DNA of 64,000 nt, taken from an uncultured Rhodospirillales bacterium. Lineage in GTDB: Bacteria > Pseudomonadota > Alphaproteobacteria > CAAGCB01 > CAG-977. A model generated the notes under the pieces. It searched no databases and was not told the DNA's origin. It saw nothing but the letters and a program-made list of their open reading frames with translations. This document shows positions 1-64,000 of the stretch, one piece after another (position 1 is the stretch's first letter; every line of letters begins with the position of its first letter). The stretch spans positions 1 through 64,000 of the forward strand of contig CACYSU010000009.1 in assembly GCA_902777205.1 (NCBI GenBank). Reading direction: 5' to 3'. The position numbers were made by a program, and so were the translations under genes.

Positions 1-968
1 ACGATCACGTCGATTTTCATCGACAGCATATCGCCGACGTATTCAAACAGCTTGCGCAAGCTCATCGCTTCGCCCATCGTGCGGATCTTGGCCGTTTTGC
101 CGACCGGAATATCCACCAGCAGATGCGTGATGCCCATCGCGATCTTGCTGGACAGGATCGACGCGACGATCTGTTGCGGCGTACTGATGCCCAATGCGCG
201 TTCCAACGTCATCAACAAATCCTCTGTCGCGGACATGGCCAGACGCCGGCCGTCCAACACCAGACAGCCGCCGACCTCGTTCACGGTTTTGGCGGTTTCC
301 TCTTCGCTCAATTCGACCTTGGCCAGCACCTCCATCGCGTCGGCCGCGCCGGAACACGACGTGACGCTTCGCGTCATCGTGCCGGGCATACACATCCCGT
401 ACGCGATCGCGATCGGCGCGACGATCATGCTGGTGCGGTTGGCGGGAATGCCGCCGACGCAATGTTCGTCAACAACCAGATTCACCCCCCAATCCGCCGG
501 ACGGCGGTATTCGATCAACGCTTCGGTCATGGACAAGACCTCTTGCGGGGACATGAAGCTGGCGTTCGACACCAGAAAAGCCGCCAGTTCGATCGGCGTG
601 TAGCGGTACGCCGCCAAATCGGCGATAATGCCGCGGTATTCCGACGCGCTGAGGATGCCGCCGTTGATTTTGCGGCGCACGGAATCAATGCTGGCGGGCG
701 GGGGCGCGGGGGAAACGGCGACTTCCGCGCCTTCGGGCATGCTGATCAGCCGGAACGCCTGATCCGTCAGGGCGATTTCGTCGGGTTTGACCAGCGATTC
801 GTCGGCGCAAACGTAAACGCTGGCGAACAAAGGCTGCAGCCCGCCGTGGATTTCAATGCGGTTGTCGGCCATGTTGATGTCTTCGGTCTGATAATCCGGA
901 CAGCGTTTGTGAATGAAAACGATGTTTTCCTTTCCCGTGTCGATCGGCAGATGTTTCAACAATAACAT
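1..968 (-). CDS. Thymidine/AMP phosphorylase-family protein (3' end outside window)
   Basis: Glycosyltransferase-family phosphorylase that would cleave a nucleoside or NMP with phosphate to give the base and a ribose phosphate. About 322 residues are visible and the C-terminus lies beyond position 1. Two family blocks can be read: DEHCVGGIPANRTS near residue 167, matching the DKHSxGGxPGN phosphate/ribose motif, and TRSVTSCSGAADAMEVL near residue 199, matching the TSxxGTADxMEVL loop. The N-terminal domain of about 85 residues ahead of the helical domain fits the archaeal AMP phosphorylase / proteobacterial 'putative thymidine phosphorylase' branch rather than the short DeoA branch. The usual Lys of DKH is Glu here. 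The ATG at 968 has AAGGAA upstream. It is divergent from the MATE gene. Substrate (thymidine or AMP) cannot be decided from sequence. Confidence 0.8.
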   Translation of the reverse strand, partial: MLLLKHLPIDTGKENIVFIHKRCPDYQTEDINMADNRIEIHGGLQPLFASVYVCADESLVKPDEIALTDQAFRLISMPEGAEVAVSPAPPPASIDSVRRKINGGILSASEYRGIIADLAAYRYTPIELAAFLVSNASFMSPQEVLSMTEALIEYRRPADWGVNLVVDEHCVGGIPANRTSMIVAPIAIAYGMCMPGTMTRSVTSCSGAADAMEVLAKVELSEEETAKTVNEVGGCLVLDGRRLAMSATEDLLMTLERALGISTPQQIVASILSSKIAMGITHLLVDIPVGKTAKIRTMGEAMSLRKLFEYVGDMLSMKIDVI

Positions 969-1071
969 GGCTGAAAAGCGTTCCTTAAAAATTGCCGTTT
1001 CACTGTACCAGCACGCCCTGCCGATTGCCAGATTTTTTTACGAACGAAGCGGCGCCGCCGTTTTTAACTGC

Positions 1072-1100
1072 TTGATTTTAAATTTTTTAATCCGGATAAT
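1072..1100 (+). promoter_or_regulatory. Sigma70-type promoter for the MATE gene
   Basis: TTGATT at 1072-1077 and GATAAT at 1095-1100 are separated by 17 nt in an AT-rich stretch just ahead of the MATE start. This is a reading of the sequence, not a mapped start site. Confidence 0.5.
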
Positions 1101-1127
1101 GATAGCAAAACTTTTTTCGGTGAGAAT

Positions 1128-2465
1128 ATGACAAACGCTTTGGACAGGAAAATATCGACCGGCGGGCTGCTGCGCTTTGCCGCGCCGACCGTTTTTTCCA
1201 TGCTGCTGATGGAAATTTTCGGCATTATCGACGGATTGTTCGTCGTGCGCCTGATCGGAACGGACGCCCTGTCCGCCGTCAACATCACGTTTCCGATCAT
1301 ATTGCTGTCGATCGCGTTGGGCATGATGTTCAGTTCGGGCGGCAGCGCGCTGGTGGCCAAACGGTTGGGGCAAAAGCGCGAAAAAACGGCGCGGCAGAAT
1401 TTTTCCCTGATCGCCCTGTCCGCCTTTGTCTGCGGAACGGTTCTGGCCGGTTCCGGACTGTTCTTCTTAAAACCCCTGCTGTATTTTCTGGGATCGGACG
1501 ACGCGCTGTACGGTTTGTGTTACGAATACGCGCGCATAGCACTGATGTTCACGCCCGTGACGATTTTCGCCTGTGTGTTTTTCATGTTTTACATCGCGCG
1601 CGGCAAAGCGGGGCTGGGTATGGCGGTCACGGCGGCGGCGGGATTGACCAACGCCGTTTTGGATTATGTTTTCATCGCGAAATGCGGCATGGGGCTGAAA
1701 GGTGCGGCTCTGGCGACGGGAATCGGGTATTCCGCAACGGGATTGTTCGGATTGCTGTATTTCCTGTTGAACCGGCGCGGCAGTTTGTATCTGGAAAAAC
1801 CGGTGTGGAACCGGTTTGTTCTGTTCAAAGCCTGTTTCAACGGCGCGTCCGAAATGGTGTCGAACGTGTCCGTGTGCATCGTCACGGTTTTGCTGAATAA
1901 CATCGTCATGCGTCTGGCGGGCGCGGACGGCGTCGCGGCGATCACGATCGTCCTTTATATGCAAACGTCGCTGATGTCCGTGTGCTTCGGGTATTCCATG
2001 GGGATTTCCCCGATCATCAGCTATAATTACGGCAAACGCGAAACCGCGCGCCTGCAAAGGATTTTCGCGATCAGCCTGAAAATGATCGGTCTGGTGTCCT
2101 GCTGCGTGTTCGTGTTCTGCAACGTTGCCGCCGCGGAGCTGGTCAGCCTGTTCGTCGATCACGGGACGCACGTTTTTGAAATGGCGTACAAAGGGCTGCA
2201 CCTGTTTTCCTGCACGTTCCTGTTTATGGGAATGAACGTGTTCGCATCCGCCCTGTTCACGGCGCTGTCCAACGGCAAAGTGTCCGCTTTCCTGTCGTTT
2301 TGCCGCACGTTCGTTTTCGTCATCGGATTTTTGCTGATCCTGCCTCTTTTCTGGCAAATGACCGGCGTGTGGATTTCCACCCCGTGCGCCGAAGCGTTGT
2401 CGTTCGCGGTCAGCTTGGCGTGTTTCAAGAAATACGGCAAAGTCTATCGCTACGTTCGAGTTTAA
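1128..2465 (+). CDS. MATE family efflux transporter
   Basis: Inner-membrane multidrug or toxin exporter of the MATE (NorM/DinF-like) family, 445 residues, the usual length. The protein is almost entirely hydrophobic with about twelve predicted membrane segments in two similar halves. The N-terminal ISTGGLLRFAAPTVFSMLL and the internal ASEMVSNVSVCIVTVLLNN have the repeated P/G-rich helix character of MATE halves. Transport would be driven by a Na+ or H+ gradient; the substrate is unknown. It has its own upstream promoter and is followed after 21 nt by the PEGA-like pair, so the three may be co-transcribed. Confidence 0.9.
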   Translation: MTNALDRKISTGGLLRFAAPTVFSMLLMEIFGIIDGLFVVRLIGTDALSAVNITFPIILLSIALGMMFSSGGSALVAKRLGQKREKTARQNFSLIALSAFVCGTVLAGSGLFFLKPLLYFLGSDDALYGLCYEYARIALMFTPVTIFACVFFMFYIARGKAGLGMAVTAAAGLTNAVLDYVFIAKCGMGLKGAALATGIGYSATGLFGLLYFLLNRRGSLYLEKPVWNRFVLFKACFNGASEMVSNVSVCIVTVLLNNIVMRLAGADGVAAITIVLYMQTSLMSVCFGYSMGISPIISYNYGKRETARLQRIFAISLKMIGLVSCCVFVFCNVAAAELVSLFVDHGTHVFEMAYKGLHLFSCTFLFMGMNVFASALFTALSNGKVSAFLSFCRTFVFVIGFLLILPLFWQMTGVWISTPCAEALSFAVSLACFKKYGKVYRYVRV

Positions 2466-2486
2466 AGAAACGGGAGGAAAACACCT

Positions 2487-3197
2487 ATGAAAATCATCGC
2501 CGCCGTTTTCCTCCTGCTTTGTTCCCTGCCGATCCGGCCGACCGCCGCGTCAGAGGCCGTGCACATCAGCGCAAACGTCAAGGCCGACGTGTTCATCAAC
2601 GGCGAAAAATTCGGCACGACGCCTTTGTTTTTGCCGCAAAGCAAAAAAACGGAAATCGTGCTGTTCAAATCGGGATACGAGCCGGCGACGATTCTTCATA
2701 CCGCGACGCGCAAGGAAGGGATCATGACCACGACATCGGGCGACCCGCCGCGGGAAGAATTTTTGATGGCGGACGACCGTTTCGGCATGGGCGTTTGGTG
2801 TTCGGGCAGGGATTCCGTCAATTTCCAAACCTCTTACGAAACCTGCGTCATTGTGGGCAGCAGCACTTATTTCCCGACCGCGTTCGCGTCGGTCATGCCG
2901 TCGGAAGCGACGCGTTTCGCCCTGCCCTATCGCGCGGAGGAATACGCCCCGCAACAGATTTACGTTTACATGATCAAATCGAAAGACGGCGAAACAAACA
3001 CTGCCGACTGGGCTTTGCGTCGGTTCGTCGTCAGCAATTTCGGCGATTTCGTCACCGGAAGGACATCACACTTTTTAACGACCGTTTCCCGTATGACGGA
3101 TCTGACGGGCGAACAAATCAAAGAAATCATCGTCGCCAATCCGACGCCGGACGCCGCCGCGAACGCGATTGCCGAACGGGCGGGAGGAAAAAAATGA
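2487..3197 (+). CDS. Secreted PEGA-like protein (paralogue 1)
   Basis: Exported protein of 236 residues with unknown job. Residues 1-22 form a Sec signal peptide ending PTAAS. Residues about 26-75 (HISANVKADVFINGEKFGTT to LFKSGYEPATI) resemble a PEGA domain, a small beta fold often found on surface or periplasmic proteins. The last 60 residues form an amphipathic helical unit (LRRFVVSN, MTDLTGEQIKEII, NAIAERAGG) that recurs in the next gene and in the lipoprotein at 22729-23301. Its stop overlaps the next start by 4 nt, so the two are translationally coupled. The SD is GGGAGG. I do not recognise a named family for the whole protein. Confidence 0.75.
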   Translation: MKIIAAVFLLLCSLPIRPTAASEAVHISANVKADVFINGEKFGTTPLFLPQSKKTEIVLFKSGYEPATILHTATRKEGIMTTTSGDPPREEFLMADDRFGMGVWCSGRDSVNFQTSYETCVIVGSSTYFPTAFASVMPSEATRFALPYRAEEYAPQQIYVYMIKSKDGETNTADWALRRFVVSNFGDFVTGRTSHFLTTVSRMTDLTGEQIKEIIVANPTPDAAANAIAERAGGKK

Positions 3198-4516
3198 AAA
3201 AACTTTGTCTGCCGCTTGCTTTCCTGACCGCCGGCTGCGCGGAAATCACGGATATGTACGTTCCCGTCCACATCAGCGCGAACACGAACGCCGACATTTA
3301 CATCGGTTCCAAAATGGCCGGAACGACGCCGGCGATCGTCTATTTGCGGCCGGACGGTTTGAAAGCCGAACACATCATTTTGAAAAAGAAAGGCTTTGAG
3401 GATGCGAAAATCGCCATTGATCCCGTTTTCAAACAAAGGAAAACCACCGCCACGACATGGTCGGACAAACGGATCGGCGGATATTTGAAAACGAAATACG
3501 ACGTTCATCTTCAAAACGTTTGCTTCGCCCGCGGCGGGTTCGACACCGTTTTCGGGTTTTCGACGTGCGCCGGAACGTCTTTCCCCGCCGCTTTCGCGAC
3601 CGCGCTGCCCGCGTCGGTGTCGCGGTACGCCGCCCCTTACACGGTCGTTGAATACGAACCGCGGCAATACTTTGTCACCATGCGGCCGAACGGCAAAGCG
3701 ACGGTCGATCCCCTGTCCGTTCAGATTCGCGACCTGATTTTAAAATACTATCCGACCGCCTACAGTTCCGAAAAAGAAAGCTTTTCCAAATTCATCGCGA
3801 AAGCGACCGGCATTTCCGAAAACTATCTGTACTGGCGGATGTTTGACGAACACCGGACACCGGACGGGGCGGCCGACGCCATTGCGAAAGACATCGAACG
3901 GTTCAATGAAATCCGATCCGTCCTGAAAAAAGACTTAAGCGTAAATAAAACGGTCGCCGCGCTGAACAAAATGACGGGCGTTCCGGAAAAAGCGCTGCGC
4001 TACGCCGTTTCCGCCGACAAGGACAAAGCCGCGGAAAGAATATTGATGTTGTGGAGAGTTGTCCGGCTGACGGACTGCTGCGACATTCCGCCGGACATCC
4101 GGCCAAACAATGTTGCGACGGCCGCGGAAATCCGGCTGGTCCGGAATTTCACGCTTGTCAAATGCATCGGGATATGGATACGGCTTGCCCGTTCCGGCTC
4201 CGCGGAAACGATCAATTTTTTGCATGAAATGACCTTGATTTCCCCCGACGGATTGAGAAATGTCATATTCAACGCCCAAACCGCCAACGAAGCCGCCGAC
4301 AACATCGCGCGTCTGGCCGCGTTTTCCGGCCGCATCGCCGACATCGTTTCAAAGCGGGGGAATGTGAATTGGGACAAGATCAAATCCGAAACGGGATTGA
4401 CGGACAAAGAAATCCGGCAGCTGCGCGCGTTGAAAAAGGCCAAAAAGGAACTGATCCCGCTCGTCGTCCAAAAATCGGAAGACAGGATCATCGACCGCCT
4501 GTCGCAACGGCAATGA
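3194..4516 (+). CDS. PEGA-like lipoprotein with tandem C-terminal helical repeats (paralogue 2)
   Basis: Predicted lipoprotein of 440 residues. The N-terminus MKKLCLPLAFLTAGC carries a lipobox with Cys15 as the acylated residue. Residues about 22-75 (VHISANTNADIYIGSKMAGT onward) are a PEGA-like domain close to the upstream paralogue. From about residue 175 the protein is helical and appears to hold four degenerate copies of a unit of about 55 residues; each starts with an IR/IRxL helix, continues with an MTG/LTG-x-x-x-L-x-x-x turn-helix, and ends with AAD-x-IA-like residues. The upstream paralogue carries one copy. The ATG at 3194 follows GGGAGG and overlaps the upstream stop. A strong terminator follows. 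Function unknown; a structural or binding role at the envelope is inference. Confidence 0.75.
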   Translation: MKKLCLPLAFLTAGCAEITDMYVPVHISANTNADIYIGSKMAGTTPAIVYLRPDGLKAEHIILKKKGFEDAKIAIDPVFKQRKTTATTWSDKRIGGYLKTKYDVHLQNVCFARGGFDTVFGFSTCAGTSFPAAFATALPASVSRYAAPYTVVEYEPRQYFVTMRPNGKATVDPLSVQIRDLILKYYPTAYSSEKESFSKFIAKATGISENYLYWRMFDEHRTPDGAADAIAKDIERFNEIRSVLKKDLSVNKTVAALNKMTGVPEKALRYAVSADKDKAAERILMLWRVVRLTDCCDIPPDIRPNNVATAAEIRLVRNFTLVKCIGIWIRLARSGSAETINFLHEMTLISPDGLRNVIFNAQTANEAADNIARLAAFSGRIADIVSKRGNVNWDKIKSETGLTDKEIRQLRALKKAKKELIPLVVQKSEDRIIDRLSQRQ

Positions 4517-4527
4517 TCAAAGAAAAG

Positions 4528-4556
4528 CCCCGCCGAATCATCTGCGGCGGGGTTTT
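4528..4556. terminator. Bidirectional rho-independent terminator
   Basis: Perfect 8-bp stem CCCCGCCG (4528-4535) with CGGCGGGG (4545-4552), a 9-nt loop, TTTT on the right and an A-run on the left. It lies between the convergent lipoprotein gene and aspS and can serve both. Confidence 0.85.
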
Positions 4557-4575
4557 CGATCTGTGAATGAAAAGA

Positions 4576-6363
4576 TTATTTCTTTTCAATCGTTTTCGGC
4601 ATTTCAACCTTGATATGCAGTTCTTTCAGCTGCTGCGGCGTGACTTCGCACGGCGCCTGCATCATCAGATCCTGCGCCATACCGTTCATCGGGAACAGGA
4701 TGACTTCGCGGATGTTCGGTTCGTCCGCCAGCAGCATCACCATGCGGTCGATGCCGGGGGCGGCGCCGCCGTGAGGAGGAGCGCCGTATTTGAACGCGTT
4801 CAGCATACCGCCGAATTTGTGTTCGACGACTTCGGGACCGTAACCCGCGATTTCAAACGCTTTGTACATGATGTCCGGACGGTGGTTGCGGATCGCGCCC
4901 GAAGACAGTTCGATGCCGTTGCAAACGATATCGTACTGATAGGCGTTGATTTCCAGCGGATCTTTGTTCAGCAAAGCGTCCATTCCGCCCTGCGGCATCG
5001 AAAACGGGTTGTGCGAAAAAATGATTTTGTTCGTTTCCTCGTCCAGCTCGAACATCGGGAAATCGGTGATCCAGCAGAATTTGAACACGTCCTTTTCCAT
5101 CAGATCCAGCTGTTCGCCCAGTTTCATACGCGCCTGACCCGCGAATTTTTCGACTTTGCCTTTCTTTTCGCAGACAAAGAAGATCGAATCGCCGTCCTTG
5201 ACGCCCGCGGCGGATTTCAGCGCGTTGATGCGGTCTTCGTCCAAATTCTTGGCGATCGCGCCTTTCGCGCCTTCGGTCGTGTAGGTGATGAACCCGATGC
5301 CGGGCAGCCCGATTTCATGCGCCCACCCGTTCATCTTGTCAAACCAGCTGCGGGGCTTCGCGGCCGCGCCGGGGGCGGGGATCGCGCGAACGACGGAACC
5401 GTGTTCGATCGCGTTGGCGAAAATGCCGAATCCCGAACCCGTAAAGATGTCGGTCACGTCGCAAATCACCAGCGGGTTGCGCAAATCGGGTTTGTCCGAA
5501 CCGTATTTCAGCATGGATTCCGCATACGGGATACGCGGGAACGGCGCGGGGGTCACTTTGCGGCCGTTCGCGAATTCCTCGAACACGCCCTGCAAAACGG
5601 GTTCGATGGCGGCGAAAACGTCTTCCTGCGTCACGAACGCCATTTCAAAGTCCAGCTGATAGAATTCGCCGGGGGAACGGTCGGCGCGGCTGTCTTCGTC
5701 GCGGAAGCACGGCGCGATCTGGAAATAACGGTCGAAACCCGACACCATCAACAGCTGTTTGAACTGCTGCGGCGCCTGCGGCAAAGCGTAGAACTGGCCG
5801 GGGTGCAGACGGGACGGAACCAAGAAGTCGCGCGCGCCTTCGGGGCTGGACGCGGTCAGGATCGGGGTCTGGTATTCGACAAATCCCTGTTCGATCATGC
5901 GGCGGCGGCAGGACGCGATGACGTTCGAGCGCAGCAGCATGTTCTTGTGCAGTTTTTCACGGCGCAAGTCCAAGAAACGGTAACGCAGACGCGTTTCCTC
6001 GGGCTGTTCAAAGTCGGCCGCGACCTGCAGCGGCAGGGTGTCGGCTTCGCCCAGCACTTCGGCTTCCTTGACGACCAGTTCGATTTCGCCGGTCGGCAGG
6101 TTGGGATTGGCGTTTCCTTCGGCGCGGATGACGACATCGCCCGTGACGCAAATGACGCTTTCGGGGCGGCATTTTTCAACGACTTTGAAAACGGGGCTGG
6201 AAATGTCGATGACGCATTGCGTGATGCCGTAATGGTCGCGCAAGTCAATGAACACAAGGTTTCCGTGGTCGCGTTTGCGGTGAATCCAACCGGACAACCG
6301 CGCCTGTTTTCCCGCGTCTGCGGCGCGCAGCTGGCCGCAGGTATGCGAACGATAGGTATGCAT
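4576..6363 (-). CDS. aspS: Aspartate--tRNA ligase
   Basis: Cytosolic class II aminoacyl-tRNA synthetase, 595 residues, the usual bacterial AspRS length. It charges tRNA-Asp, and possibly tRNA-Asn if the enzyme is non-discriminating as in many alphaproteobacteria. The N-terminal OB anticodon-binding domain begins [20 protein letters not shown]. Motif 2 reads [19 protein letters not shown], the bacterial GAD insertion domain lies in the middle, and motif 3 reads [14 protein letters not shown] near the C-terminus. The start was placed at ATG 6363 ([10 protein letters not shown]) because AAAGGGA precedes it and conserved sequence begins there; the reading frame stays open upstream. Confidence 0.97.
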
Positions 6364-6468
6364 GAAATAAGTCCCTTTGAATAAAAGATAACTGAAAGGC
6401 ATATTGGTTTTCCCCGCCTTTTTTGTCAACGGAAAAATCATCCGCGGGCGGGGATTTTTGACAAAGGC

Positions 6469-7188
6469 TCAGGCGTCGTCCGTTCCGGCGTCGTCGTCGG
6501 AAAAACCCGAATCAATCGAATATCCCGCCGCGCGCACGGTGCGGATCAGATCCTGTTCCCCGCCTTCGTTCATCGCTTTGCGCAAACGGCGGATGTGCAC
6601 GTCAACGGTGCGCAGTTCGACGTGGATGTCCGCGCCCCACACGGCTTTCAGCAGTTCTTCGCGCGGGAAAACGTGGCGCGGGCGTTCCATCAAAAACTGC
6701 AGCAGCCGGAATTCCGTCGGTCCCAGATGCACGAACCGGTCGCCGCGGAACACGCGGCAGGTCGCCAAATCCATTTTGACATCCTCGAACACCAGTTCGC
6801 CCTTGGTTTTCACGGGGCGGGCGCGGCGCAGCAAAGCGCGGATGCGCGCGATCAGTTCGGGAACGGAAAACGGTTTGGTCATGTAATCGTCCGCGCCGAT
6901 CGTCAGGCCTTTGATCTTGTCGGCCTCTTCGCCGCGCGCGGTCAGCATGATGACCGGCACATTGCGCAAATCGTTGTCGTAGCGCACCTGACGGCAGATT
7001 TCGACGCCGCTTTGCCCCGGCAGCATCCAATCCAGCAAAATCAGATCCGGCCGGCTGATCTTTATCGCGGTCAACGCCTTGTCGCCGTCCGTGACGCAAT
7101 CCGTTTCAAACCCCTCTTTTTCCAGATTGTAGCGCAACAGGGTGACGATATCGTCTTCGTCCTCAACGATCATAATTTTGTCGGTCAT
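6469..7188 (-). CDS. OmpR/PhoB-family response regulator
   Basis: Two-component transcription regulator, 239 residues. The receiver domain has the acidic pocket VEDEDD, phospho-acceptor Asp53 in LILLDWMLPG, the switch Thr in MLTARGE and conserved Lys in YMTKPFS. The C-terminal winged helix reads LGPTEFRLLQFLMERP to RTVDVHIRRLRKAM and RTVRAAGYSI, the OmpR/PhoB type. It most resembles PhoB, but no histidine kinase gene adjoins it, so the partner and regulon are unknown. The ATG at 7188 was preferred over the in-frame TTG at 7194 because GAGG sits 7 nt before it. An acidic tail (SDDDAGTDDA) follows the DNA-binding domain. Confidence 0.93.
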   Translation of the reverse strand: MTDKIMIVEDEDDIVTLLRYNLEKEGFETDCVTDGDKALTAIKISRPDLILLDWMLPGQSGVEICRQVRYDNDLRNVPVIMLTARGEEADKIKGLTIGADDYMTKPFSVPELIARIRALLRRARPVKTKGELVFEDVKMDLATCRVFRGDRFVHLGPTEFRLLQFLMERPRHVFPREELLKAVWGADIHVELRTVDVHIRRLRKAMNEGGEQDLIRTVRAAGYSIDSGFSDDDAGTDDA

Positions 7189-7254
7189 GGGCAATCCTCT
7201 ATCAATGCGCCGCCAGTATAGACGAATCGGCGCGGCCGGTGTGTTAAGCTTCTG

Positions 7255-7896
7255 TTACGCTTTCAACGCCTTGATGTTTCCGGCGTAATCCTTCGACCCG
7301 AAAACCGCGCTGCCCGCGACCAGAACGTCCGCCCCCGCCGCGCGGCACAGCTTCGCCGTTTCGGGATTGACGCCGCCATCAACCTCCAGTTCGATCGGAC
7401 GGCCGCCGATCATTTGTTTGATCCGGCGCATTTTTTCCAGCTGGGCGGGAATGAAGCTCTGCCCGCCGAATCCGGGGTTGACCGTCATCACCAAAACCAA
7501 GTCGATCTTGTCCAAAACGTATTCCAAAACTCTTTCGGGCGTCGCGGGGTTCAGCGACACGCCCGCCTTGACGCCAAAGGATTTGACGTGCTGGATCAGC
7601 CGGTCGAGGTGTTTGTCCGCCTCGGCGTGGACGGTGATGATGTCCGCGCCCGCCTTGGCGAAAGATTCGATGTACGGCGTGACGGGTTCGATCATCAAAT
7701 GCACGTCGAACACTTTGTCCGTAAAGGGGCGGATCGCCTTGACCACCGCGGGGCCGAACGTGATGTTCGGCACAAAATGCCCGTCCATGACATCAATGTG
7801 AATGTAATCCGCGCCGGCGTCGGCGACGGCCTTGACATCCGCGCCCAAAGCGGCGAAATCGGCGGAAAGAATGCTGGGGGCGATTTTTACGGTCAT
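7255..7896 (-). CDS. rpe: Ribulose-phosphate 3-epimerase
   Basis: Cytosolic TIM-barrel enzyme of 213 residues that interconverts D-ribulose 5-phosphate and D-xylulose 5-phosphate in the pentose phosphate pathway. Conserved metal and acid/base motifs are visible: [38 protein letters not shown] and EVDGGVN. The ATG at 7896 has AAGGAG 8 nt upstream, better than the TTG two codons earlier. It lies 66 nt upstream of the response regulator on the same strand, so co-transcription is possible. Confidence 0.96.
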
Positions 7897-7968
7897 ATCC
7901 AAAACTCCTTAAAATCCGAAATGTTGCGTTTATTTTAATGGGGCGGGCGGCGATTACAAGAAAAAAGA

Positions 7969-8003
7969 GCGGCGCGCGTTTTCCGGTTGAAAAACGCGCC
8001 GCG
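7969..8003 (-). terminator. Terminator-shaped GC-rich hairpin in the rpe / SGNH divergent region
   Basis: On the minus strand a long stem (GGCGCGTTTT pairing with AAAACGCGCGCC, with a small bulge) is followed by TCTTTTTTCTT. No gene on the minus strand ends here; the next one downstream is rpe. It could be an attenuator in a long rpe leader or the end of a short RNA starting inside the SGNH gene. Confidence 0.4.
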
Positions 8004-8046
8004 TTCTGAAATGGTGAAAGGAAATTGATTTCAAAGGCGAATGACG

Positions 8047-8910
8047 ATGAATTTTAAAACGCGAAAAAGACTGCTCAAACTGTTGTGCTGTTTCATTCCG
8101 TCCCGCAAAATCCGGAAACGGGTGCACGGCAGTTTCGACAAGCATTTCTATTTCAAGGCCAAAAAGGCCGCGATGCTGGCGCCGCAAATCGAAACGCTGG
8201 TTCTCGGGTCGTCGCACGCCGAATGCGGGTTTTACGAAACGCCGCGGGATGTCAATTTCGGCATTGCGTCCCAAGACCTGTACTATTCCTATCAGCTGTA
8301 TATGAAAAGCCTGCTGATGTTTCCGAATCTGAAGCGGGTCGTCCTGTTTTATTCCGATTTTTCAGACGGGAACGAAGAGGAACGATCCATGTGGCTGGAA
8401 GAATCGGCCAAGTATATGCAGTATTTCGGAATTCCGCCGAAAAATCCCGTGTTTTACGCGGACAAACAGATCGACCTGCACCCGAAATTCGCCCCTTACG
8501 AAGTCAAAACGCCCGATTTCGACGATCCGTATCCGTTTCCAAATTCCGGTTTCGACACGCCGGCGGACGGCGTCAAAACACGCGTCGAAAAACATTTGAA
8601 AGGCGCGTTCCGCGGCAGCTGCCAAACCATGTTCGTCGAACGGATCATCCGGTCGGCTTTGGAAGAGGGACTGGATCTGACGATCATCGTCGCACCCGTC
8701 CGCGCGGATTACCTGTCATTCGTTCCCGCGGACGCAAAACCGTTTGAAAAACTGGAAAACCTGCTGAAAAAATACGACGGGAAAGTCCGGTATCTGAATT
8801 GCTGGCGCGATCCGGATTTCACGGACGCCGATTTCACCGACTGCGATCATTTGAACCGCGGCGGCGCGCAAAAGCTGACCGCCAAAATACGCCGGTTGTG
8901 GGATGCGTGA
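8047..8910 (+). CDS. SGNH/GDSL-like hydrolase-fold protein
   Basis: Protein of 287 residues with a distant SGNH-hydrolase pattern. Block I is VLGSSHAECGF, with the likely nucleophile Ser in GSSH. Block V is DCDHLNRGGAQKL, with the Asp-x-x-His pair. The middle (KRVVLFYSDFSDGN, LTIIVAPVRADYLSF) has the alternating strands of the fold. It resembles DltD-like or polysaccharide-modifying SGNH proteins encoded near surface-glycan genes, but no such genes adjoin. There is no clear signal peptide, though residues 8-18 (LLKLLCCFIPS) are hydrophobic. ATG 8047 is chosen over 8041 because AAAGG is then 9 nt away. Substrate unknown. Confidence 0.6.
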   Translation: MNFKTRKRLLKLLCCFIPSRKIRKRVHGSFDKHFYFKAKKAAMLAPQIETLVLGSSHAECGFYETPRDVNFGIASQDLYYSYQLYMKSLLMFPNLKRVVLFYSDFSDGNEEERSMWLEESAKYMQYFGIPPKNPVFYADKQIDLHPKFAPYEVKTPDFDDPYPFPNSGFDTPADGVKTRVEKHLKGAFRGSCQTMFVERIIRSALEEGLDLTIIVAPVRADYLSFVPADAKPFEKLENLLKKYDGKVRYLNCWRDPDFTDADFTDCDHLNRGGAQKLTAKIRRLWDA

Positions 8911-8911
8911 A

Positions 8912-9199
8912 TTATTGCGGCCGTTCCGCGTCGTGATGAACAACGTGATGCGGATGCCCGTCCTGTCCGGCGGGGGCGTGATGATGCGCGACGTGGTGAT
9001 GCGGCGGTTCGGCGGGCGTCGAGATTTGGTTCAAATCGACGCTTTTCGTCCACGCGTAGAAAAAGCTCAGCACCCCGACGATCGTATATGAATACCACGA
9101 AAACGTCATTTCGTTGTCAAACGCCGTTCCCGCCCACACGATGAAAAACAACAGCGCGTAAATCGCGACGAAATTTAAAACGAATTTTCCCTTTTGCAT
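8912..9199 (-). CDS. Small two-helix membrane protein with His-rich tail
   Basis: Predicted inner-membrane protein of 95 residues. Two hydrophobic helices (FVAIYALLFFIVWAGTAF and YTIVGVLSFFYAWT) are followed by a hydrophilic tail holding ten His in about 30 residues (PPHHHVAHHHAPAG, then HPHHVVHHD). Such tails usually bind Zn, Ni, Co or Cu, but no transporter or metal gene is adjacent, so metal binding is inference. The stop lies one base past the stop of the convergent SGNH gene. A GGGTGA-type SD precedes the start. No homologous family is recognised. Confidence 0.6.
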   Translation of the reverse strand: MQKGKFVLNFVAIYALLFFIVWAGTAFDNEMTFSWYSYTIVGVLSFFYAWTKSVDLNQISTPAEPPHHHVAHHHAPAGQDGHPHHVVHHDAERPQ

Positions 9200-9261
9200 A
9201 GCCCGTTCACCCTTTTCAAAGGATACGACTTTTCCCGTTCGGGCAAAAGAAAAAAAAGCGA

Positions 9262-9297
9262 CAAAAAAACGGCCTTGAGCAATGTCAAAGCCGTTTT
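9262..9297 (-). terminator. Rho-independent terminator after the HExxH gene
   Basis: On the minus strand AACGGC (9295-9290) pairs with GCCGTT (9273-9268), followed by a run of seven T. It closes the metallopeptidase transcript. Confidence 0.75.
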
Positions 9298-9315
9298 CTT
9301 TCTTATCGTTTCGCC

Positions 9316-10326
9316 TCAGCGGATCGCGCCGTTCTGCATTTTTTTCAACGCGGCGGTCAGCTTCTGTTCGTCCTTGACTTGCTGGATGATCAGCGCGCCG
9401 GTCGTTTTTTCGCCGTTCGGGCGGACGACGGCCACTTTGTCCATCCCCAGCTTTTCGGCGGAACGGCCGTATTTCGCCATATAGGGAATCAGCGCCTTGG
9501 CCAGTTTCTTGGCGTGTTCCTCTTTCAGCGACAGGTTTTCCGGCGCTTCCAGCGGTTTCGGGTCGGTCATGAACGGTTTGCCGTCGTAATCTTTGAAAAA
9601 CGCATTAACCATTTTCTTGGTCGATGTGTTTTTGGAGAAGTATTCCGGCTCCATTTCCTTTTGTTTTTTCAACGCGCGGGCGATGTATCCCATATATTGG
9701 ACATAGGATTTTTCATACGACGCTTTGACCGGCAGTTTGTACCACGTCATCAGCGCGTCGGCGCGCGCCTGTTCGACGCTGCCCGTTTCCTTGAACGTTT
9801 TTTCAAACGCGGTGCTCATCGGCGCGTAGCCCGATTTTTGGTGCGCGTCCCAAATCTTGGGGTTCTTTTCGCGCATTTCATGGGCGTAAGTGACTTCGGC
9901 GGCGCAAGCGTCGGCTTCGATCGCAAAACCGCTGGCCAAAAACGCTTTCGGCGTCATTTTCGGATCGGTCGCCTGCATCTGCGAATCCTGCCACGCGTGG
10001 CGGATTTCGTGCACCATGGTCACGGCCAGATCCTCGTTCGACATCCGTGGGTTCAAGGCGACGATGTTCTTGTCCGGAGAGAAGTATCCGTAATACTTCA
10101 TCTTTTCAAAGATCATCTTCGACCCTTTTTCTTCCAGAAATTCCAGCGTCTGGCGTCCCGTTTTGCTTTCGGACAGCATTTTTTTCAACGCTTCCATCCG
10201 TTGGGCGGATTGATCGACGCGCTGGCGTTTGAACGCTCTGGCCAAAGTGCGGTTGCCGGCGTTTTCGTGTCCGCTGGGGAAATTTGTCACGTTTCCGGCC
10301 GCCATGAATTCCTGATAACTTAACAT
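9316..10326 (-). CDS. HExxH putative metallopeptidase
   Basis: Protein of 336 residues with a zincin motif VHEIRHAWQDS (HExxH, His-Glu-x-x-His) near residue 115. Downstream FAIEADACAAEVTYAHEM supplies Glu residues that could be the third zinc ligand. No signal peptide is seen, so it is cytosolic or exported by a dedicated system. It recalls small alphaproteobacterial HExxH families such as DUF6782, but I cannot confirm the family. The start at 10326 has AGGAG 9 nt upstream; the frame stays open far upstream without conserved sequence. It has its own promoter and a hairpin overlapping the SD. Substrate unknown. Confidence 0.65.
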   Translation of the reverse strand: MLSYQEFMAAGNVTNFPSGHENAGNRTLARAFKRQRVDQSAQRMEALKKMLSESKTGRQTLEFLEEKGSKMIFEKMKYYGYFSPDKNIVALNPRMSNEDLAVTMVHEIRHAWQDSQMQATDPKMTPKAFLASGFAIEADACAAEVTYAHEMREKNPKIWDAHQKSGYAPMSTAFEKTFKETGSVEQARADALMTWYKLPVKASYEKSYVQYMGYIARALKKQKEMEPEYFSKNTSTKKMVNAFFKDYDGKPFMTDPKPLEAPENLSLKEEHAKKLAKALIPYMAKYGRSAEKLGMDKVAVVRPNGEKTTGALIIQQVKDEQKLTAALKKMQNGAIR

Positions 10327-10336
10327 AAGGGCATCT

Positions 10337-10353
10337 CCTAAAAAGACTTTAGG
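10337..10353 (-). promoter_or_regulatory. 5'UTR hairpin overlapping the Shine-Dalgarno
   Basis: Inverted repeat CCTAAA/TTTAGG with a 5-nt loop lies just before the start at 10326. On the transcript the second arm runs into the AGGAG ribosome-binding site and would partly hide it. Confidence 0.4.
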
Positions 10354-10356
10354 GGA

Positions 10357-10385
10357 AATATGGATGAAAACGGATTTTTTGTCAA
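10357..10385 (-). promoter_or_regulatory. Promoter of the HExxH gene
   Basis: On the minus strand TTGACA (10385-10380) and CATATT (10362-10357) are 17 nt apart. The -35 region reads GTTGACAAAAAATCC, nearly identical to sequence upstream of an HNH gene at 42980. Confidence 0.65.
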
Positions 10386-10417
10386 CTTTTTTTGTCGTAA
10401 AAACTTTATGTTTTTTT

Positions 10418-11665
10418 TTACAGGTAAAGTTCTTCGGGCGCGTATCCCTTGCCCGCCGCGCCGTTGTTGACAACGTGCATATACAGCTGGTACAGCTTCT
10501 GCGCCTTTTGCAGGGCGAAACCGACGACATCGCGCTGCGAATCGAACCCCTGCTGCGGGTCTATCACGGGCACCATGATGCGGATCACCGCCGTTTTGCC
10601 GTTTTCCTTAAACACCATGTCGTTATCGACATAGGGCTGGTACGGCGGCCGGATCATCGCCAACGTCGTCATGGCAAAGGACAAATCCATAAACCCTTGC
10701 GGCATTTTGTGAATGATCCGGACTTCGCGCGGAAATTCGTCGGGGGCGAATTCGACCCAAGCGGCCTCTTCGGCGCTGCCGGTCGGTTTTTTCATCCCCA
10801 GTTCGGGATAATACTGTTTGGCAAAGCCCTGCATATCCGCAAAAAACTTGCCGACGATCGTGTCTTCGGCTTCGCGGTATCCGGCCGGCAGGTTGAACAC
10901 GCCGCCGGGGAACACGCGGAAATCGGACACGGACGCCTTTTTCTTCGGCGCGGGGGGCAAAGCCGGTTCCGGTTCGGGCAAAGGTTGACGCGCCGGCTCC
11001 GATTGCGCCGGCGCGGCGTAAGAAGCCGCGGCCGGACGGTTCGTCTGCGCGGGGGCGGGCGGCTGCGGCGCGGCGGGGGCGTAAACCGGCGTTTGCGCTT
11101 TGGCGGCCATTTGCTGTTTGCGCATCACGCCCGTTCCCTGTTCGATCGCCTGACGGATCAGCGTCTTTTTATACGCGCACCGTTCCGGCGTCACGCTGTG
11201 CGTTTCGACGGCGGCGCGGGAAAACCACGTTTCGATTTCCTCGTAGCTGAGATAGCTGGAAAAATATTCCGACGGTTCCAAGCACGAAAAATAGGCCTGC
11301 GGTGAAAAAAGGCAGGTCAGATATTCATCCCACAATCCGTCCTGCACGCCCTTTTCGCCGAATTCAAAATAACGCTGCGCCTGCAGATTCTGTTTGGGCT
11401 GGTCGATTTTGTTTTCGATCAGGATGGCGCAGCGGCGGTGCGCGGACGCCTCTTCAAACACCAGCAGGATATCCACCGATCCCAACGGTTCCAGCGTCGG
11501 CGTGTGCCACGCCCCGATCAGGCGGCCGAATTGGCGCGTGCCGTTGTACAGCTTGCCGACCAGCCATTTCTTGAACGGGTCGGAGGACAGCATTTCCTCC
11601 AACAAAACCAGATCCATATCCCTTTCCGCCAACAGCGTAAAAGGCGGCGTCGATAAATCTATCAT
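10418..11665 (-). CDS. PD-(D/E)XK nuclease-superfamily protein
   Basis: Protein of 415 residues. The N-terminal domain carries a PD-(D/E)XK-type core: Asp in LGSVDILLVFE, then the Glu-x-Lys strand in CAILIENKIDQPKQ, then a helix with Q-x-x-RY (NLQAQRYFEF). This arrangement matches PDDEXK_4-like proteins associated with defence or DNA repair. A Pro/Ala-rich linker (about residues 190-240) joins it to a C-terminal alpha/beta domain (FRVFPGGVFNLPAG to YQLYMHVVNNG) of unknown function. No methylase or other restriction partner is adjacent. GGGTGA precedes the ATG. Nuclease activity is inference from the motif. Confidence 0.6.
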   Translation of the reverse strand: MIDLSTPPFTLLAERDMDLVLLEEMLSSDPFKKWLVGKLYNGTRQFGRLIGAWHTPTLEPLGSVDILLVFEEASAHRRCAILIENKIDQPKQNLQAQRYFEFGEKGVQDGLWDEYLTCLFSPQAYFSCLEPSEYFSSYLSYEEIETWFSRAAVETHSVTPERCAYKKTLIRQAIEQGTGVMRKQQMAAKAQTPVYAPAAPQPPAPAQTNRPAAASYAAPAQSEPARQPLPEPEPALPPAPKKKASVSDFRVFPGGVFNLPAGYREAEDTIVGKFFADMQGFAKQYYPELGMKKPTGSAEEAAWVEFAPDEFPREVRIIHKMPQGFMDLSFAMTTLAMIRPPYQPYVDNDMVFKENGKTAVIRIMVPVIDPQQGFDSQRDVVGFALQKAQKLYQLYMHVVNNGAAGKGYAPEELYL

Positions 11666-11745
11666 CAGTTTTCACCCGTTCAAAGCGCTTTATCCTTTTC
11701 TTATATAACGAAAAACGCCGTCAATCAAACACTAAAACAACCCTC

Positions 11746-11773
11746 TTGATTTTTTCAAAACAAGGCCTATATT
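11746..11773 (+). promoter_or_regulatory. Promoter of the MFS exporter gene
   Basis: TTGATT at 11746-11751 and TATATT at 11768-11773, spacer 16 nt, about 45 nt ahead of the start codon. Confidence 0.55.
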
Positions 11774-11817
11774 CCTTGCGCTTTTTACGAAAACGTCCGT
11801 TTTTAAAGAGGTGCCTG

Positions 11818-13020
11818 ATGCCGTCAACCGTCGCTGAAAAGCATAAAATTCCCGTCAAACAGTTTCTGCCGCTGCTGGGCGTCACCTGCGCGGCGTTCAT
11901 TTTCAACACGTCCGAATTCATGCCGATCGGCCTGCTGACCGACATCGCGGCCGATTTCCATATGACCGAAGCCGGCGCCGGACGCGTGATTTCGGTTTAC
12001 GCGTGGGTCGTCATGGCGTTGTCCCTGCCGTTGATGCTGCTGGTGTGCCGGATGGAAATGAAGCGGCTGATGCTGGCGACCGTCGCCGTTTTTTCAACGT
12101 GCCAGATGCTCTCCGCCGTTTCAACGGGCTTTGCCGGATTGATGGCGGCGCGAATCGGCGTCGCGTGCGCCCACGCCGTTTTCTGGTCGATCGCCGCGCC
12201 CATGGCCGTCCGGCTGGCGGCGGAGGAATTCCGTTCCAAAGCGTTGGGGATGATCGTCGCGGGAACGTCGATCGCGATGATCCTCGGCCTGCCGTTCGGG
12301 CGCATGATCGGGCTGGCGGTCGGGTGGCGCGCGACTTTCGCCGGCGTCGGCGCGTTCGGGTTCGCCGTGATGGCCTATCTGATGTTCGTCACGCCGCGTC
12401 TGTCCGGCGGACAATCCTTTTCCGTCAAACGGCTGCCGGAGCTGTTTAAAACGCCCGCGCTGGCCGGAATTTTCGCGCTGACGCTGACGACGGCGGGCGC
12501 GTATTACACGGCGTACAGCTATATCGAACCGTTTTTGCTGCAAACGGCGCGGCTGCCGGACGGGACGGTCACGGCCGTTTTGTCGGCGTTCGGCGCGTCG
12601 GGGCTGATCGGCAGCAAGCTGTTTTCAAAATATTACGACAAAGCGCCGCGCCTGTTTTTGAAATCGACCGTTTTCGCGATCGCCGCCGCGCTGCTGTCGC
12701 TTTACCCCGCGTCGGCCGGATTGCCGTTGATCGTTTTGCTGTTCGTTTTATGGGGAACGGCCGCCACCGCGTTCAACGCGGCGTGTCAGGCGCGTATCAT
12801 TCAGGAAACGGACGAAAGCGCGTCCGCCGTCGCCATGTCGATTTTTTCCGGTATTTTCAATATGGGAATCGCGGCGGGAACCATGTTCGGCGGCGCGGTC
12901 TGCACACATTACGCCCTAAGCCGTGTCGGATTTGCCGGTGCGCTGGTCATCCTGCCCGCGGTCGCGTTCATGATTTTCGCGGACGGAAAGCGCAAACGCG
13001 CCCTACAGCCCCAAGCCTGA
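11818..13020 (+). CDS. MFS transporter, SotB/AraJ-like (DHA1) exporter
   Basis: Inner-membrane H+-coupled exporter of 400 residues with about twelve membrane segments. The first segments contain FNTSEFMPIGLL, typical of the SotB/YdeA/AraJ sugar and drug efflux group, followed by a cytoplasmic MFS loop with RMEMKRL. The start at 11818 (MPSTVAEKHK) has AGAGG upstream; the longer frame to 11746 would place codons over the promoter. The last 18 nt overlap the convergent methyltransferase gene. Substrate (sugar, arabinose-like compound or drug) is not deducible. Confidence 0.88.
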   Translation: MPSTVAEKHKIPVKQFLPLLGVTCAAFIFNTSEFMPIGLLTDIAADFHMTEAGAGRVISVYAWVVMALSLPLMLLVCRMEMKRLMLATVAVFSTCQMLSAVSTGFAGLMAARIGVACAHAVFWSIAAPMAVRLAAEEFRSKALGMIVAGTSIAMILGLPFGRMIGLAVGWRATFAGVGAFGFAVMAYLMFVTPRLSGGQSFSVKRLPELFKTPALAGIFALTLTTAGAYYTAYSYIEPFLLQTARLPDGTVTAVLSAFGASGLIGSKLFSKYYDKAPRLFLKSTVFAIAAALLSLYPASAGLPLIVLLFVLWGTAATAFNAACQARIIQETDESASAVAMSIFSGIFNMGIAAGTMFGGAVCTHYALSRVGFAGALVILPAVAFMIFADGKRKRALQPQA

Positions 13021-13728
13021 ACGCATGATGTTTTCAGCCGCGGCGGTGCGCGATCCGTCCGGCATGGTCAAAGTGACGCCGGATTCCAAAACGGCCGGCG
13101 ATTTCACCCCTTTGCGCCCGACGATGATCACGCGTTTGGCGGGCTCGAACGCTTTCGTCCACACGGGGATGATCCGGATGCCGCCCAGCCGCCCGTGCAG
13201 CAGGGACAAAATCTCCGGCAGGCGGTCGGCGCGGTTGATCATCGCGAAACGTCCGCGCGCGTTGACATAGCGCAGACAGCCGTCAACCCATTCCCGCAGC
13301 GGACAGGCGGATTCCCGATGCGCCACGTCGCGCACCTTGTCCGGCGAGGGCTGATCCTCTAAAATAAACGGCGGGTTGGTCAGCACCCAGTCGTACGCCC
13401 CCGTCGGGACGCCTTCGACCGTTTTGGCGCGGATGTCGCCCGAAAACAGGCGCACCCTGTCCCCCAAACCGTTCAGCGCGATGTTTTCGCGCGCCAGTTC
13501 GGCCATTTCGGGCTGCAATTCGATTCCGTCCGCGAAAACGTCCGGACACCGCGCCGCCAAGCACAGCGCGACCGCCCCCGTCCCCGCGCCGACATCCAGA
13601 ACGCGCGCGTTTTTTTCGGGACGCGCGGCCGCCGCCAGCAGCACCGCGTCGCCGGTTGCCCTGTACCCGTCCACCGGTTGGCGCAGTTTTATCTTTCCGC
13701 CCAAAAAATCGTCCGTCGTAAAATCCAT
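13003..13728 (-). CDS. TrmN6-like tRNA1(Val) adenine-N6 methyltransferase
   Basis: SAM-dependent N6-adenine methyltransferase of 241 residues, similar to TrmN6/YfiC, which methylates A37 of tRNA-Val. Residues about 11-30 (GGKIKLRQPVDGYRATGDAV) match the conserved N-terminal block of the family. The SAM loop reads VLDVGAGTGAVALCLA, and the N6-adenine motif NPPF is present in WVLTNPPFILED. The start at 13728 (MDFTTDDFLGG) has GAGGGGG upstream; the much longer open frame is not conserved. It is convergent with the MFS gene (18-nt overlap) and divergent from metK. Confidence 0.82.
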   Translation of the reverse strand: MDFTTDDFLGGKIKLRQPVDGYRATGDAVLLAAAARPEKNARVLDVGAGTGAVALCLAARCPDVFADGIELQPEMAELARENIALNGLGDRVRLFSGDIRAKTVEGVPTGAYDWVLTNPPFILEDQPSPDKVRDVAHRESACPLREWVDGCLRYVNARGRFAMINRADRLPEILSLLHGRLGGIRIIPVWTKAFEPAKRVIIVGRKGVKSPAVLESGVTLTMPDGSRTAAAENIMRSGLGL

Positions 13729-13808
13729 TCCGCCCCCTCTTTCCGCCGCAGGATAAGGGGTCTTTCCCGCGTCGGCAAGAAAAATCCGGATCGACCGCCG
13801 CCCCGCCT

Positions 13809-13823
13809 TTAACCTTTGCCTAA
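13809..13823 (+). promoter_or_regulatory. CtrA-box-like motif upstream of metK
   Basis: TTAA-N7-CTAA matches the alphaproteobacterial CtrA site TTAA-N7-TTAA at seven of eight positions. It is embedded in two direct copies of TAACCTTTG (13810-13818 and 13821-13829) with an 11-nt period. A one-mismatch match of this size can occur by chance. Confidence 0.25.
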
Positions 13824-13848
13824 CCTTTGGCGGATAGGATCGGAACGG

Positions 13849-13871
13849 TGAAAGCCGCGCTTTCATTTTTT
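13849..13871 (+). terminator. Attenuator-like hairpin in the metK leader
   Basis: TGAAAG (13849-13854) pairs with CTTTCA (13860-13865), with loop CCGCG, directly followed by six T. It lies 23 nt before the metK start, where it could act as a weak intrinsic terminator or attenuator. No upstream plus-strand gene needs a terminator here. I could not match a known SAM riboswitch class. Confidence 0.4.
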
Positions 13872-13893
13872 CAGGACAAGAGGAGTACATTTT

Positions 13894-15063
13894 ATGCGAA
13901 AAAGTTACCTGTTCACCAGCGAATCCGTATCCGAAGGGCATCCCGACAAAGTTTGCGACAGCATTTCCGACACTTTGCTGGATCTGTTCCTGACCCACGA
14001 TCCGCAGGCGCGTTCCGCCGTCGAAACCATGGCGACGACCGACCGCGTGATCATCTGCGGCGAAGCCCGCCTGCCCGAAACCGTTGACAAACGGATGATG
14101 GAGGACGCGATCCGCCAATGCATCAAGCAAATCGGCTATGAACAGAAAGGGTTCGACTGGCAGACCGTCGAAATCCAGAATTATCTGCACAAACAATCGT
14201 CGGACATCGCGCGCGGCGTTGACGAAACCGACGACAAAGAGGAAGGCGCGGGCGATCAGGGCATCATTTTCGGTTACGCGACAAACGAACTGGCGGGCGC
14301 GGAGCTGTCCCCCGCCACGCTGTTTCTGTCCCACGGCATTTTAAAAGAGCTGGCGCGCCTGCGTCATTCGGGCGAAATCAAATGGCTGCGCCCCGACGCG
14401 AAAAGTCAGGTGACTTTGCGCTATGAAAACGGCCGTCCCGTCGATGTCGATTCGATCGTCGTTTCCACCCAGCACACCGAAGACGTCCCCTATGACGAGA
14501 TCCGCGAAACCGTGCGCGGCGTCGTCAACAAGCTGCTGCCCGACGGGTGGTCGGTCGCGGATGAAAAGTTTTACGTCAACCCGACGGGGCGTTTCGTGAC
14601 GGGCGGCCCCGACGGCGATACGGGATTGACCGGACGCAAGATCATCGTCGATTCCTACGGCGGCGCGGTGGCGCACGGCGGCGGCGCGTTTTCCGGCAAA
14701 GACCCGACGAAGGTCGATCGTTCCGCGGCCTATGCCGCGCGCTATCTGGCCAAAAACATCGTCGCGGCCGGTTTGGCCGACAAAGCGGTGATCCAGCTGG
14801 CCTACGCGATCGGCGTGGCGCGGCCTCTGGCCGTTTATCTGGACACGTTCGGAACGTGCAAGGTTGACGAAGACAAACTGGAACGTTTGTTGCCCGAAAT
14901 CATGGATCTGACGCCGCGCGGCATCCGGACGCATTTGAAATTGAACCGGCCGATCTATCTGCCGACATCGCGTTACGGCCATTTCGGCCGCACACCGGAT
15001 GTTGAAGGGGCTTTTCCGTGGGAAAAAACGGATCTGGCCGACGCGCTGAAGGCCGCCTTTTAA
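13894..15063 (+). CDS. metK: S-adenosylmethionine synthase
   Basis: Cytosolic enzyme making S-adenosylmethionine from methionine and ATP, 389 residues, the family's usual length. The N-terminal [18 protein letters not shown] holds the ATP-binding residues. The [12 protein letters not shown] motif, the glycine-rich P-loop-like [18 protein letters not shown] and the C-terminal YGHFGR are present. AGAGGAG precedes the start. trmB follows after 15 nt, so the methyl-donor synthase is probably co-transcribed with a methyltransferase that uses its product. Confidence 0.98.
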
Positions 15064-15078
15064 AACGGGGACAAGGGA

Positions 15079-15813
15079 ATGGAAGAAAACAAAGTCAGGG
15101 ATTACCGGTTTTACGGCCGCCGCAAGGGAAAAAAGCTGAAACCGTCGCGCGAAGTGCTGCTGGACGCTTTCCTGCCCAAAGTGCGGCTGAACGTCGCGGG
15201 GGAAAACGTCGATCCCGCCGCGTGTTTTTCCGTTCCCGTCAAATCCGTGTGGCTGGAAATCGGGTTCGGCGGCGGCGAACATCTGGCGGAACAAAGCGCG
15301 CGCCGCCCCGACACGGGCTTTATCGGGGCGGAGGTGTTTTTGAACGGCATCACATCCCTGCTGACCCATTTGACCGGCAAGGAACGCAGCGGCGACGTTG
15401 ACGAAACCGTCGGGCTGAAAGCGGGGCGCGTTGACAACGTGCGCGTTTACGACAACGACGTGCGCGACATCCTGCCGAAATTCAAAGACGCCTGTTTTGA
15501 CCGCGTCTATGTCCTGTTCCCCGACCCGTGGCCGAAACGCAAACACGCCGGCCGCCGTTTCATCGGTCCGAAAAACCTGCCCGTTCTGGCGCGGCTGCTG
15601 AAATCCGGCGGCGAGCTGCGAATCGCCAGCGACGACATGAACTACATCCGCTGGTCGCTGGAACACCTGATGAAATCGGACGATTTTGAATGGACGGCGC
15701 AAACCGCCGACGATTGGCGCAAACCGCCCGCGGATTGGGTGAACACGCGCTACGAATTGAAAGCGTTGGCCAAAGGCAAAAAGCCCGTCTATCTGGTTTT
15801 CAAAAGAAAGTGA
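15079..15813 (+). CDS. trmB: tRNA (guanine-46-N7)-methyltransferase
   Basis: SAM-dependent enzyme forming m7G46 in the tRNA variable loop, 244 residues. The alphaproteobacterial N-terminus RDYRFYGRRKGKKL, the SAM-binding WLEIGFGGGEHLAEQ, the catalytic Asp in LFPDPWPKRKHAGRRF and the terminal NTRYELKAL motif are all present. It lies 15 nt downstream of metK and 4 nt upstream of the STAS gene, probably one transcript. Confidence 0.95.
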   Translation: MEENKVRDYRFYGRRKGKKLKPSREVLLDAFLPKVRLNVAGENVDPAACFSVPVKSVWLEIGFGGGEHLAEQSARRPDTGFIGAEVFLNGITSLLTHLTGKERSGDVDETVGLKAGRVDNVRVYDNDVRDILPKFKDACFDRVYVLFPDPWPKRKHAGRRFIGPKNLPVLARLLKSGGELRIASDDMNYIRWSLEHLMKSDDFEWTAQTADDWRKPPADWVNTRYELKALAKGKKPVYLVFKRK

Positions 15814-15817
15814 CGCC

Positions 15818-16129
15818 ATGATCGTTTCCGTCAGAACATCCCCCGCCGAACGCGAATTTTTCATCAAAGGCGATTTCACCTCCGACGACGAAAGCCGGTT
15901 TTTCGACGTATTCGTGCAGATCCGGTCCATGACGGAACGGTGTCTGGCGTTCAACCTGTCGCTGTGCGCCACCGTCGATTCCGCCGCGATGGGGATGCTG
16001 ATCGTCGCCGCGCAGGAAGCCGCCAAACGCAACGCCGCGCGCGTCATTCGCAACGCCCCCGCCGCCGTCGTCGAGAAAATGAAAACGGCCGGTTTTGACA
16101 ATTTTTATCTTTTTCAATCCGGATCTTAA
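15818..16129 (+). CDS. STAS-domain protein (anti-sigma factor antagonist-like)
   Basis: Cytosolic single-domain STAS protein of 103 residues. The central FNLSLCATVDSAAMGMLIVA matches the beta-strand/helix of SpoIIAA/RsbV-type antagonists, with Ser in VDSAAMG at the usual phospho-acceptor site. Family members are toggled by a serine kinase anti-sigma factor, but no kinase gene is adjacent. It follows trmB by 4 nt. Partner and pathway are unknown. Confidence 0.75.
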   Translation: MIVSVRTSPAEREFFIKGDFTSDDESRFFDVFVQIRSMTERCLAFNLSLCATVDSAAMGMLIVAAQEAAKRNAARVIRNAPAAVVEKMKTAGFDNFYLFQSGS

Positions 16130-16197
16130 AAAAAAACTTGCCCGACGGCGCGGGATTTGATATGTCTTGACCATACATTCTTATAGTTTCTATGAGG

Positions 16198-16223
16198 GTG
16201 GGCTGAAAAGCCCGCTTTTTTTT
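16198..16223 (+). terminator. Terminator-like hairpin just upstream of rimP
   Basis: GGGCT-GAAA-AGCCC extended by a G-U and a G-C pair, followed by eight T, ends about 20 nt before the rimP start. It may terminate the metK-trmB-STAS transcript or act as an attenuator in the rimP leader, where such hairpins are commonly seen in alphaproteobacteria. Confidence 0.7.
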
Positions 16224-16244
16224 ATGGTAAGAACCGGAGGACGA

Positions 16245-16727
16245 ATGACTCTGAACGACACGCTGAACGATCTGGTGGCACCGGTGTGCGCCGGCATGGG
16301 CTATGACATTGTGCGGATGCAGCTTTCGCGCAAGGTTTTGCAAATCATGGCGGAACGCGCGGACGGACGCCCCATGACCGTCGAGGACTGCGCCGCGCTG
16401 AGCCGCGCGATTTCTCCGGTATTGGATGAACACGACCCGATCGAGGACGATTACACGCTGGAGGTCAGCTCTCCCGGAATTGACCGCCCGTTGGTGAAAT
16501 TGAACGATTTCGACCGGTTCAAAGGGTTTGAAGCCAAATTGGAAACCGTCGTCCTGATTGACGGCAGGAAACGTTTTTCCGGCCGTTTGCAGGGCATTGA
16601 CGGTTCCGACGTCGTTTTGACGTTCAACGGCGCCGACATCCGCGTCCCGTTCGACCAAATCGCCAAGGCGAAGCTGGTTCTGACGGACGAATTGTTGGCG
16701 GCTTGCGCTTCGCAGTCAGAGGAATAA
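16245..16727 (+). CDS. rimP: Ribosome maturation factor RimP
   Basis: Cytosolic 30S subunit assembly factor of 160 residues. The alpha/beta N-terminal domain contains MTVEDCAALSRAISPVLD and LEVSSPGIDRPL, the family signature, and a C-terminal SH3-like barrel follows. The ATG at 16245 has CCGGAGG upstream; the open frame from 16167 would run through the T-run of the leader hairpin. First gene of the rimP-nusA-ylxR-infB-rbfA operon. Confidence 0.95.
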   Translation: MTLNDTLNDLVAPVCAGMGYDIVRMQLSRKVLQIMAERADGRPMTVEDCAALSRAISPVLDEHDPIEDDYTLEVSSPGIDRPLVKLNDFDRFKGFEAKLETVVLIDGRKRFSGRLQGIDGSDVVLTFNGADIRVPFDQIAKAKLVLTDELLAACASQSEE

Positions 16728-16739
16728 AGGAAACACACT

Positions 16740-18275
16740 ATGGAAAATACGGCAGCTTTACCGCGTCCGGAATTGTTGCAGGTGGCCGACGCCGTCGCCC
16801 GCGACAAAGGCATCGACAGGGACGAAGTCCTGACCGCGATGGAATTCGCGATTCAAAAGGCGGGACGTTCCAAATTCGGTTTGGAACACGACATCCGCGC
16901 TTCGATCGACCGCAAAAACGGCGCGATCACCATGGCCCGCTATATCGAAGTCGTTCCCGACGACGCCGAAATCGAAAACGAAGCCGCGCAGATCACCGTG
17001 ACCAAGGCGCGCAAGAAAAATCCGTCGCTGCAGGCCGGCGATTTCATCGTCGATCCCCTGCCCCCGATTGATTTCGGCCGCATCGCCGCCCAGACCGCCA
17101 AGCAGGTCATCGTGCAGAAAGTCCGCGACGCCGAACGCATCCGCCAGTACAACGAATACAAAGACCGCATCGGCGAAATCGTCAACGGCATCGTCAAACG
17201 CGTCGAAACGGGCAACATCATCGTTGACATGGGCCGCGCCGAAGCCGTTTTGCGCTGGGACGAACTGATCCCCCGCGAACAATTCCACAACGGCGACCGC
17301 ATCCGCGCCTATCTGATGGACGTGCGTCAGGAACCCCGCGGCCCGCAAATCTTCCTGTCCCGCACGCATCCGCAGTTCATGGCGAAGCTGTTCGCGCAGG
17401 AGGTTCCGGAAATCTATGACGGCGTGATCGAAATCAAAGCCGTCGCCCGCGACCCCGGATCGCGCGCGAAAATGGCCGTCACGGCGTCCGATTCGTCGAT
17501 CGACCCCGTCGGCGCGTGCGTCGGCATGCGCGGCGTGCGCGTTCAGGCCGTCGTGACCGAACTGCAGGGCGAAAAGGTTGACATCATCCAATGGTCGCCC
17601 GATCCCGCCGTGTTCATCGTCAACGCTTTGGCGCCCGCCGAAGTCGTCAAGGTCGTTTTGGACGAGGAAGCCCACAGGATCGAAGTCGTCGTTCCCGACG
17701 AACAGCTTTCGCTGGCGATCGGCCGCCGCGGCCAGAACGTGCGTCTGGCTTCGCAGCTGACCGGATGGTACATCGACATCCTGACCGAAGCCGAAGAATC
17801 CGAACGCCGCCAGAGCGAAGTCAAAGTCCGCACGCAGCTGTTCATGGACGCTTTGGACGTTGACGACGTGATCGCGCACCTGCTGGTGGGCGAAGGATTC
17901 ACGTCCGTCGGCGAAATCGCTTTCGTCCCGCTGTCGGAAATCACGTCGATCGAAGGATTCGACGAAGACATCGCCGCCGAATTGCAGAACCGCGCGAAGG
18001 CCTATGTTGAAAAACAGAACGCCGAATTCGCCGTCCGCAGCAAGGAATTGGGCGTTGACGCCAGCCTGATCAACTTTGACGGACTGGATCAGGACAAGAT
18101 CGTCAAATTGGCCGAAAAAGGCGTGAAAACGCTGGACGACTTTGCCGATCTGGCCAACGACGAACTGTTGGACATTCTGGGTGAAAACACAATGACGGCG
18201 CATGATGCCGACGCGCTGATCCTGAAAGCGCGCGAAAAACTGGGTTGGTTTGCCGATGACGGTGAAAAAGCCTGA
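16740..18275 (+). CDS. nusA: Transcription termination/antitermination factor NusA
   Basis: RNA polymerase-associated elongation factor, 511 residues. Domains in order: N-terminal RNAP-binding domain ([20 protein letters not shown]), S1 domain near residues 140-205 ([19 protein letters not shown]), KH1 and KH2 ([35 protein letters not shown]), and two C-terminal acidic helix-hairpin repeats typical of proteobacteria ([28 protein letters not shown]). AAAGGAA precedes the start. Its 3' end overlaps the next gene by 20 nt. Confidence 0.97.
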
Positions 18276-18906
18276 GAAAAAAAAGAAAATCTGGCGGGGG
18301 GCGCCGTCCCCCGACGGATTGTCCCATAAGGAACGGGAAACGGTCAGACGGTGTCTGGTGACGCGTGAAACGCTGCCCATGACCCGTTTGATCCGTTTTT
18401 GCGTTTCGCCCGACCGCGTGCTGGTGCCCGATCTGGCGCACAAGCTGCCGGGGCGCGGAATGTGGGTGACGGCCGATTATGAAATGATCGAAACCGCTTG
18501 TAAAAAAGGGCTGTTCACCAAGGCGGCGCGCACCAAAGTGACCTGTCCCGACGATCTGGACGCGATGATCCGGACGCTGTTCGTCAAGCGTCTGCAGTCG
18601 CTTTTGAGCTTTGCCAAAAAGGCGGGACTGGTCGTGTCCGGTTTTGAAAAAGTCGCCGAAGCGATGACGAAAAAGCAGGCCGTCTGCCTGTTGGAAGCCA
18701 CCGACGCCGCGGCGGACGGGCGGGAAAAGCTGAACCGCCTGCGGGGGGACATCCCCGTTCTGTCCGTGCTAAGCGCCGATGAAACGGCGCAGGCGCTGGG
18801 AACGGGCGCGGGGGTGCACACCGCGTTGAAATCCGGCGGCGCGGTCGATTTATTTGTTGCGGAAGCCCGTCGTTTTGGGGCATATTGCAAAGTTGAACTG
18901 GTTTAA
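18256..18906 (+). CDS. YlxR / L7Ae-like fused RNA-binding protein
   Basis: Cytosolic protein of 216 residues joining two RNA-binding modules. The YlxR domain has RRCLVTRETLPMTRLIRF and the diagnostic GRGMWV. The second half, from about residue 115, is L7Ae/YlxQ-like (LLSFAKKAGLVVSGFEKV, then AVCLLEATDAAADGREKL). In Firmicutes the modules are separate ylxR and ylxQ genes between nusA and infB; the fused form is common in alphaproteobacteria. The ATG at 18256 overlaps the nusA end. The precise role in translation or ribosome assembly is unsettled for the family. Confidence 0.9.
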   Translation: MTVKKPEKKKKIWRGAPSPDGLSHKERETVRRCLVTRETLPMTRLIRFCVSPDRVLVPDLAHKLPGRGMWVTADYEMIETACKKGLFTKAARTKVTCPDDLDAMIRTLFVKRLQSLLSFAKKAGLVVSGFEKVAEAMTKKQAVCLLEATDAAADGREKLNRLRGDIPVLSVLSADETAQALGTGAGVHTALKSGGAVDLFVAEARRFGAYCKVELV

Positions 18907-18933
18907 CGCGTAGAAAAAGGCTGAATTGATCAA

Positions 18934-21495
18934 ATGACAGATGCGAACGACAAAAAAACGAAAAGCGCCCCTCTTTCCCTTTCCCGCCCCAAGCTGGAAT
19001 TGAAAAAGACGGTTGACGTGAACCGCGCTCATCAAAGCTTTACGAACGGCCGCAAACCCGTTCAGGTCGAAGTGCGCAAAAAACGTTCTTTCGTCACCGA
19101 CGCGCACGGCAATATTCAGGGCGTCAGAGAGGAAGGCGGTTCGTCCGAACTGCTGGACAGCGAAAAGGCGCATCGTCTGAAAGTGCTGAAAGACGCGATG
19201 AAGGCGGACGAGGAAGCCCGCGTCAAAGCCGAAGAGGAAGCCCGCATCCGCGCCGAAGAAGAGGCCAAGCGCGCCAAAGAGGAAGCCGAACGCAAAGCCA
19301 AAGAAGAGGCCGAAGCCAAGATCCGCGCCGAAGAGGAAGCCAAGCGCAAAGCCGCCGCTCCCGTTTCCGCGCCGGCGCCCGCCGCCGCCAAACCGGCCGC
19401 TTTTGTGAAAAAAGACGATCATAAAAAGCCGTTCGCCGACAAACGGCCGGCCGCCGCGCAGCCCGCCCTGTCGCCCGAAGAGGCCGAAGCCGCCGAAAAC
19501 CACCGTATGAAAACCACGTTCAAACGCCGCGAAACGCGCGACGACGACAACCGTCATTCCAGACGCGGCGGCGAAGACGACAAATGGCGCGGCGGACGTA
19601 ATATGTCCGCTTTGATGCGCGGCGACGACGAAGAGGGACGCGGCAGAAGTCTGGCGTCCATCAAGCGCGCCCGCGAAAAGGAACGTCAAAAGATGTTCGG
19701 CGCGCCGAAGCCCGCCGAAAAAGTCTATCGCGAAGTCGTCATTCCCGAAACGATCACCGTTCAGGAACTGGCCGCCCGCATGAGCGAACGCGGCGCCGAC
19801 GTGGTCAAGGCTTTGATGAAAATGGGCGTCATGGCGACAATCACACAGACGATTGACGCCGACATCGCGCAGATCATCGTCGAAGAAATGGGACACAAGG
19901 CCAAACGCGTCAACGAAGCCGATGTCGAAGACAACCTGCGCGACGCGCCGGACGCCGACGAAGACAAGCTGCCCCGCCCGCCCGTCGTGACGGTCATGGG
20001 ACACGTTGACCACGGCAAAACGTCGCTGTTGGACAACCTGCGCTCGACCGATGTCGCCGCGCACGAAGCCGGCGGCATCACGCAGCACATCGGCGCGTAC
20101 CAGATCACGCTGGAAAACGGTCAGAAAGTCACGTTCATCGACACGCCGGGGCACGCGGCCTTTACGGAAATGCGCGCCCGCGGGGCGAAAGTCACCGACA
20201 TCGTCGTGCTAGTCGTCGCGGCGAACGACGGCATCATGCCGCAAACGATCGAAGCGATCACCCACGCCAAGGCGGCGGGCGTTCCGATCGTCGTCGCGAT
20301 CAACAAAATCGACGTTCCGGGGGCGAACCCCGAAAAAGTGCGTCAGGATCTGATGCAGCACGGCGTTTTTGTCGAAAGCATGGGCGGCGACGTTTTGTCC
20401 GTCGAAGTGTCGGCGAAAAAGAAAATCAATCTGGACAAGCTGGTCGAAGCCATTCTGCTGCAGGCCGAAATCCTTGATTTGCGCGCGAACCCGAACCATT
20501 CGGCCGAAGGCGCGATCATCGAAGCCAAAATGGAAAAGGGACGCGGTTCCGTCGCGACCGTTCTGGTTCAGCGCGGAACGCTGAAACAGGGCGACATCTT
20601 TGTCGCGGGCAAAGATTGGGGACGCGTGCGCGCCATGGTGGACGAACGCGGACAGCGCGTGGCCGAAGCCGGCCCGTCCTTCCCCGTCGAAGTGCTGGGT
20701 TTCCAATCCACGCCGTGCGCGGGTGACGATTTCATCGTCGTCGGCGACGAAGACCGCGCGCGCGAAGTCGCGGCCTATCGCCAGCGCAAGGAACGCGAAG
20801 CCCTGCAGGTGCGTTCGACCCGTTCGGCGATGGAACAGATGTTCGACAAGATCAAAGCCGGCGAAGCCAAGGAACTGCCCGTCGTCATCAAGGCCGACGT
20901 TCAGGGTTCCGTCGAAGCGCTGACCGCGACGCTGAACAAGATTTCGACCGACAAGGCCAAAGTCCGCATCCTGCACGCGGCGGTCGGCGCGATCAACGAA
21001 TCCGACGTTACGCTGGCCAAAGCGTCCAGCGCGCTGATCATCGGGTTCAACGTCCGCGCGAACACGCTGGCGCGCACGGCGGCGAAACGCGACGGCATCG
21101 AAATCCGCTACCACTCCATCATCTACAACGTGGCGGACGACATCCACGCGGCGTTGGAAGGAATGCTGGCGCCCGAACTGAAGGAAAAGATTCTGGGCTA
21201 CGCGAAGATCCGCGAAGTCTATAACATTTCCAAGGTCGGCAAGGTCGCGGGCTGCATGGTCAAGGAAGGTATCATGAAACGCGGGGCGCACGTCCGCCTG
21301 CTGCGGTCGAACGTCGTTTACCACGACGGCATGATGGCCGCCCTGAAACGGTTCAAGGACGACGTGAAAGAAGTCCGCGAAGGCTACGAATGCGGCATGA
21401 GCTTTGAAAACTTCAACGACATTCAGGTGGATGACACCGTCGAATGTTACGAAATCGAAGAAGTCGCCGCCAAGCTGGAAGAAGTCAAACTGTAA
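18934..21495 (+). CDS. infB: Translation initiation factor IF-2
   Basis: GTPase of 853 residues that places initiator tRNA on the 30S subunit. A long charged N-terminal region contains a Lys/Glu/Ala coiled coil (about residues 85-135). The IF2 N-domain ([20 protein letters not shown]) leads to the G domain with P-loop [12 protein letters not shown], switch [10 protein letters not shown] and NKID. Barrel domains and the C-terminal fMet-tRNA-binding module ending [16 protein letters not shown] follow. AAAGG lies upstream of the ATG. Between ylxR and rbfA as in most bacteria. Confidence 0.97.
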
Positions 21496-21505
21496 GAGGC
21501 CGCCC

Positions 21506-21934
21506 ATGCGTTCCAATTCAAAACCCGTCACACAGCGTCAACTGCGCGTCGCGGAGCAGATCCGTCACATTCTGGCGGATTGTTTCCAACGCGGCAACGT
21601 GCCGAAGGATTTTTTGGACTGCCCGCCCGTTTCGGTGATGGAAGTCAAAATTTCACCCGATTTTTCGTACTGCAAAGCGTATATTTCCGTGCTGTCGATT
21701 GAACCGGCGACGACGGTCGATTTGGCAAAAGCGTTGAACAAACAGGCGGGATTTTTCCGCAAAATCGTCGGCACGAAAATCCGTCTGCGTCTGACGCCCG
21801 AAATCCGTTTCTTTGCGGACGGCGCTCAGGCCGAGGCGGACAGAATAGACGCTTTATTGGCTTCCGAAAAGGTCCAGAGGGATCTGATCGTTTCCGAACC
21901 GGAGCCGGAGGCGGAAGAAAACGCGGATGATTAA
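21506..21934 (+). CDS. rbfA: 30S ribosome-binding factor RbfA
   Basis: Cold-shock-related 16S rRNA maturation factor of 142 residues. The KH-like fold shows RQLRVAEQIRHILADCFQRG and KISPDFSYCKAYISVL followed by the C-terminal TPEIRFFADGAQAEADRIDALL. The ATG at 21506 has AGAGG 5-9 nt upstream. Its last 8 nt overlap the HAD gene. truB, which often follows rbfA, is absent here. Confidence 0.95.
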   Translation: MRSNSKPVTQRQLRVAEQIRHILADCFQRGNVPKDFLDCPPVSVMEVKISPDFSYCKAYISVLSIEPATTVDLAKALNKQAGFFRKIVGTKIRLRLTPEIRFFADGAQAEADRIDALLASEKVQRDLIVSEPEPEAEENADD

Positions 21935-22703
21935 AGCGGTTTTCTTTGACATAGACGGAACTCTCATCACTTTTAATACGCATGAGATGCCGGAATCGAC
22001 GTCGCGGGCGTTGGAAGCTTTGCGCCGGAAGGGCGTCAGGATTTTCATCGCGACGGGACGCGCTCCGCAAAGCATCAGCTTTATGAAAAAATATTTCGAT
22101 TTCGACGGCGTGATTTCGTTTAACGGGCAATATTGTTTTGATAAAACGGGCGTGTTGCACGATGTTCCGATACCGGCGGAAACGGTTCTGTCCGTATTGC
22201 CGTATCTGGAGGAAAAACAAATCGCGTCCAGCTTTGAAACGGTCGGGGCGAATTATTTCAATCTGGTCAACGACAGGGTGCGCGAATTGATCCGTCTGGT
22301 CGGGGTAGACGAATCGGAACCGCAGGCGGTCGATATCGCGGGGTTGAATCAAAGCGTCTATCAGATGACGACCTTCGTTACGCCGGAGGAGGAAGCGGAT
22401 CTGGTCGCGCATTTGCCGGGGTGCAGGGCGGTGCGGTGGTATCCGACTTTTGTGAATGTCATCGGGGCGAACAGCGGCAAGCATATCGGCATTTCGAAGG
22501 TCTGTGGAAAATACGGTATTTCACGGGATGAAATCATGGCTTTCGGCGACGGCGGCAACGATATGGATATGCTGAAATCGGTCGGCATCGGCGTCGCGAT
22601 GGGCAACGCGGGCGAAAACGTCAAAAAAATCGCCGATTACGTCACGACGGATGTTGACGGCGACGGCATTTACAACGCCTTGCAGCATTTTGAACTGATT
22701 TAA
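21927..22703 (+). CDS. Cof-type HAD-IIB phosphatase
   Basis: Cytosolic HAD-superfamily phosphatase, 258 residues. Motif I FFDIDGTLI carries both catalytic Asp residues, motif II is IATGRAP, motif III Lys is in NSGKHIGISKV and motif IV is FGDGGNDMDML. A C2B cap domain occupies the middle. Family members dephosphorylate sugar phosphates, FMN or PLP-type substrates; the substrate is unknown. It overlaps rbfA by 8 nt, so it appears recruited to the end of the translation-factor operon. Confidence 0.92.
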   Translation: MIKAVFFDIDGTLITFNTHEMPESTSRALEALRRKGVRIFIATGRAPQSISFMKKYFDFDGVISFNGQYCFDKTGVLHDVPIPAETVLSVLPYLEEKQIASSFETVGANYFNLVNDRVRELIRLVGVDESEPQAVDIAGLNQSVYQMTTFVTPEEEADLVAHLPGCRAVRWYPTFVNVIGANSGKHIGISKVCGKYGISRDEIMAFGDGGNDMDMLKSVGIGVAMGNAGENVKKIADYVTTDVDGDGIYNALQHFELI

Positions 22704-22728
22704 AAAGCCCCCGAAGACCGCTTTTCTG

Positions 22729-23301
22729 TCAGACAACCGTCAAAACGATTTTATCGGCGGCGGCGATTTCATCGGGCGCGTTTTTTATTAAATCGCCCAG
22801 ACGTTCCGTTTTTAATCCCGTCAAGACAGACAAAGAAGCCAGATGTTCTTGATGTCCGCTTTTTAAAGCCGCGTGGTTAAACAAAACAAATCTTCGGATT
22901 TGCGATATTTTCCGCGCCTGTTCGGTTTCGGCTTTCGTCATGTCTTTCCTGTCCATTTCAACATAAACGGCATCGGGGGAATATTTCCACACGCCGCCGG
23001 ACAGAAAATCCGTTGTCCGGCTATAGACAGAGGAAAGATTTATAATGCTGACCGGATTGAACTGTGACGTCAAAGGAACGATCGCGTCCTGATATCCTTC
23101 CTTTTTCAACATAATAATCACATTGCCGGAGGTGCGTTTCAAATCGACGGCGCAAGGCGTTGAACACATCGGCATACCGTTGACATAAACTTTGGCTTTG
23201 GGAGCGTTGGTGTTGACGGTAACGTTTTGTTGCGTTCCCGAAAAAACGGTGCCGCAGCCCGATAACAGGAAAAGGGCGATAACTGCTTGAAATTTTTTCA
23301 T
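22729..23301 (-). CDS. PEGA-like lipoprotein (paralogue 3)
   Basis: Predicted lipoprotein of 190 residues with lipobox LLSGC (acylated Cys16). Residues about 25-80 (VTVNTNAPKAKVYVNGMPM to LKKEGYQDAIVPL) are PEGA-like, and two Cys (MCSTPC) could form a disulfide. The C-terminal 60 residues (IRRFVLFNHAALKSGHQEHL, then LSVLTGLKTERLGDLIKNA) are the helical unit shared with the pair at 2487-4516, including the LTG turn and a closing AADKI. The start at 23301 has CAGGAG upstream. It sits behind a strongly structured leader ending in an intrinsic terminator, suggesting attenuation control. Function unknown. Confidence 0.75.
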   Translation of the reverse strand: MKKFQAVIALFLLSGCGTVFSGTQQNVTVNTNAPKAKVYVNGMPMCSTPCAVDLKRTSGNVIIMLKKEGYQDAIVPLTSQFNPVSIINLSSVYSRTTDFLSGGVWKYSPDAVYVEMDRKDMTKAETEQARKISQIRRFVLFNHAALKSGHQEHLASLSVLTGLKTERLGDLIKNAPDEIAAADKIVLTVV

Positions 23302-23319
23302 GATTTCTCCTGAATGTAA

Positions 23320-23345
23320 AATAAAACCGCCTGATGAAAGGCGGT
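23320..23345 (-). terminator. Intrinsic terminator in the lipoprotein leader
   Basis: On the minus strand ACCGCC (23345-23340) pairs with GGCGGT (23331-23326), loop 8 nt, followed by TTTATTTTA. It lies between the structured leader and the SD of the lipoprotein gene, the position expected of an expression platform. Confidence 0.7.
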
Positions 23346-23483
23346 CGGGAGCTGAAAAAATCGTAAGCAATTACAAAAACGACCCTCTGTGCATTACTGC
23401 ACAAAGACTCCCGACCCTTATACATCAAGTCAGGAATAAAAGCCCTTTGCGCCATAGCACAAAGGGTCAGGCTGTAATTGCTT
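23320..23483 (-). promoter_or_regulatory. Structured leader RNA with antiterminator/terminator switch (candidate)
   Basis: Read on the minus strand toward the lipoprotein start. An 11-bp outer stem is formed by 23483-23473 (AAGCAATTACA) with 23375-23365 (TGTAATTGCTT). Inside it are two look-alike hairpins: 23468-23443 (CCCTTTGTGC-TATG-GCGCAAAGGG) and 23406-23385 (CTTTGTGCA-GTAA-TGCACAGAG). A single-stranded GGTCGGGAG (23416-23408) is perfectly complementary to CTCCCGACC (23351-23343) beyond the outer stem, giving a pseudoknot or antiterminator. That segment overlaps the 5' arm of the terminator at 23345-23326. The 12-nt arms 23468-23457 and 23392-23381 can also pair with each other. It could be a riboswitch or protein-binding attenuator, or a MITE-like inverted-repeat element. 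Confidence 0.6.
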
Positions 23484-23578
23484 TAAAGAGTAAATAATAA
23501 ACTCCGGTTGAAACGATCAAGGCAAACGACCGTTTTCTTTTATTCCCGCCCCCCTGTCCGCCGAGAAGCGAACGCGGG

Positions 23579-23992
23579 TCACAGTGCCATTTCGACGTTG
23601 ATTTTAACGGAATACGAGCTGTCCGTTCTGGTTTGCGTCTGTTCGTTTGATTCGGGGAACGTGTATCCGGCCGCCGCGCCGACGGAAACCGTTTCATTCG
23701 CGTCAAAGCTCGCCTTGCCGGTCAGCGACCGCGGTTTCGGGGAAAAGTCTTTGATCACTTCCCATTTCTTTTCAATGGATTCGGGCGTCATTTCGGAAAC
23801 GGGCGCGTTTTCTTTCACGGTCGTTTGTTCCGCGTTCAATTCCGCGTTCGTTCGTTTAAAAGAATCGTCCAGCGCCAAACGGGTCAGAGCGGAATAATCC
23901 ATCGCCAGCATAAACGGCTGTTCCAATTCGCCGGCGCGCGCGCCGCAAGAAAACAGGATCAGGAACAAAGCGGTCAGTAATGCGTTTTTCAT
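23579..23992 (-). CDS. Small exported protein of unknown function
   Basis: Protein of 137 residues with a Sec signal peptide (MKNALLTALFLILFSCGARA, likely cleavage before GELEQ). The Cys in LFSC is not in a good lipobox. The mature part is polar; its end (ASFDANETVSVGAAAGYTF, then SYSVKINVEMAL) has alternating hydrophobic residues like outer-membrane beta strands. It is too short for a full barrel and might pair with another protein or oligomerise. It lies 72 nt downstream of ligA and upstream of the structured leader. No family recognised. Confidence 0.6.
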   Translation of the reverse strand: MKNALLTALFLILFSCGARAGELEQPFMLAMDYSALTRLALDDSFKRTNAELNAEQTTVKENAPVSEMTPESIEKKWEVIKDFSPKPRSLTGKASFDANETVSVGAAAGYTFPESNEQTQTRTDSSYSVKINVEMAL

Positions 23993-24064
23993 TTCCGAAT
24001 CCTCCTTTCGCCGCGGTTGATAGACAAAAGGTAGGACGTTTTTTTACAAAAAGCGATAAAAATA

Positions 24065-27831
<3,767 letters not shown>

Positions 27832-27844
27832 GGCGGCGTCCCCT

Positions 27845-28630
27845 TTAATCCTGCGCGGCCAAAGCGGCCGGATCGTGCTTTTTCATCAACGCGTACGCTT
27901 TGTCGTACCACGGGCTTGACGGATAGTTGTACCCCAGCACCGCCGCGCTTTTCCGCGCTTCGCCGTCCAGCCCCAAAATCAGGTACGTTTCCGTCAGGCG
28001 GTACAAAGCTTCCTGCACATGGGCGGTTTGCTGGAAATTGCGGACGACATCGGCGAACCGGTTCATCGCGGCGATGTGTTCGTTGCGTTTCAGGTAGAAA
28101 ACGCCGATCTTGACCTGTTTCGCGGCCAGATAGTCGGTCGCCAGAACGATTTTCCGTTCCGCGTCCGCGGCGTACGGCGTGTCCGGAAAACGGCGGGCGA
28201 CCTCGTTCAACGCGTCCAGCGTCCGCTGAGTCATATGCTGGTCGCGGTCGGTGTCGGACAGCTGCGCGTACAGGCTCAGCGCTTTGAGGTAATAGGCGTA
28301 GGGCGCGAAGGAATTCCCCGGATACAGCTGTAAGAACCGATCCAAAACCTGTTCCGCGTCGTCGTATTCGCGTTTGACGTAATAGCTGAACGCCTGCATG
28401 ATCTGCGCGCGCGGCGCCCATCGGGAATAGGGGTAATAGCGGTCGATTTCGTCAAACGCCGACGCCGCCAAAGTGTATTCGTGTTTTTTGACCAGCAAAT
28501 CCAAAGCGCGGTTGTACAGCCGTTCCGGCGCGGTCGTTTCCGGATCGGCGGCATCCGGCGTCGAACAGGCGCACAACGCCGCCGCGGCCGAAACCAGCAC
28601 CGTTTTAAAAAAACGTTTCGCCCTTTTCAT
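27845..28630 (-). CDS. bamD: Outer membrane assembly lipoprotein BamD
   Basis: Outer-membrane-anchored subunit of the BAM beta-barrel assembly complex, 261 residues. The signal sequence ends in the lipobox LCAC (Cys22). The mature protein is TPR-like: LYNRALDLLVKKHEYTLAA, FDEIDRYYPYSRWAPRAQIM and LDRFLQLYPGN, the family hallmark RYYPYS-W being clear. It lies 13 nt upstream of recN. In relatives lpxC often precedes bamD; here an ALDH-family gene does. Confidence 0.93.
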   Translation of the reverse strand: MKRAKRFFKTVLVSAAAALCACSTPDAADPETTAPERLYNRALDLLVKKHEYTLAASAFDEIDRYYPYSRWAPRAQIMQAFSYYVKREYDDAEQVLDRFLQLYPGNSFAPYAYYLKALSLYAQLSDTDRDQHMTQRTLDALNEVARRFPDTPYAADAERKIVLATDYLAAKQVKIGVFYLKRNEHIAAMNRFADVVRNFQQTAHVQEALYRLTETYLILGLDGEARKSAAVLGYNYPSSPWYDKAYALMKKHDPAALAAQD

Positions 28631-28646
28631 CGCCGACCGCCCGCCG

Positions 28647-30110
28647 TTAAAAGTTGTAGTTCGTCAAACACGTTTTCGATTGCATGAACACGCGCCAGAA
28701 TTCGGACGAAACGCCCCGATCGTTCTTGCCCGCCGTAAACATCGCGGCCATGTCGTACCCGACCGTTCCGGCGTTGACGATCGCGGCGTCCGACTGCACG
28801 CCGTCCATTGAACAGAACATCCCCGTTTCCCGCAGATCGTTTGAAAAAATGCACGCCAGCAGCGTTTTCGGAAAAGCGTTCACGCCGTCGATCGCCTGTT
28901 TCAAATCGTCATAGCGCATCACATACAAAACCGGCGCCAGCAATTCCGTTTTCACCAGATCCGTCTGCGACGGCATTTCCACAACGGCCGGCTGGACGTA
29001 GTACGCTTTGTCGTAGCATCCGACATCAATCCGGTTGCCGCCCGAAACGATCCCGCCGTCCAGCTTCGCCTGTTCCAGCGACAGGCGCATCGTGTCGAAC
29101 GCCTCTTTGTCGATCAGGGGGCCGATGCGGCTTTGGCGTTCAAACGGCGAACTGACGTAAACGGCGTTGAACGCGTCTTTCAATTTTCCGACGACCTCGT
29201 CGTAAACCGACGAATGGCAGAACACGCGGTGCAGCGACGTGCAGCGCTGGCCGGCGTCCGCGATCGCCGAATGAAGCAATTCCTTGATCGTGAAATCAAT
29301 GTCGGCGGACGGCGTCACGATCGCCGCGTTGTTGCCGCCGACCGACAGCAGGCTGCGCCCCAAACGGCGGCCGACCCTGCTTTGCAATCCGCGCGCCAGC
29401 ACCGGCGATCCGGTGGCGCACAACAGGGGAATGTCCGCGTTTTCCGCCAAAAACGTGGCGTCTTCGTGGTTGCAGATGACCAGCTGGGACAAATACTCGG
29501 GACAGTTGGCCGTCGATCTGGCCTTTGCGCGGCGCATCAGGGAATTGACCGCGAACGCCGTCAGCGACGCTTTGCGCGACGGACGCCAGATCACGGAATC
29601 CCCGCACATCAACGCGACCAGCGCGTGCAGAACCCACACGCGCAAAGGAAAGTTGAACGACGTGACGATCGCGACGGGACCGATCGGCTGCCAGACCTCG
29701 GACACCACCAGATTATGCCCCTCCGCCGGAACGGAAACGCCGGAAATGCGGCGCTGGATGCCGGCGACCATGTCGCAGATCTTGATCGACCGGTCAACCT
29801 CTTTCACCGCCGCGGAACGAATCTTGCCCGTTTCGATGACGACCAGTTCGGCCAGCTCGTCTTTGGCGGCGCGCATTTCCTCGCCGAACAGACGCAGCAG
29901 CTCCGCGCGTTCGCCGGGGGGAACCTGACGCCATTCCTGAAACGCCCGTTTCGACCGTTCGACGGCGATTTTGATGCGTTCGGAATCGCTCAGCGGAAAC
30001 GACGCGATCTGTTCGCCCGTCACAGGCGAATAATCCACGCAATTCCCGCTGGAGATGAATTCCAAATCCAGATTTAAACGTTTGACGATTTCCGCGACAC
30101 GGGTGAACAT
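28647..30110 (-). CDS. ALDH7-like aldehyde dehydrogenase lacking the general-base Glu
   Basis: Aldehyde dehydrogenase superfamily protein of 487 residues, closest in motifs to ALDH7/AmaB (aminoadipate-semialdehyde dehydrogenase). Cofactor-site TSFNFPLRVW, VVIETGKI, GQRCTSLHR with the catalytic Cys, and ELLAPVLYVM are present. The block that normally reads LELGGNN is LLSVGGNN here, so the usual catalytic Glu is Ser; the DNA reads TCG at that codon. The enzyme may have altered or lost dehydrogenase activity, or use another base. It lies in tight spacing (10 and 16 nt) inside the operon with bamD-recN-ligA. Physiological substrate unknown. Confidence 0.8.
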   Translation of the reverse strand: MFTRVAEIVKRLNLDLEFISSGNCVDYSPVTGEQIASFPLSDSERIKIAVERSKRAFQEWRQVPPGERAELLRLFGEEMRAAKDELAELVVIETGKIRSAAVKEVDRSIKICDMVAGIQRRISGVSVPAEGHNLVVSEVWQPIGPVAIVTSFNFPLRVWVLHALVALMCGDSVIWRPSRKASLTAFAVNSLMRRAKARSTANCPEYLSQLVICNHEDATFLAENADIPLLCATGSPVLARGLQSRVGRRLGRSLLSVGGNNAAIVTPSADIDFTIKELLHSAIADAGQRCTSLHRVFCHSSVYDEVVGKLKDAFNAVYVSSPFERQSRIGPLIDKEAFDTMRLSLEQAKLDGGIVSGGNRIDVGCYDKAYYVQPAVVEMPSQTDLVKTELLAPVLYVMRYDDLKQAIDGVNAFPKTLLACIFSNDLRETGMFCSMDGVQSDAAIVNAGTVGYDMAAMFTAGKNDRGVSSEFWRVFMQSKTCLTNYNF

Positions 30111-30120
30111 GGACGTCCGG

Positions 30121-30828
30121 TCACTCTAAGAAAATCGGACGGATGGGCAGCCCTTCGGCCAGCAGTTCCTCCTGCTTGATTTCGATAAAGCCGTCCTTTT
30201 TGACTTCCAAATCGGCGCGGTAAACGGAATCGCCGTACAGCATGATCACGTCCAGATCGAATCCGTCGGCCGTTTCGGTCACTTTCGCCGGACGGATCAT
30301 ATGCGTCACGTCCTTGCGCTGCTGCGGGGTGGGGGTGTCGGTGAACGTGTCTTCGTCAACGTGTTCGACCAAACGCAGGGATCCCTCCTCCGTCTGAACG
30401 GCGTCCAGAACGAACGTCGCGTAAGCGACGACCGTGTCTTTGTTCAAAATCAGACCGCCCTTGGCGTTGTTTTCAAAAATCGGATCGCGCGTGCCGTCCA
30501 TTTTGATCACTTCGGCGTTTTCGCCTTCGCCCTTGACCAGATATTCCATCGTCACCGGCGGAATCGACGAAAACGTCGTCGCCTGCAGCAATTTGAATTC
30601 CGAATAAAACGGCAAAGCGGCCATCGTCAAATGCGAACGCCCCGGCGTAAACATCGCGAAAGAAGACAACGCGTTGACTTTCTTAATTAAAATCTCGACC
30701 TCTGAATCGGGGATTTCTTTCCAATCGTACTGGGGCATCTGTTTTCTCCATATCAATATCAATAAAATCAGGGCGATCAGGATCAACCCCGATATAGTGC
30801 GTTGAATTTTAAACTTTCTTGTCGTCAT
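30121..30828 (-). CDS. Single-pass membrane-anchored protein, unknown function
   Basis: Protein of 235 residues from ATG 30828, with one N-terminal membrane helix (ISGLILIALILLILIW) after a short basic segment, so most of it is probably periplasmic. The soluble part (MEYLVKGEGENAEVIKMDGT, FDLDVIMLYGDSVYRADLEV) is beta-rich with no catalytic motif I recognise. An alternative ATG at 30849 overlaps the upstream stop. It sits 10 nt after the TPR-methyltransferase and 10 nt before the ALDH gene in the same operon. Confidence 0.65.
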   Translation of the reverse strand: MTTRKFKIQRTISGLILIALILLILIWRKQMPQYDWKEIPDSEVEILIKKVNALSSFAMFTPGRSHLTMAALPFYSEFKLLQATTFSSIPPVTMEYLVKGEGENAEVIKMDGTRDPIFENNAKGGLILNKDTVVAYATFVLDAVQTEEGSLRLVEHVDEDTFTDTPTPQQRKDVTHMIRPAKVTETADGFDLDVIMLYGDSVYRADLEVKKDGFIEIKQEELLAEGLPIRPIFLE

Positions 30829-30838
30829 TGTCCAGTTT

Positions 30839-32650
30839 TCAGTTTGCATCCCCGCCTGTTTTTTCGGCGGCGGCGAAAATCCCCGCGACATCCGCCCCCC
30901 TTTCGCGCCGCAAAACCGCGTCTGTCAGGGTAATTCCGGAAAAGCCCGCCCGTTTCAGCGCGTTTTCGACATACGCCGCGCCGTGGACGTAACGGCCGGA
31001 CGGGCGCAAGGCGTATCCGTCGGGTTTTTCCGCCTTTTCCACCGTGAAAACGACGCGGCCGCCCGCCGCCAAAGCCCGCGCCGACGCGGCCAGCAAATCC
31101 GTCAAATCGCCGAAATAGCACGCGACATCCGCCCACACGACCAGATCGAACGCCGACGGATTTTCATGGCAAAACGCGACCGCGTCCGATTTTTCCAAAG
31201 CGTCGTACAGCCCTCTTTTCCCCGCCGCGTCCAACATTTTGGCGGACAGATCGACGCCGGTCAGTTTCGCGGCGCGCGGTTTCAACGCCGCGGCGTTCAG
31301 CCCCGTTCCGCATCCGGCGTCCAGAATCCGCAATCCGGCGGGCAGCGTTTTCACATAACCGGCGACCAGTTCCGGCACGCGGTAATCCAGATCGCCGACG
31401 GCGGCGTCGAACGTTTCGGCGAAAGAATCAAACAGCGTTTCGACATAGGCGTCGCCGGCGCGGGGCGGATTGTCCCCCTGCAGCGCGGCGCAGACATGGA
31501 CGGCGACCGGATTGTCGGGAAAGAACTGTTTCCATTTTTGCGCCAGCTTGACGGCCGTTTCCTTGCAATCCGGCTCCGTCCCGCCGTACAGGTCGTACAG
31601 CGTCCGCGCCAGATCGTGGTGGATTTCCGTCAGCGCCGGATTCAACGCCAGCGCGTTGAAATACAGCCCGACGGCCTCGGCGGGGTCGCCGGCCTCTTTG
31701 ACGGCCATGGCCAGATTGCAGCACGTTTCCGCCTGTTTCGGATTGATGATGAACGCCTTGCGGTAACATTCCAAAGCTTCCTCGAACCGGCCGTGGTCGT
31801 ACAGCAGCGCGCCCAGATTGTTGTACGCGGACGCGAATTGCGGATCCAGCTTCACCGCTTTTTTATAATCGTCCTCCGCCTGCCAGTGCTTGCCATATTT
31901 GACATATACGTTCGCCCGATTGTTATAGGCGTCAGCGCACGACGGATCGAGTTCGATCGCGCGGCAATAGGCGTTGAACGCGTCGTCCGTCCGGTTCAGG
32001 TTTTCAAAAGCGATGCCGAGTCCGTTGTAATAAACCGGACTTTCGGCCAGCGACAAAGCCTTTTCATACAGCGCGACCGCCCGTTCGTTTTCGCCCGCCA
32101 GACGGCGCGTGACGGCCTGCTGGGCGTAAGCTTCGGCGTTTTGCGGATCGGCCGCGACGGCTTTGTCCAACAACGCCAGCGCGCCCGCAAAATCGCCGCC
32201 GTCCCGCGCGATCAGCGCCAGATTCACATACGCCGACGAAAAATCCGGACGCATTTCAACGGCCTTTTCAAACATTTTCCGCGCCAGCTCCGCATCGCCC
32301 AGAAAACGGTAGATAATCCCCATGTTGTGATAGGTTTCGGGATATTCCCTGCGCGCCGAAACGGCCTTGTAATGTTCCAAAGCCTCCTTGGGGCGGCCGG
32401 ATTCCTGCAGCGCCTGCGCCAGCGTGAATTCGTACGCGTCCGTTTGCGGCGACAGACGCACGGCCTTGTACAGCATATCAATCGCCGAATCGAACGACCG
32501 GCGCTGCATCGCGATCATGCCCAGCAGGTGCAAAACGTCGGTCTGTTCGGGATTCACCTCCAGCAAACGGCGGTAAATCGCCTCCGCTTCGTCCAGCCGC
32601 CCCTGTTCGTGCAGCCGCGCCGCGTTTTGCAGCAAATAGTCCAGCGACAT
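30839..32650 (-). CDS. TPR-repeat / SAM methyltransferase fusion protein
   Basis: Cytosolic protein of 603 residues. Residues 1 to about 380 are roughly ten tetratricopeptide repeats (for example LHEQGRLDEAEAIYRRLLEV; FASAYNNLGALLYDHGRFEE). Residues about 430-590 form a class I methyltransferase with SAM loop ILDAGCGTGLNAAALK and LTGVDLSAKMLD, and an acidic motif IV-like VVWADVACYFGD. Fusions of this kind exist in alphaproteobacteria; targets are mostly unknown and TPRs suggest a protein partner. First gene of the operon leading to bamD-recN-ligA. Confidence 0.85.
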   Translation of the reverse strand: MSLDYLLQNAARLHEQGRLDEAEAIYRRLLEVNPEQTDVLHLLGMIAMQRRSFDSAIDMLYKAVRLSPQTDAYEFTLAQALQESGRPKEALEHYKAVSARREYPETYHNMGIIYRFLGDAELARKMFEKAVEMRPDFSSAYVNLALIARDGGDFAGALALLDKAVAADPQNAEAYAQQAVTRRLAGENERAVALYEKALSLAESPVYYNGLGIAFENLNRTDDAFNAYCRAIELDPSCADAYNNRANVYVKYGKHWQAEDDYKKAVKLDPQFASAYNNLGALLYDHGRFEEALECYRKAFIINPKQAETCCNLAMAVKEAGDPAEAVGLYFNALALNPALTEIHHDLARTLYDLYGGTEPDCKETAVKLAQKWKQFFPDNPVAVHVCAALQGDNPPRAGDAYVETLFDSFAETFDAAVGDLDYRVPELVAGYVKTLPAGLRILDAGCGTGLNAAALKPRAAKLTGVDLSAKMLDAAGKRGLYDALEKSDAVAFCHENPSAFDLVVWADVACYFGDLTDLLAASARALAAGGRVVFTVEKAEKPDGYALRPSGRYVHGAAYVENALKRAGFSGITLTDAVLRRERGADVAGIFAAAEKTGGDAN

Positions 32651-32680
32651 AAATATCTTCTCCGCAACAGCAAGGAAAAA

Positions 32681-32709
32681 TTGACTTATAGCTTACGCGA
32701 GTCTATGAA
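32681..32709 (+). promoter_or_regulatory. Promoter for the sulfatase-fold membrane protein
   Basis: TTGACT at 32681-32686 and TATGAA at 32704-32709 with a 17-nt spacer, 38 nt before the start codon. Confidence 0.5.
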
Positions 32710-32747
32710 TAAATGCTAGACGGTATTTGTTCAACGGAAAAACGGCT

Positions 32748-35700
32748 ATGGCTAAAAACGAAAAAAAAGAACCGACCCTTGTTCCCGAAGATGAAGAGGA
32801 AACGCCCGAAGAGGCGCGCCAAAGACAGGAGGCGTCCTTTTCCTTTTACCTGCATTCGTCCCTGTTCCTGTTTTTCCTGACGGTGTTCACGTTCGTGCTG
32901 TTTTTGCACGCGAACAAATACCCGATGATCCTGAACAACGAAATCCAGCCCGAAGTCCTGTTCGCCTGTTTCGGATTTTTCGTCTTTTCGTTCCTCAGCC
33001 TGTTTCTGCTGTCGTTCTGGCGGTTTCTGGCCAAAGTATTCATCTCCGTCGTCGCCGGCGGCGCCGTCGCTTATATTCTGGGGCTGCTGCTGCCCTATAA
33101 CGTCGGCAACTACTTCGCCCATTACTTTTCATTCCTGCCGCACGACGTTTTGATGTACGCCGCGCAAAACGGCAACCAGATCGCCGCGATCGCGTCGGGC
33201 GTCGTTTTGCTGCTGATCCTGTGTATGTTCCGCAGCGGGATCATGGCGTTCATGTCCCTGCCCGTTCTGGCCGGACTGTTCTGGGTCATGAACGATTCCG
33301 CCAAACAGACGATCCCCGATGTCGCGCGTTCGGCCGCGCCCGCCGTCCAACCCGCCGACGGGGAAAAGACGGAAAACCTGATCCACCTGATTTTGGCCGG
33401 ACACACCGGATACGCCGCCGCCGCCGAGGATTGGCAGCGTCTGAACGCCAAGGCCGACGTGCCCAAGGACGCCGCGTTCAACCCGACGTTCATTCCGGCG
33501 TTTTACAAATCGAACGGATTCGCGTTCTATCCGTCGGCGTATCTGCGCCATGCGAACAAATACAAAAACATCGCGAACATCCTGAACCCGTCCGCGGCCG
33601 AAGACACGTCGAACCTGTTTTCCCGCGACGACGCCGTTTACTACACCGTTTCCGACGAAGCGCCCGCTTTCGCCACGCGCAGCGACCTGTTCAAAACGCT
33701 GAAAAACCAAGGCTACACCCTGAACGTGTACCAGACCTACCCCTTTGATTTTTGCAAAGGCGACGGCGCGAAAAACGTTGACGCCTGCCTGACCTATCCG
33801 GCGCCGATCGGGGCGTTGTACCGCACGAACCTGTCAACGGGCGCGCGGCTGATGCTGCTGGCGGGGCATTGGCTGAATTCGACGCCGTTCGGCAAGGACG
33901 TTTTGAAATACGCTTACGCCAAGGTCGCGCAGAAAACGAATCCCGACTATTTCCCGTTTTTGGGCAACCCGCTGTCGCGTTCCCTGCCCGTCGGCCAGCC
34001 GGCCGTGTTGTCGCGCCTGCGCCGCGACGTGTTGGCGGCAAAGGGCAAAAACGCGTTTTTCGTCCACCTCGACCTGCCGCACTATCCCTATGTTTACGAT
34101 CAAAACTGCCGGCTGAAAACGGATCCGTCGAAATGGCGTTCCAACGCGTCCTATACCAACCGCAACGAATTCGAGGGCGAATTGCGCCGGTGGGAGGATT
34201 ACGACCGCCAGCTGTTCTGCACCTACGCGCAAATCAACTATTTGATCAAGGACTTGGACGCCGCTAAAAAGCTGGACGGCACGACGATCGTCATCCACGG
34301 CGACAAAGGCGCGGACATCCGCAAGGAAGCGCGCGACGACGAGGACACCACCCGCGTGGACAAGGCCGTCAACCGCTTTAAAAACAACATGACAACCGTT
34401 TTCGCGATCCGCGAACCGTCGGGCAAGGCCGAAGTGCGCGCCGAAGCGTGCGACGTTCCCACCTTGATTTCCCGATACGTCGAAGGGAAAAAGGACGCCG
34501 CGTGTCAAAAACCCGACCTGTCGTCCTATGCGCAGGACGAACGCGACAAAACGATGGCGTGGCTGAACCTCCCCGTCGCGAAAGGTTATCTGGACGGCGG
34601 CGATTACGCGGCCTTGTACGCCGATTGGCTGGAAAAAGGCGGACAGGCGTTTATGGCCGCTTTGGACGAACGGCTGAGAACGGAAGAGCAAACGCCCGCC
34701 GAAACGCGGACGATCAGCTTTGTCGCGCCGCCGAAACAAATGGAAAATCCCGCTTTGTTCGACGAACCGGCGAAAGAGCCGACCACGGATTTCGTCCCCG
34801 TTCCGCCCGAAACACCCGCCGAACAGACGACCGAACCGGCGGCCGGCGTGACGCCGGACGCGCCCGCGGCGGAAACCGCGAAACCGGCGGTTGACGTGAT
34901 CGCGGACGAACTGTCCGACCTGCCCGCGCCGATCGTCCTGCCGCAAATTGATCCGGCCGTGGAAGACAAATGGAAATCGACCGATATCAAAGAAGGTCAG
35001 AAAACGACGCTGGAGCTGGTGCCGCAGGAATTGTCGGATCAGCCGCAAGCGTCCGGACAGCCGGCACCCGAAGCGCCCGCGCCCGAATCCGCGCCGGCCG
35101 CCGCGGTCGATTTGATCCCCCTGCCGACGTTGGACATCACGGAACAACCGGCCGCCGCCCCCGCCGAAACACCGATCGAAACTCCGGCGGTTCAGGCTGA
35201 AGCTTCCGCCCAAACACCGGCGGCGGAACAGGCTGCGACGGAAACGGCCGCGACGACACCGGCGGTTCAGGCCGAAATCCCCGCTGAAACACCGCAAACA
35301 ACCGTTCCCGAAACCCCCGCCCCCGCCGCGGAAGCGGTTGCCGCGCCGGAATTGCCCGCGCCGCCCGCTACGGAAGCCCCCGCCCCCGAAACGATCGTCG
35401 TAACGGACGAAGCCTTTGTCGCGGAAACGCCCGCGGTTGAAGAAGCGAAACCGGTTGAAACGGCAACGCCGCAGCCGGAAAACGCACCGGACGCGCAGCA
35501 GGCGCCCGCACCTTTGACGGAAGCGCAAGCGGCCGAACAGCAAGCCAAAGCGGAAGCCGAAGCAAAAGCCTTGGCCGAGAAACAGGCGGCCGAAAAAGCC
35601 GCCGCCGAAAAAGCCGCGGCGGAAGCAAAAGCTTTGGCCGAGAAACAGGAGGCTGAAAAAGCCGCCGCCGAAAAGGCCGAAGCGAAAGCCAAAGCTTTGG

Positions 35701-36215
35701 CAGAGAAACAGGCGGCTGAAAAGGCCGCCGCCGAGGAACAGGCCGCGAAACAACGCGCCGAGGAAGAGGCCAAGGAACGCGAAGCTTTGCGCAAACCGTT
35801 GCCCGCGACAATCGACGTGGATAAGCTGGACATCATCAAGGAAACCGTCACGGAACGCGTCAACGACGACGGCGAAGTGGAAACGTTCATCTTTATCGAA
35901 CGCAAACCCAACCCGAACCGTTTCAAGAAAAAACCGGTCGAGGAACGCGTTTTGCAGCAAGATCTGGAACGCGCGCCCGAACCGCCGGAAAAACCGGAGG
36001 TGTTGGAACACGAAACCGACGCCGCGCCGGCGGCTGAAACCGTGAACGCGCCCGCGCCGGAAACGGCGAAAGCGGCAGAACAGCCGGCCGCCGAAACCGC
36101 CCCCGCCGCGTCTGACGCCGCCGAACCTGTCGCGCCCGCCGTGCAGACCGTTCCCGCCGTGCCGACCGCTCCGGTTGTGACAAACGCGCCGGTGGAACGC
36201 GTGCTGGAAGATTAA
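32748..36215 (+). CDS. Sulfatase/phosphoethanolamine-transferase-like membrane protein with Pro/Ala/Glu and coiled-coil tail
   Basis: Very large protein, 1155 residues. Residues about 30-190 hold five hydrophobic segments (for example LFLFFLTVFTFVLFLHA; IASGVVLLLILCMF). Residues about 205-590 look like the alkaline-phosphatase/sulfatase fold of LtaS/EptA-type enzymes (IHLILAGHTGYA near the nucleophile strand, FFVHLDLPHYPYVYD, and TTIVIHGDKGAD where active relatives have HSDHG). The metal site therefore looks degenerate. From about residue 650 the chain is Pro/Ala/Glu/Thr-rich, then an Ala/Lys/Glu coiled coil (AEKAAAEKAAAEAKALAEK), a short folded-looking patch (IDVDKLDIIKETVTERV), and more Pro-rich tail. 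This suggests a structural or scaffolding envelope role. Start taken at ATG 32748; TTG 32727 is the alternative. Confidence 0.7.
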   Translation: MAKNEKKEPTLVPEDEEETPEEARQRQEASFSFYLHSSLFLFFLTVFTFVLFLHANKYPMILNNEIQPEVLFACFGFFVFSFLSLFLLSFWRFLAKVFISVVAGGAVAYILGLLLPYNVGNYFAHYFSFLPHDVLMYAAQNGNQIAAIASGVVLLLILCMFRSGIMAFMSLPVLAGLFWVMNDSAKQTIPDVARSAAPAVQPADGEKTENLIHLILAGHTGYAAAAEDWQRLNAKADVPKDAAFNPTFIPAFYKSNGFAFYPSAYLRHANKYKNIANILNPSAAEDTSNLFSRDDAVYYTVSDEAPAFATRSDLFKTLKNQGYTLNVYQTYPFDFCKGDGAKNVDACLTYPAPIGALYRTNLSTGARLMLLAGHWLNSTPFGKDVLKYAYAKVAQKTNPDYFPFLGNPLSRSLPVGQPAVLSRLRRDVLAAKGKNAFFVHLDLPHYPYVYDQNCRLKTDPSKWRSNASYTNRNEFEGELRRWEDYDRQLFCTYAQINYLIKDLDAAKKLDGTTIVIHGDKGADIRKEARDDEDTTRVDKAVNRFKNNMTTVFAIREPSGKAEVRAEACDVPTLISRYVEGKKDAACQKPDLSSYAQDERDKTMAWLNLPVAKGYLDGGDYAALYADWLEKGGQAFMAALDERLRTEEQTPAETRTISFVAPPKQMENPALFDEPAKEPTTDFVPVPPETPAEQTTEPAAGVTPDAPAAETAKPAVDVIADELSDLPAPIVLPQIDPAVEDKWKSTDIKEGQKTTLELVPQELSDQPQASGQPAPEAPAPESAPAAAVDLIPLPTLDITEQPAAAPAETPIETPAVQAEASAQTPAAEQAATETAATTPAVQAEIPAETPQTTVPETPAPAAEAVAAPELPAPPATEAPAPETIVVTDEAFVAETPAVEEAKPVETATPQPENAPDAQQAPAPLTEAQAAEQQAKAEAEAKALAEKQAAEKAAAEKAAAEAKALAEKQEAEKAAAEKAEAKAKALAEKQAAEKAAAEEQAAKQRAEEEAKEREALRKPLPATIDVDKLDIIKETVTERVNDDGEVETFIFIERKPNPNRFKKKPVEERVLQQDLERAPEPPEKPEVLEHETDAAPAAETVNAPAPETAKAAEQPAAETAPAASDAAEPVAPAVQTVPAVPTAPVVTNAPVERVLED

Positions 36216-36350
36216 ACTTCCGTTTACGGTCGAAAAGGTATATACTGATCCGCGTTGATCAGGGAAAGAAAGAAAAAACGTCCGTGACGGACGGAAATCG
36301 CGCCGGTCGGTGGCGCAGGGTTGATTCATTCTTTCAAAAGGATTGCATCC

Positions 36351-36650
36351 ATGGCTAAAAACGAAACGTTTCAACGCATTCAGCGCGAAGTGAACGGAAA
36401 TCACGTCGTTCTGTTCATGAAAGGCACGCCCGCCCACCCGCGGTGCGGTTTTTCCGCCGAAGCGTCCGAAAAATTGAAACAGGCCGGAATCGAATACAAA
36501 AGCGTTGACGTTTGTTCCGATCCCGATCTGTTTGACGGCATCCGCCAATTCACCAACTACACGCATTTTCCGCAAATGTTTGTGGACGGCCGCTTTATCG
36601 GCAGCAGCGAAAACATCCTGCGTTTCGCCGCGAACAAAAATTTCAAATGA
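36351..36650 (+). CDS. grxD: Monothiol glutaredoxin (Grx4/GrxD family)
   Basis: Cytosolic protein of 99 residues that carries and transfers Fe-S clusters with BolA partners. The active site HPRCGFSAE has the CGFS motif; glutathione-site residues include KGTP and the conserved FPQMFVDGRFIG-S. AAGGA lies upstream of the ATG. No bolA gene is visible next to it. A good -10 (TATACT, 36241-36246) about 105 nt upstream suggests a long leader containing the hairpin CGTCCG-TGA-CGGACG. Confidence 0.95.
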   Translation: MAKNETFQRIQREVNGNHVVLFMKGTPAHPRCGFSAEASEKLKQAGIEYKSVDVCSDPDLFDGIRQFTNYTHFPQMFVDGRFIGSSENILRFAANKNFK

Positions 36651-36667
36651 ACCGCCGTTTTGCGAAA

Positions 36668-36697
36668 AGCCCCGTTGTCAAAACGGGGCTTTTTTTC
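36668..36697 (+). terminator. Rho-independent terminator after grxD
   Basis: AGCCCCGTT (36668-36676) pairs with AACGGGGCT (36682-36690), followed by seven T. Confidence 0.9.
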
Positions 36698-36742
36698 CGC
36701 CGTTTTTCCTGATACAGTACCTCCGTTTCAACCGGAGCCGCC

Positions 36743-37300
36743 ATGTCCCGCCTGTTTTTATTCCTGTTCGTTTTGCTTTTCCCCGTTTTCGCGCGGGCGG
36801 AAGGCTTCGTTTTAAACGAAACGGCGTGCGAGGATAAATTGCTGGAGCTGATCAACGGGGCGGAAAAATACATCGACGTTTCCGTTTATTCGATCAACAA
36901 CAAAAAACTGGTTGACGCGTTGGCGGCCGCGCACCGCCGCGGCGTCAAAGTGCGCGTCCTGACCGACAAGGTGCAGGCGGCCGGCGTGTCGTCGCGCATA
37001 TGGGATTTGATCGACGCGGGCATTCCTTTGCGCGTGCACACCTACAAACGCATCATGCACACCAAAGTCGCGATTTACGACGGCGTTTCCGTGTCCAGCG
37101 GTTCGCTGAACTGGACGGAACCCGCCGTGCATAAAAACGAGGAAGTCTGCGACATTTTCGTCAACGATCCCGATTACGCCGCCCAGCACCAGCGGTTGTT
37201 CGACATACGGTGGGAAAACAATTCGCGGAAAAAATCCGATTTGTGGCTGAAACCGCGGCTGTTGAAACGGCGGGCGGATCAAGCGAAACAAACAAAATGA
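36743..37300 (+). CDS. Exported PLD-family nuclease (Nuc-like)
   Basis: Protein of 185 residues with an N-terminal signal peptide (LFLFLFVLLFPVFARAEG). It contains a single phospholipase D HKD motif, MHTKVAIYDGVSVSSGSLNW (His-x-Lys-x4-Asp then GS-x-N), as in the Nuc endonuclease family whose members dimerise to complete the active site. The front half (DKLLELINGAEKYIDVSVYS, RRGVKVRVLTDKVQA) matches the family. Periplasmic or secreted DNA/RNA degradation is the expected role. It follows grxD and a terminator, so it has a separate transcript. Confidence 0.88.
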   Translation: MSRLFLFLFVLLFPVFARAEGFVLNETACEDKLLELINGAEKYIDVSVYSINNKKLVDALAAAHRRGVKVRVLTDKVQAAGVSSRIWDLIDAGIPLRVHTYKRIMHTKVAIYDGVSVSSGSLNWTEPAVHKNEEVCDIFVNDPDYAAQHQRLFDIRWENNSRKKSDLWLKPRLLKRRADQAKQTK

Positions 37301-37375
37301 GCGTTTCATTTTTATCTTTTCGTAAGAAAGTTTTGGTATTTTGTAGAAAACAAAACCGGTAAGCAGAGGTTCGAC

Positions 37376-38221
37376 GTGTCCGACATTATTCCTTCTTCGA
37401 TCAAAACGCTGGCTTTAACGGCCGCCATCGCCGCCGTCGGCGGATGCGGCGCGGGGCTGCCCGACCCGTTCACCCAACGCACGATCGTCACACCGAAAGC
37501 GCCGTCGTCAGTCATCGTGTGCCGTTCCCAGCAATGCGCGCCGGCCAGAACGAACATGACGCGTGAATTTCTGTACAACAGCCTGCTGAACCTGTTTGAC
37601 AACAACGTCGATTCCACCGTTTTGATCTGCGACGCCGACCCGAATTCCAGAATGTGCTTTGAAAACTACATCCAATTCAATATCAAAGCCGGCGTCACCC
37701 CCGCGACCGTCGTCGTCGATTCCGCCAAACTGCTGAGCGTCAAGCTGCAGAAAAAGGAACAGATCATCAGCGTCGCGTTGGATTACAATATGCATTTCAA
37801 CGCCGTGCGCCCCGCTTGCCTGAGTTCCAAAAACGCCCTGTTCGTCAAATCGCCCGATTACGTTTTAATGGAAGACACGGGCTATGTCTGCAAATTCACG
37901 ACAACGTCCGATTCCATGGTTTCGACCGTTTTCGCGATCGACTACGTCGATTTGGACTACGGCGTCATCGGGGCGAACTATTCGTTCGGCGTGGCGGGGC
38001 CCGCTTACGGCGGCGGCACGGGATATATGCTGATGCGTTTCCAGAAAAACGCTTTCCCGTCCGATCCGAAAAAATTCGTCCTGCCCAAAGGCCCGCAGGA
38101 AACGCCGACCATGCCGACCACCGCGTCCGGCCAGCCCGCCCAGCGCGAATACGGCGTCAAAACCGACACGCCGAAGCTGGCGCCCGGACAATACAAAGTC
38201 ACCCCCCTGCCGTTGAAATAA
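37376..38221 (+). CDS. Putative lipoprotein of unknown function
   Basis: Protein of 281 residues starting at GTG 37376 with AGAGG upstream. The N-terminus has a hydrophobic stretch (TLALTAAIAAVGGCGAG) with possible lipobox VGGC. The mature part has several Cys (VCRSQQC, LICDADPNSRMCFE, VRPACLSS, YVCKF), suggesting disulfides in the periplasm. A Gly-rich patch (GVAGPAYGGGTGYMLM) and a Pro-rich end follow. It lies 10 nt upstream of anmK and is probably co-transcribed. No family recognised. Confidence 0.65.
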   Translation: MSDIIPSSIKTLALTAAIAAVGGCGAGLPDPFTQRTIVTPKAPSSVIVCRSQQCAPARTNMTREFLYNSLLNLFDNNVDSTVLICDADPNSRMCFENYIQFNIKAGVTPATVVVDSAKLLSVKLQKKEQIISVALDYNMHFNAVRPACLSSKNALFVKSPDYVLMEDTGYVCKFTTTSDSMVSTVFAIDYVDLDYGVIGANYSFGVAGPAYGGGTGYMLMRFQKNAFPSDPKKFVLPKGPQETPTMPTTASGQPAQREYGVKTDTPKLAPGQYKVTPLPLK

Positions 38222-38231
38222 GGCGGAGCGC

Positions 38232-39584
38232 ATGATCACCGTCGGTGTCATGACCGGCAATTCGCTGGACGCCGTTGATGCGGTTTTGACCCGATTCGAC
38301 GGTGGCCGCATGGCCGATCTGGCCGCGTGTTCCCTGCCTTATCCGGCGGAATTGAGAAACGGTTTCCTGACGCTGCGCAAACGGATCGCCCGTCACGGAT
38401 ACGACGTTTCCTTTTTAAAAAACGACAGTTCTTTCACAGCCGTTTTAAAAAGCTGCACCGATTTGGTCGCCGAAACGGTCAACACGCTTTGCCGCGGCTT
38501 TGACAAATCGGAAATCGCCGCGATCGGGCTGCACGGGCAAACGTGCGGACATTTTCCGCCGTCCGTCGCGGGCGACGCCGCGCCCTATACGCTGCAAGTG
38601 TTCGATCCCGCGCGGCTGGCCGCTTTGACGGACTTGCCCGTCATTTACGATTTCCGTTCCGACGATATGGCCAACGGCGGCGAAGGCGCGCCCCTCGCCC
38701 CGATCCACAACGCCCACATCGCGGCGGATCTGAAAGAAAAAGGATTGTTCCCCGTCGCTTTTTGCAACGCGGGCAACACCGGAAACATCGCCGTCGTTTC
38801 CGAAACGGCCGACGGAAAAAGCGTCACCGTCGGTTGGGACGCGGGCCCTTTTAATCATTTCGCCGACACGCTGAGCCGTTTCGGGGCGAACGAGCCGTGC
38901 GATTTGAACGGGCGGTTCGGCGCACGGGGACGGATTGTTCCCGAATTGCTGGCCGATCTGTTCGACACGGCGGCCGTGACCGGAAACGGGGAGAATTTCT
39001 ACCTTTTGCCGCCGCCGAAATCGTCCGACCCGAGCTGGTACAGAATCGACGCTGCGGACGTTTGCGCCCGTTTCGGTTTTGAAAACGCGCTGCGCACCGT
39101 CGAATATCTGGGCGCGTACGGATTTATGACCGCTTTGTCCATGATCGGCGAAAACGTGAAAATGCCGCAATCGTTCCTGCTGTTCGGCGGCGGGTGGAAA
39201 AATCCGCTGGCTTTAAACGATTTCAAAGATTTGCTGAACGGCAAAGGAATTGTTTTGCCCCGTCACGCGGACGTTTTCGCGCGGGTGCGGGCGCGTTTTT
39301 CCCGCCCGCCCGCCGTCGATTTTTCCGACCGGTACGGGTACAGCGGCACATATATGGAAGCGCGCATTTTCGCCGACATGGCGCGATGCCGGATCACGGG
39401 CGAACCGTTCAGCTTTCCCGAAACGACCGGATGCAAATCCCCGACCGTCGCCGGCATATACGCTTTGCCGCCCGCGGGCGCGCCGCTGCTGGACGGATTG
39501 TTTGAACAATACGGCACGAAAGACCTGATCCCCAATCCGCCCCCGCGGTTGTTCAGCCGCGCCGCGAAAGAAAGCCGGACTTAA
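38232..39584 (+). CDS. anmK: Anhydro-N-acetylmuramic acid kinase, divergent
   Basis: Cytosolic ATP-dependent kinase/hydrolase of cell-wall recycling, 450 residues, somewhat longer than usual (about 370). It turns 1,6-anhydroMurNAc into MurNAc-6-phosphate. Family motifs are modified but present: GVMTGNSLDAVDAV, LHGQTCGHFPP, YDFRSDDMANGGEGAPLAP, WDAGPFNHFAD (the DTGPGN-type catalytic Asp block), and LLFGGGWKNPL. It overlaps the convergent YgjP gene by 4 nt. Other recycling genes (nagZ, murQ) are not in the window. Confidence 0.85.
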   Translation: MITVGVMTGNSLDAVDAVLTRFDGGRMADLAACSLPYPAELRNGFLTLRKRIARHGYDVSFLKNDSSFTAVLKSCTDLVAETVNTLCRGFDKSEIAAIGLHGQTCGHFPPSVAGDAAPYTLQVFDPARLAALTDLPVIYDFRSDDMANGGEGAPLAPIHNAHIAADLKEKGLFPVAFCNAGNTGNIAVVSETADGKSVTVGWDAGPFNHFADTLSRFGANEPCDLNGRFGARGRIVPELLADLFDTAAVTGNGENFYLLPPPKSSDPSWYRIDAADVCARFGFENALRTVEYLGAYGFMTALSMIGENVKMPQSFLLFGGGWKNPLALNDFKDLLNGKGIVLPRHADVFARVRARFSRPPAVDFSDRYGYSGTYMEARIFADMARCRITGEPFSFPETTGCKSPTVAGIYALPPAGAPLLDGLFEQYGTKDLIPNPPPRLFSRAAKESRT

Positions 39585-40291
39585 TCGAAGCTGTACAAAT
39601 AATCAGCGTTTTTTTTCAGCCACGCCTCCGCCCGTTCGTAATCGGGGCAAAGGCCGGCGACGACGCGCCAGAACGCGGCCGAATGGTTCATTTGCGCCAA
39701 ATGGGCGATTTCGTGCGCGATGACGTAATCCGCGACGTAAAGCGGCGCCAGCCCCAACCGCCACGACAGGCTGACGTGTCCCGTCCGCGAACAGCTGCCC
39801 CACCGCGAAACGGTGTCGCGCACCGTCAGCTTTTGCACTTTGGCGTCGATTTTCGCGGCGGTTTCGCGCGCCTTGGCCAACGCGTAGGCGGCAAACTCGG
39901 ATTTCAAAAAATCGCGGACGCGCCGATCCAGATGCTCCGCCGCGCCCGAAACCCAAACGACGTTTCCCGCCGACCACACGCCGCGCCGCGCGGCCGGAGA
40001 ATGGCGGATGACAACGTCGCGCCCCAAAAAAGTCAGCGGCATTCCGTCCTGAAACACCCGTTTGGGCGGCAGTCGGCGCAGCTGCTCCGCGATCCAAGCG
40101 GATTTTGAAACGGCGAAATCGCGCCCTTTTTCAACGGACGCCCGCCGCGGCAAAACCAAAACGACCGCGCCCGTCCGGCGGCTGACCCTCAACCGGATGC
40201 GTTTGGCTTTGACGCTGCGTTCGACGCCGACGGCGATCGCCGTCCCCTGATCGTAAACGGTCAGCGTTTTCGCCGTGTCGTTTTGTTTCAT
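39581..40291 (-). CDS. YgjP-like M48-type metallopeptidase (DUF45)
   Basis: Cytosolic protein of 236 residues. The conserved RWGSCSRTGHVSLSWRL is followed by the zinc motif VIAHEIAHLAQMNHSAAFW (HExxH plus a third His), the signature of YgjP/WLM-domain proteins. The N-terminal half is a basic beta-rich domain. Proteolytic substrates are unknown for the family. Its stop overlaps the anmK end. Confidence 0.9.
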   Translation of the reverse strand: MKQNDTAKTLTVYDQGTAIAVGVERSVKAKRIRLRVSRRTGAVVLVLPRRASVEKGRDFAVSKSAWIAEQLRRLPPKRVFQDGMPLTFLGRDVVIRHSPAARRGVWSAGNVVWVSGAAEHLDRRVRDFLKSEFAAYALAKARETAAKIDAKVQKLTVRDTVSRWGSCSRTGHVSLSWRLGLAPLYVADYVIAHEIAHLAQMNHSAAFWRVVAGLCPDYERAEAWLKKNADYLYSFD

Positions 40292-40303
40292 CTGTCGGCC
40301 CCG

Positions 40304-40335
40304 TAAAAAAAAGCGTCACCCGAAAGTGACGCTTT
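40304..40335 (-). terminator. Rho-independent terminator after mucR
   Basis: AAAGCGTCAC/GTGACGCTTT, a perfect 10-bp stem with a 6-nt loop (40310-40335), followed on the minus strand by a T-run (40312-40304). Confidence 0.92.
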
Positions 40336-40339
40336 CCCG

Positions 40340-40750
40340 TTATTTCGATTTTCTGGGACGCGTTCCCAAACCGATCCGTTTCGCCACGTCCGAACGGCGT
40401 TCGGTGCAGTTCGGGGCGACCATCGGATAATCGGCCGGCAGGTTCCAGCGCGCGCGGTATTCGTCCGGCGTCATGTTGTACGCCGTTTTCAGGTGGCGTT
40501 TCAGCATTTTCAATTTTTTGCCGTCTTCCAAGCAGACGAGGTAATCCGGAAAAACGGATTCCTTGACGGGAACCGCGGGTTTCAGCTTTTCAGCGACGGG
40601 TTCCGGCGCGTTGACGGACGCCAAGGCGCGGTAAACGTCCTGAATCAATTTGGGCAATTCGGCGGCGGTCGTTTCGTTGTTGGCGACGTGCGAGGAAACG
40701 ATTTCCGTCGTAAAGGCCAGCAAATCTTCGTTTGTAAAAGTATCAGACAT
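40340..40750 (-). CDS. MucR/Ros family transcriptional regulator
   Basis: DNA-binding regulator of 136 residues, typical for Ros/MucR. The C-terminal half reads CLEDGKKLKMLKRHLKTAYN then MTPDEYRARWNLPADYPMVA and RRSDVAKRIGLG. The second zinc Cys of Ros is Asp (CLED), as in zinc-independent Ml-type MucR proteins. Such proteins act as global H-NS-like repressors binding AT-rich DNA, often their own promoter; the 59-bp AT-rich gap upstream contains ATGTT-CTA-AACAT. ATG 40750 is preferred over 40756 because GGAG is then 6 nt away. Confidence 0.92.
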   Translation of the reverse strand: MSDTFTNEDLLAFTTEIVSSHVANNETTAAELPKLIQDVYRALASVNAPEPVAEKLKPAVPVKESVFPDYLVCLEDGKKLKMLKRHLKTAYNMTPDEYRARWNLPADYPMVAPNCTERRSDVAKRIGLGTRPRKSK

Positions 40751-40809
40751 TTTCATCTCCGTTCAATGTTTAGAACATATTTACAAAATAAACAGAAAAA
40801 ACGCAAGTT

Positions 40810-41874
40810 TTATTCGCTCTCTTTTTCCAAAAAACACGCGTCGCCGTAGGAAAAGAACCGATACTCTTTTTCAATCGCATGGCGATACGCCGCTTTCATG
40901 CAATCGACGCCCGAAAACGCGCAGACCAGCATAAACAACGTGGAACACGGCAAATGAAAATTCGTGAACAGCGCGTCAACCGCTTTGAACCGGTAGCCGG
41001 GGGTGATGAAAATCGACGTTTCCCGATTGAACGGGTGGACTTCGCCGGTGTCGTCGGCCGCGCTTTCCAACAGGCGCAAAGCCGTCGTCCCGATCGAAAC
41101 GATCCGGCGGCCGTCGCGTTTCGCCTGCGTGATCAGGCGCGCGTTTTCCGGCGAAATGTGGCCGAATTCGGCGTGCATGACGTGGTCTTTGGTGTCATCG
41201 ACCTTGACGGGCAGGAACGTGCCGCCGCCGACGTGCAGGGTGATTTTGACGTTTTCGATCCCCATCGCGTCGATTTTCGCCAGCAGCTCCTTAGTGAAAT
41301 GCAATCCCGCGGTCGGCGCGGCCACCGCGCCGTCATGGGCGGCGTAAACGGTTTGATAGTTGCGTTTGTCGTCCTCGTATCCCGTTTTTTCACGGTGGAT
41401 ATAGGGCGGCAAAGGCATGACGCCGTATTTTTCCAGCCGCGCGAACAAAACGGACGGATCGGTCAGAAATTCCAAAACGACCGTCATGCCGTCTTCGCCG
41501 CGGCCAAGCACTTTGGCTTCCAGCGGATCGGCGGCGGGATCGTTCGGCGGATAGAACCGCACGATGTCGTTTTCGCGCAGGCGGCGGGCGTTTTTGACCA
41601 AAGCCTCCCACTGATTCAGGCCGACGGATTTAAACAGGGTCGCTTCAACGGCCGCGTCGCCCCGTTTGCCGAACAGGCGCGCGGGAATGACGCGCGTGTC
41701 GTTGAACACCAGCAAATCGTCCGGCCGCAGCAAAGCGGGAAAATCGGAAATATGGCCGTCAATAAAAGAATCCGGCGGACACACATGAAGCAATCCGGCG
41801 GATTCGCGGGGTTCCGCCGGACGAGAGGCGATCCTCTCTTTCGGCAGAACAAAATCAAAATCGGTAACCAGCAA
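40810..41874 (-). CDS. queA: tRNA preQ1(34) S-adenosylmethionine ribosyltransferase-isomerase
   Basis: Enzyme adding the epoxycyclopentane ring from the ribose of SAM to preQ1 in tRNA, the penultimate queuosine step; 354 residues. Motifs: FDFVLPKERIASRPAEPR, VFNDTRVIPARLFG, APTAGLHFTKELL, HVGGGTFLPVK and TNFHLPCSTLFMLV. The start is probably TTG at 41874 (encoding MLVTDFDF, the usual QueA beginning), 4 nt after the upstream stop, so translation is likely coupled to the SUKH-like gene. No tgt gene is seen in the window. Confidence 0.95.
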   Translation of the reverse strand: MLVTDFDFVLPKERIASRPAEPRESAGLLHVCPPDSFIDGHISDFPALLRPDDLLVFNDTRVIPARLFGKRGDAAVEATLFKSVGLNQWEALVKNARRLRENDIVRFYPPNDPAADPLEAKVLGRGEDGMTVVLEFLTDPSVLFARLEKYGVMPLPPYIHREKTGYEDDKRNYQTVYAAHDGAVAAPTAGLHFTKELLAKIDAMGIENVKITLHVGGGTFLPVKVDDTKDHVMHAEFGHISPENARLITQAKRDGRRIVSIGTTALRLLESAADDTGEVHPFNRETSIFITPGYRFKAVDALFTNFHLPCSTLFMLVCAFSGVDCMKAAYRHAIEKEYRFFSYGDACFLEKESE

Positions 41875-41878
41875 TGTT

Positions 41879-42319
41879 TTACAGCCGCGGTGTGACGACC
41901 CCTTCAAACATGGCGTCGAACGTGTCGAAATCCTCCATCACGTCGTGACCGGTGAAATCCAGCACTTCGTATTTTTCGTTGGCCGTGTTGTAAACGTACA
42001 GGTCGTCGTCGGCGCGTCCCAGCAAAACGAATCCTTCCAAATCGTCGTTATAGTCGGCGAAATCCTCGTTCGCGGTCACGATGTCGTTCAGGGTGTAGCT
42101 GCTTTCGGGATCGGTCACCTGATCGGTGCTGTAAAATTCGATGCCGTTCCAAGCGAACCCGTTGACTTCGCGCAGAAAGTCGATATAGCCCTGCGGCACG
42201 GCCGGCAGACCGATTTCCGCCATATCTTTCTGACATTGCGCCAAATCCTTGCTGGAAGCGGGGCGGACGATCATCGCGCCTTCTTCCGGCGACAATTTTT
42301 TCAGAATATCTTCAATCAT
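41879..42319 (-). CDS. SUKH/YrhA-like (SMI1/KNR4 superfamily) protein
   Basis: Cytosolic protein of 146 residues. The core LPAVPQGYIDFLREVNGFAW followed by GIEFYSTDQV and the strand pair FVLLGRADDDLYVYN has the SUKH superfamily layout, nearest to YrhA-type members. Many bacterial SUKH proteins are immunity factors against nuclease toxins in polymorphic toxin systems. An HNH-nuclease-like gene lies directly upstream on the same strand (42393-42980), but this gene has its own promoter and is coupled to queA downstream. Immunity function is inference. Confidence 0.7.
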   Translation of the reverse strand: MIEDILKKLSPEEGAMIVRPASSKDLAQCQKDMAEIGLPAVPQGYIDFLREVNGFAWNGIEFYSTDQVTDPESSYTLNDIVTANEDFADYNDDLEGFVLLGRADDDLYVYNTANEKYEVLDFTGHDVMEDFDTFDAMFEGVVTPRL

Positions 42320-42357
42320 TTGTTCGTTCCTAAGACTGTAAACAGAAAACTGCCGTC

Positions 42358-42386
42358 ATTCTAAAGAAGTTTTCGCCGTTCTTCAA
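42358..42386 (-). promoter_or_regulatory. Promoter of the SUKH-like gene (and queA)
   Basis: On the minus strand TTGAAG (42386-42381) and TAGAAT (42363-42358), spacer 17 nt, placed between the HNH gene and the SUKH-like gene. Confidence 0.6.
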
Positions 42387-42392
42387 CGGTTT

Positions 42393-42980
42393 TTAACGTT
42401 CGCGCCGTTTTAAAGCCGCCGCCGCCGCGACCGTGTTCAGCTTTTGGCGGGACTGCGCCGGACGTTTCCAGACCATATCGTCGCTCCACGGCAGTTTGAT
42501 TTTAATGCCCGCGGCCAGATCCTTGCCTTTCAGCTGCGGGTCGATTACGTCGTGATGCAATTCGTCGTGCGGCGGAATCGGCATGATGATCAGATTTTTG
42601 AAATCGTTTGTGCCGCCGCCGTGAATCGGCAGTTTGTGATGCACGTTGTATCCGTTGACGCTGCGGCCGCCGCGCATGGATTCCAATCCTTTGTCGGAAA
42701 TGCCCATGGCGCGCAGTTCCTTTTCATAATGCGCCGCGACGTACTTTAAAAAAGCCGGACGCACCTGCGTTTTGAACTCTTCGCGTCTGGCGACGCGCGT
42801 TTTCTTTCCGGGGGTTTTGAATTCGACCTCTTTGAGTTTGAATCCGTTGATGACATCGAAATCGAATTCGCCGCGTTCGGCGCGCTGACGGCTGTTTCCG
42901 CCCGCCGCCGGACGGCCGTTGTTGTTGTATCCGTATTGTTTGCCGACGCCGCGGGCGCGTTTGGCGTGAATGTATTCCAT
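42393..42980 (-). CDS. HNH nuclease-family protein A
   Basis: Protein of 195 residues with a single HNH module: GYNVHHKLPIHGGGTNDFKN followed by HDELHHDVIDPQ, giving the His-His, Asn and His-x3-His positions of colicin-type HNH nucleases. The front half is basic (MEYIHAKRARGVGKQYGYNN) and shares FDVINGFKLKEVEF and a TRxxRR-type segment with HNH proteins at 48754-50678. No signal peptide. It sits directly upstream of a SUKH-like gene. DNA cleavage is expected from the motif; target and role (toxin, mobile-element or housekeeping) are unknown. Confidence 0.75.
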   Translation of the reverse strand: MEYIHAKRARGVGKQYGYNNNGRPAAGGNSRQRAERGEFDFDVINGFKLKEVEFKTPGKKTRVARREEFKTQVRPAFLKYVAAHYEKELRAMGISDKGLESMRGGRSVNGYNVHHKLPIHGGGTNDFKNLIIMPIPPHDELHHDVIDPQLKGKDLAAGIKIKLPWSDDMVWKRPAQSRQKLNTVAAAAALKRRER

Positions 42981-43029
42981 AAAAGCCTGCCTTGATAAAG
43001 TGATGTTAAGACCACTGTACCACACGGGA

Positions 43030-43056
43030 TTGGACAATCAAGGATTTTTTGTCCAA
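43030..43056. repeat. Inverted repeat upstream of HNH gene A
   Basis: Perfect 8-bp arms TTGGACAA (43030-43037) and TTGTCCAA (43049-43056) with an 11-nt spacer. It lies between the TapT stop and the HNH start and overlaps a GACAAAAAATCC promoter-like stretch, so it could be an operator or a weak terminator. Confidence 0.5.
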
Positions 43057-43063
43057 AACAGGC

Positions 43064-43705
43064 TTATTTTCCGGCGGATCGCAACGCTTTGTATTTTTCC
43101 AGCATTTCGGCGAAAGCGGCCGTCAATCCGGATGAAACCGCCGGATCCTCGCCCAGAAAATCCAAGCATTGGGCGCACGCCTCCAACGTGGAAACGCTTT
43201 CCTTGCGGGGTTCCTTGCGCAATTTGCCGTACAGCGACCGTTTTTGCGGCACCAGCAGCAGCCGCTGGGTTTTCAGCAGCCACGGGTTGCGCCACCACAA
43301 CGCCTTGGCCTGCGACCACGACCCGTCCAGCAGGATGATCCCCTCCAGCTCCGCCAGCCGCCGCGCGGTGTCGTCCAGCAGGTTTCCCTTGCGTCCGATC
43401 GCGTACAGCCCCGCCGCCACGGGGGTTTCGTTTTGCGCCCCCAGATACAGGACGCCCCATTTTTTCGGATCGGCCGGCCGTTTCAGCGCCGCGGTCAGCG
43501 ACGGACGGGACAGGGCGATTTCCAGCCGCGCGTTTTTCAGCATCGAACAGATGATGCCCGCCGTCCCCAATTCCTTGTCCTGTTCCTGCGGATGCTGCAA
43601 AATCAGGACGAAGTGTTTGTTGTCGAAAGGCTCCGCGTCCGTGCAGACGCAGAGCTTCAAAGATTTTCCGCACCTTTCGCAGGTGTCCGCCGTATCGTGT
43701 GTCAA
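43064..43705 (-). CDS. DTW-domain tRNA-uridine aminocarboxypropyltransferase (TapT-like)
   Basis: Protein of 213 residues of the DTW family (E. coli YfiP/TapT), which makes acp3U47 in tRNA from SAM. The N-terminal Cys pairs CERCGKSLKLCVC look like a zinc site. HPQEQDKELGTAGI and the DTW-type motif LLDGSWSQAKALWWRNPWL are present; the canonical DxTW reads DGSW. The start is a TTG at 43705 overlapping the upstream DUF1150 stop (TTGA), with GGTGAG 7 nt upstream. Third gene of the hsp20 operon. Confidence 0.85.
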   Translation of the reverse strand: MTHDTADTCERCGKSLKLCVCTDAEPFDNKHFVLILQHPQEQDKELGTAGIICSMLKNARLEIALSRPSLTAALKRPADPKKWGVLYLGAQNETPVAAGLYAIGRKGNLLDDTARRLAELEGIILLDGSWSQAKALWWRNPWLLKTQRLLLVPQKRSLYGKLRKEPRKESVSTLEACAQCLDFLGEDPAVSSGLTAAFAEMLEKYKALRSAGK

Positions 43706-43917
43706 TGAACGCTCACCGGTATCAATTCGTTGTCAATGGCCATAGATATAGCCTCGTTTTCATCGTCAGCACAAGCCAATTCGGTGCCTTCGGCGGCGTA
43801 AACGAACCACATTTCGCGGTTGTCAACGGTTTTCGGACGGATGTAGGCAACGGAATTCACGCCCATTTCGGCCAAATCGTCGGCCGTTATGTTTTTTTCA
43901 ATCGCGGTTGCCGGCAT
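43702..43917 (-). CDS. DUF1150 family small protein
   Basis: Protein of 71 residues matching DUF1150, which in alphaproteobacteria regularly follows hsp20: LAEMGVNSVAYIRPKTVDN, WFVYAAEGTELACADDENEA and the terminal ELIPVSVH are typical. Function unknown. It lies 21 nt downstream of hsp20 and overlaps the TapT gene, so it is probably heat-induced with hsp20. Confidence 0.9.
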   Translation of the reverse strand: MPATAIEKNITADDLAEMGVNSVAYIRPKTVDNREMWFVYAAEGTELACADDENEAISMAIDNELIPVSVH

Positions 43918-43938
43918 GGCGTTTTTCCTTTCACTGAT

Positions 43939-44406
43939 TCATTTCTTTTCGATTTTCGCCTTTTCGGACGGTTTTTCGATTTTTCCGCCGTGTTCCTTTT
44001 TGGAAATCTTGATCTGGCGGATATTTTGTTCCGGTTCGTTTTGTTTCAGATCGATGTGCAGCAGCCCGTTGTCCAGATGCGCGTCCTCGACTTCGATGCC
44101 GTCGGCCAGAACGAACGACCGCTGGAACTGGCGCGACGCGATGCCGCGGTACAAATACCGGCGGGCCGGAGCGTTTTCATCCTCGACGCGGCGGCCGCTG
44201 ACGGTCAGCTGTTTGTCCTGCACCTCGATCGACAGGTCGTCTTCGCCGAAACCGGCCACGGCGATCGTGATCTGCAAATGCGACGGGTCGATCTGTTCAA
44301 TGTTGTAAGGAGGATAGCTTTCCGAATTTTTCGCCGCCCTGTCCAGCATACGTTCCAAAGAATCAAATCCCAGCATGAACGGATTGTTCGTCGTCAATAA
44401 AGCCAT
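43939..44406 (-). CDS. Small heat shock protein Hsp20 (IbpA-like)
   Basis: Cytosolic holdase chaperone of 155 residues. The alpha-crystallin domain spans about residues 35-130: YNIEQIDPSHLQITIAVAGF, LTVSGRRVEDENAP, YLYRGIASRQFQRSFVLADG and NGLLHIDLKQNEPEQ. The C-terminal IRQIKI supplies the IxI-like anchor, then a Lys/Glu tail. The start at 44406 (MALLTTNNPF) has AAGGAG upstream. A heat-shock-like promoter and a ROSE-like leader precede it, so control is probably both transcriptional and by RNA temperature sensing. Confidence 0.95.
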   Translation of the reverse strand: MALLTTNNPFMLGFDSLERMLDRAAKNSESYPPYNIEQIDPSHLQITIAVAGFGEDDLSIEVQDKQLTVSGRRVEDENAPARRYLYRGIASRQFQRSFVLADGIEVEDAHLDNGLLHIDLKQNEPEQNIRQIKISKKEHGGKIEKPSEKAKIEKK

Positions 44407-44489
44407 CTTATTTCTCCTTAAAAGCAAATAAACGGCGGAGTCGTTTTCGACCTCCGTCGCCGGAAAACCCCGTGCGGGCGTTTCCCGAC
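44407..44489 (-). promoter_or_regulatory. ROSE-like RNA thermometer (candidate)
   Basis: In the hsp20 leader the anti-SD motif UUGCU (44427-44423) faces AGGAG (44418-44414) across a UUUA loop, with a G opposite G, as in ROSE elements. An upstream hairpin (44462-44433) has CGGC/GCCG closing and GGAG-TCG/CGA-CTCC stems around AAAA. Size and position (about 80 nt, directly before hsp20) match ROSE elements of other alphaproteobacteria. Confidence 0.6.
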
Positions 44490-44495
44490 AAAACG

Positions 44496-44524
44496 GATAT
44501 AGGTGCTTTTCCCCGCGTTTGCAA
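44496..44524 (-). promoter_or_regulatory. Heat-shock-type promoter of hsp20
   Basis: On the minus strand CTTGCAA with its TTGCAA at 44524-44519, and CCTATATC with TATATC at 44501-44496, spacer 17 nt. It resembles the alphaproteobacterial RpoH consensus (CTTG core and a CCTATAT-like -10). Confidence 0.55.
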
Positions 44525-44538
44525 GGGGCGGCCGCGTT

Positions 44539-46089
44539 TTATTTCCGCCGCCGCGCCGGCGTTTGCCGTCCGCCGTTGTCCGTCAGATCGACGGGACGCA
44601 CCGGATTGAAATACAGCGGATCGGCGTCCGCCGCGCCGACGCCGTCCCCGTCCGGATCATCGGCCGTCCGTTCGCCCGAATACGGTTTCGCCGCGGGATA
44701 CAGCCGGTTGTTCAAATCGGACGGGCGGATTGAACAAGGTTTGCGCGGGCATTTTTCGACCAATCCCCTTTTGTTCGCGGCCAGAATTGCGGTCATCGCG
44801 TACCCCGTTTCGGAAATCGCCGCGATAAAGCGTTCCCTGCCGTTCAAATCAAACACCTCTCCGTCGTCCGGCGAAACGATCCCGTCCGTCAAAGCCGGAT
44901 CGCCGTACAGCGCTTTGCCGTCGCGCAAAACCAGCGCCACCGCCGGCTGTTCCGATTCGACCAGCGTTCGATAAACGGATTCGTCGTCCGTCAAATCGCG
45001 GCCGTCCGTTTCAAACAAAGCCAGATCGGCGCGCATCCCCGTCCGCACGTCGCCGATCTGATCCGACGCCCGCAGCAGCGCGGCCGGATTGACCGTCGCC
45101 ATTTTCCACAATTCGGCATAGGAAAACAAACCGTTCAGGTAATCGCGGTTATAGGCGGCGGCGACTTTCAATTCATCCAGCAAATGCGCCGATCCCGAAT
45201 ACGCCCAATCCGTCCCCAGCGCCAGATCGACCCCGTAATCCCGCATCAGCGACACCGGCGCCGTCACCCCGTACAGCGTCAGATTCGACCGCGGCGACCA
45301 AACGACCGTCGCTTTGGCTTCGGCGATTTTGCGCACGTCCCGTTCCAGCAGGGCGACCGCGTGCACCAACCCCGTGGCGCTGTCCAAAATGTCCGTTTCG
45401 CCGGAGCTGACGTTGACGAATTCGTTGCGCGCGACGGCGTCCTTGCCTTCCGCGACGTGAATGATATAGACGGTTTCGGGATTGCCGACGGGATGAAAAG
45501 GATAGTCCGTTCCCGACGCCGGCATATGTTCGCATCCGACGTTGTTTTTCAGCGGAAAGGTGTCGTTCCACACCGCGCGCGGCAGCACCAGCCCCTCGTT
45601 CGCCCCGTCGCCGAAATTGCGTAAGAATCCTTTGTATCCGCCGTTGCCGATGTTTCCCGTCGTTCCCGCGGCAACCTGCCGCAGTTCGCTGAGGATCAGA
45701 TGTTCCGGCCGATCCGTTTTATGGCGCGGCATCCTTTTGTACCCGCGGCATCCGCCGCCCCAGTCGCGGCGGCTGTTGAACCGGCCGTCCGCCCTGACAA
45801 AATACGGGATGTTGTGGTCGTAGGACAGATGATCGTGCGCGTTGATCATCCCCGCCGCCAAAACGTGCCGCCCGCCGTCAACGATCCGGACATTTTCCGG
45901 CCGAACCGGCGTAATGGCGCCGATCGAACCGCCGGATTCGATTTCGACGTATTGCTTTTGCAAAACGCCCGTCCCCGTCGCCACGTACTTGGCGTAAATC
46001 CAAAACCCGCCCGACGCGACCCGCGCCGTTTTCGCCGTTTGGCACGCGGCGGCCGCGAGGCACAGCAAAAGGACGGCGAGTTTTTTCAA
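44539..46089 (-). CDS. Amidohydrolase-family lipoprotein with C-terminal Ca-binding-like repeat
   Basis: Predicted lipoprotein of 516 residues (lipobox AAAAC, Cys16). The metal-dependent hydrolase fold shows the HxD-type motif INAHDHLSYD, a later His in VYIIHVAEGKD, WSPRSNLTLYG, and the catalytic Asp in LALGTDWAYSGS. This is the cytosine-deaminase/imidazolonepropionase-like layout but placed at the envelope. The C-terminus has DPDGDGVGAADADP, a thrombospondin-type-3-like calcium motif often found on surface proteins. It follows terC by 30 nt at the end of the pheA-OMP-terC run. Substrate unknown. Confidence 0.78.
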   Translation of the reverse strand: MKKLAVLLLCLAAAACQTAKTARVASGGFWIYAKYVATGTGVLQKQYVEIESGGSIGAITPVRPENVRIVDGGRHVLAAGMINAHDHLSYDHNIPYFVRADGRFNSRRDWGGGCRGYKRMPRHKTDRPEHLILSELRQVAAGTTGNIGNGGYKGFLRNFGDGANEGLVLPRAVWNDTFPLKNNVGCEHMPASGTDYPFHPVGNPETVYIIHVAEGKDAVARNEFVNVSSGETDILDSATGLVHAVALLERDVRKIAEAKATVVWSPRSNLTLYGVTAPVSLMRDYGVDLALGTDWAYSGSAHLLDELKVAAAYNRDYLNGLFSYAELWKMATVNPAALLRASDQIGDVRTGMRADLALFETDGRDLTDDESVYRTLVESEQPAVALVLRDGKALYGDPALTDGIVSPDDGEVFDLNGRERFIAAISETGYAMTAILAANKRGLVEKCPRKPCSIRPSDLNNRLYPAAKPYSGERTADDPDGDGVGAADADPLYFNPVRPVDLTDNGGRQTPARRRK

Positions 46090-46119
46090 TTTTCCTCCGG
46101 CTTTAAAGGGCGGAAAACG

Positions 46120-47136
46120 TCACGACGCCGCGCGTTGGCGTTCGCGGTCTTCCAATTCCTCCTGTTTCGCGCCCGTTTTGATCAGGGACAGCATCACGCC
46201 GCCGAAAAACAGCCCGAACGTGATCAGCAGGGATATGCGGTCGTCAACCTTGAACCAGAATTCGCCGATGAAAACCTTGATCCCGATCGTCACCAGCAAA
46301 ACCGCGCAGGCCGGCTGCAGGTACGAAAACCGGTGCAAAGCCGCGGACAGCAGGAAATAAAGCGCGCGCAGCCCCAAAACGGCGAACATATCGCTGGAAT
46401 ACACGGCGAACGTTTCGTGCGACACGGCCAGCATCGCCGGAACGCTGTCGATCGCGAACAGCGCGTCGCCGAATTCGATCAGCAGCAGCGCCAGAAACAG
46501 CGGCGTGGCGTACCATTTCATTTTCCCCGGTTCGGATTGCGACGGTTCCTTGACAAAGAAATGCTCGCCGCGCAATTCCGTCGTCAAACGCAGGTAATGG
46601 CGCAGGAAACGCAGCATCCGGCTGTTTGACAGGTTGACGGCGGCCTCTTCCGAAATCAGCATTTTCAATCCGGAATAAATCAGGAAAACGGCGAAAATCA
46701 ACAACACGAAATCGTATCTGTCCAAAATCTCCGCCCCGATGACGAACATCAGCCCGCGCAATATCGCGGCGCCCAAAATCCCCCAGAACAACACGCGGTG
46801 CTGCAGCGGGCGCGGCACCCCCAGATAGGCGAACACCAGCGACATCACGAAAACGTTGTCGATCGACAACCCCATTTCGACGACGTATCCCATAAAGTAT
46901 TCCGCCGCCATTTCCCGACCGAAATACCAATACATCCACCCGCCGAACAGGCTGGCGATTCCGGCGTACGTCGAAAACAGAATCAAGCTTTTTTTCGCGC
47001 TGATTTCCTGCGCGTCCTTTTCCAAAACGCCCAGATCCAAAAACAGGACGGCCGAAAAAATGCCGAAAAACATCAGCCATATCCACAACGGCTGGTGCAA
47101 AACGACGCAATATAAAAAATCGTGCATCACGGTCAT
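46120..47136 (-). CDS. TerC/Alx family membrane protein
   Basis: Integral membrane protein of 338 residues with about nine helices. TerC motifs: MGLSIDNVFVMSLVF (usual LSVDNVF), GILGAAILRGLMF, LLIEFGDALFAIDSVPA (usual IEFTDLLFAxDSIPA; the T is G here). Family members export Mn2+ or supply metal to secreted proteins. No yybP-ykoY (Mn) riboswitch precedes it; only 9 nt separate it from the upstream OMP gene. Metal substrate is inference. Confidence 0.9.
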   Translation of the reverse strand: MTVMHDFLYCVVLHQPLWIWLMFFGIFSAVLFLDLGVLEKDAQEISAKKSLILFSTYAGIASLFGGWMYWYFGREMAAEYFMGYVVEMGLSIDNVFVMSLVFAYLGVPRPLQHRVLFWGILGAAILRGLMFVIGAEILDRYDFVLLIFAVFLIYSGLKMLISEEAAVNLSNSRMLRFLRHYLRLTTELRGEHFFVKEPSQSEPGKMKWYATPLFLALLLIEFGDALFAIDSVPAMLAVSHETFAVYSSDMFAVLGLRALYFLLSAALHRFSYLQPACAVLLVTIGIKVFIGEFWFKVDDRISLLITFGLFFGGVMLSLIKTGAKQEELEDRERQRAAS

Positions 47137-47145
47137 CCGCTCCGG

Positions 47146-47736
47146 TTAAAAATTATAGCGCAAACCGGCCGTGAACTTGCGCGCGTTCATTTCCTGACGC
47201 AAGGGCGGCCGCGGGTTGTCTTTCGTGGAAAAGCGTCCCAGACCGGCATAGGCGAACCCTATGTCCAGCACCAAACGCGCCGGCAGGTCGATTCCGACTC
47301 CGGCGGCCGCTTTCCAAGCCAAACGGTATTTCGTATTACCGAAAAACTGACGCCCGTCAACAACAAAATCGGGCAAATCGTTGCGCGACACGCCGACGCC
47401 CCCGCCGATGTACGGCGTCACGCCCTTGACCGTGAACAAATCGGCATACCCCGACGCCATCGCGGCCAGCGACATCAATCGGGTGCGCGACGAACCGGCC
47501 AGCCCGTCAAACGCCCCGCCCTTTGTGCGGTTGCGCGTGTATTCCACCGTGAATTCGCCGCGGAAAATCCCCGCTTTTTGACCGAATCCCGTTTGAACGG
47601 TCACGCCTTTTCCGACGCCCCGACGCGCGCCGTCCGAATAACCGGCGTCAAAGCGTGTGTAAAAACCGTCCCCGTCGGCGGCAGCCGTTCCGGCGCTCAG
47701 AACCGTCAGCGCGAAAGCGCACAAAAACTTTTTCAT
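47146..47736 (-). CDS. Small outer-membrane beta-barrel protein
   Basis: Exported protein of 196 residues with a signal peptide (FLCAFALTVLSAGTAAADG). The mature chain has alternating strands and ends in GLRYNF, the C-terminal aromatic typical of outer-membrane barrels. The pattern (FYTRFDAGYSDG, PYIGGGVGVSRND, AAAGVGIDLPARLVLDIGFA) fits an eight-stranded Omp25/OpcA-like barrel. The start at 47736 overlaps the pheA stop by 4 nt and has GGGAG upstream. Role unknown. Confidence 0.8.
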   Translation of the reverse strand: MKKFLCAFALTVLSAGTAAADGDGFYTRFDAGYSDGARRGVGKGVTVQTGFGQKAGIFRGEFTVEYTRNRTKGGAFDGLAGSSRTRLMSLAAMASGYADLFTVKGVTPYIGGGVGVSRNDLPDFVVDGRQFFGNTKYRLAWKAAAGVGIDLPARLVLDIGFAYAGLGRFSTKDNPRPPLRQEMNARKFTAGLRYNF

Positions 47737-48611
47737 TTCAAACACTCCCGTTGGCGTTTTTTCATTTCGGCGCGGAACGGATCGGCCGCGTACGTTCCCA
47801 GAATCTTGACCTTTTGTGCGAAAAACGACAGCTCCGCCATCGCCCTTTTGAACCCGCCGGATTCCGCGCCGGCGGCGACATCCACCAAAAATCCGGCGGA
47901 CGTTAAAAACCTTTCGGGATCAACGTAGCTTTCCAGCCGCAAAAGGTCAACCCCGTTCGTCGCGAATCCGCCCAGACATTTATACAGGACGGCCGGTTCG
48001 TTTTTCACCCAGAAAATGAACGATGTTACCGCCGTTCGCGGATCGACGTTTTGCGCCGGCGCGGCCGACATCACCCAGAAACGGGTCGTGTTCACGGCCG
48101 AATCCTCGATGTCCGCCGCCAACACTTTCAACCCGTACAGCTCCGCCGCCGCGCGCGACGCGACCGCCGCCAGCGTCTTGTCCCTTTCGCGCGCGACCGT
48201 TTCGGCCGCCATCGCGGTGTTCGCCGCCGCCCGCGTTTCATAGCCGCCCCGTTTCAAAAACGACGCGCATTGCGACAGCGCCTGCGGATGCGACACGACC
48301 GTTTTCACATCGTCCAAGTCCGATTCGGGCGTCCCCAGCAGACAATGCCGGACGCGCAAGAAATGTTCCGCCGTGACAAACAGATCCGTGTCCCGCAGCA
48401 GCCGGTGCATATCCGCCACCCGCCCCGCCGCCGAATTTTCAACCGGCAGGACGGCGCAATCGACCTCGCCCGCTTCAACCGCCGCCAAAACGGCGTCGAA
48501 CGTCGCGTAAAACCGGATGTCCTTTTCGGGAAAGATTTCACGCGCGGCCAAATGCGAAAACGCCCCTTTGACGCCCTGACACCCCGCGCACCCCTGTTTT
48601 TTTTCGCTCAT
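47733..48611 (-). CDS. pheA: Prephenate dehydratase
   Basis: Cytosolic enzyme converting prephenate to phenylpyruvate in phenylalanine synthesis, 292 residues. The periplasmic-binding-like catalytic domain has GVKGAFSHLAAREIFP, DCAVLPVENSAAGRV, VVSHPQALSQC and the active-site NTTRFWVM. A C-terminal ACT domain (TSFIFWVKNEPAVLYKCLGG) would sense Phe; its ESRP-like block is altered to LRLESYV. An N-terminal CAGC adds a short Cys-rich patch. Start placed at ATG 48611. It heads the run with the OMP, terC and amidohydrolase genes. Confidence 0.92.
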   Translation of the reverse strand: MSEKKQGCAGCQGVKGAFSHLAAREIFPEKDIRFYATFDAVLAAVEAGEVDCAVLPVENSAAGRVADMHRLLRDTDLFVTAEHFLRVRHCLLGTPESDLDDVKTVVSHPQALSQCASFLKRGGYETRAAANTAMAAETVARERDKTLAAVASRAAAELYGLKVLAADIEDSAVNTTRFWVMSAAPAQNVDPRTAVTSFIFWVKNEPAVLYKCLGGFATNGVDLLRLESYVDPERFLTSAGFLVDVAAGAESGGFKRAMAELSFFAQKVKILGTYAADPFRAEMKKRQRECLK

Positions 48612-48664
48612 TTCCCGTCCGTTTCTTTCCTGTTTTTCCAAAAAAATATTTTTTGTCAAAAAAC

Positions 48665-48692
48665 TTGCAGTCCCTTTTTCATATGATATACT
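48665..48692 (+). promoter_or_regulatory. Promoter of HNH genes B-C
   Basis: TTGCAG at 48665-48670 and TATACT at 48687-48692, spacer 16 nt, preceded by an AT-rich stretch with TTTTTTGTCAAAAAAC. Confidence 0.6.
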
Positions 48693-48753
48693 CTTTTTAG
48701 GCACGGACAGGCAAGCAACTAATTGCCGGCAACAACAAACCTGAGGTTCATCC

Positions 48754-49425
48754 ATGGCAGACCTTAAACGGGAAAACGGACAAATTTTGCGGTCGGACGG
48801 CTATTTGCACGTCAAACGGCCGCCCCGCGAACGCAAATTGACGCCCAAAGAACCGTTGAGCTTTACCGATGCGCCGGAATCCTTTCTGGGGATGCCTTGC
48901 CGGACGATTGAATTCCGCGTTCCGTCCAAACAGGAACGCGCCGCGCGCAGAACACGGTTTGAAATGGAAAAGCGCGCCGCTTTCGTCAAATGGCTGGCGA
49001 ATACGCAACAGGACGCTTTGCGTAAGGCGGGCATTACCAAACGCCAGATCGAGGGGATGAAACACGGATTCACTCCGCACGGTTTCAACACACACCACAA
49101 AGTGCCGATTTTCGGCGGCGGAACGAACGATTTTTCAAATCTGGTTCTGATCCGGCGCGAACCTTATCACGATATGGTGCACTATCACCTGATCAACCCG
49201 CAGACGCGCGGGATGAAAGAGGGCGACGTGCGCAGCGTCGTCGTTCCCGATCCGCAATCGCCCGTTTACGTCCCCGCGCCGCAATACAAGTTTTTGGAAA
49301 AATGGGGAAAACAGGGGCGCAAAACTTACGGAAAGCGGAAAAACGTGACCCTGCAGGACGTGATGAAGGAAATCAAGCGCCGATCGGCCATGTGCCGCGC
49401 CGCCGGACAAGAAAAGGGACGCTGA
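48754..49425 (+). CDS. HNH nuclease-family protein B
   Basis: Protein of 223 residues, paralogue of HNH protein A. The HNH core reads GFNTHHKVPIFGGGTNDFSN and then YHDMVHYHLINPQ. Upstream it shares a charged region (TIEFRVPSKQERAARRTRF) and a helix pair leading into LRKAGITKRQIEGMKHG, the same layout as A, C and D. The C-terminus carries an extra basic tail. GAGG lies 5-8 nt before the ATG. It is followed after 2 nt by HNH protein C. No signal peptide or immunity gene adjoins. Confidence 0.75.
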   Translation: MADLKRENGQILRSDGYLHVKRPPRERKLTPKEPLSFTDAPESFLGMPCRTIEFRVPSKQERAARRTRFEMEKRAAFVKWLANTQQDALRKAGITKRQIEGMKHGFTPHGFNTHHKVPIFGGGTNDFSNLVLIRREPYHDMVHYHLINPQTRGMKEGDVRSVVVPDPQSPVYVPAPQYKFLEKWGKQGRKTYGKRKNVTLQDVMKEIKRRSAMCRAAGQEKGR

Positions 49426-49427
49426 AA

Positions 49428-50018
49428 ATGACCGATTTGGCCATATGCAAACCGACCAAGGCGGAAAAGGAAGCCCGCCGCGCCGAACGCGCCGCGCAAC
49501 AGGCGATCGAACGTCAGAAACGAATCGATGCACTGCCCGATTCCGTTCATGGCGTCCCCATGGTCGAAATGGAATACACCGCCGCCGGAACCAAGAAAAT
49601 CAAGGAAATGCGCCGTTCTTTCACCCCGCAGCGCAAGGCGTTTTTGAAACATCTGGCGCAGACGCAGGCGCCCGTGTTAAAGGCGTTGGGGATGTCGGAT
49701 AATATGATCGCCGGCATGGCGAAAGGGTGCGCGCCGAACGGATACAACGTTCACCACAAACGGCCTTTGGGCGGCGGCGGAAAAAACGAGTTTTCCAACT
49801 TCATCCTGATTAAAAACGATCCCTACCACACTGATTTTCACAAAGTGTCCGACGTGCAAATCTGCAAAATGCAGCCGGGGGAAACGAAAACCGTCAAAAT
49901 CCCCTATCCCGAAGGCAGCATTTTCATTCCGCCGGCCGACCGCGAACGCGTCAAAGCCGCGTTGAACCAAAACGCCGCCGCGGCCGCCGTTTTGCAAAAA
50001 ATGCAAAAAGCGCGATAA
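49428..50018 (+). CDS. HNH nuclease-family protein C
   Basis: Protein of 196 residues, co-transcribed with B. The core is GYNVHHKRPLGGGGKNEFSN with later YHTDFHKVSD, keeping His-His, Asn and His-x3-His. A strongly charged N-terminal helix (KAEKEARRAERAAQQAIERQ) replaces the N-terminus of the others. MQPGETKTVKIPYPEGS matches the post-HNH strand also present in D. Start placed at ATG 49428, with AGGGA upstream. Role unknown. Confidence 0.75.
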   Translation: MTDLAICKPTKAEKEARRAERAAQQAIERQKRIDALPDSVHGVPMVEMEYTAAGTKKIKEMRRSFTPQRKAFLKHLAQTQAPVLKALGMSDNMIAGMAKGCAPNGYNVHHKRPLGGGGKNEFSNFILIKNDPYHTDFHKVSDVQICKMQPGETKTVKIPYPEGSIFIPPADRERVKAALNQNAAAAAVLQKMQKAR

Positions 50019-50093
50019 AAAAAATAGACAAAAAATTCTTTTTGTGGCAATATCCTTTTTAAAGAGATTCTTTGATTGAAAAGGATGATTGCC

Positions 50094-50678
50094 ATGGTTG
50101 CCGAAGACCGCTACGTTCACACAAAACGCGCGAAAAAGAACAGATCCGGAAAAGCGGGCAAAGCCCCGAAAACGCAGACACAGCTGGACGCCGCGCGCGG
50201 CAAGTTCGACTTTACCGAAATCAACGGTTTCAAATTGAAAGAAGTTGAATGGACCGTTCCCGACAAACAGACGCGCAAACGGCGCCGCCGCGCGTTCAAC
50301 GCCGTGCGCGAAGAATTTTTGAAACACATCGGAAAAACGCAGGAACCGGCCTTGCGCGATTTGGGATTGACGGACAAACAGATCGACCAGATCAAAAAAG
50401 GCCACGCCCCCGTCGGATACAACGTCCACCACAAACTGCCGATTCACGGCGGCGGCCAGAACGTTTTTGAAAACCTGATCCTGATGCCGATCAAACCGCA
50501 CGACGAATTGCACCACAAGGTCATGGATCCGCAGGTCGCGCAAATGCAGACGGGTGAATCTAAAAAAGTGATGATCCCGTGGACGGACGACATGGTTTAC
50601 GTCAGTCCGGAACGCAAAAAAGCGTTGCCGCAAAAATCGTTCCTGATGGCCAAAGCCGCCGATCGAACCGGACGATAA
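50094..50678 (+). CDS. HNH nuclease-family protein D
   Basis: Protein of 194 residues, closest to protein A: both have F-x-x-NGFKLKEVEW/F, GYNVHHKLPIHGGG-N, HDELHH-V-DPQ and a C-terminal PW-DDMV strand. The N-terminus is very basic (YVHTKRAKKNRSGKAGKAPK), suitable for DNA binding. It has its own promoter-like region (TAGACA, 17 nt, CAATAT) and a strong terminator, so it is a separate unit. ATG 50094 is preferred over 50085 from AAGG spacing. Confidence 0.75.
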   Translation: MVAEDRYVHTKRAKKNRSGKAGKAPKTQTQLDAARGKFDFTEINGFKLKEVEWTVPDKQTRKRRRRAFNAVREEFLKHIGKTQEPALRDLGLTDKQIDQIKKGHAPVGYNVHHKLPIHGGGQNVFENLILMPIKPHDELHHKVMDPQVAQMQTGESKKVMIPWTDDMVYVSPERKKALPQKSFLMAKAADRTGR

Positions 50679-50689
50679 ACCTTTCAAAA

Positions 50690-50712
50690 ACCTCCGCACC
50701 GCGGAGGTTTTT
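50690..50712 (+). terminator. Rho-independent terminator after HNH gene D
   Basis: ACCTCCGC (50690-50697) pairs with GCGGAGGT (50701-50708) across a 3-nt loop, followed by TTTT. Confidence 0.88.
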
Positions 50713-50735
50713 CATATCAGGGACAGATAAAAAAT

Positions 50736-50763
50736 TTGACTGCCTTAAAAGAAACCGTATCAT
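50736..50763 (+). promoter_or_regulatory. Promoter of the AlbA_2/HATPase gene
   Basis: TTGACT at 50736-50741 and TATCAT at 50758-50763, spacer 16 nt, 36 nt before the start codon. Confidence 0.6.
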
Positions 50764-50799
50764 ATTAAATATTGTTGTCATTTATTCAGAGTGCATTTT

Positions 50800-52358
50800 A
50801 TGCAAGAACACATTAAACATCTTTTGGAACAAGGCGAAGGGCTGAAAGTAGAATTTAAAACAGCATCCGGCGGAGTTCCCAAAAACCTTTACGAAACCGT
50901 ATGCGCTTTTTCCAATACCGACGGCGGGGAAATATTGTTGGACGTGACCGACGCCGGTGAAATTCAAGGCATCGAAAAGACTCTTGCGACACAATATAAA
51001 AAAACTTCGTCACAACAATTAACGACGGAGCAAAAATCAATCCTCCGCTTTATTTATCAATAGAGAACATTGAAGTTGACGGAAAACAAATTTTATACAT
51101 CAACGTTCCGCAAAGCTCTCAAGTACACCGGTGCAACGCGCGAATTTTCGTCCGAAACGAAGACGGCGATTTTGATATAACGCATCAACAGAGTAATGTG
51201 GCCGATTTGTACCTGAGAAAACAGTCCACCTATTCCGAAGGAACGATTTACAAAGGCGTTGATTTATCAGATTTACGGGCGGATTTGATTGCCAAATCCA
51301 GAAAACCGGCCGCTCTTCAGCAACCCGACCACAGCTGGGCGTCGCCGGATGATTTTGAACTGCTGAAAAGCGCCGGTTTGTATAAAAAAGATTATAAATC
51401 CGGAGAAGAAGGCATCACAATGGCAGGCGTCCTTTTGTTTGGAAAGGACGATGTCATTTCTTCCATTTTACCGCATTTCAAAACAGACTTGATCATCCGC
51501 GTCAAAGATTCTTTACGTTATGACGATCGGGATGATGTCCGGACAAACTTGATTGACAGCTACGATAGAATCATGAATTTTGTGAAAAAACATCTGCCTG
51601 ATCCATTCTTCCTGAATGGAACAAACCGGCTTAATATTCGGGATGTCATTTTTCGTGAAATAGCCTCCAATATGTTAATACATAGGGAATATACAAATCA
51701 CTTTCCCGCAAAGCTTGTTATCGAAAAGAACAGAATCTTTACCGAAAACGGCAATAAACCCTACATTCACGGAAATATCAATCCGTCCGACAGCACTCCT
51801 TATCCGAAAAATCCGACCATAGCTAAATTTTTCAGAGAAATCGGGCGGGCTGAAGAGTTAGGTTCCGGCGTCAGAAATATCACCAAATACGCCCAAGCTT
51901 ACGCCGGATCTCAGCCCATACTAACAGACAAAGATATTTTCCGTTTGGATTGGGTCGTCAACTTGTTTGATGAGGATATCCCGCCCGCCAACGACCGCAT
52001 GGCAGATCACGGCTTCACTGTTCCCGCCGTTGCGAACGATCAAGCCAGTGATCAAGCTGCCAGCAAAAGTGATCAAGTTGCTAGCAGAAGTGATCAAGCT
52101 GGTGATCAAGTTGCTAGCAGAAGTGATCAAGCTGATAAGCAAGCTGCTAGCGCAAATGATTGGATCGTCGATTTTTGCGCCGTTCCGCGTTCGTTGACGG
52201 AAATCATGAAACAAACAAAATACACGGCGCGCGTTTATTTTAAGAAGACGGTCTTGCAGCCGCTGATCGACCGCGGCGTCATCGCGCCCGTGTTTGCGGA
52301 CAGGCCGAATCATCCGAAACAAAAATACGTCGCGGCCGGACGCGGAAAAAGCTCTTGA
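50800..52358 (+). pseudogene. AlbA_2 / HATPase_c_4 transcriptional regulator, frameshifted at an A7 tract
   Basis: Two reading frames together make one AlbA_2-domain regulator. The first (50800 to about 51004) encodes the AlbA_2 start (EGLKVEFKTASGGVPKNLYE, then FSNTDGGEILLDV). After seven A (50998-51004) the homologous sequence continues in the -1 frame (KKNFVTTINDGAKINPPLYL, then IENIEVDGKQILYINVPQSS) and stays open to 52358. The rest has the HATPase_c_4-like DVIFREIASNMLIHREYTNH and GRAEELGSGVRNITKYAQAY, a DQ-rich linker and a C-terminal winged helix. One more A would restore a single frame, so this may be a mutation, a sequencing error, slippage or phase variation. Base composition is more AT-rich than the neighbours. 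Confidence 0.75.
52071..52136 (+). repeat. 33-bp tandem repeat in the regulator linker
   Basis: Two adjacent 33-nt units (52071-52103 and 52104-52136) differ at one base. They encode DQVASRSDQAG/D. Degenerate copies of GATCAAG flank them (52038-52070 and after 52136). Repetitive DQ linkers are known in this regulator family. Confidence 0.8.
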
Positions 52359-52415
52359 CTTAAAGTCGTGTTTAACAATTATCCTTGTCCGAAACGAAAA
52401 CAAGGAGTGTTGATT

Positions 52416-52952
52416 ATGGCTAAAAAAGTTTTGGTTTTGGCTGGCAGTTTCCGCAAAAAAGGCAATTCCGACCTGTTGTGCGACGCGTTTATCGACGGGG
52501 CGCGGTCGGCCGGTCATTCGGCGGAAAAAATCTATGTCAACGACAAGAAAATCGGGTTTTGCCGCGGGTGCGGCGTTTGCAACGAAACGCACAAATGCGT
52601 TCAAAACGACGATATGCCCGAAATCATGGAAAAGATGATCGAAGCGGACGTGATCGTCATGGCGACGCCGGTGTATTTTTACGCCATGAACGGGCAGATG
52701 AAAACCCTGATCGACCGATGTGTCCCCCGTTACACCGAAATGACGGGCAAGGATTTTTATTTCATTGTCGCCGCCGCCGACGAAGACCACGCCGCGATGG
52801 AAAAGACGCTGGCCGGTTTCCGCGGTTTTCTGGAATGTTTGGACGATTCGCATGAAAAAGGCGTGATTTACGGCACGGGCGCGTGGAAAATCGGCGACAT
52901 CAAGGGCAAACCCGCCCTGACGGACGCTTTCAACGCCGGAAAAAACATCTGA
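52416..52952 (+). CDS. NADPH-dependent FMN reductase / iron-sulfur-flavoprotein-like
   Basis: Cytosolic flavodoxin-fold protein of 178 residues. The FMN phosphate loop is LAGSFRKKGNSDLLCDAF. A compact Cys motif follows (FCRGCGVCNETHKC), like that of NAD(P)H-dependent iron-sulfur flavoproteins of anaerobes, and TPVYFYAMNGQMKTLIDR closes the flavin site. It probably reduces quinones, oxygen species or other small acceptors. AAGGAG lies 8-9 nt before the ATG at 52416. Confidence 0.88.
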   Translation: MAKKVLVLAGSFRKKGNSDLLCDAFIDGARSAGHSAEKIYVNDKKIGFCRGCGVCNETHKCVQNDDMPEIMEKMIEADVIVMATPVYFYAMNGQMKTLIDRCVPRYTEMTGKDFYFIVAAADEDHAAMEKTLAGFRGFLECLDDSHEKGVIYGTGAWKIGDIKGKPALTDAFNAGKNI

Positions 52953-53030
52953 CGAATCGAATCGGCGTTTCTTATTATCGTTATTTTTCAAACAATTACG
53001 GAAACGCCGGCTCACCCCTTTCTATTTTGC

Positions 53031-53059
53031 TTGCAAAAACGGCGGAAATGTGGGATATT
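53031..53059 (+). promoter_or_regulatory. Promoter of tRNA-like gene copy 1
   Basis: TTGCAA (53031-53036), 17-nt spacer, GATATT (53054-53059). Both hexamers and the spacing are conserved in copy 2. Confidence 0.6.
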
Positions 53060-53080
53060 AAAAGTATGAGGTGAGATTAT

Positions 53081-53152
53081 CTTCAGGTAGCTTAAGGTAA
53101 AGCAATTCTCTCTCAAAGAATAGATACGGCAGCAAATCCGTCCTGAAGACCA
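53081..53152 (+). tRNA. tRNA-like gene copy 1 (anticodon-position CTC, no T-Psi-C loop)
   Basis: Folds as a cloverleaf: acceptor CTTCAGG/CCTGAAG (7 bp); TA at positions 8-9; D stem GCTT/AAGC with loop AAGGTA (A14, GG, A21); A26; anticodon stem ATTCT/AGAAT with 7-nt loop CTCTCAA (U33, anticodon-position CTC at 53112-53114); variable AGAT; T arm ACGG/CCGT with loop CAGCAAAT; discriminator A then CCA. The T54-T55 of TTC is replaced by CAG, the D loop is short and the total is 72 nt. As a standard tRNA it would read GAG (Glu), but the missing T-Psi-C loop makes ordinary elongator function doubtful. Alternatives are a degenerate tRNA, a non-translational tRNA or a tRNA-like sRNA. Confidence 0.6.
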
Positions 53153-53159
53153 ATTTAAA

Positions 53160-53186
53160 GCCGGAGGTTTTTCCTCCGGCTTTTTC
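53160..53186 (+). terminator. Terminator of tRNA-like copy 1
   Basis: GCCGGAGG (53160-53167) with CCTCCGGC (53173-53180), loop TTTTT, then TTTTTC. Compared with copy 2 the innermost pair is G-C here and A-T there, a compensatory change. Confidence 0.9.
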
Positions 53187-53235
53187 TTTTCAATCAAACA
53201 CCGGACGGCGCATCATATCCGCCGCCGCGCATTAT
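53187..53235 (-). pseudogene. Remnant of the 3' end of a secreted-protein gene
   Basis: On the minus strand GAT ATG ATG CGC CGT CCG GTG and TTT GAT TGA reads DMMRRPVFD-stop. This aligns with the last codons (DMTYRLMFD-stop) of the gene at 53478-54263. The match shows that the duplicated unit once included the end of that gene. A stop codon interrupts the frame just upstream. Confidence 0.6.
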
Positions 53236-53317
53236 CTGGTTTTTCAAATGTTTTCAATTTATAACACTGTTTTTTCAAACGGATTCAAAAAAGGTGTGTC
53301 AATCGTCACATTCACAC

Positions 53318-53346
53318 TTGCAAAAACGGCGGGAATGTAGGATATT
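53318..53346 (+). promoter_or_regulatory. Promoter of tRNA-like gene copy 2
   Basis: TTGCAA (53318-53323), 17-nt spacer, GATATT (53341-53346), the same as copy 1. Confidence 0.6.
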
Positions 53347-53367
53347 AAAGGTATGGGATGAGATTAT

Positions 53368-53439
53368 CTTCAGGTAGCTTAAGGTAAAGCAATTCTCTCT
53401 CAAAGAATAGATACGGCAGCAAATCCGTCCTGAAGACCA
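53368..53439 (+). tRNA. tRNA-like gene copy 2 (identical body)
   Basis: All 72 nt are identical to copy 1, with the anticodon-position CTC at 53399-53401 and CCA at 53437-53439. Flanking sequence has diverged, which suggests either selection on the RNA or recent gene conversion limited to the body. Confidence 0.6.
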
Positions 53440-53447
53440 ATTTTAAA

Positions 53448-53474
53448 GCCGGAGATTTTTTCTCCGGCTTTTTC
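53448..53474 (+). terminator. Terminator of tRNA-like copy 2
   Basis: GCCGGAGA (53448-53455) with TCTCCGGC (53461-53468), then TTTTTC. It lies 4 nt from the stop of the convergent secreted-protein gene and may serve both. Confidence 0.9.
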
Positions 53475-53477
53475 TTT

Positions 53478-54263
53478 TCAATCAAACATCAGGCGGTACG
53501 TCATATCCGCAGGCTGCCGATCATCGGCCGGACGGTCTTTCCACAGCTTGATCGTCAACGACGCGGGCGCACCGGTCAAATCGAAATGATACCCCCGTTC
53601 ATAGGGCGAATAGTTGTTGCATCCGCCCGCTTTGCCGCACGATCCCCCGCGGTGGTAAAATCCCGCCGTACCGATGACGCGCGTGGACAGATTTGATCCG
53701 TCTTTAAAGCGGATATTGGCAACCGACGACGCAAAAACATAATGGTATCCCAAATCGCGCGCATTCGCGTCAGCCAGAACAATCGTGCTGTAATACCCGT
53801 TCTTCCTGTAAAAGGACGTGATGTCGATTCGCGCCGTTATGGTTTGCCCGCGCGCGTCATAATCGACACTGTACGGCGCCAGATAATCAACCGGCGAGCA
53901 ATATCCGCCCTTGTGCTTGAAACCGAACGACGGGATGATGACGTAAAACAGCAGTTCGGGGTTCAGGATGGCCAAGCTTTCACGCGACGCGCCCGCGCCG
54001 ATGTCGGGGGAACGATCGGTACCGTTGCACGAAACTTCATACGCGCCGATCCACGGCGCACCGTCGTCGATTTGAAAAACGTCGGACGACGGCGTGTAAT
54101 CCGCGTTGCCGAACACGATCGAACGGCGGACGGCGTCCGTTCTTTTTTGCAAAACCGCGCTTTTGCTCAATCCGGAAAAGGGTTGCATATCGTGCAAAAA
54201 CACGGTGCGCGCTTCGGCCGGAAAAACCGCCAGCATCAAAATGAAAAACAGTTTAAACATCAT
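53478..54263 (-). CDS. Secreted protein of unknown function
   Basis: Exported protein of about 261 residues with a signal peptide (FKLFFILMLAVFPAEARTV). The mature chain is rich in Tyr, Ser and Gly with four Cys, two near each other (GGSCGKAGGCNNYS), and looks beta-rich (TITARIDITSFYRKNGYYST, FHFDLTG-like end). No catalytic motif is recognised. The start is uncertain: ATG 54263 or 54260 follow GGGGG closely, and GTG 54293 is a longer option. Its 3' end borders the tRNA-like repeat and was partly duplicated with it. Confidence 0.65.
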   Translation of the reverse strand: MMFKLFFILMLAVFPAEARTVFLHDMQPFSGLSKSAVLQKRTDAVRRSIVFGNADYTPSSDVFQIDDGAPWIGAYEVSCNGTDRSPDIGAGASRESLAILNPELLFYVIIPSFGFKHKGGYCSPVDYLAPYSVDYDARGQTITARIDITSFYRKNGYYSTIVLADANARDLGYHYVFASSVANIRFKDGSNLSTRVIGTAGFYHRGGSCGKAGGCNNYSPYERGYHFDLTGAPASLTIKLWKDRPADDRQPADMTYRLMFD

Positions 54264-54321
54264 CCCCCGCTTGCTTTTGATTATTGTGGTCACACCGCCG
54301 CTTTGCTGTCAAGAAAAAGCG

Positions 54322-54349
54322 AAAAGCCGGCGTTTGAACACCGGCTTTT
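54322..54349. terminator. Bidirectional rho-independent terminator after rubrerythrin
   Basis: AAAAGCCGG (54322-54330) and CCGGCTTTT (54341-54349), a 9-bp stem with a 10-nt loop and T or A runs on both sides. Confidence 0.85.
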
Positions 54350-54363
54350 GTTTTATGAAAGTA

Positions 54364-54897
54364 TCAATAATTTTCGGCGCGAACTTCAAAATAGCTTTGC
54401 GGATGGGCGCAGACGGGACAGATGTCGGGAGCTTTCCTGCCCATGACCAGATGACCGCAGTTGCGGCATTCCCACATGGTTTCTTCGGATTTTTCAAAAA
54501 CCCTCTTCATTTCGACGTTTTTCAGCAAAGCGCGATAGCGTTCCTCGTGCGATTTTTCGATCAGCGCGACGGCACGGAACTGGGCGGCCAGCTGAGTGAA
54601 CCCCTCTTCTTCGGCTTCTTTGGCGAACGTGGCGTACATATCCGTCCATTCATAGTTTTCACCCGCGGCGGCGGCGGCAAGATTGCGCGCGGTATCGCCC
54701 AATTCGCCCAAAGCCTTGAACCACAGTTTGGCGTGTTCCTTTTCGTTTTCGGCCGTTTTGGTAAACAAAGCCGCGATCTGTTCATACCCTTCCTTTTTCG
54801 CGACACCGGCAAAATAGGTGTATTTGTTGCGCGCCTGCGATTCGCCCGCAAAAGCGGTCATCAGGTTCTTTTCGGTTTTGCTGCCTTTCAATTCCAT
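54364..54897 (-). CDS. Rubrerythrin
   Basis: Cytosolic non-haem di-iron peroxidase of 177 residues used by anaerobes and microaerophiles against H2O2. The four-helix domain carries ExxH-type ligands ([48 protein letters not shown]). The C-terminal rubredoxin-like centre is [10 protein letters not shown] with [11 protein letters not shown]. The start at 54897 has CAGGAG upstream. Divergent from the C_GCAxxG_C_C gene across a 128-bp region with a promoter on each strand. Confidence 0.95.
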
Positions 54898-54931
54898 ATT
54901 TTTTCTCCTGTTAAATAAAGTGTTTTTAATT

Positions 54932-54959
54932 ACTCTACACGCTTTGCGGAAAAAATCAA
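54932..54959 (-). promoter_or_regulatory. Promoter of rubrerythrin gene
   Basis: On the minus strand TTGATT (54959-54954) and TAGAGT (54937-54932), spacer 16 nt. Confidence 0.45.
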
Positions 54960-54967
54960 GCAAAGGA

Positions 54968-54996
54968 TTGCGACCGCTATGTGAAAGAGCTATACT
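54968..54996 (+). promoter_or_regulatory. Promoter of the C_GCAxxG_C_C gene
   Basis: TTGCGA (54968-54973) and TATACT (54991-54996), spacer 17 nt, 30 nt before the start codon. Confidence 0.6.
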
Positions 54997-55025
54997 GGCC
55001 GCGGATTTTCAAAGGAGATTTCACC

Positions 55026-55448
55026 ATGATCGACCGAGTTCAAACCGCCGTCGCCCTGCGCAACGAAAAGGGTTACAACTGCGCCCAAGCCGTTTTGGCC
55101 GCCTACGCCGACCTGTTCGGGCTGGACGAAGCGACCGCGCTGAAAATCGCCGAAGGATTCGGCACGGGCATGGGCGGCATGGGCGAAACGTGCGGCGCCG
55201 TCACGGCCGCGTATATGCTGATCGGGTTGATGAACGCGACCGGAGCGCCGGACAAGGCCGTGCGCGCGGACACATATAAAAAGGTGCGCGAATTCGCCGC
55301 CGCCTTTGCCGAACGGCACAAAACGACCGTTTGCCGCGAATTGAAAGGCGAAGACGGACGCCCCGCCGTGCCGTGTCCCGCGTGCATCCGAACCGCGGCG
55401 GAATTGTTCGAGGAAATGCTGCGGCATAAAAATCAATCAAACGATTGA
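55026..55448 (+). CDS. C_GCAxxG_C_C family redox-type protein
   Basis: Cytosolic protein of 140 residues. Conserved Cys positions match the C_GCAxxG_C_C family: YNCAQAVLAAYADLFG, GMGETCGAVTAAYMLIGLM, TTVCRELKG and PCPACIRTAAELFEE. Members are common in anaerobes and thought to bind metal or act in redox chemistry; the function is not established. AAAGGAG lies 8 nt before the ATG at 55026. Confidence 0.9.
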   Translation: MIDRVQTAVALRNEKGYNCAQAVLAAYADLFGLDEATALKIAEGFGTGMGGMGETCGAVTAAYMLIGLMNATGAPDKAVRADTYKKVREFAAAFAERHKTTVCRELKGEDGRPAVPCPACIRTAAELFEEMLRHKNQSND

Positions 55449-55503
55449 CTTTCATCATTGCCGCCGTTATAGTCCTTTGCGTTATCGACAAAAGGACGAC
55501 ACG

Positions 55504-56151
55504 ATGAAAGATTCCAAAAGCAGGTTGTTTGAAACGGCGCGCCATTTGTTCGCGCTGAAAGGGTATCAGGCGACTTCGACACGCGGCATCGCCGACAAGG
55601 CGCGCGTCAACATTTCCGCCATCACTTATTATTTCGACAGCAAACTGGGGCTGTACCGCGCCGTTTTGTCGGACATCGCCCGCCGCGTCAAAAACGAGCT
55701 GAGCGATAAAACGACGATCGCGACGGATTTGATGAACAATCCGGAAACGACGCCGCAACAGGCGCAGGATCTGCTGTTCGGATTGATTTCGGATTTGTGC
55801 GTCCTGTTGTGTTCCCGACGCCTGCCCAGCGAGGATGTCGTCATTTTCCTGCACGAATATTCCGTCCCCGGCGAAGCGTTCGACACCCTGTATCAGGAAC
55901 TGATCTGTCCGGTTTATGAAAATTGCGCCGATTTGATCGTCAAAGCGACCGGCGACAAAATCGACCGCGAAGACGCGATCCTGTACACGTTCCAGCTGTT
56001 CGCGCAGATGTTCGTGTTCAAATCCCGCAAACAAACGATTTTGCAGCATTTGAACTGGACGGAATACGGCGAACGGGAGGTCGAAAAGATCATCACGATG
56101 ATTTTGGAACACACCCGCGCCATTTTGGCTTTGTACAAAAATAAAGACTAG
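55504..56151 (+). CDS. TetR-family transcriptional regulator (CecR-like)
   Basis: DNA-binding repressor of 215 residues. The N-terminal helix-turn-helix reads LFETARHLFALKGYQATSTR to INISAITYYFDSKLGLYRAV-type sequence (exactly VNISAITYYFDSKLGLYRAV). The C-terminal ligand domain resembles CecR/YbiH (DUF1956). It is 16 nt upstream of the fadL-like gene on the same strand, so it probably controls its own operon in response to a small hydrophobic ligand. That is inference. Confidence 0.88.
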   Translation: MKDSKSRLFETARHLFALKGYQATSTRGIADKARVNISAITYYFDSKLGLYRAVLSDIARRVKNELSDKTTIATDLMNNPETTPQQAQDLLFGLISDLCVLLCSRRLPSEDVVIFLHEYSVPGEAFDTLYQELICPVYENCADLIVKATGDKIDREDAILYTFQLFAQMFVFKSRKQTILQHLNWTEYGEREVEKIITMILEHTRAILALYKNKD

Positions 56152-56167
56152 AAAGAAGAACACACCT

Positions 56168-57463
56168 ATGACTTTTTCCATTTCCAAAACAGCCCTGCCC
56201 CTGTGCGCTTTGGCCGCGGGCGTCATGTTTTCCGGCCGCGCGGACGCCGCGGGTTTCCAGCTGACCGATTTTTCGATGACGGGGCTGGGCCGTTCCTACG
56301 CGGGCGCGGGCGTCGTCGGCGACGATTATTCCGCGATCGCCGCGAACCCCGCCGGCATGACGTTGAAAGGCACGGGCGGACAGGCCGGCGCCGCCGTCAT
56401 CTGGCAGCACGGCGAAGTCAAGGGATCGGCCGATAAAAACAACGGCGCGCCCTATTACCAAAACAGCCGCGTTTCCGGCAAAGACGACGTCGATATTCCC
56501 GTCGCCGTCCCCAACCTGTTCGCGCAATATAAAATCAGCGACGATTTCCGTTTCGGCGTCGGCGTTTACGCGCCGTTCGGCTTGGCCACGGAATATCAGG
56601 ACGGGTGGTTCGGTTCCGATCTGGCCGTCGATTCGGAATTGGAAGTCATTGATGTCGCCCCGTCGCTGGCCTACCGGCTGAACGACAACTGGAGCTTCGG
56701 CGCGTCCCTGATCGCCCGTTGGGGCAAGGTCAAAATGACCAACACGTCCTATGGCGCGGGATTCAGCGATTTTGAAATCGACGGGTGGGGATGGTACGGC
56801 CGGTTCGGCGTGATGTACGAAGCCGACGAAAACACCCGCTTGGGATTGGTGTATCAGACGAAATCGACCGAAGTCGAACACACGCTGAAAGGGTCGCACG
56901 ATATGTACGGCATTCCCAACCCCGCCCCTGGCATCAACATGAACGGCGAATGGGTCGGCGGAACGGTCACGCGCCTGCCCGAACATTGGCAGGTGTCCGG
57001 ATACCGCAAAATCGGCAATTTCGGTTATTCCGCGTCGGTTCGCCGCACGCATTGGCAGAATTTCAACGAATTCACACTGACCTCCACTTCGCCGCTGGGA
57101 TACCACACGTCGTACTATAAATGGAAAAACACGTGGACGGTCGCACTGGGCGTCGATTGGTTCTATAACGACACGTGGACGTGGCGCGCGGGCGTCGCCT
57201 ATGACGAATCGCCCGTTCCGAACGCCGCGGCGCGCACGGTGCGCATCCCCGACAACGACCGTTACTGGCTGTCGGCGGGCTTCACCTATAAAATCAACGA
57301 AAACGTCAAAATGGATGTCGGCTACGCGCATTTGTACCTGCCGACGTACAAGGCGCGCAACGGTGCGAGCAAAAGCGTAAGCGGTTACAAAACACAGTTT
57401 GTTGACGCGAAATACGACGTGAACGCCGAAATTCTGGGCATTCAGTTCCAGTACGATTTCTAA
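56168..57463 (+). CDS. FadL/OmpP1-family outer-membrane transporter
   Basis: Outer-membrane beta-barrel channel of 431 residues for long-chain fatty acids or other hydrophobic compounds. A signal peptide ends GRADAAGFQL. The N-terminal hatch region shows SMTGLGRSYAGAGVVGDDYS and AIAANPAGMTL, the FadL signature NPAG. Many barrel strands follow and the protein ends in FQYDF, the outer-membrane insertion signal. It shares a transcript with the TetR gene and is closed by a strong terminator. Confidence 0.93.
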   Translation: MTFSISKTALPLCALAAGVMFSGRADAAGFQLTDFSMTGLGRSYAGAGVVGDDYSAIAANPAGMTLKGTGGQAGAAVIWQHGEVKGSADKNNGAPYYQNSRVSGKDDVDIPVAVPNLFAQYKISDDFRFGVGVYAPFGLATEYQDGWFGSDLAVDSELEVIDVAPSLAYRLNDNWSFGASLIARWGKVKMTNTSYGAGFSDFEIDGWGWYGRFGVMYEADENTRLGLVYQTKSTEVEHTLKGSHDMYGIPNPAPGINMNGEWVGGTVTRLPEHWQVSGYRKIGNFGYSASVRRTHWQNFNEFTLTSTSPLGYHTSYYKWKNTWTVALGVDWFYNDTWTWRAGVAYDESPVPNAAARTVRIPDNDRYWLSAGFTYKINENVKMDVGYAHLYLPTYKARNGASKSVSGYKTQFVDAKYDVNAEILGIQFQYDF

Positions 57464-57482
57464 GAACGTTATCAATGAAAAA

Positions 57483-57508
57483 GCGGAGCCTGCGCTCCGC
57501 TTTTTTTT
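57483..57508. terminator. Rho-independent terminator between fadL-like gene and mnmA
   Basis: GCGGAGC (57483-57489) and GCTCCGC (57494-57500) with loop CTGC, eight T after and A-rich sequence before. It can serve both convergent genes. Confidence 0.9.
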
Positions 57509-57511
57509 ATG

Positions 57512-58582
57512 TCACCGTTGGATCAATCCGCCGCCGACCACCAAATCGCCGTCGTATAAAACAACGGATTGGCCGGGGGCGATGCCGCGCTGGGTGTTTT
57601 CAAATTCAACCGATATCGAATCCGCGCCGGCCGGCGTGACGGAAACGGGCGTCGGCTGCTGCGACGAACGGATTTTCGCCATCAGGGAAACGGGTTCGGT
57701 CACGGGAACGCCCGCCGTCCAATTCAGCGACGACGCCGTCAATCCGTGACAGACGTTTTGATCCTCGAACCCGACGATGACGTTGTTTTTTTCCTTGTCA
57801 AACCCCAAAACGTACAGCGGTTTTTCCGCGCTGATCCCCAATCCTTTGCGTTGGCCGACGGTATAGTTCCAAAAGCCGTTGTGATGCCCCAGCACTTTGC
57901 CGTCGCGGGTCACGAAATCGCCCTTTTTCGGTTCGGCCTGCAAAATGTCGTTGATGTCGCCGGTGTAAAAATCCTGACTGTCGGGTTTTTCGCTGACGGG
58001 CAATCCGGCCTCGCGCGCGATTTGGCGGATTTCGGATTTCGTCTTGTCCCCTAGCGGCAGCATGACGCGCGCCAGCTGTTCCTGACCCAAACGGTAGAGA
58101 AAGTAGGATTGATCCTTTTTCGGATCGACGCCTTTGAGCAGGTTGTAAAATCCCGTTTTTTCATTCAAAACGACGCGCGCGTAATGCCCCGTCGCGAATT
58201 TGTCGAACTCGATCCCCTGCTGTTTCGCGGCGTCGGGCAAAGCCTGAAATTTGATTTTGGCGTTGCACCACACGCACGGGTTCGGCGTGCGTCCCGCCAT
58301 GTATTCGTGTTTGAAATTTTCCAAAACCGTTTGTTTGTAAATCGCCGTGCAATCGACGACGCGGTACGGGATGTCCAGAATTTCGCAAATTTTCCGCGCG
58401 GATTCGATGTCCTCTTCCTCGTGCGGGGAAAAACAGCCGTCGCCCCCTGTCATATGCGAAAAAGACCGCCCCTTTTCCCAAATGGACATGGTCGCCCCGA
58501 TCACTTCGTGACCGGCTTTTTTCATCAAATAAGCCGCGACCGAAGAATCGACGCCGCCGCTCAGCCCCACCAGAATTTTCAT
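57512..58582 (-). CDS. mnmA: tRNA 2-thiouridine(34) synthase MnmA, non-canonical active site
   Basis: Cytosolic enzyme that thiolates U34 of Lys, Glu and Gln tRNAs, 356 residues. The PP-loop GLSGGVDSSVAAYLMK and the first catalytic Cys in GRTPNPCVWCNAKIKF are present, as are GHYARV and KKDQSYFLY. The block that usually reads SQ-x-x-CF reads SQDFYTGDIND, so the second catalytic Cys is absent. An extra Cys occurs in GGDGCFSPHEEEDI. This looks like a distinct MnmA subtype, perhaps using another Cys or an iron-sulfur cluster. It follows the J-domain gene by 71 nt. Confidence 0.92.
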   Translation of the reverse strand: MKILVGLSGGVDSSVAAYLMKKAGHEVIGATMSIWEKGRSFSHMTGGDGCFSPHEEEDIESARKICEILDIPYRVVDCTAIYKQTVLENFKHEYMAGRTPNPCVWCNAKIKFQALPDAAKQQGIEFDKFATGHYARVVLNEKTGFYNLLKGVDPKKDQSYFLYRLGQEQLARVMLPLGDKTKSEIRQIAREAGLPVSEKPDSQDFYTGDINDILQAEPKKGDFVTRDGKVLGHHNGFWNYTVGQRKGLGISAEKPLYVLGFDKEKNNVIVGFEDQNVCHGLTASSLNWTAGVPVTEPVSLMAKIRSSQQPTPVSVTPAGADSISVEFENTQRGIAPGQSVVLYDGDLVVGGGLIQR

Positions 58583-58653
58583 GACACCCCGCGATTAAAA
58601 AAAACGTGTTCGGGCGGATAATATTTCACGGCGCGCGCGCCGGTCAACACATT

Positions 58654-59253
58654 TCACCCCTGCCTTTTCACTTCCAGCACGCTGACGATCAGGCGATAGG
58701 CCTGCGTCACGTCCTTGAACTTCTCTTCCGACGCCTTGTCCCCGCCGTTGGAATCGGGATGGTAGAGTTTCGCCAGCCGTTTATAGCTGCGCCGCACATC
58801 CTTCATATCCAGCGGAAAACCGACCTCCAGCACTTTGGCCGCCGCGACCAATGCCGGATCCATATGCGACGCCGACGCGTCGGCGCGCATGGACGCGGCC
58901 GGATCGGCGGAATCCCCGAACGCCTCTTTCCTGATGCCCAGCGGATCGGCGAACATCGTCGGGTCGATCCCCGCCCGTTCGCCCAGTTTCCACGTCGGCC
59001 GCTGCCAGCAAACGTCCTGTTTCAGTTCCTCTTCGATTTCCAAAGGGGACATCCCCTGATAAAAATCCCACTGCGCGTTGTATTCCTGAACGTGTTCCAG
59101 ACAGAACCAGTAATAATCCGACAGGGTGCGGTCTTTGGGCGCGCGGAACTCGCCCGCCTTGTGACATCCCTCTTTGTCGCAAACGTGTTCGGGCGCGGCC
59201 GGCGGCCGTCCCGTCAAATCGTCAAAGGAAAACGCGTGTTTGCGGCGCATCAT
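58654..59253 (-). CDS. J-domain co-chaperone-like protein
   Basis: Protein of 199 residues. The C-terminal J domain (about residues 140-199) has DVRRSYKRLAKLYHPDSNGG with HPD, and would stimulate an Hsp70. The N-terminal half has HVCDKEGCHKAGEF and CLEHVQEYNAQWDFY, a possible Cys/His zinc site seen in an alphaproteobacterial J-protein group. The start at 59253 overlaps the DUF2889 stop (ATGA). Fourth gene of the aroK operon. Client unknown. Confidence 0.88.
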   Translation of the reverse strand: MMRRKHAFSFDDLTGRPPAAPEHVCDKEGCHKAGEFRAPKDRTLSDYYWFCLEHVQEYNAQWDFYQGMSPLEIEEELKQDVCWQRPTWKLGERAGIDPTMFADPLGIRKEAFGDSADPAASMRADASASHMDPALVAAAKVLEVGFPLDMKDVRRSYKRLAKLYHPDSNGGDKASEEKFKDVTQAYRLIVSVLEVKRQG

Positions 59254-59810
59254 TCCGCGTCCGTTTTTTCGGGGCGGTAGAAATCCGGCCATTCGCGCTT
59301 GACCATTTCGCCCGAAGCGTCCCACGCCAAACAGGTGTCCAGCGCGTCCGGCGTCACGCCGCGGCAGTATTTCATCATCCGCACCTGCGCCACCGTTTGA
59401 AACGCCGCCTGCGCCGCGCCGATCAGCAGCGAAAACATATGCGTGCATCCCGTTTTGACCGGAATGCGGCGGCGCAATTCCTTTGAAAATCCGGACGTGA
59501 TGCGCAGCCCTTCGACGTTTTTAAAGGCCGCCTGCGCGCACGGGCATTGTTTATAGGGGTATTTGTCGATGCGCACCGTCAATCCGCGCACGACCATGTC
59601 GTCGTCGATCGTCAGCGTCAAAAACATTTCGTGAAACGTTTCCCCCGCCCGAATCACGCCGCCGCGGTCGATGCACGGGCAATCCACGGTGCGGCGGTCG
59701 GAAAAGTGCCCCTCGATATCCCACAGGGAATCGGCGCGGCGGTATCCCGTGTAGTCGATGTGGCGGAAATAGATTTCCTCTCTGTCCGGATCAGTAGTAG
59801 GAAAAATCAT
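59250..59810 (-). CDS. DUF2889 family protein
   Basis: Protein of 186 residues matching DUF2889: DIEGHFSDRRTVDCPCIDRG, EMFLTLTIDDDMVVRGLTVR, PYKQCPCAQAAFKNVEGLRI and the conserved GCTHMFSLL near the end. Cys/His residues suggest metal binding. Members occur with aromatic or lipid metabolism genes; no function is established. The start lies inside the aroB 3' end (20-nt overlap). Confidence 0.85.
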   Translation of the reverse strand: MIFPTTDPDREEIYFRHIDYTGYRRADSLWDIEGHFSDRRTVDCPCIDRGGVIRAGETFHEMFLTLTIDDDMVVRGLTVRIDKYPYKQCPCAQAAFKNVEGLRITSGFSKELRRRIPVKTGCTHMFSLLIGAAQAAFQTVAQVRMMKYCRGVTPDALDTCLAWDASGEMVKREWPDFYRPEKTDAE

Positions 59811-60924
59811 TCTTTTTGCGTCCTTTTTCGTTCAGCACCTTGATCACGGCGTTCGGTTCAATGTCATGCACCAAAACGCCCGATCCGATGCCTTCCAATA
59901 ACACAAAATTCAGATGACTTCCCGTTGTTTTTTTGTCCCTGTGCATCGCCGTCATCAATTCCGACACTTTCAGCGCGTCGAAACGCGTCGGCAATCCCCA
60001 CTTTTCATACTGCTGCGCGACGGCGTCGGGCAATCCGGCGTCGCACAGGCCGAGGTCGGCCGACAGGTACGCCGCCAGAACCGATCCGATCGCGACGGCT
60101 TCGCCGTGCAGGATCGACCCGCGCAGGCCGGAAACGGATTCGATCGCGTGGCCGATCGTGTGGCCGTAGTTCAACAGCGCGCGCAGCCCCGTTTCCTCGA
60201 ACTCGTCGGCTTCGACAACGGCGGTTTTGATGCGGCAGCATTGCTCCACCGCGTAGGACAGAACCGTGTCGTCCAGCACCAGCACGCTTTCGCCGTTGTC
60301 AACCAGCCAGTTCCAGAAATCGGCGTTCAGCGCCAGCCCGTATTTGACCACTTCGGCGAATCCGGCGAGGATTTGCTGCGGATCCAGCGTTTTCAGCGTG
60401 CTGACATCAATGAAAACGGCCTTGGGCTGATGAAACGTTCCGACCAGATTTTTGCCGACCGCCGTGTTGACGGCCGTTTTGCCGCCGACCGAACTGTCCG
60501 TCTGCGCCAGCAGCGTGGTCGGAATTTGGATGAAATCCACCCCGCGCAGCAGCAGGGACGCGCAAAATCCGGCCAGATCGCCGACAACCCCGCCGCCCAG
60601 CGCGACGACGACGCTTTGACGGTCGCATCCCGTTTTCAATACGCGTTCCAGCAATTCTTTGGCGCGATCAAACGATTTGCTGGCCTCGCCCTGCGGAACG
60701 ACCAGATCGAAAACCGTGAACCCCGCCTGTTCCAAGGACGTTTTCACCATCGGCAAATACAGCGCGCCGACCAGATTGTCCGTGATCACGAACACCTTTG
60801 ACGACCGCGCGAACGGTTTCATCATTTCCCCGACGCGCGTTAAAAAATCCGTCCCGATATAGATCGGATACCCGTGTTCCTTCAATCCGACATCAACGCG
60901 GACCAATCCGTCGAAATCCATCAT
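59791..60924 (-). CDS. aroB: 3-dehydroquinate synthase
   Basis: Second enzyme of the shikimate pathway, 377 residues, converting DAHP to 3-dehydroquinate with NAD+ and a divalent metal. Motifs: VVALGGGVVGDLAGFCAS, QIPTTLLAQTDSSVGGKTAV, FHQPKAVFIDVSTLKTL, and the metal-site LLNYGHTIGHAIE and HGEAVAIG. The start at 60924 overlaps the aroK stop (ATGATG), with GGGGG upstream. Confidence 0.97.
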   Translation of the reverse strand: MMDFDGLVRVDVGLKEHGYPIYIGTDFLTRVGEMMKPFARSSKVFVITDNLVGALYLPMVKTSLEQAGFTVFDLVVPQGEASKSFDRAKELLERVLKTGCDRQSVVVALGGGVVGDLAGFCASLLLRGVDFIQIPTTLLAQTDSSVGGKTAVNTAVGKNLVGTFHQPKAVFIDVSTLKTLDPQQILAGFAEVVKYGLALNADFWNWLVDNGESVLVLDDTVLSYAVEQCCRIKTAVVEADEFEETGLRALLNYGHTIGHAIESVSGLRGSILHGEAVAIGSVLAAYLSADLGLCDAGLPDAVAQQYEKWGLPTRFDALKVSELMTAMHRDKKTTGSHLNFVLLEGIGSGVLVHDIEPNAVIKVLNEKGRKKNDFSYY

Positions 60925-61490
60925 TTCCCCCTGTTTTCGGCGAACCTGTCGATTTCCGCCACCAGCCGGCGCAACAGTTTGCCCATTGTTTCCTCTTTGT
61001 ATTTGACGCGAATGTCGGCCTGTTCGTAAAAAGGCCGGCGGCTGTCCGACAGCGCGCGGACGACCGCGGCCGGATCGTCCACGTTCAGCAACGGCCGGTG
61101 CGTGCGCCCCGCCGTGTTGCGGATGATCGTGTCCACATGGGCGTCCAAAAAGACGCTGACCGCCTTTTGCTTGACGGCCTGCCGCGTCAGCGCGGACAGG
61201 AAAGCCCCGCCGCCCGACGCCAGAACGCACGTTTCCCCGTCCAGCAGGCGCGCCATGACGCGTTCCTCCGCCCGACGGAAATCCCGTTCGCCGTAACGGT
61301 CGAACAAATAGCAGATGTCGCCGCCCCCCGCCTGTTCGATTTCACGGTCGGCGTCAACGAACGGCAGCGAATAGATCCGCGCCAGACGGCGGCCGATGCT
61401 GCTTTTCCCGCTGCCCATCATGCCGACCAGAAACAGCGTCCTGTCCAACGGATACGGCACGTGCAGCAACATTTCCTTTTTTTCCGGCAT
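60921..61490 (-). CDS. aroK: Shikimate kinase
   Basis: Cytosolic P-loop kinase of 189 residues that phosphorylates shikimate. Walker A is LVGMMGSGKSSIGRRLA, the shikimate-binding Asp/Arg are in PFVDADREIE and ERDFRRAEE, LASGGGAF follows, and the lid has RTHRPLL. The start was placed at ATG 61490; ATG 61472 is an alternative. aroK-aroB next to xerD is a conserved alphaproteobacterial arrangement. Confidence 0.95.
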   Translation of the reverse strand: MPEKKEMLLHVPYPLDRTLFLVGMMGSGKSSIGRRLARIYSLPFVDADREIEQAGGGDICYLFDRYGERDFRRAEERVMARLLDGETCVLASGGGAFLSALTRQAVKQKAVSVFLDAHVDTIIRNTAGRTHRPLLNVDDPAAVVRALSDSRRPFYEQADIRVKYKEETMGKLLRRLVAEIDRFAENRGK

Positions 61491-61522
61491 TTCGCGATGT
61501 TTCCGGTTGCTGATAAAAAAAC

Positions 61523-61537
61523 CTAACCTTATTTTAA
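61523..61537. promoter_or_regulatory. CtrA-box-like motif between aroK and the small membrane ORF
   Basis: CTAA-N7-TTAA matches the CtrA site TTAA-N7-TTAA at seven of eight positions, in the 102-bp divergent region. Confidence 0.3.
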
Positions 61538-61592
61538 CTTGATTGTGGGATAAGAAAAGAGATTTTTGACATTTTGAACGAAAGGATTCCAA

Positions 61593-61733
61593 ATGCGCCG
61601 CAATTCGCGCTGGTACGTTTATCCGGTTTTGCTCGCCGTCATCGGATTCGGCGTGTTCATCGCCGTGTATGACATCCAAGTCCCCAAAACGACCGTTGAA
61701 AAAGAAATCAGTTATGACCGGCTGCAAAAATAA
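61593..61733 (+). CDS. Small single-pass membrane protein (46 residues)
   Basis: Short ORF with AAAGGA 7-8 nt before ATG 61593. It encodes a basic start (MRRNSRWYVYP), one membrane helix (VLLAVIGFGVFIAVYDI) and a short polar tail ending SYDRLQK. It overlaps the next gene by 20 nt, which suggests real translation and coupling. Function unknown. Confidence 0.65.
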   Translation: MRRNSRWYVYPVLLAVIGFGVFIAVYDIQVPKTTVEKEISYDRLQK

Positions 61734-63339
61734 GCTTTTCGCCGCGGTTTTGTCCCTGTTTTCCGTAACGGCCGCAAACGCGCAAGAGGCGGTCTATCTG
61801 ATCCCGCCCGTGCAGCTGCTGCCCTTGAAACGGATGGAAACGAACGCCTACGGGCTGAGCGTCGGGGCGGAAACGGACGTTTTGAACGGCCGTTTGTGGA
61901 AAAACGCCGCCTATCCGATCACGGCGTCGAAATTCGCCAAAATCCGCGCAAACCTGCCCGCCGCCGCCGAAAAGCTGCGCTACAGGCTGCTGACGCTGGC
62001 CGCCGAACCGCCGCAGGGAACGACGGGACAGTCGTTCATCACCCTGAAGCTGGAGCAGTTGTTTTCGCTGGGGTATTTTGACGAAGCCTACCGTTTGCTG
62101 CGGAAAATCCCCGAAAAGATTCGCACGGACGAACAAAACGCCCTCTACACCCGCGTTTTGCTGCTGACCGATATGCAGGCGGCGTGCTTTTCCGCCGCCG
62201 GCGACGACGCGGACGACCTGTCGGGGCAAAAGCTGGCCGCCGTTTGCAACGCGTTCAACCAAGAGGATGAAAAGGCGTTCACCGCGCTGGAAATCGTCAA
62301 GGAACAGGGCGGGGACGATTTCGTCGCCGCCGCCGTCGAACATTTCCTGCACGGCCGTCCGCTGACCGTTTCGCCTAAAAAGGTCACGCCCTTTACGGCG
62401 GCCGTGTGGCGCAAGGCCGGCGGAGATATGGCCGTTCTGCGGGAAAAGACGGACGCGGCGTGGTTCAAAAAAATGTTTGTCGCGGACGACGCCGTTCCCG
62501 CCGAAGCCAAACTGGCGGACGCCGAACGGCTGGTGCAAAGCGGATTGCTGCCCGCGTCGAAACTGCGCCAGCTGTATCAGCAGATCGAAACCGGCGGAAA
62601 CGTTCCGGCGGACGGAAGCGTGTTTCGCGCGCAGATGATCCAGCAGGCCGCCGCGCTGAGCAGTCTGGCCGCCGACAATTTGCAAAAACAGGATTATCTG
62701 AAGCAAGGCATGGCGTCGGCGAAACGCGCGGGGCTTTCCTACGCTTTCGCCGCGGCGGCCAAGGACGTTTTGGAAACGCTGGCACCGGACGCCGACACGC
62801 TGGCGCAATCCGCGAATCTGATCGAAGCATTCACCTTGGCCGGATTGAACGGAAAGGCCGCGGAATGGATGACGAAAGCGGAACTGGTGTTCCCCGCGTC
62901 CGAAACGGCGGCCGAGGGGTGGGTGTTCACCGAACCGTTCAAAGCCGACAAAAACAGCCGGTTTTTCATTCCCGCGCTGGAAAACATGATGGCGTTCGCC
63001 GAAAAAAATCAAGCCGTTGACGACGCGTTCATCCGGCGGATCGACCGGTTGATGCTGATGTTCAAAACGCTCGACCTGCTGCCGGCCGACGAACGGTGGC
63101 ACTATTCGTCGTTTGCGGAAGAATCGCCCGAAGCCGTTTTGGCCGCCCGCGGAAAAACCGTTTTGCCGGCGAACAAGCCCGTCGGCGACACCGTTTTGGA
63201 CGCGCTGGACGCTTTGGACGGCAGTTACGCCGGATTGCTGAACGCGCTGGGGCTGCTGACCGCCGCGGGATTGGAACGCGAAGCCGTCGAAACGGCGATG
63301 CAGTCGATCGGCCTGATTGAAACGGCCGGCGGCGAATGA
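61714..63339 (+). CDS. Exported alpha-helical protein of unknown function
   Basis: Protein of 541 residues with a signal peptide (NKLFAAVLSLFSVTAANAQEA). The mature chain is long and helical with Ala/Leu-rich repeats suggesting TPR/HEAT-like hairpins (KLEQLFSLGYFDEAYRLLRK, LYTRVLLLTDMQAACFSAAG, YAFAAAAKDVLETLAPDAD). Alphaproteobacterial genomes often carry an uncharacterised protein of this kind between aroK and xerD. Start at ATG 61714. The stop overlaps xerD by 4 nt (ATGA). No enzymatic motif seen. Confidence 0.75.
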   Translation: MTGCKNKLFAAVLSLFSVTAANAQEAVYLIPPVQLLPLKRMETNAYGLSVGAETDVLNGRLWKNAAYPITASKFAKIRANLPAAAEKLRYRLLTLAAEPPQGTTGQSFITLKLEQLFSLGYFDEAYRLLRKIPEKIRTDEQNALYTRVLLLTDMQAACFSAAGDDADDLSGQKLAAVCNAFNQEDEKAFTALEIVKEQGGDDFVAAAVEHFLHGRPLTVSPKKVTPFTAAVWRKAGGDMAVLREKTDAAWFKKMFVADDAVPAEAKLADAERLVQSGLLPASKLRQLYQQIETGGNVPADGSVFRAQMIQQAAALSSLAADNLQKQDYLKQGMASAKRAGLSYAFAAAAKDVLETLAPDADTLAQSANLIEAFTLAGLNGKAAEWMTKAELVFPASETAAEGWVFTEPFKADKNSRFFIPALENMMAFAEKNQAVDDAFIRRIDRLMLMFKTLDLLPADERWHYSSFAEESPEAVLAARGKTVLPANKPVGDTVLDALDALDGSYAGLLNALGLLTAAGLEREAVETAMQSIGLIETAGGE

Positions 63340-64000
63340 ACAGGGAATTGATCGCGGCGTTTGTCGAAACGATCACGGCCGAACGCGGGGCGGCGGCCAA
63401 CACGGTCGCCGCCTATACCCGCGATTTGGAAAGCTGCGGCGAATTTCTGGACGCCGCGCGGCGGACGTTTGAAAACGCCGGCGTCAAGGATCTGCGCGCC
63501 TATCTGGCGTCAATGGTCAAAGACGGCCTGTCCGCCAAAACGCAGGCGCGGCGTTTGTCGGCTTTGCGCGAGTTTTACAAGTATCTTTACACGGAAAAAA
63601 TACGCAAGGACAACCCGACGGACGCTCTGGATTCCCCGAAAACGGGACATTCCCTGCCGAAATACCTGTCCGAATCCGAGATCGACGCCCTGTTCGACGC
63701 CGTCGCCCTGCTGCCCGCGAAAAAACAGCCGAGGATGAGCGCGCTGCTGGAAATCCTGTACGCGTCCGGACTGCGCGTGTCCGAACTGGTCGGATTGCCC
63801 GCGAACGCCGCGAACATCCGCGAAAACTATATGATCGTGCGCGGCAAAGGGGCGAAAGACCGCATGGTTCCCCTGACCGACAAGGCGAAGAAGGCTTTGC
63901 GCGACTGGATGCCCGAACGCGAACGGACTTTGCCCAAAGGCCGCGAATCCCGCTGGCTGTTCCCTTCGACCGGCAAAACAGGCCACCTGACCCGCGAAGA
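63336..64000 (+). CDS. xerD: Tyrosine recombinase XerD (3' end outside window)
   Basis: Site-specific recombinase that resolves chromosome dimers at dif with XerC. About 221 residues are visible. The N-terminal SAM-like core-binding domain (FVETITAERGAAANTVAAYT, ARRLSALREFYKYLYTE) precedes the catalytic domain with the first Arg in LYASGLRVSELVGLP and the Lys in VRGKGAKDRMVPL. The HxxR and Tyr motifs lie beyond position 64000. It could be XerC by sequence alone; the aroK neighbourhood supports XerD. Confidence 0.9.
   Translation, partial: MNRELIAAFVETITAERGAAANTVAAYTRDLESCGEFLDAARRTFENAGVKDLRAYLASMVKDGLSAKTQARRLSALREFYKYLYTEKIRKDNPTDALDSPKTGHSLPKYLSESEIDALFDAVALLPAKKQPRMSALLEILYASGLRVSELVGLPANAANIRENYMIVRGKGAKDRMVPLTDKAKKALRDWMPERERTLPKGRESRWLFPSTGKTGHLTRE

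Follow-up and report, generated by a model that had tools for sequence, protein, structure and literature searches.

The leader of a lipoprotein gene in the window (the whole 64,000-nucleotide stretch of DNA analyzed, from an uncultured Rhodospirillales bacterium) is probably a short and diverged member of a widespread class of cis-acting leader RNAs, which switch between alternative folds and form one superfamily with the Rfam family sRNA-Xcc1 (RF02221). Comparison of copies supports its helices, the mutual exclusivity of its strands, a cognate anti-Shine-Dalgarno (anti-SD) strand, its link to downstream genes and the family relation. Comparative support extends to mutually exclusive structures that would control a terminator or a Shine-Dalgarno (SD) sequence, as in riboswitches, and hence to the original prediction of a riboswitch- or attenuator-type leader.

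Fold of the leader in the window

An 11-bp outer stem (P1) enclosing two look-alike hairpins (P2 and P4) had been proposed, together with a strand (J5′) complementary to a second one (J3′) that overlaps the 5′ arm of an intrinsic terminator; all of these elements were found at the coordinates given in Table 1. The minus strand has a minimum free energy of -72.6 kcal/mol as compared to a shuffle mean of -41.9 (z -7.8), and 0 of 200 shuffles folded as well. The arms of the two hairpins also pair with each other, as had been noticed, and the resulting folds compete, with a single rod and a four-way junction fitting six short-form homologues equally well. What had been overlooked was a central hairpin, P3, whose 3′ strand is the antiterminator-forming strand, as well as the large family of relatives and the competition of J with the SD; the J pairing competes with P3, the terminator and the SD. 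In a nested model of the window copy, P3 combined with the terminator and a pairing to the SD flank reached -80.4 kcal/mol, versus -72.1 kcal/mol with J enforced, such that the default would be OFF by 8.3 kcal/mol in this calculation, which cannot represent pseudoknotted folds. Because J crosses P1, the ON fold has to give up P1 or adopt a pseudoknot, and given the OFF default in the nested model, J would need extra stabilization or a pseudoknotted fold.

Table 1. Parts of the leader element and its downstream gene, in window coordinates.
Feature	Sequence	Position	Strand	Basis or remark
Whole leader element as folded		23297..23506	minus	Pb remnant to just past start codon
Pb hairpin remnant	GGAGT/ACTC, loop TTATTATTT	23488..23505	minus	
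P1 (11-bp outer stem), 5′ arm		23473..23483	minus	covariation
P1, 3′ arm		23365..23375	minus	covariation
P2 hairpin (hairpin 1 of the original prediction)	CCCTTTGTGC-TATG-GCGCAAAGGG	23443..23466	minus	fold and homologue alignment
P3, 5′ arm	TTCCTGAC	23429..23436	minus	fold and covariation
P3, 3′ arm = J 5′ strand (J5′), antiterminator / anti-anti-SD	GGTCGGGAG	23408..23416	minus	P3 pairing part 23415-23408
P4 hairpin (hairpin 2 of the original prediction), short form	TCTTTGTGC-AGTAAT-GCACAGAGG	23384..23407	minus	
PK0, 3′ strand region	CGATTTTTTCAG	23352..23363	minus	
J 3′ strand (J3′), third strand, anti-SD	CTCCCGACC	23343..23351	minus	
Intrinsic terminator	ACCGCCTTTCATCAGGCGGT, then TTTTATTTT	23326..23345	minus	
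Shine-Dalgarno of lipoprotein gene	AGGAG	23307..23311	minus	
Downstream gene, lipoprotein with PEGA domain, 190 aa		22729..23301	minus	ATG at 23301

Homologues and covariation

BLAST detected one close copy elsewhere in the same genome and copies in three congeners. Among the six short-form copies, the gene downstream is clearly an orthologous PEGA lipoprotein in three, an Mrr-type endonuclease in one and an N6/N4 DNA methylase in another; the sixth (L016) carries the same leader as the three on a contig that ends before the gene. In other genomes, it is the full-length leader that precedes the orthologous PEGA lipoproteins. In two congeners (L168 and L170), the lipoprotein-leader unit appears, from assignments made by eye, to have a phage terminase-like ORF (MVNIKIPYKWKPRKYQMKLWNYLENG) and genes of RND efflux as its neighbours. 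P1 exhibited double changes in 8 of 10 pairs among the six close homologues, with 99.6% of cells paired. In five of the six, conserved sequence continues upstream, where CTGAAAAAA, in the loop of a 5′ hairpin (Pb), is complementary to TTTTTTCAG, the pairing termed PK0; the window copy has TTATTATTT at this place.

A covariance model built from the six short-form copies (R1) was run on 12 genomes of the family, and in 11 of them numerous full-length relatives were detected; 40 of these relatives served for a second model (R2), by which single genomes of the family have as many as 18 copies. R1 matched the window copy at 23323-23506 (minus strand), and R2, with the short form, the window copy included, outside its training set, at 23325-23520 (E 2.7e-10). 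Matches to R2 were present in 21 of 289 Alphaproteobacteria, from more than a dozen families, and in a sample of 398 Pseudomonadota all matches fell within Alphaproteobacteria. The P4 of full-length relatives contains a GUAUGUYCAG/CUAAAG internal loop, unlike the short form.

RNAalifold, run unaided on 40 copies, recovered the 5′ hairpin, PK0, P1b, P2, P3, P4 and the terminator, with double changes in 31 of 48 pairs. Helices were further assessed by comparing the pairing energy of cognate strands with that of partners permuted among copies, and by this measure P1, PK0, P3 and J covary strongly between copies. Cognate and permuted energies, in kcal/mol, were -15.4 versus -8.85 ± 0.27 for P1 class-wide (0/10000), -7.17 versus -4.68 ± 0.15 for PK0, i.e., the Pb loop with the strand just before the anti-SD (0/10000), -20.8 versus -19.1 ± 0.18 for J in 76 distinct copies (0/10000) and -15.9 versus -14.2 ± 0.19 for P3, where the cognate value again surpassed every permutation; because the sequences are related and shared ancestry stays in such tests, these counts are not probabilities. 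Clear examples of J are GGGGTG/CACCCC, GGGAAG/CTTCCC and GGCCGGGGG/CCCCCGGC. The original prediction was to fall if copies proved unlinked to genes, as in a MITE, or failed to covary; they are dispersed, yet gene-linked and covarying.

The window copy, by comparison with these relatives, is a short, divergent and 5′-eroded variant, in which P1–P4, J, the terminator and the SD are kept, while the 5′ hairpin and PK0 are lost, the loop of the Pb remnant having lost its pairing with the PK0 3′ strand. It may, for want of these two elements, be constitutively biased or differently controlled. A decayed relic within a functional family, which would be compatible with the preferred reading, is a somewhat unlikely description of this copy: the loss of PK0 and the 5′ hairpin speaks for it, against which stand the retention of P1–P4, J and the terminator, compensating changes among the short-form copies in P1–P4 and J, and an intact ribosome binding site and gene. 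We infer that the window copy is active.

Proposed switch

The expression platform differs between lineages. A terminator follows the core in gut lineages, and where there is one, J3′ overlaps its 5′ arm, whereas Rhizobiales forms continue into the next gene without such a terminator. J3′ with its flank paired with the SD region of its own copy at -10.29 kcal/mol, versus -9.06 ± 0.22 kcal/mol with the SDs of other copies (0/5000), start codons for most copies being predicted rather than annotated. Since J3′ pairs better with its own SD than with others, it would act as an anti-SD in addition to controlling the terminator, and J5′ would be an SD mimic, or anti-anti-SD. Among Rhizobiales and Rhodobacterales forms, the stretch from the J 3′ strand to the start codon contains a hairpin, GCGGGGGCGYACCGC, that is strongly conserved (L342-L348 and L354). 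In L354 and L348, the leader pairs with the SD region of traM through CTAACCC/GGGTTAG and CCAACCC/GGGTTGG, which covary; this traM leader of Ti and pAt plasmids is a member of the same RNA class.

The following model is consistent with these pairings. In the full form, the loop of the Pb hairpin would make the pseudoknot PK0 with the strand just 5′ of the J3′ anti-SD, and the long stem P1 would close P2, P3 and P4. J5′ (GGUCGGGGAG), the SD mimic, would have two alternative partners, the 5′ arm of P3 behind it and J3′ (CUCCCCGACC) ahead of it. With J formed, J3′ would be unavailable, the overlapping terminator stem incomplete and the SD free, and the gene would be ON. With P3 formed, J3′ would be left to seed the terminator stem, to pair with the SD or to do both, turning the gene OFF. 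PK0 plus J would represent the ON state, and a ligand, ion or protein may tip the balance.

Relation to sRNA-Xcc1

The original prediction could not match the leader to a known class. This stood for matches at gathering score, of which a Rfam search of the whole window and one of 4227 families on the element gave none on the element; it did not stand for more distant kinship, the element being related to RF02221. Elsewhere in the window, two tRNA genes with identical Rfam scores lie ∼290 bp apart (53081-53149 and 53368-53436). The best of all families on the element was RF02221, at 23416-23335 on the minus strand, with 25.1 bits (E 0.02 in 251 bases), below the gathering cut-off of 53. This match starts exactly at J5′. 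Weak RF02221 matches also fell on the 3′ half of plasmid copies, and sub-threshold ones on the window copy and on L353, L344 and L317. The outer helix of RF02221, GGCCGGGGG:CCCCCGGCC, corresponds to J, and its inner hairpin to P4; in the window, likewise, the helix GGTCGGGAG:CTCCCGACC joins the ends and encloses P4. Homology can moreover be traced through intermediates, since matches to RF02221 and R2 overlap at six loci (G198:C1:320397, G007:C37, G004:C4, G004:C34, G007:C35 and G007:C30).

A Pb hairpin and PK0 lie upstream in 19 independently found RF02221 loci, and in 30 further RF02221 loci, all above cut-off, PK0, J and the anti-SD were each cognate (0/10000 each). A same-strand ORF followed within 130 nt in 28 of these 30 loci, versus 14 of 30 in an opposite-strand control. 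As RF02221 loci share the Pb hairpin, PK0, J and the cognate anti-SD, the family appears to represent the 3′ portion of this RNA, so that a cis-acting leader would hitherto have gone under the name of a trans-acting sRNA. RF02221 covers 87 nt, whereas the element described here spans about 200-270 nt and is read as a leader that controls a terminator, an SD or both. The published label differs as well: sRNA-Xcc1 is termed a trans-acting sRNA in the literature (Chen 2011, as cited in PMC12444791) and catalogued as “Gene; sRNA”. In Xanthomonas integron cassettes, it lies upstream of symE, both oriented against the cassette promoter (PMC12444791).

Were the element such a trans-acting sRNA, merely lying before genes, its terminator would end the sRNA. 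The catalogue entry, the terminator after the core in gut lineages and three copies without a directly following ORF agree with this, but the same-strand ORFs in 28 of 30 loci, the cognate anti-SD:SD pairing in element copies and RF02221 loci alike, and the Rhizobiales forms running into the next gene make it unlikely. A cis-acting leader fits better than the trans-acting label, with genomic context pointing to cis. A broader proposal is offered more tentatively, namely that RF02221, rather than an sRNA gene, is the 3′ portion of an orphan class of riboswitches on Pseudomonadota chromosomes and conjugative plasmids (including the Ti traM leader), which may control surface-variation, DNA-modification and mobile-element regulator genes by SD-mimic strand exchange.

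Distribution and downstream genes

BLAST placed the Rhizobiales/Rhodobacterales form on over 380 plasmids, most of them conjugative. It lies between traH and traM on the Ti and pAt plasmids, and directly before HTH regulators elsewhere. Nearly all copies stand shortly before a same-strand ORF, in place of the free orientation and lack of gene linkage expected of a MITE. Exceptions without a directly following gene are G000:C23 (L227), G003:C19 (L243) and G000:C6 (L326); these three share an alternative 3′ end, CTCCCCGATATGGTTTTAAAGCG..CGCTTTTT, and possibly represent a stand-alone terminated form. Two copies ∼5 kb apart on L225 (3143-3387 and 7975-8225) precede pilin-like and lipoprotein-like genes, and at L322:2600-2814 one copy has a cobalamin riboswitch shortly downstream of it. 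In a phage collection, the Paracoccus form matched two unannotated faecal contigs, while L014 had no match there, and a pattern scan of IMG/VR found none. The ncRNA pAT_157836F of the C58 pAt plasmid (PMC3738593), considered as an earlier sighting, does not match the element, and two surveys that looked for structured RNAs in 26 and 50 bacterial genomes list no Alphaproteobacterial candidate in their main texts.

Genes after the copies encode several DNA methylase types, a helicase-type defence protein, GmrSD, autotransporters, pilin, Opacity-type outer membrane proteins, glycosyltransferases, acyltransferases, lipoproteins, HTH regulators and TraM, among which no common pathway hinting at a ligand was seen. 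As a kind rather than as any one family, riboswitches resemble the element in their conserved multi-helix core, in strands that exclude one another and in platforms that vary, here between a terminator in the gut lineages and sequestration of the SD in the others. In contrast to them, its target genes share no metabolic pathway and no Rfam riboswitch family matches it.

The put, EAR and ops/JUMPstart RNAs are likewise structured leaders of surface and mobile-element genes with a terminator behind them. A processive-antitermination RNA of that type would modify RNA polymerase to pass this and later terminators, as a complex multi-helix RNA with a terminator right after it might suggest. The gene classes concerned (surface polysaccharide, adhesins and plasmid functions) also resemble the RfaH and LoaP regulons. 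However, such an activity is not needed in copies that have no terminator, many targets are short single genes, and the cognate anti-SD argues for local SD control. Unlike those leaders, the element conserves strand exchange together with its anti-SD, and no such family matches it in Rfam, leaving processive antitermination improbable. The idea of a mobile DNA structure (a MITE, attC-like or other palindromic recombination site conserved as DNA), to which dispersed copies, outer arms forming inverted repeats, carriage on plasmids and sRNA-Xcc1 in integron cassettes (PMC12444791) would lend themselves, was rejected as very improbable on account of gene linkage and the covariation of anti-SD with SD, with tolerated G-U pairs, a fixed orientation to the downstream gene and orthologous lipoprotein genes that keep the leader in several genomes also against it.

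TraM falls in an Agrobacterium tumefaciens hfq mutant (PMC4201532), which is compatible with post-transcriptional control, though not specific. Overall, the element has the look of an on/off switch that is part of the messenger, not of a separate small RNA. An unexplained leader is hereby linked to a known, function-poor RNA family, which gains a concrete, testable cis mechanism. Given the genes that follow it (DNA methylases, adhesins, pilins, porins, glycosyltransferases and traM, the quorum-sensing antiactivator), whatever signal the RNA responds to would matter for surface variation, restriction-modification and plasmid transfer throughout a phylum.

Follow-up and report, generated by a model that had tools for sequence, protein, structure and literature searches.

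A pair of identical tRNA-like genes lies in the window (the whole 64,000-nucleotide stretch of DNA analysed here), and with evenly balanced confidence we read it as a tandem-duplicated accessory noncanonical (pseudo-)tRNA gene whose product would serve mainly to mimic tRNAs rather than to supply a GAG decoder that the cell needs. The structural part of this reading is held much more firmly than the mechanistic part: comparison with a homologue in the same genus shows that selection keeps the cloverleaf and the greater part of the tRNA tertiary core and that the acceptor stem, anticodon stem, T loop and anticodon evolve fast, while a non-decoding mechanism is given a chance of roughly one in three. 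Selected tRNA-like genes that decoding can do without are rare in bacteria, and they are poorly understood. The genes described here form a natural series, in which two congeners keep a 7/4 cloverleaf (7-bp acceptor stem, 4-bp T stem) while the acceptor stem, anticodon stem and anticodon change, and one relative is losing the gene; such a series lends itself to tests of charging, of binding to EF-Tu and of roles of pseudo-tRNAs outside translation.

Copy 1 occupies positions 53081-53152 and copy 2 positions 53368-53439, both on the + strand, and their 72-nt bodies are identical (0/72 differences). Each body reads CTTCAGG TA GCTT AAGGTA AAGC A ATTCT CTCTCAA AGAAT AGAT ACGG CAGCAAAT CCGT CCTGAAG A CCA, and its minimum-energy fold is a cloverleaf with a 7-bp acceptor stem, a 4-bp D stem closing a 6-nt D loop (AAGGTA), a 5-bp anticodon stem with the loop CTCTCAA (anticodon CUC), a 4-nt variable loop (AGAT), a 4-bp T stem with the 8-nt T loop CAGCAAAT, A73 and an encoded CCA, giving an 11-bp (7/4) acceptor/T stack. 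The Rfam tRNA model RF00005 scored 54.7 bits for each copy (E 5e-9 for the window), above the gathering score of 29 that was used to accept a covariance-model match as tRNA, and the two CCA-bearing cloverleaves with their CTCTCAA and 6-nt D loops thus bear out the original prediction. ARAGORN, run on the window, reported neither copy, and genes that such a program skips are probably under-counted. The leader, body and terminator together folded better than 199 of 200 dinucleotide shuffles (z -3.3 and -3.5), and the body without leader and terminator showed a modest gain over shuffles (z -2.0). By inspection, the tRNA-like RNAs hold U8-A14, A15-U48 and G18G19 with C56, and have no position 47. 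The T loop, said in the original prediction to be lacking as a T-Psi-C loop, can be read as C53 followed by AGCAAAT; U54 and U55 are indeed lost, but C56, R57 and A58 are kept, so that the wording was too strong. The U54-A58 pair is missing from the window copies and from the homologue in the congener G001, U55 from the window copies, and the 7/5 stems and TTCRA T loop of canonical bacterial elongator tRNAs are found in neither. The tertiary core of these RNAs nevertheless appears largely intact.

Self-comparison placed the genes in a tandem duplication at 53030-53510 with a period of 287 bp, of which 193-194 bp are recognisable in each copy (53030-53222 and 53317-53510); the duplication itself stands as predicted, but is larger than first described. 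Upstream of copy 1 (53030-53080, + strand), a TTGCAA -35-like hexamer (53031-53036), a TATTAA/GATATT -10-like region and a short leader were identified from the sequence and from comparison with host tRNA genes, and the corresponding region of copy 2 (53317-53367, + strand) has the same hexamers, with five differences between the copies. A terminator scan found an intrinsic terminator behind each body on the + strand, at 53157-53183 for copy 1 (AAAGCCGGAGG-TTTTT-CCTCCGGCTTT and a T tail) and at 53445-53471 for copy 2. Both have real-looking 11-bp stems, and the stem of copy 2 carries the compensatory G-C to A-T change that had been noticed earlier. The contrast between body and flanks also held up: the copies differ at 5/51 positions of the 5' flank and 9/71 of the 3' flank, and the 14/122 differences of the flanks set against 0/72 in the body give a Fisher p of 0.0013. 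Selection on the body would be the simplest reading of its identity; gene conversion restricted to the body could be an alternative cause.

The predicted promoters fared less evenly, as the hexamers are present in both copies but a strict sigma-70 consensus scan of the window made no call for the tRNA-like promoter. Among the 37 canonical host tRNA genes checked, a TTGCA-type -35 lies upstream of at least 7, and an intrinsic terminator lies directly 3' of 31. Judged by these terminators and -35 hexamers, the window copies are laid out as ordinary single tRNA genes, and the tRNA-like RNA is probably expressed; it would be transcribed and processed like a tRNA.

A DNA search of 143 relatives returned, beyond matches to the terminator only, one further locus, in G001 of the same genus (contig CALXOZ010000006.1, an uncultured Alphaproteobacteria bacterium). 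Its 71-nt body reads CTCTCTG TA GCTT AAGGTA AAGC A ACTCA CTGTCAC TGAGT AGAT GCGG TTCGTAG CCGT CAGAGGG A CCA and scores 51 bits with RF00005. The D arm, variable loop, 4-bp T stem, A73, CCA and terminator position are common to G001 and the window copies, whereas the anticodon is GUC as against CUC and the T loop TTCGTAG as against CAGCAAAT. The aligned bodies are identical at 50 of 72 positions. Between these two sequences, which are the only intact independent ones on which the covariation is based, 14 of 40 stem positions have changed and all 20 base pairs are kept, with six two-sided changes, two one-sided changes and no broken pair. When 14 random stem changes were simulated, a mean of 10.9 pairs was kept and all 20 were kept in none of 200,000 trials; when the pairing partners were slid by 1-3 columns, 32-48% of cells remained paired, as against 100% unslid. 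The retention of all pairs despite so many stem changes indicates that the RNA fold is being preserved, and together with the layout shared with host tRNA genes it agrees with the view, put forward at the outset, of a selected and probably expressed RNA. Between the two intact members the D arm is invariant and the anticodon arm is not.

A third, decayed relative lies at a contig end in G003. An anticodon arm (ATTCC-CTGTCAA-GGAAT, anticodon GUC), AGAT, a remnant of the T stem and the terminator can be recognised; the D arm and acceptor cannot, and the fold is no better than that of shuffles (z -0.65). The anticodon arm is the best-kept part. Stem-compensated homologues in relatives, which the prediction called for, are therefore found in G001, whereas G003 shows decay. 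Directly 5' of the decayed gene, 4.5 near-perfect tandem copies of a 56-bp unit (L067:11208-11457) mark the point at which the assembly breaks; the unit contains TTTGCAAAAACG, which resembles TTGCAAAAACG at the start of the promoter region of the window copies.

Across the seven genomes of the genus, the gene is intact in the window's own genome, G000 (twice), and in G001, decayed in G003 and absent from G002, G004, G005 and G006, that is, missing or decayed in five of seven; five genomes from other genera of the same family also have no copy. All RF00005 matches in the six congeners, weak ones included, were listed and the low-scoring ones read individually; these were 3' pieces of tRNA genes, genes truncated by a contig end, and two tRNA-like genes of prophages. 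A covariance-model search of about 385 alphaproteobacterial genomes gave, as other strong matches, ordinary tRNA-Lys, tRNA-Asn and tRNA-Glu, and two weak matches of 25-28 bits (L103, of 24% GC, and L104). A pattern search of about 96 relatives with two mismatches allowed gave a few extra matches, which save for the one in G028 were put down to chance, exact and degenerate pattern searches of viral contigs gave nothing convincing, and use of a neighbour protein as bait brought up no further member. A pattern scan of genome contigs matched G001 itself and one contig with an identical copy (L069, CASEGL010000005.1), binned in a Rikenellaceae (Bacteroidota) MAG; a copy identical to that of G001 makes this bin look contaminated. 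With no member found outside the genus in the genomes searched, the family appears restricted to one uncultured alphaproteobacterial genus.

G000 and G001 each have the gene 3' of a DnaJ-domain/BolA-like/AroB/AroK cluster, 5.2 kb and 0.5 kb away, respectively, and in equal relative orientation, which suggests that this neighbourhood is the ancestral position. The genes that immediately flank the loci differ among G000, G001 and G003, and so indicate no partner gene. Elsewhere in the window, three paralogous ORFs follow one another in tandem at 48754-50678 (+); they have HNH-like motifs (GYNVHHKxPxxGGGxNxF) and did not match Pfam. Positions 50791-52358 (+) hold an apparently split Schlafen/AlbA_2 and RecG-C-like gene, with the AlbA_2 start in 50791-51063 and the C-terminal part in 51198-52358, and with a DQVASRSDQ-type repeat.

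The strongest competing view, above all where the G001 copy is concerned, is that the gene encodes an extra, somewhat degenerate translating tRNA, charged with Glu in G000 or Asp in G001 and reading GAG or GAC/U redundantly, which we rate as rather unlikely overall. The resemblance to the host's acidic-amino-acid tRNAs is real: the 7-nt anticodon loops have U33 and A37, that of G000 equals the host tRNA-Glu(CUC) loop and that of G001 its own tRNA-Asp(GUC) loop, CCA is encoded, and the promoter and terminator layout is the same. A 4-nt variable loop without position 47, as seen here, is typical of tRNA-Glu; G001 moreover has the EF-Tu-favourable G49-U65 and G51-C63, and ARAGORN calls this copy tRNA-Asp. 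The acceptor ends, discriminator base, D arm, T arm and overall sequence are different, however. In place of the G1-C72 and G73 of host tRNA-Glu and tRNA-Asp, C1-G72 and A73 are found here. The T loop starts T[TC]CRA in every one of the 44 canonical host tRNAs found, as against the 4-bp T stem without U54-A58 seen here. The C1-G72 pair, A73 and the GUC anticodon of G001 and G003 likewise set the family apart from tRNA-Glu isoacceptors. A count of tRNA-Glu genes, part of the check proposed with the prediction, found canonical Glu-TTC and Glu-CTC genes along with Asp-GTC in G000, and all three are also present in G001, which would make a further decoder redundant. Such a decoder would also have to be reconciled with the loss or decay of the gene in most of the genus and with its divergence: canonical tRNA-Asp genes are nearly identical across species of the genus, and the tRNA-like bodies diverge far faster than the tRNA-Asp genes of the same genomes.

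A link to an extra Glu-type synthetase was considered and set aside. A PF00749 search found two Glu-type synthetases in each of the six congeners and a third gene in G000 alone, and this third gene (contig C4:118-996, - strand, locus L122) is GluQRS, the tRNA glutamyl-Q34 synthetase (NF004315). The target of GluQRS is Q34 of tRNA-Asp, and an anticodon with C34 should not be a substrate; hence no link to the window copies is claimed.

The preferred reading, that of a tRNA mimic, would accommodate these features as follows. With C1-G72 and A73 in place of G1-C72 and G73, the RNA is probably a poor substrate of GluRS and AspRS, and with its 11-bp acceptor/T stack and altered T loop it is probably a poor substrate of EF-Tu and the ribosome; it could then use its anticodon arm and elbow to compete for a nuclease or a protein that binds tRNA. 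That both intact members match acidic-tRNA loops, and that the anticodon arm has stayed intact longest in G003, mildly favours a contact role of this arm, as decoy or regulator. More specifically, though only tentatively, the genes may represent a new genus-specific 7/4 family that mimics acidic-amino-acid tRNAs, switches its anticodon between Asp and Glu and works outside decoding, for example as an anticodon-nuclease decoy or as a regulator bound by a tRNA-binding enzyme.

A narrower version links the decoy or regulator specifically to a tRNA-cleaving toxin or to phage defence, with the Glu/Asp loop absorbing an anticodon nuclease, and seems to us distinctly unlikely. It would explain why the anticodon arm is best preserved in the decaying G003 copy, why the gene is patchily present, and why species differ in the anticodon but retain a tRNA-like loop. 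Next to the G000, G001 and G003 loci, however, no toxin gene was recognised, and what is invariant between the intact members is the D arm, not the anticodon arm.

Descent from a mobile element, as a carried or captured tRNA that is now decaying, had been named as the chief alternative in the original prediction and now looks improbable. It would fit the patchy distribution and the decay in G003, and prophages of the genus do carry odd tRNA-like genes. One of these, in a Mu-like prophage of G002 near a transposition protein and a late activator (L105:4212-4279, +), has normal D and T arms and a collapsed anticodon arm; the other, in a G003 prophage with a CI-like repressor (L106:4279-4353, +), is a short tRNA with a CAT anticodon that ARAGORN calls tRNA-Met. 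Against such an origin stands the retention of all pairs through compensatory changes, and the gene has a promoter region and a terminator of its own; beside neither intact locus was an integrase or any phage gene recognised, the window copy had no match in phage and plasmid collections or viral contigs, and the G001 copy matched only phage tRNA-Thr at chance level (E 0.2). Genuine tRNA 3' fragments of the genus also look different: at L107, L109, L110, L113, L114 and L117-L119 (G002-G006), pieces from the 3' end of tRNA-Lys, Val, Ala, Glu and Thr genes border on unrelated DNA and resemble attachment-site remnants that integrated elements leave. The window copies are whole genes with their own terminators, and the best host tRNA has only 45 positions in common with the 72-nt body; they were not classed with such remnants. 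The host tRNA-gene layout, the matching canonical tRNAs and the structural selection point instead to an expressed-looking (pseudo-)tRNA gene that is, on this comparative evidence, a dispensable accessory and not a mobile-element remnant.

Least probable is a non-proteinogenic tRNA serving an aminoacyl-tRNA-dependent enzyme of cell-wall, lipid or peptide modification, the analogy first drawn for these genes, since its one structural hint, the EF-Tu-weak A49-U65 pair known from S. aureus tRNAGly (PMC4052509), is confined to the window copies, the anticodon and hence likely the amino acid differ between species, and no such enzyme was seen nearby. The S. aureus non-proteinogenic tRNAGly genes, which have A49-U65 and A51-U63 and no GG18-19 (PMC4052509), resemble the present ones in being tRNA-like genes additional to canonical isoacceptors and in an altered T stem (A49-U65 in G000). 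The RNAs described here, in contrast, keep GG18-19, are not Gly tRNAs and have G51-C63 in both intact members, with G49-U65 in G001; a search for a FemX-type enzyme, confined to the FemAB family (PF02388), found no member in any of the seven genomes of the genus. They were not assigned to that class.

No bacterial 7/4 tRNA family was found described in the open-access literature searched. Among noncanonical bacterial cloverleaves whose anticodons vary, the allo-tRNAs (Mukai 2017) come nearest; their acceptor branch is 12 bp long (8/4 or 9/3), their variable arm is long, and their anticodons include GUC, some members being pseudogene-like and of unknown role (PMC7609411). The genes described here differ from them in their 7/4 (11-bp) branch, 4-nt variable loop (AGAT) and A73, and were on this ground kept apart from the allo-tRNAs; positions -1 and 73 could pair in G000 (U-A) and not in G001 (C, A). 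Nearest in concept, as a working analogy only, is tRNA-Other of Bacillus cereus, a pseudo-tRNA with a sense (Trp) anticodon that is thought to stand outside translation, is dispensable for growth, flanks a pathogenicity island and sits in longer regulatory transcripts (PMC3399842). The window genes belong to another phylum and look short and monocistronic, with no island seen beside them; like tRNA-Other, they are extra tRNA-like genes with a sense anticodon, present only in some relatives (PMC3399842).
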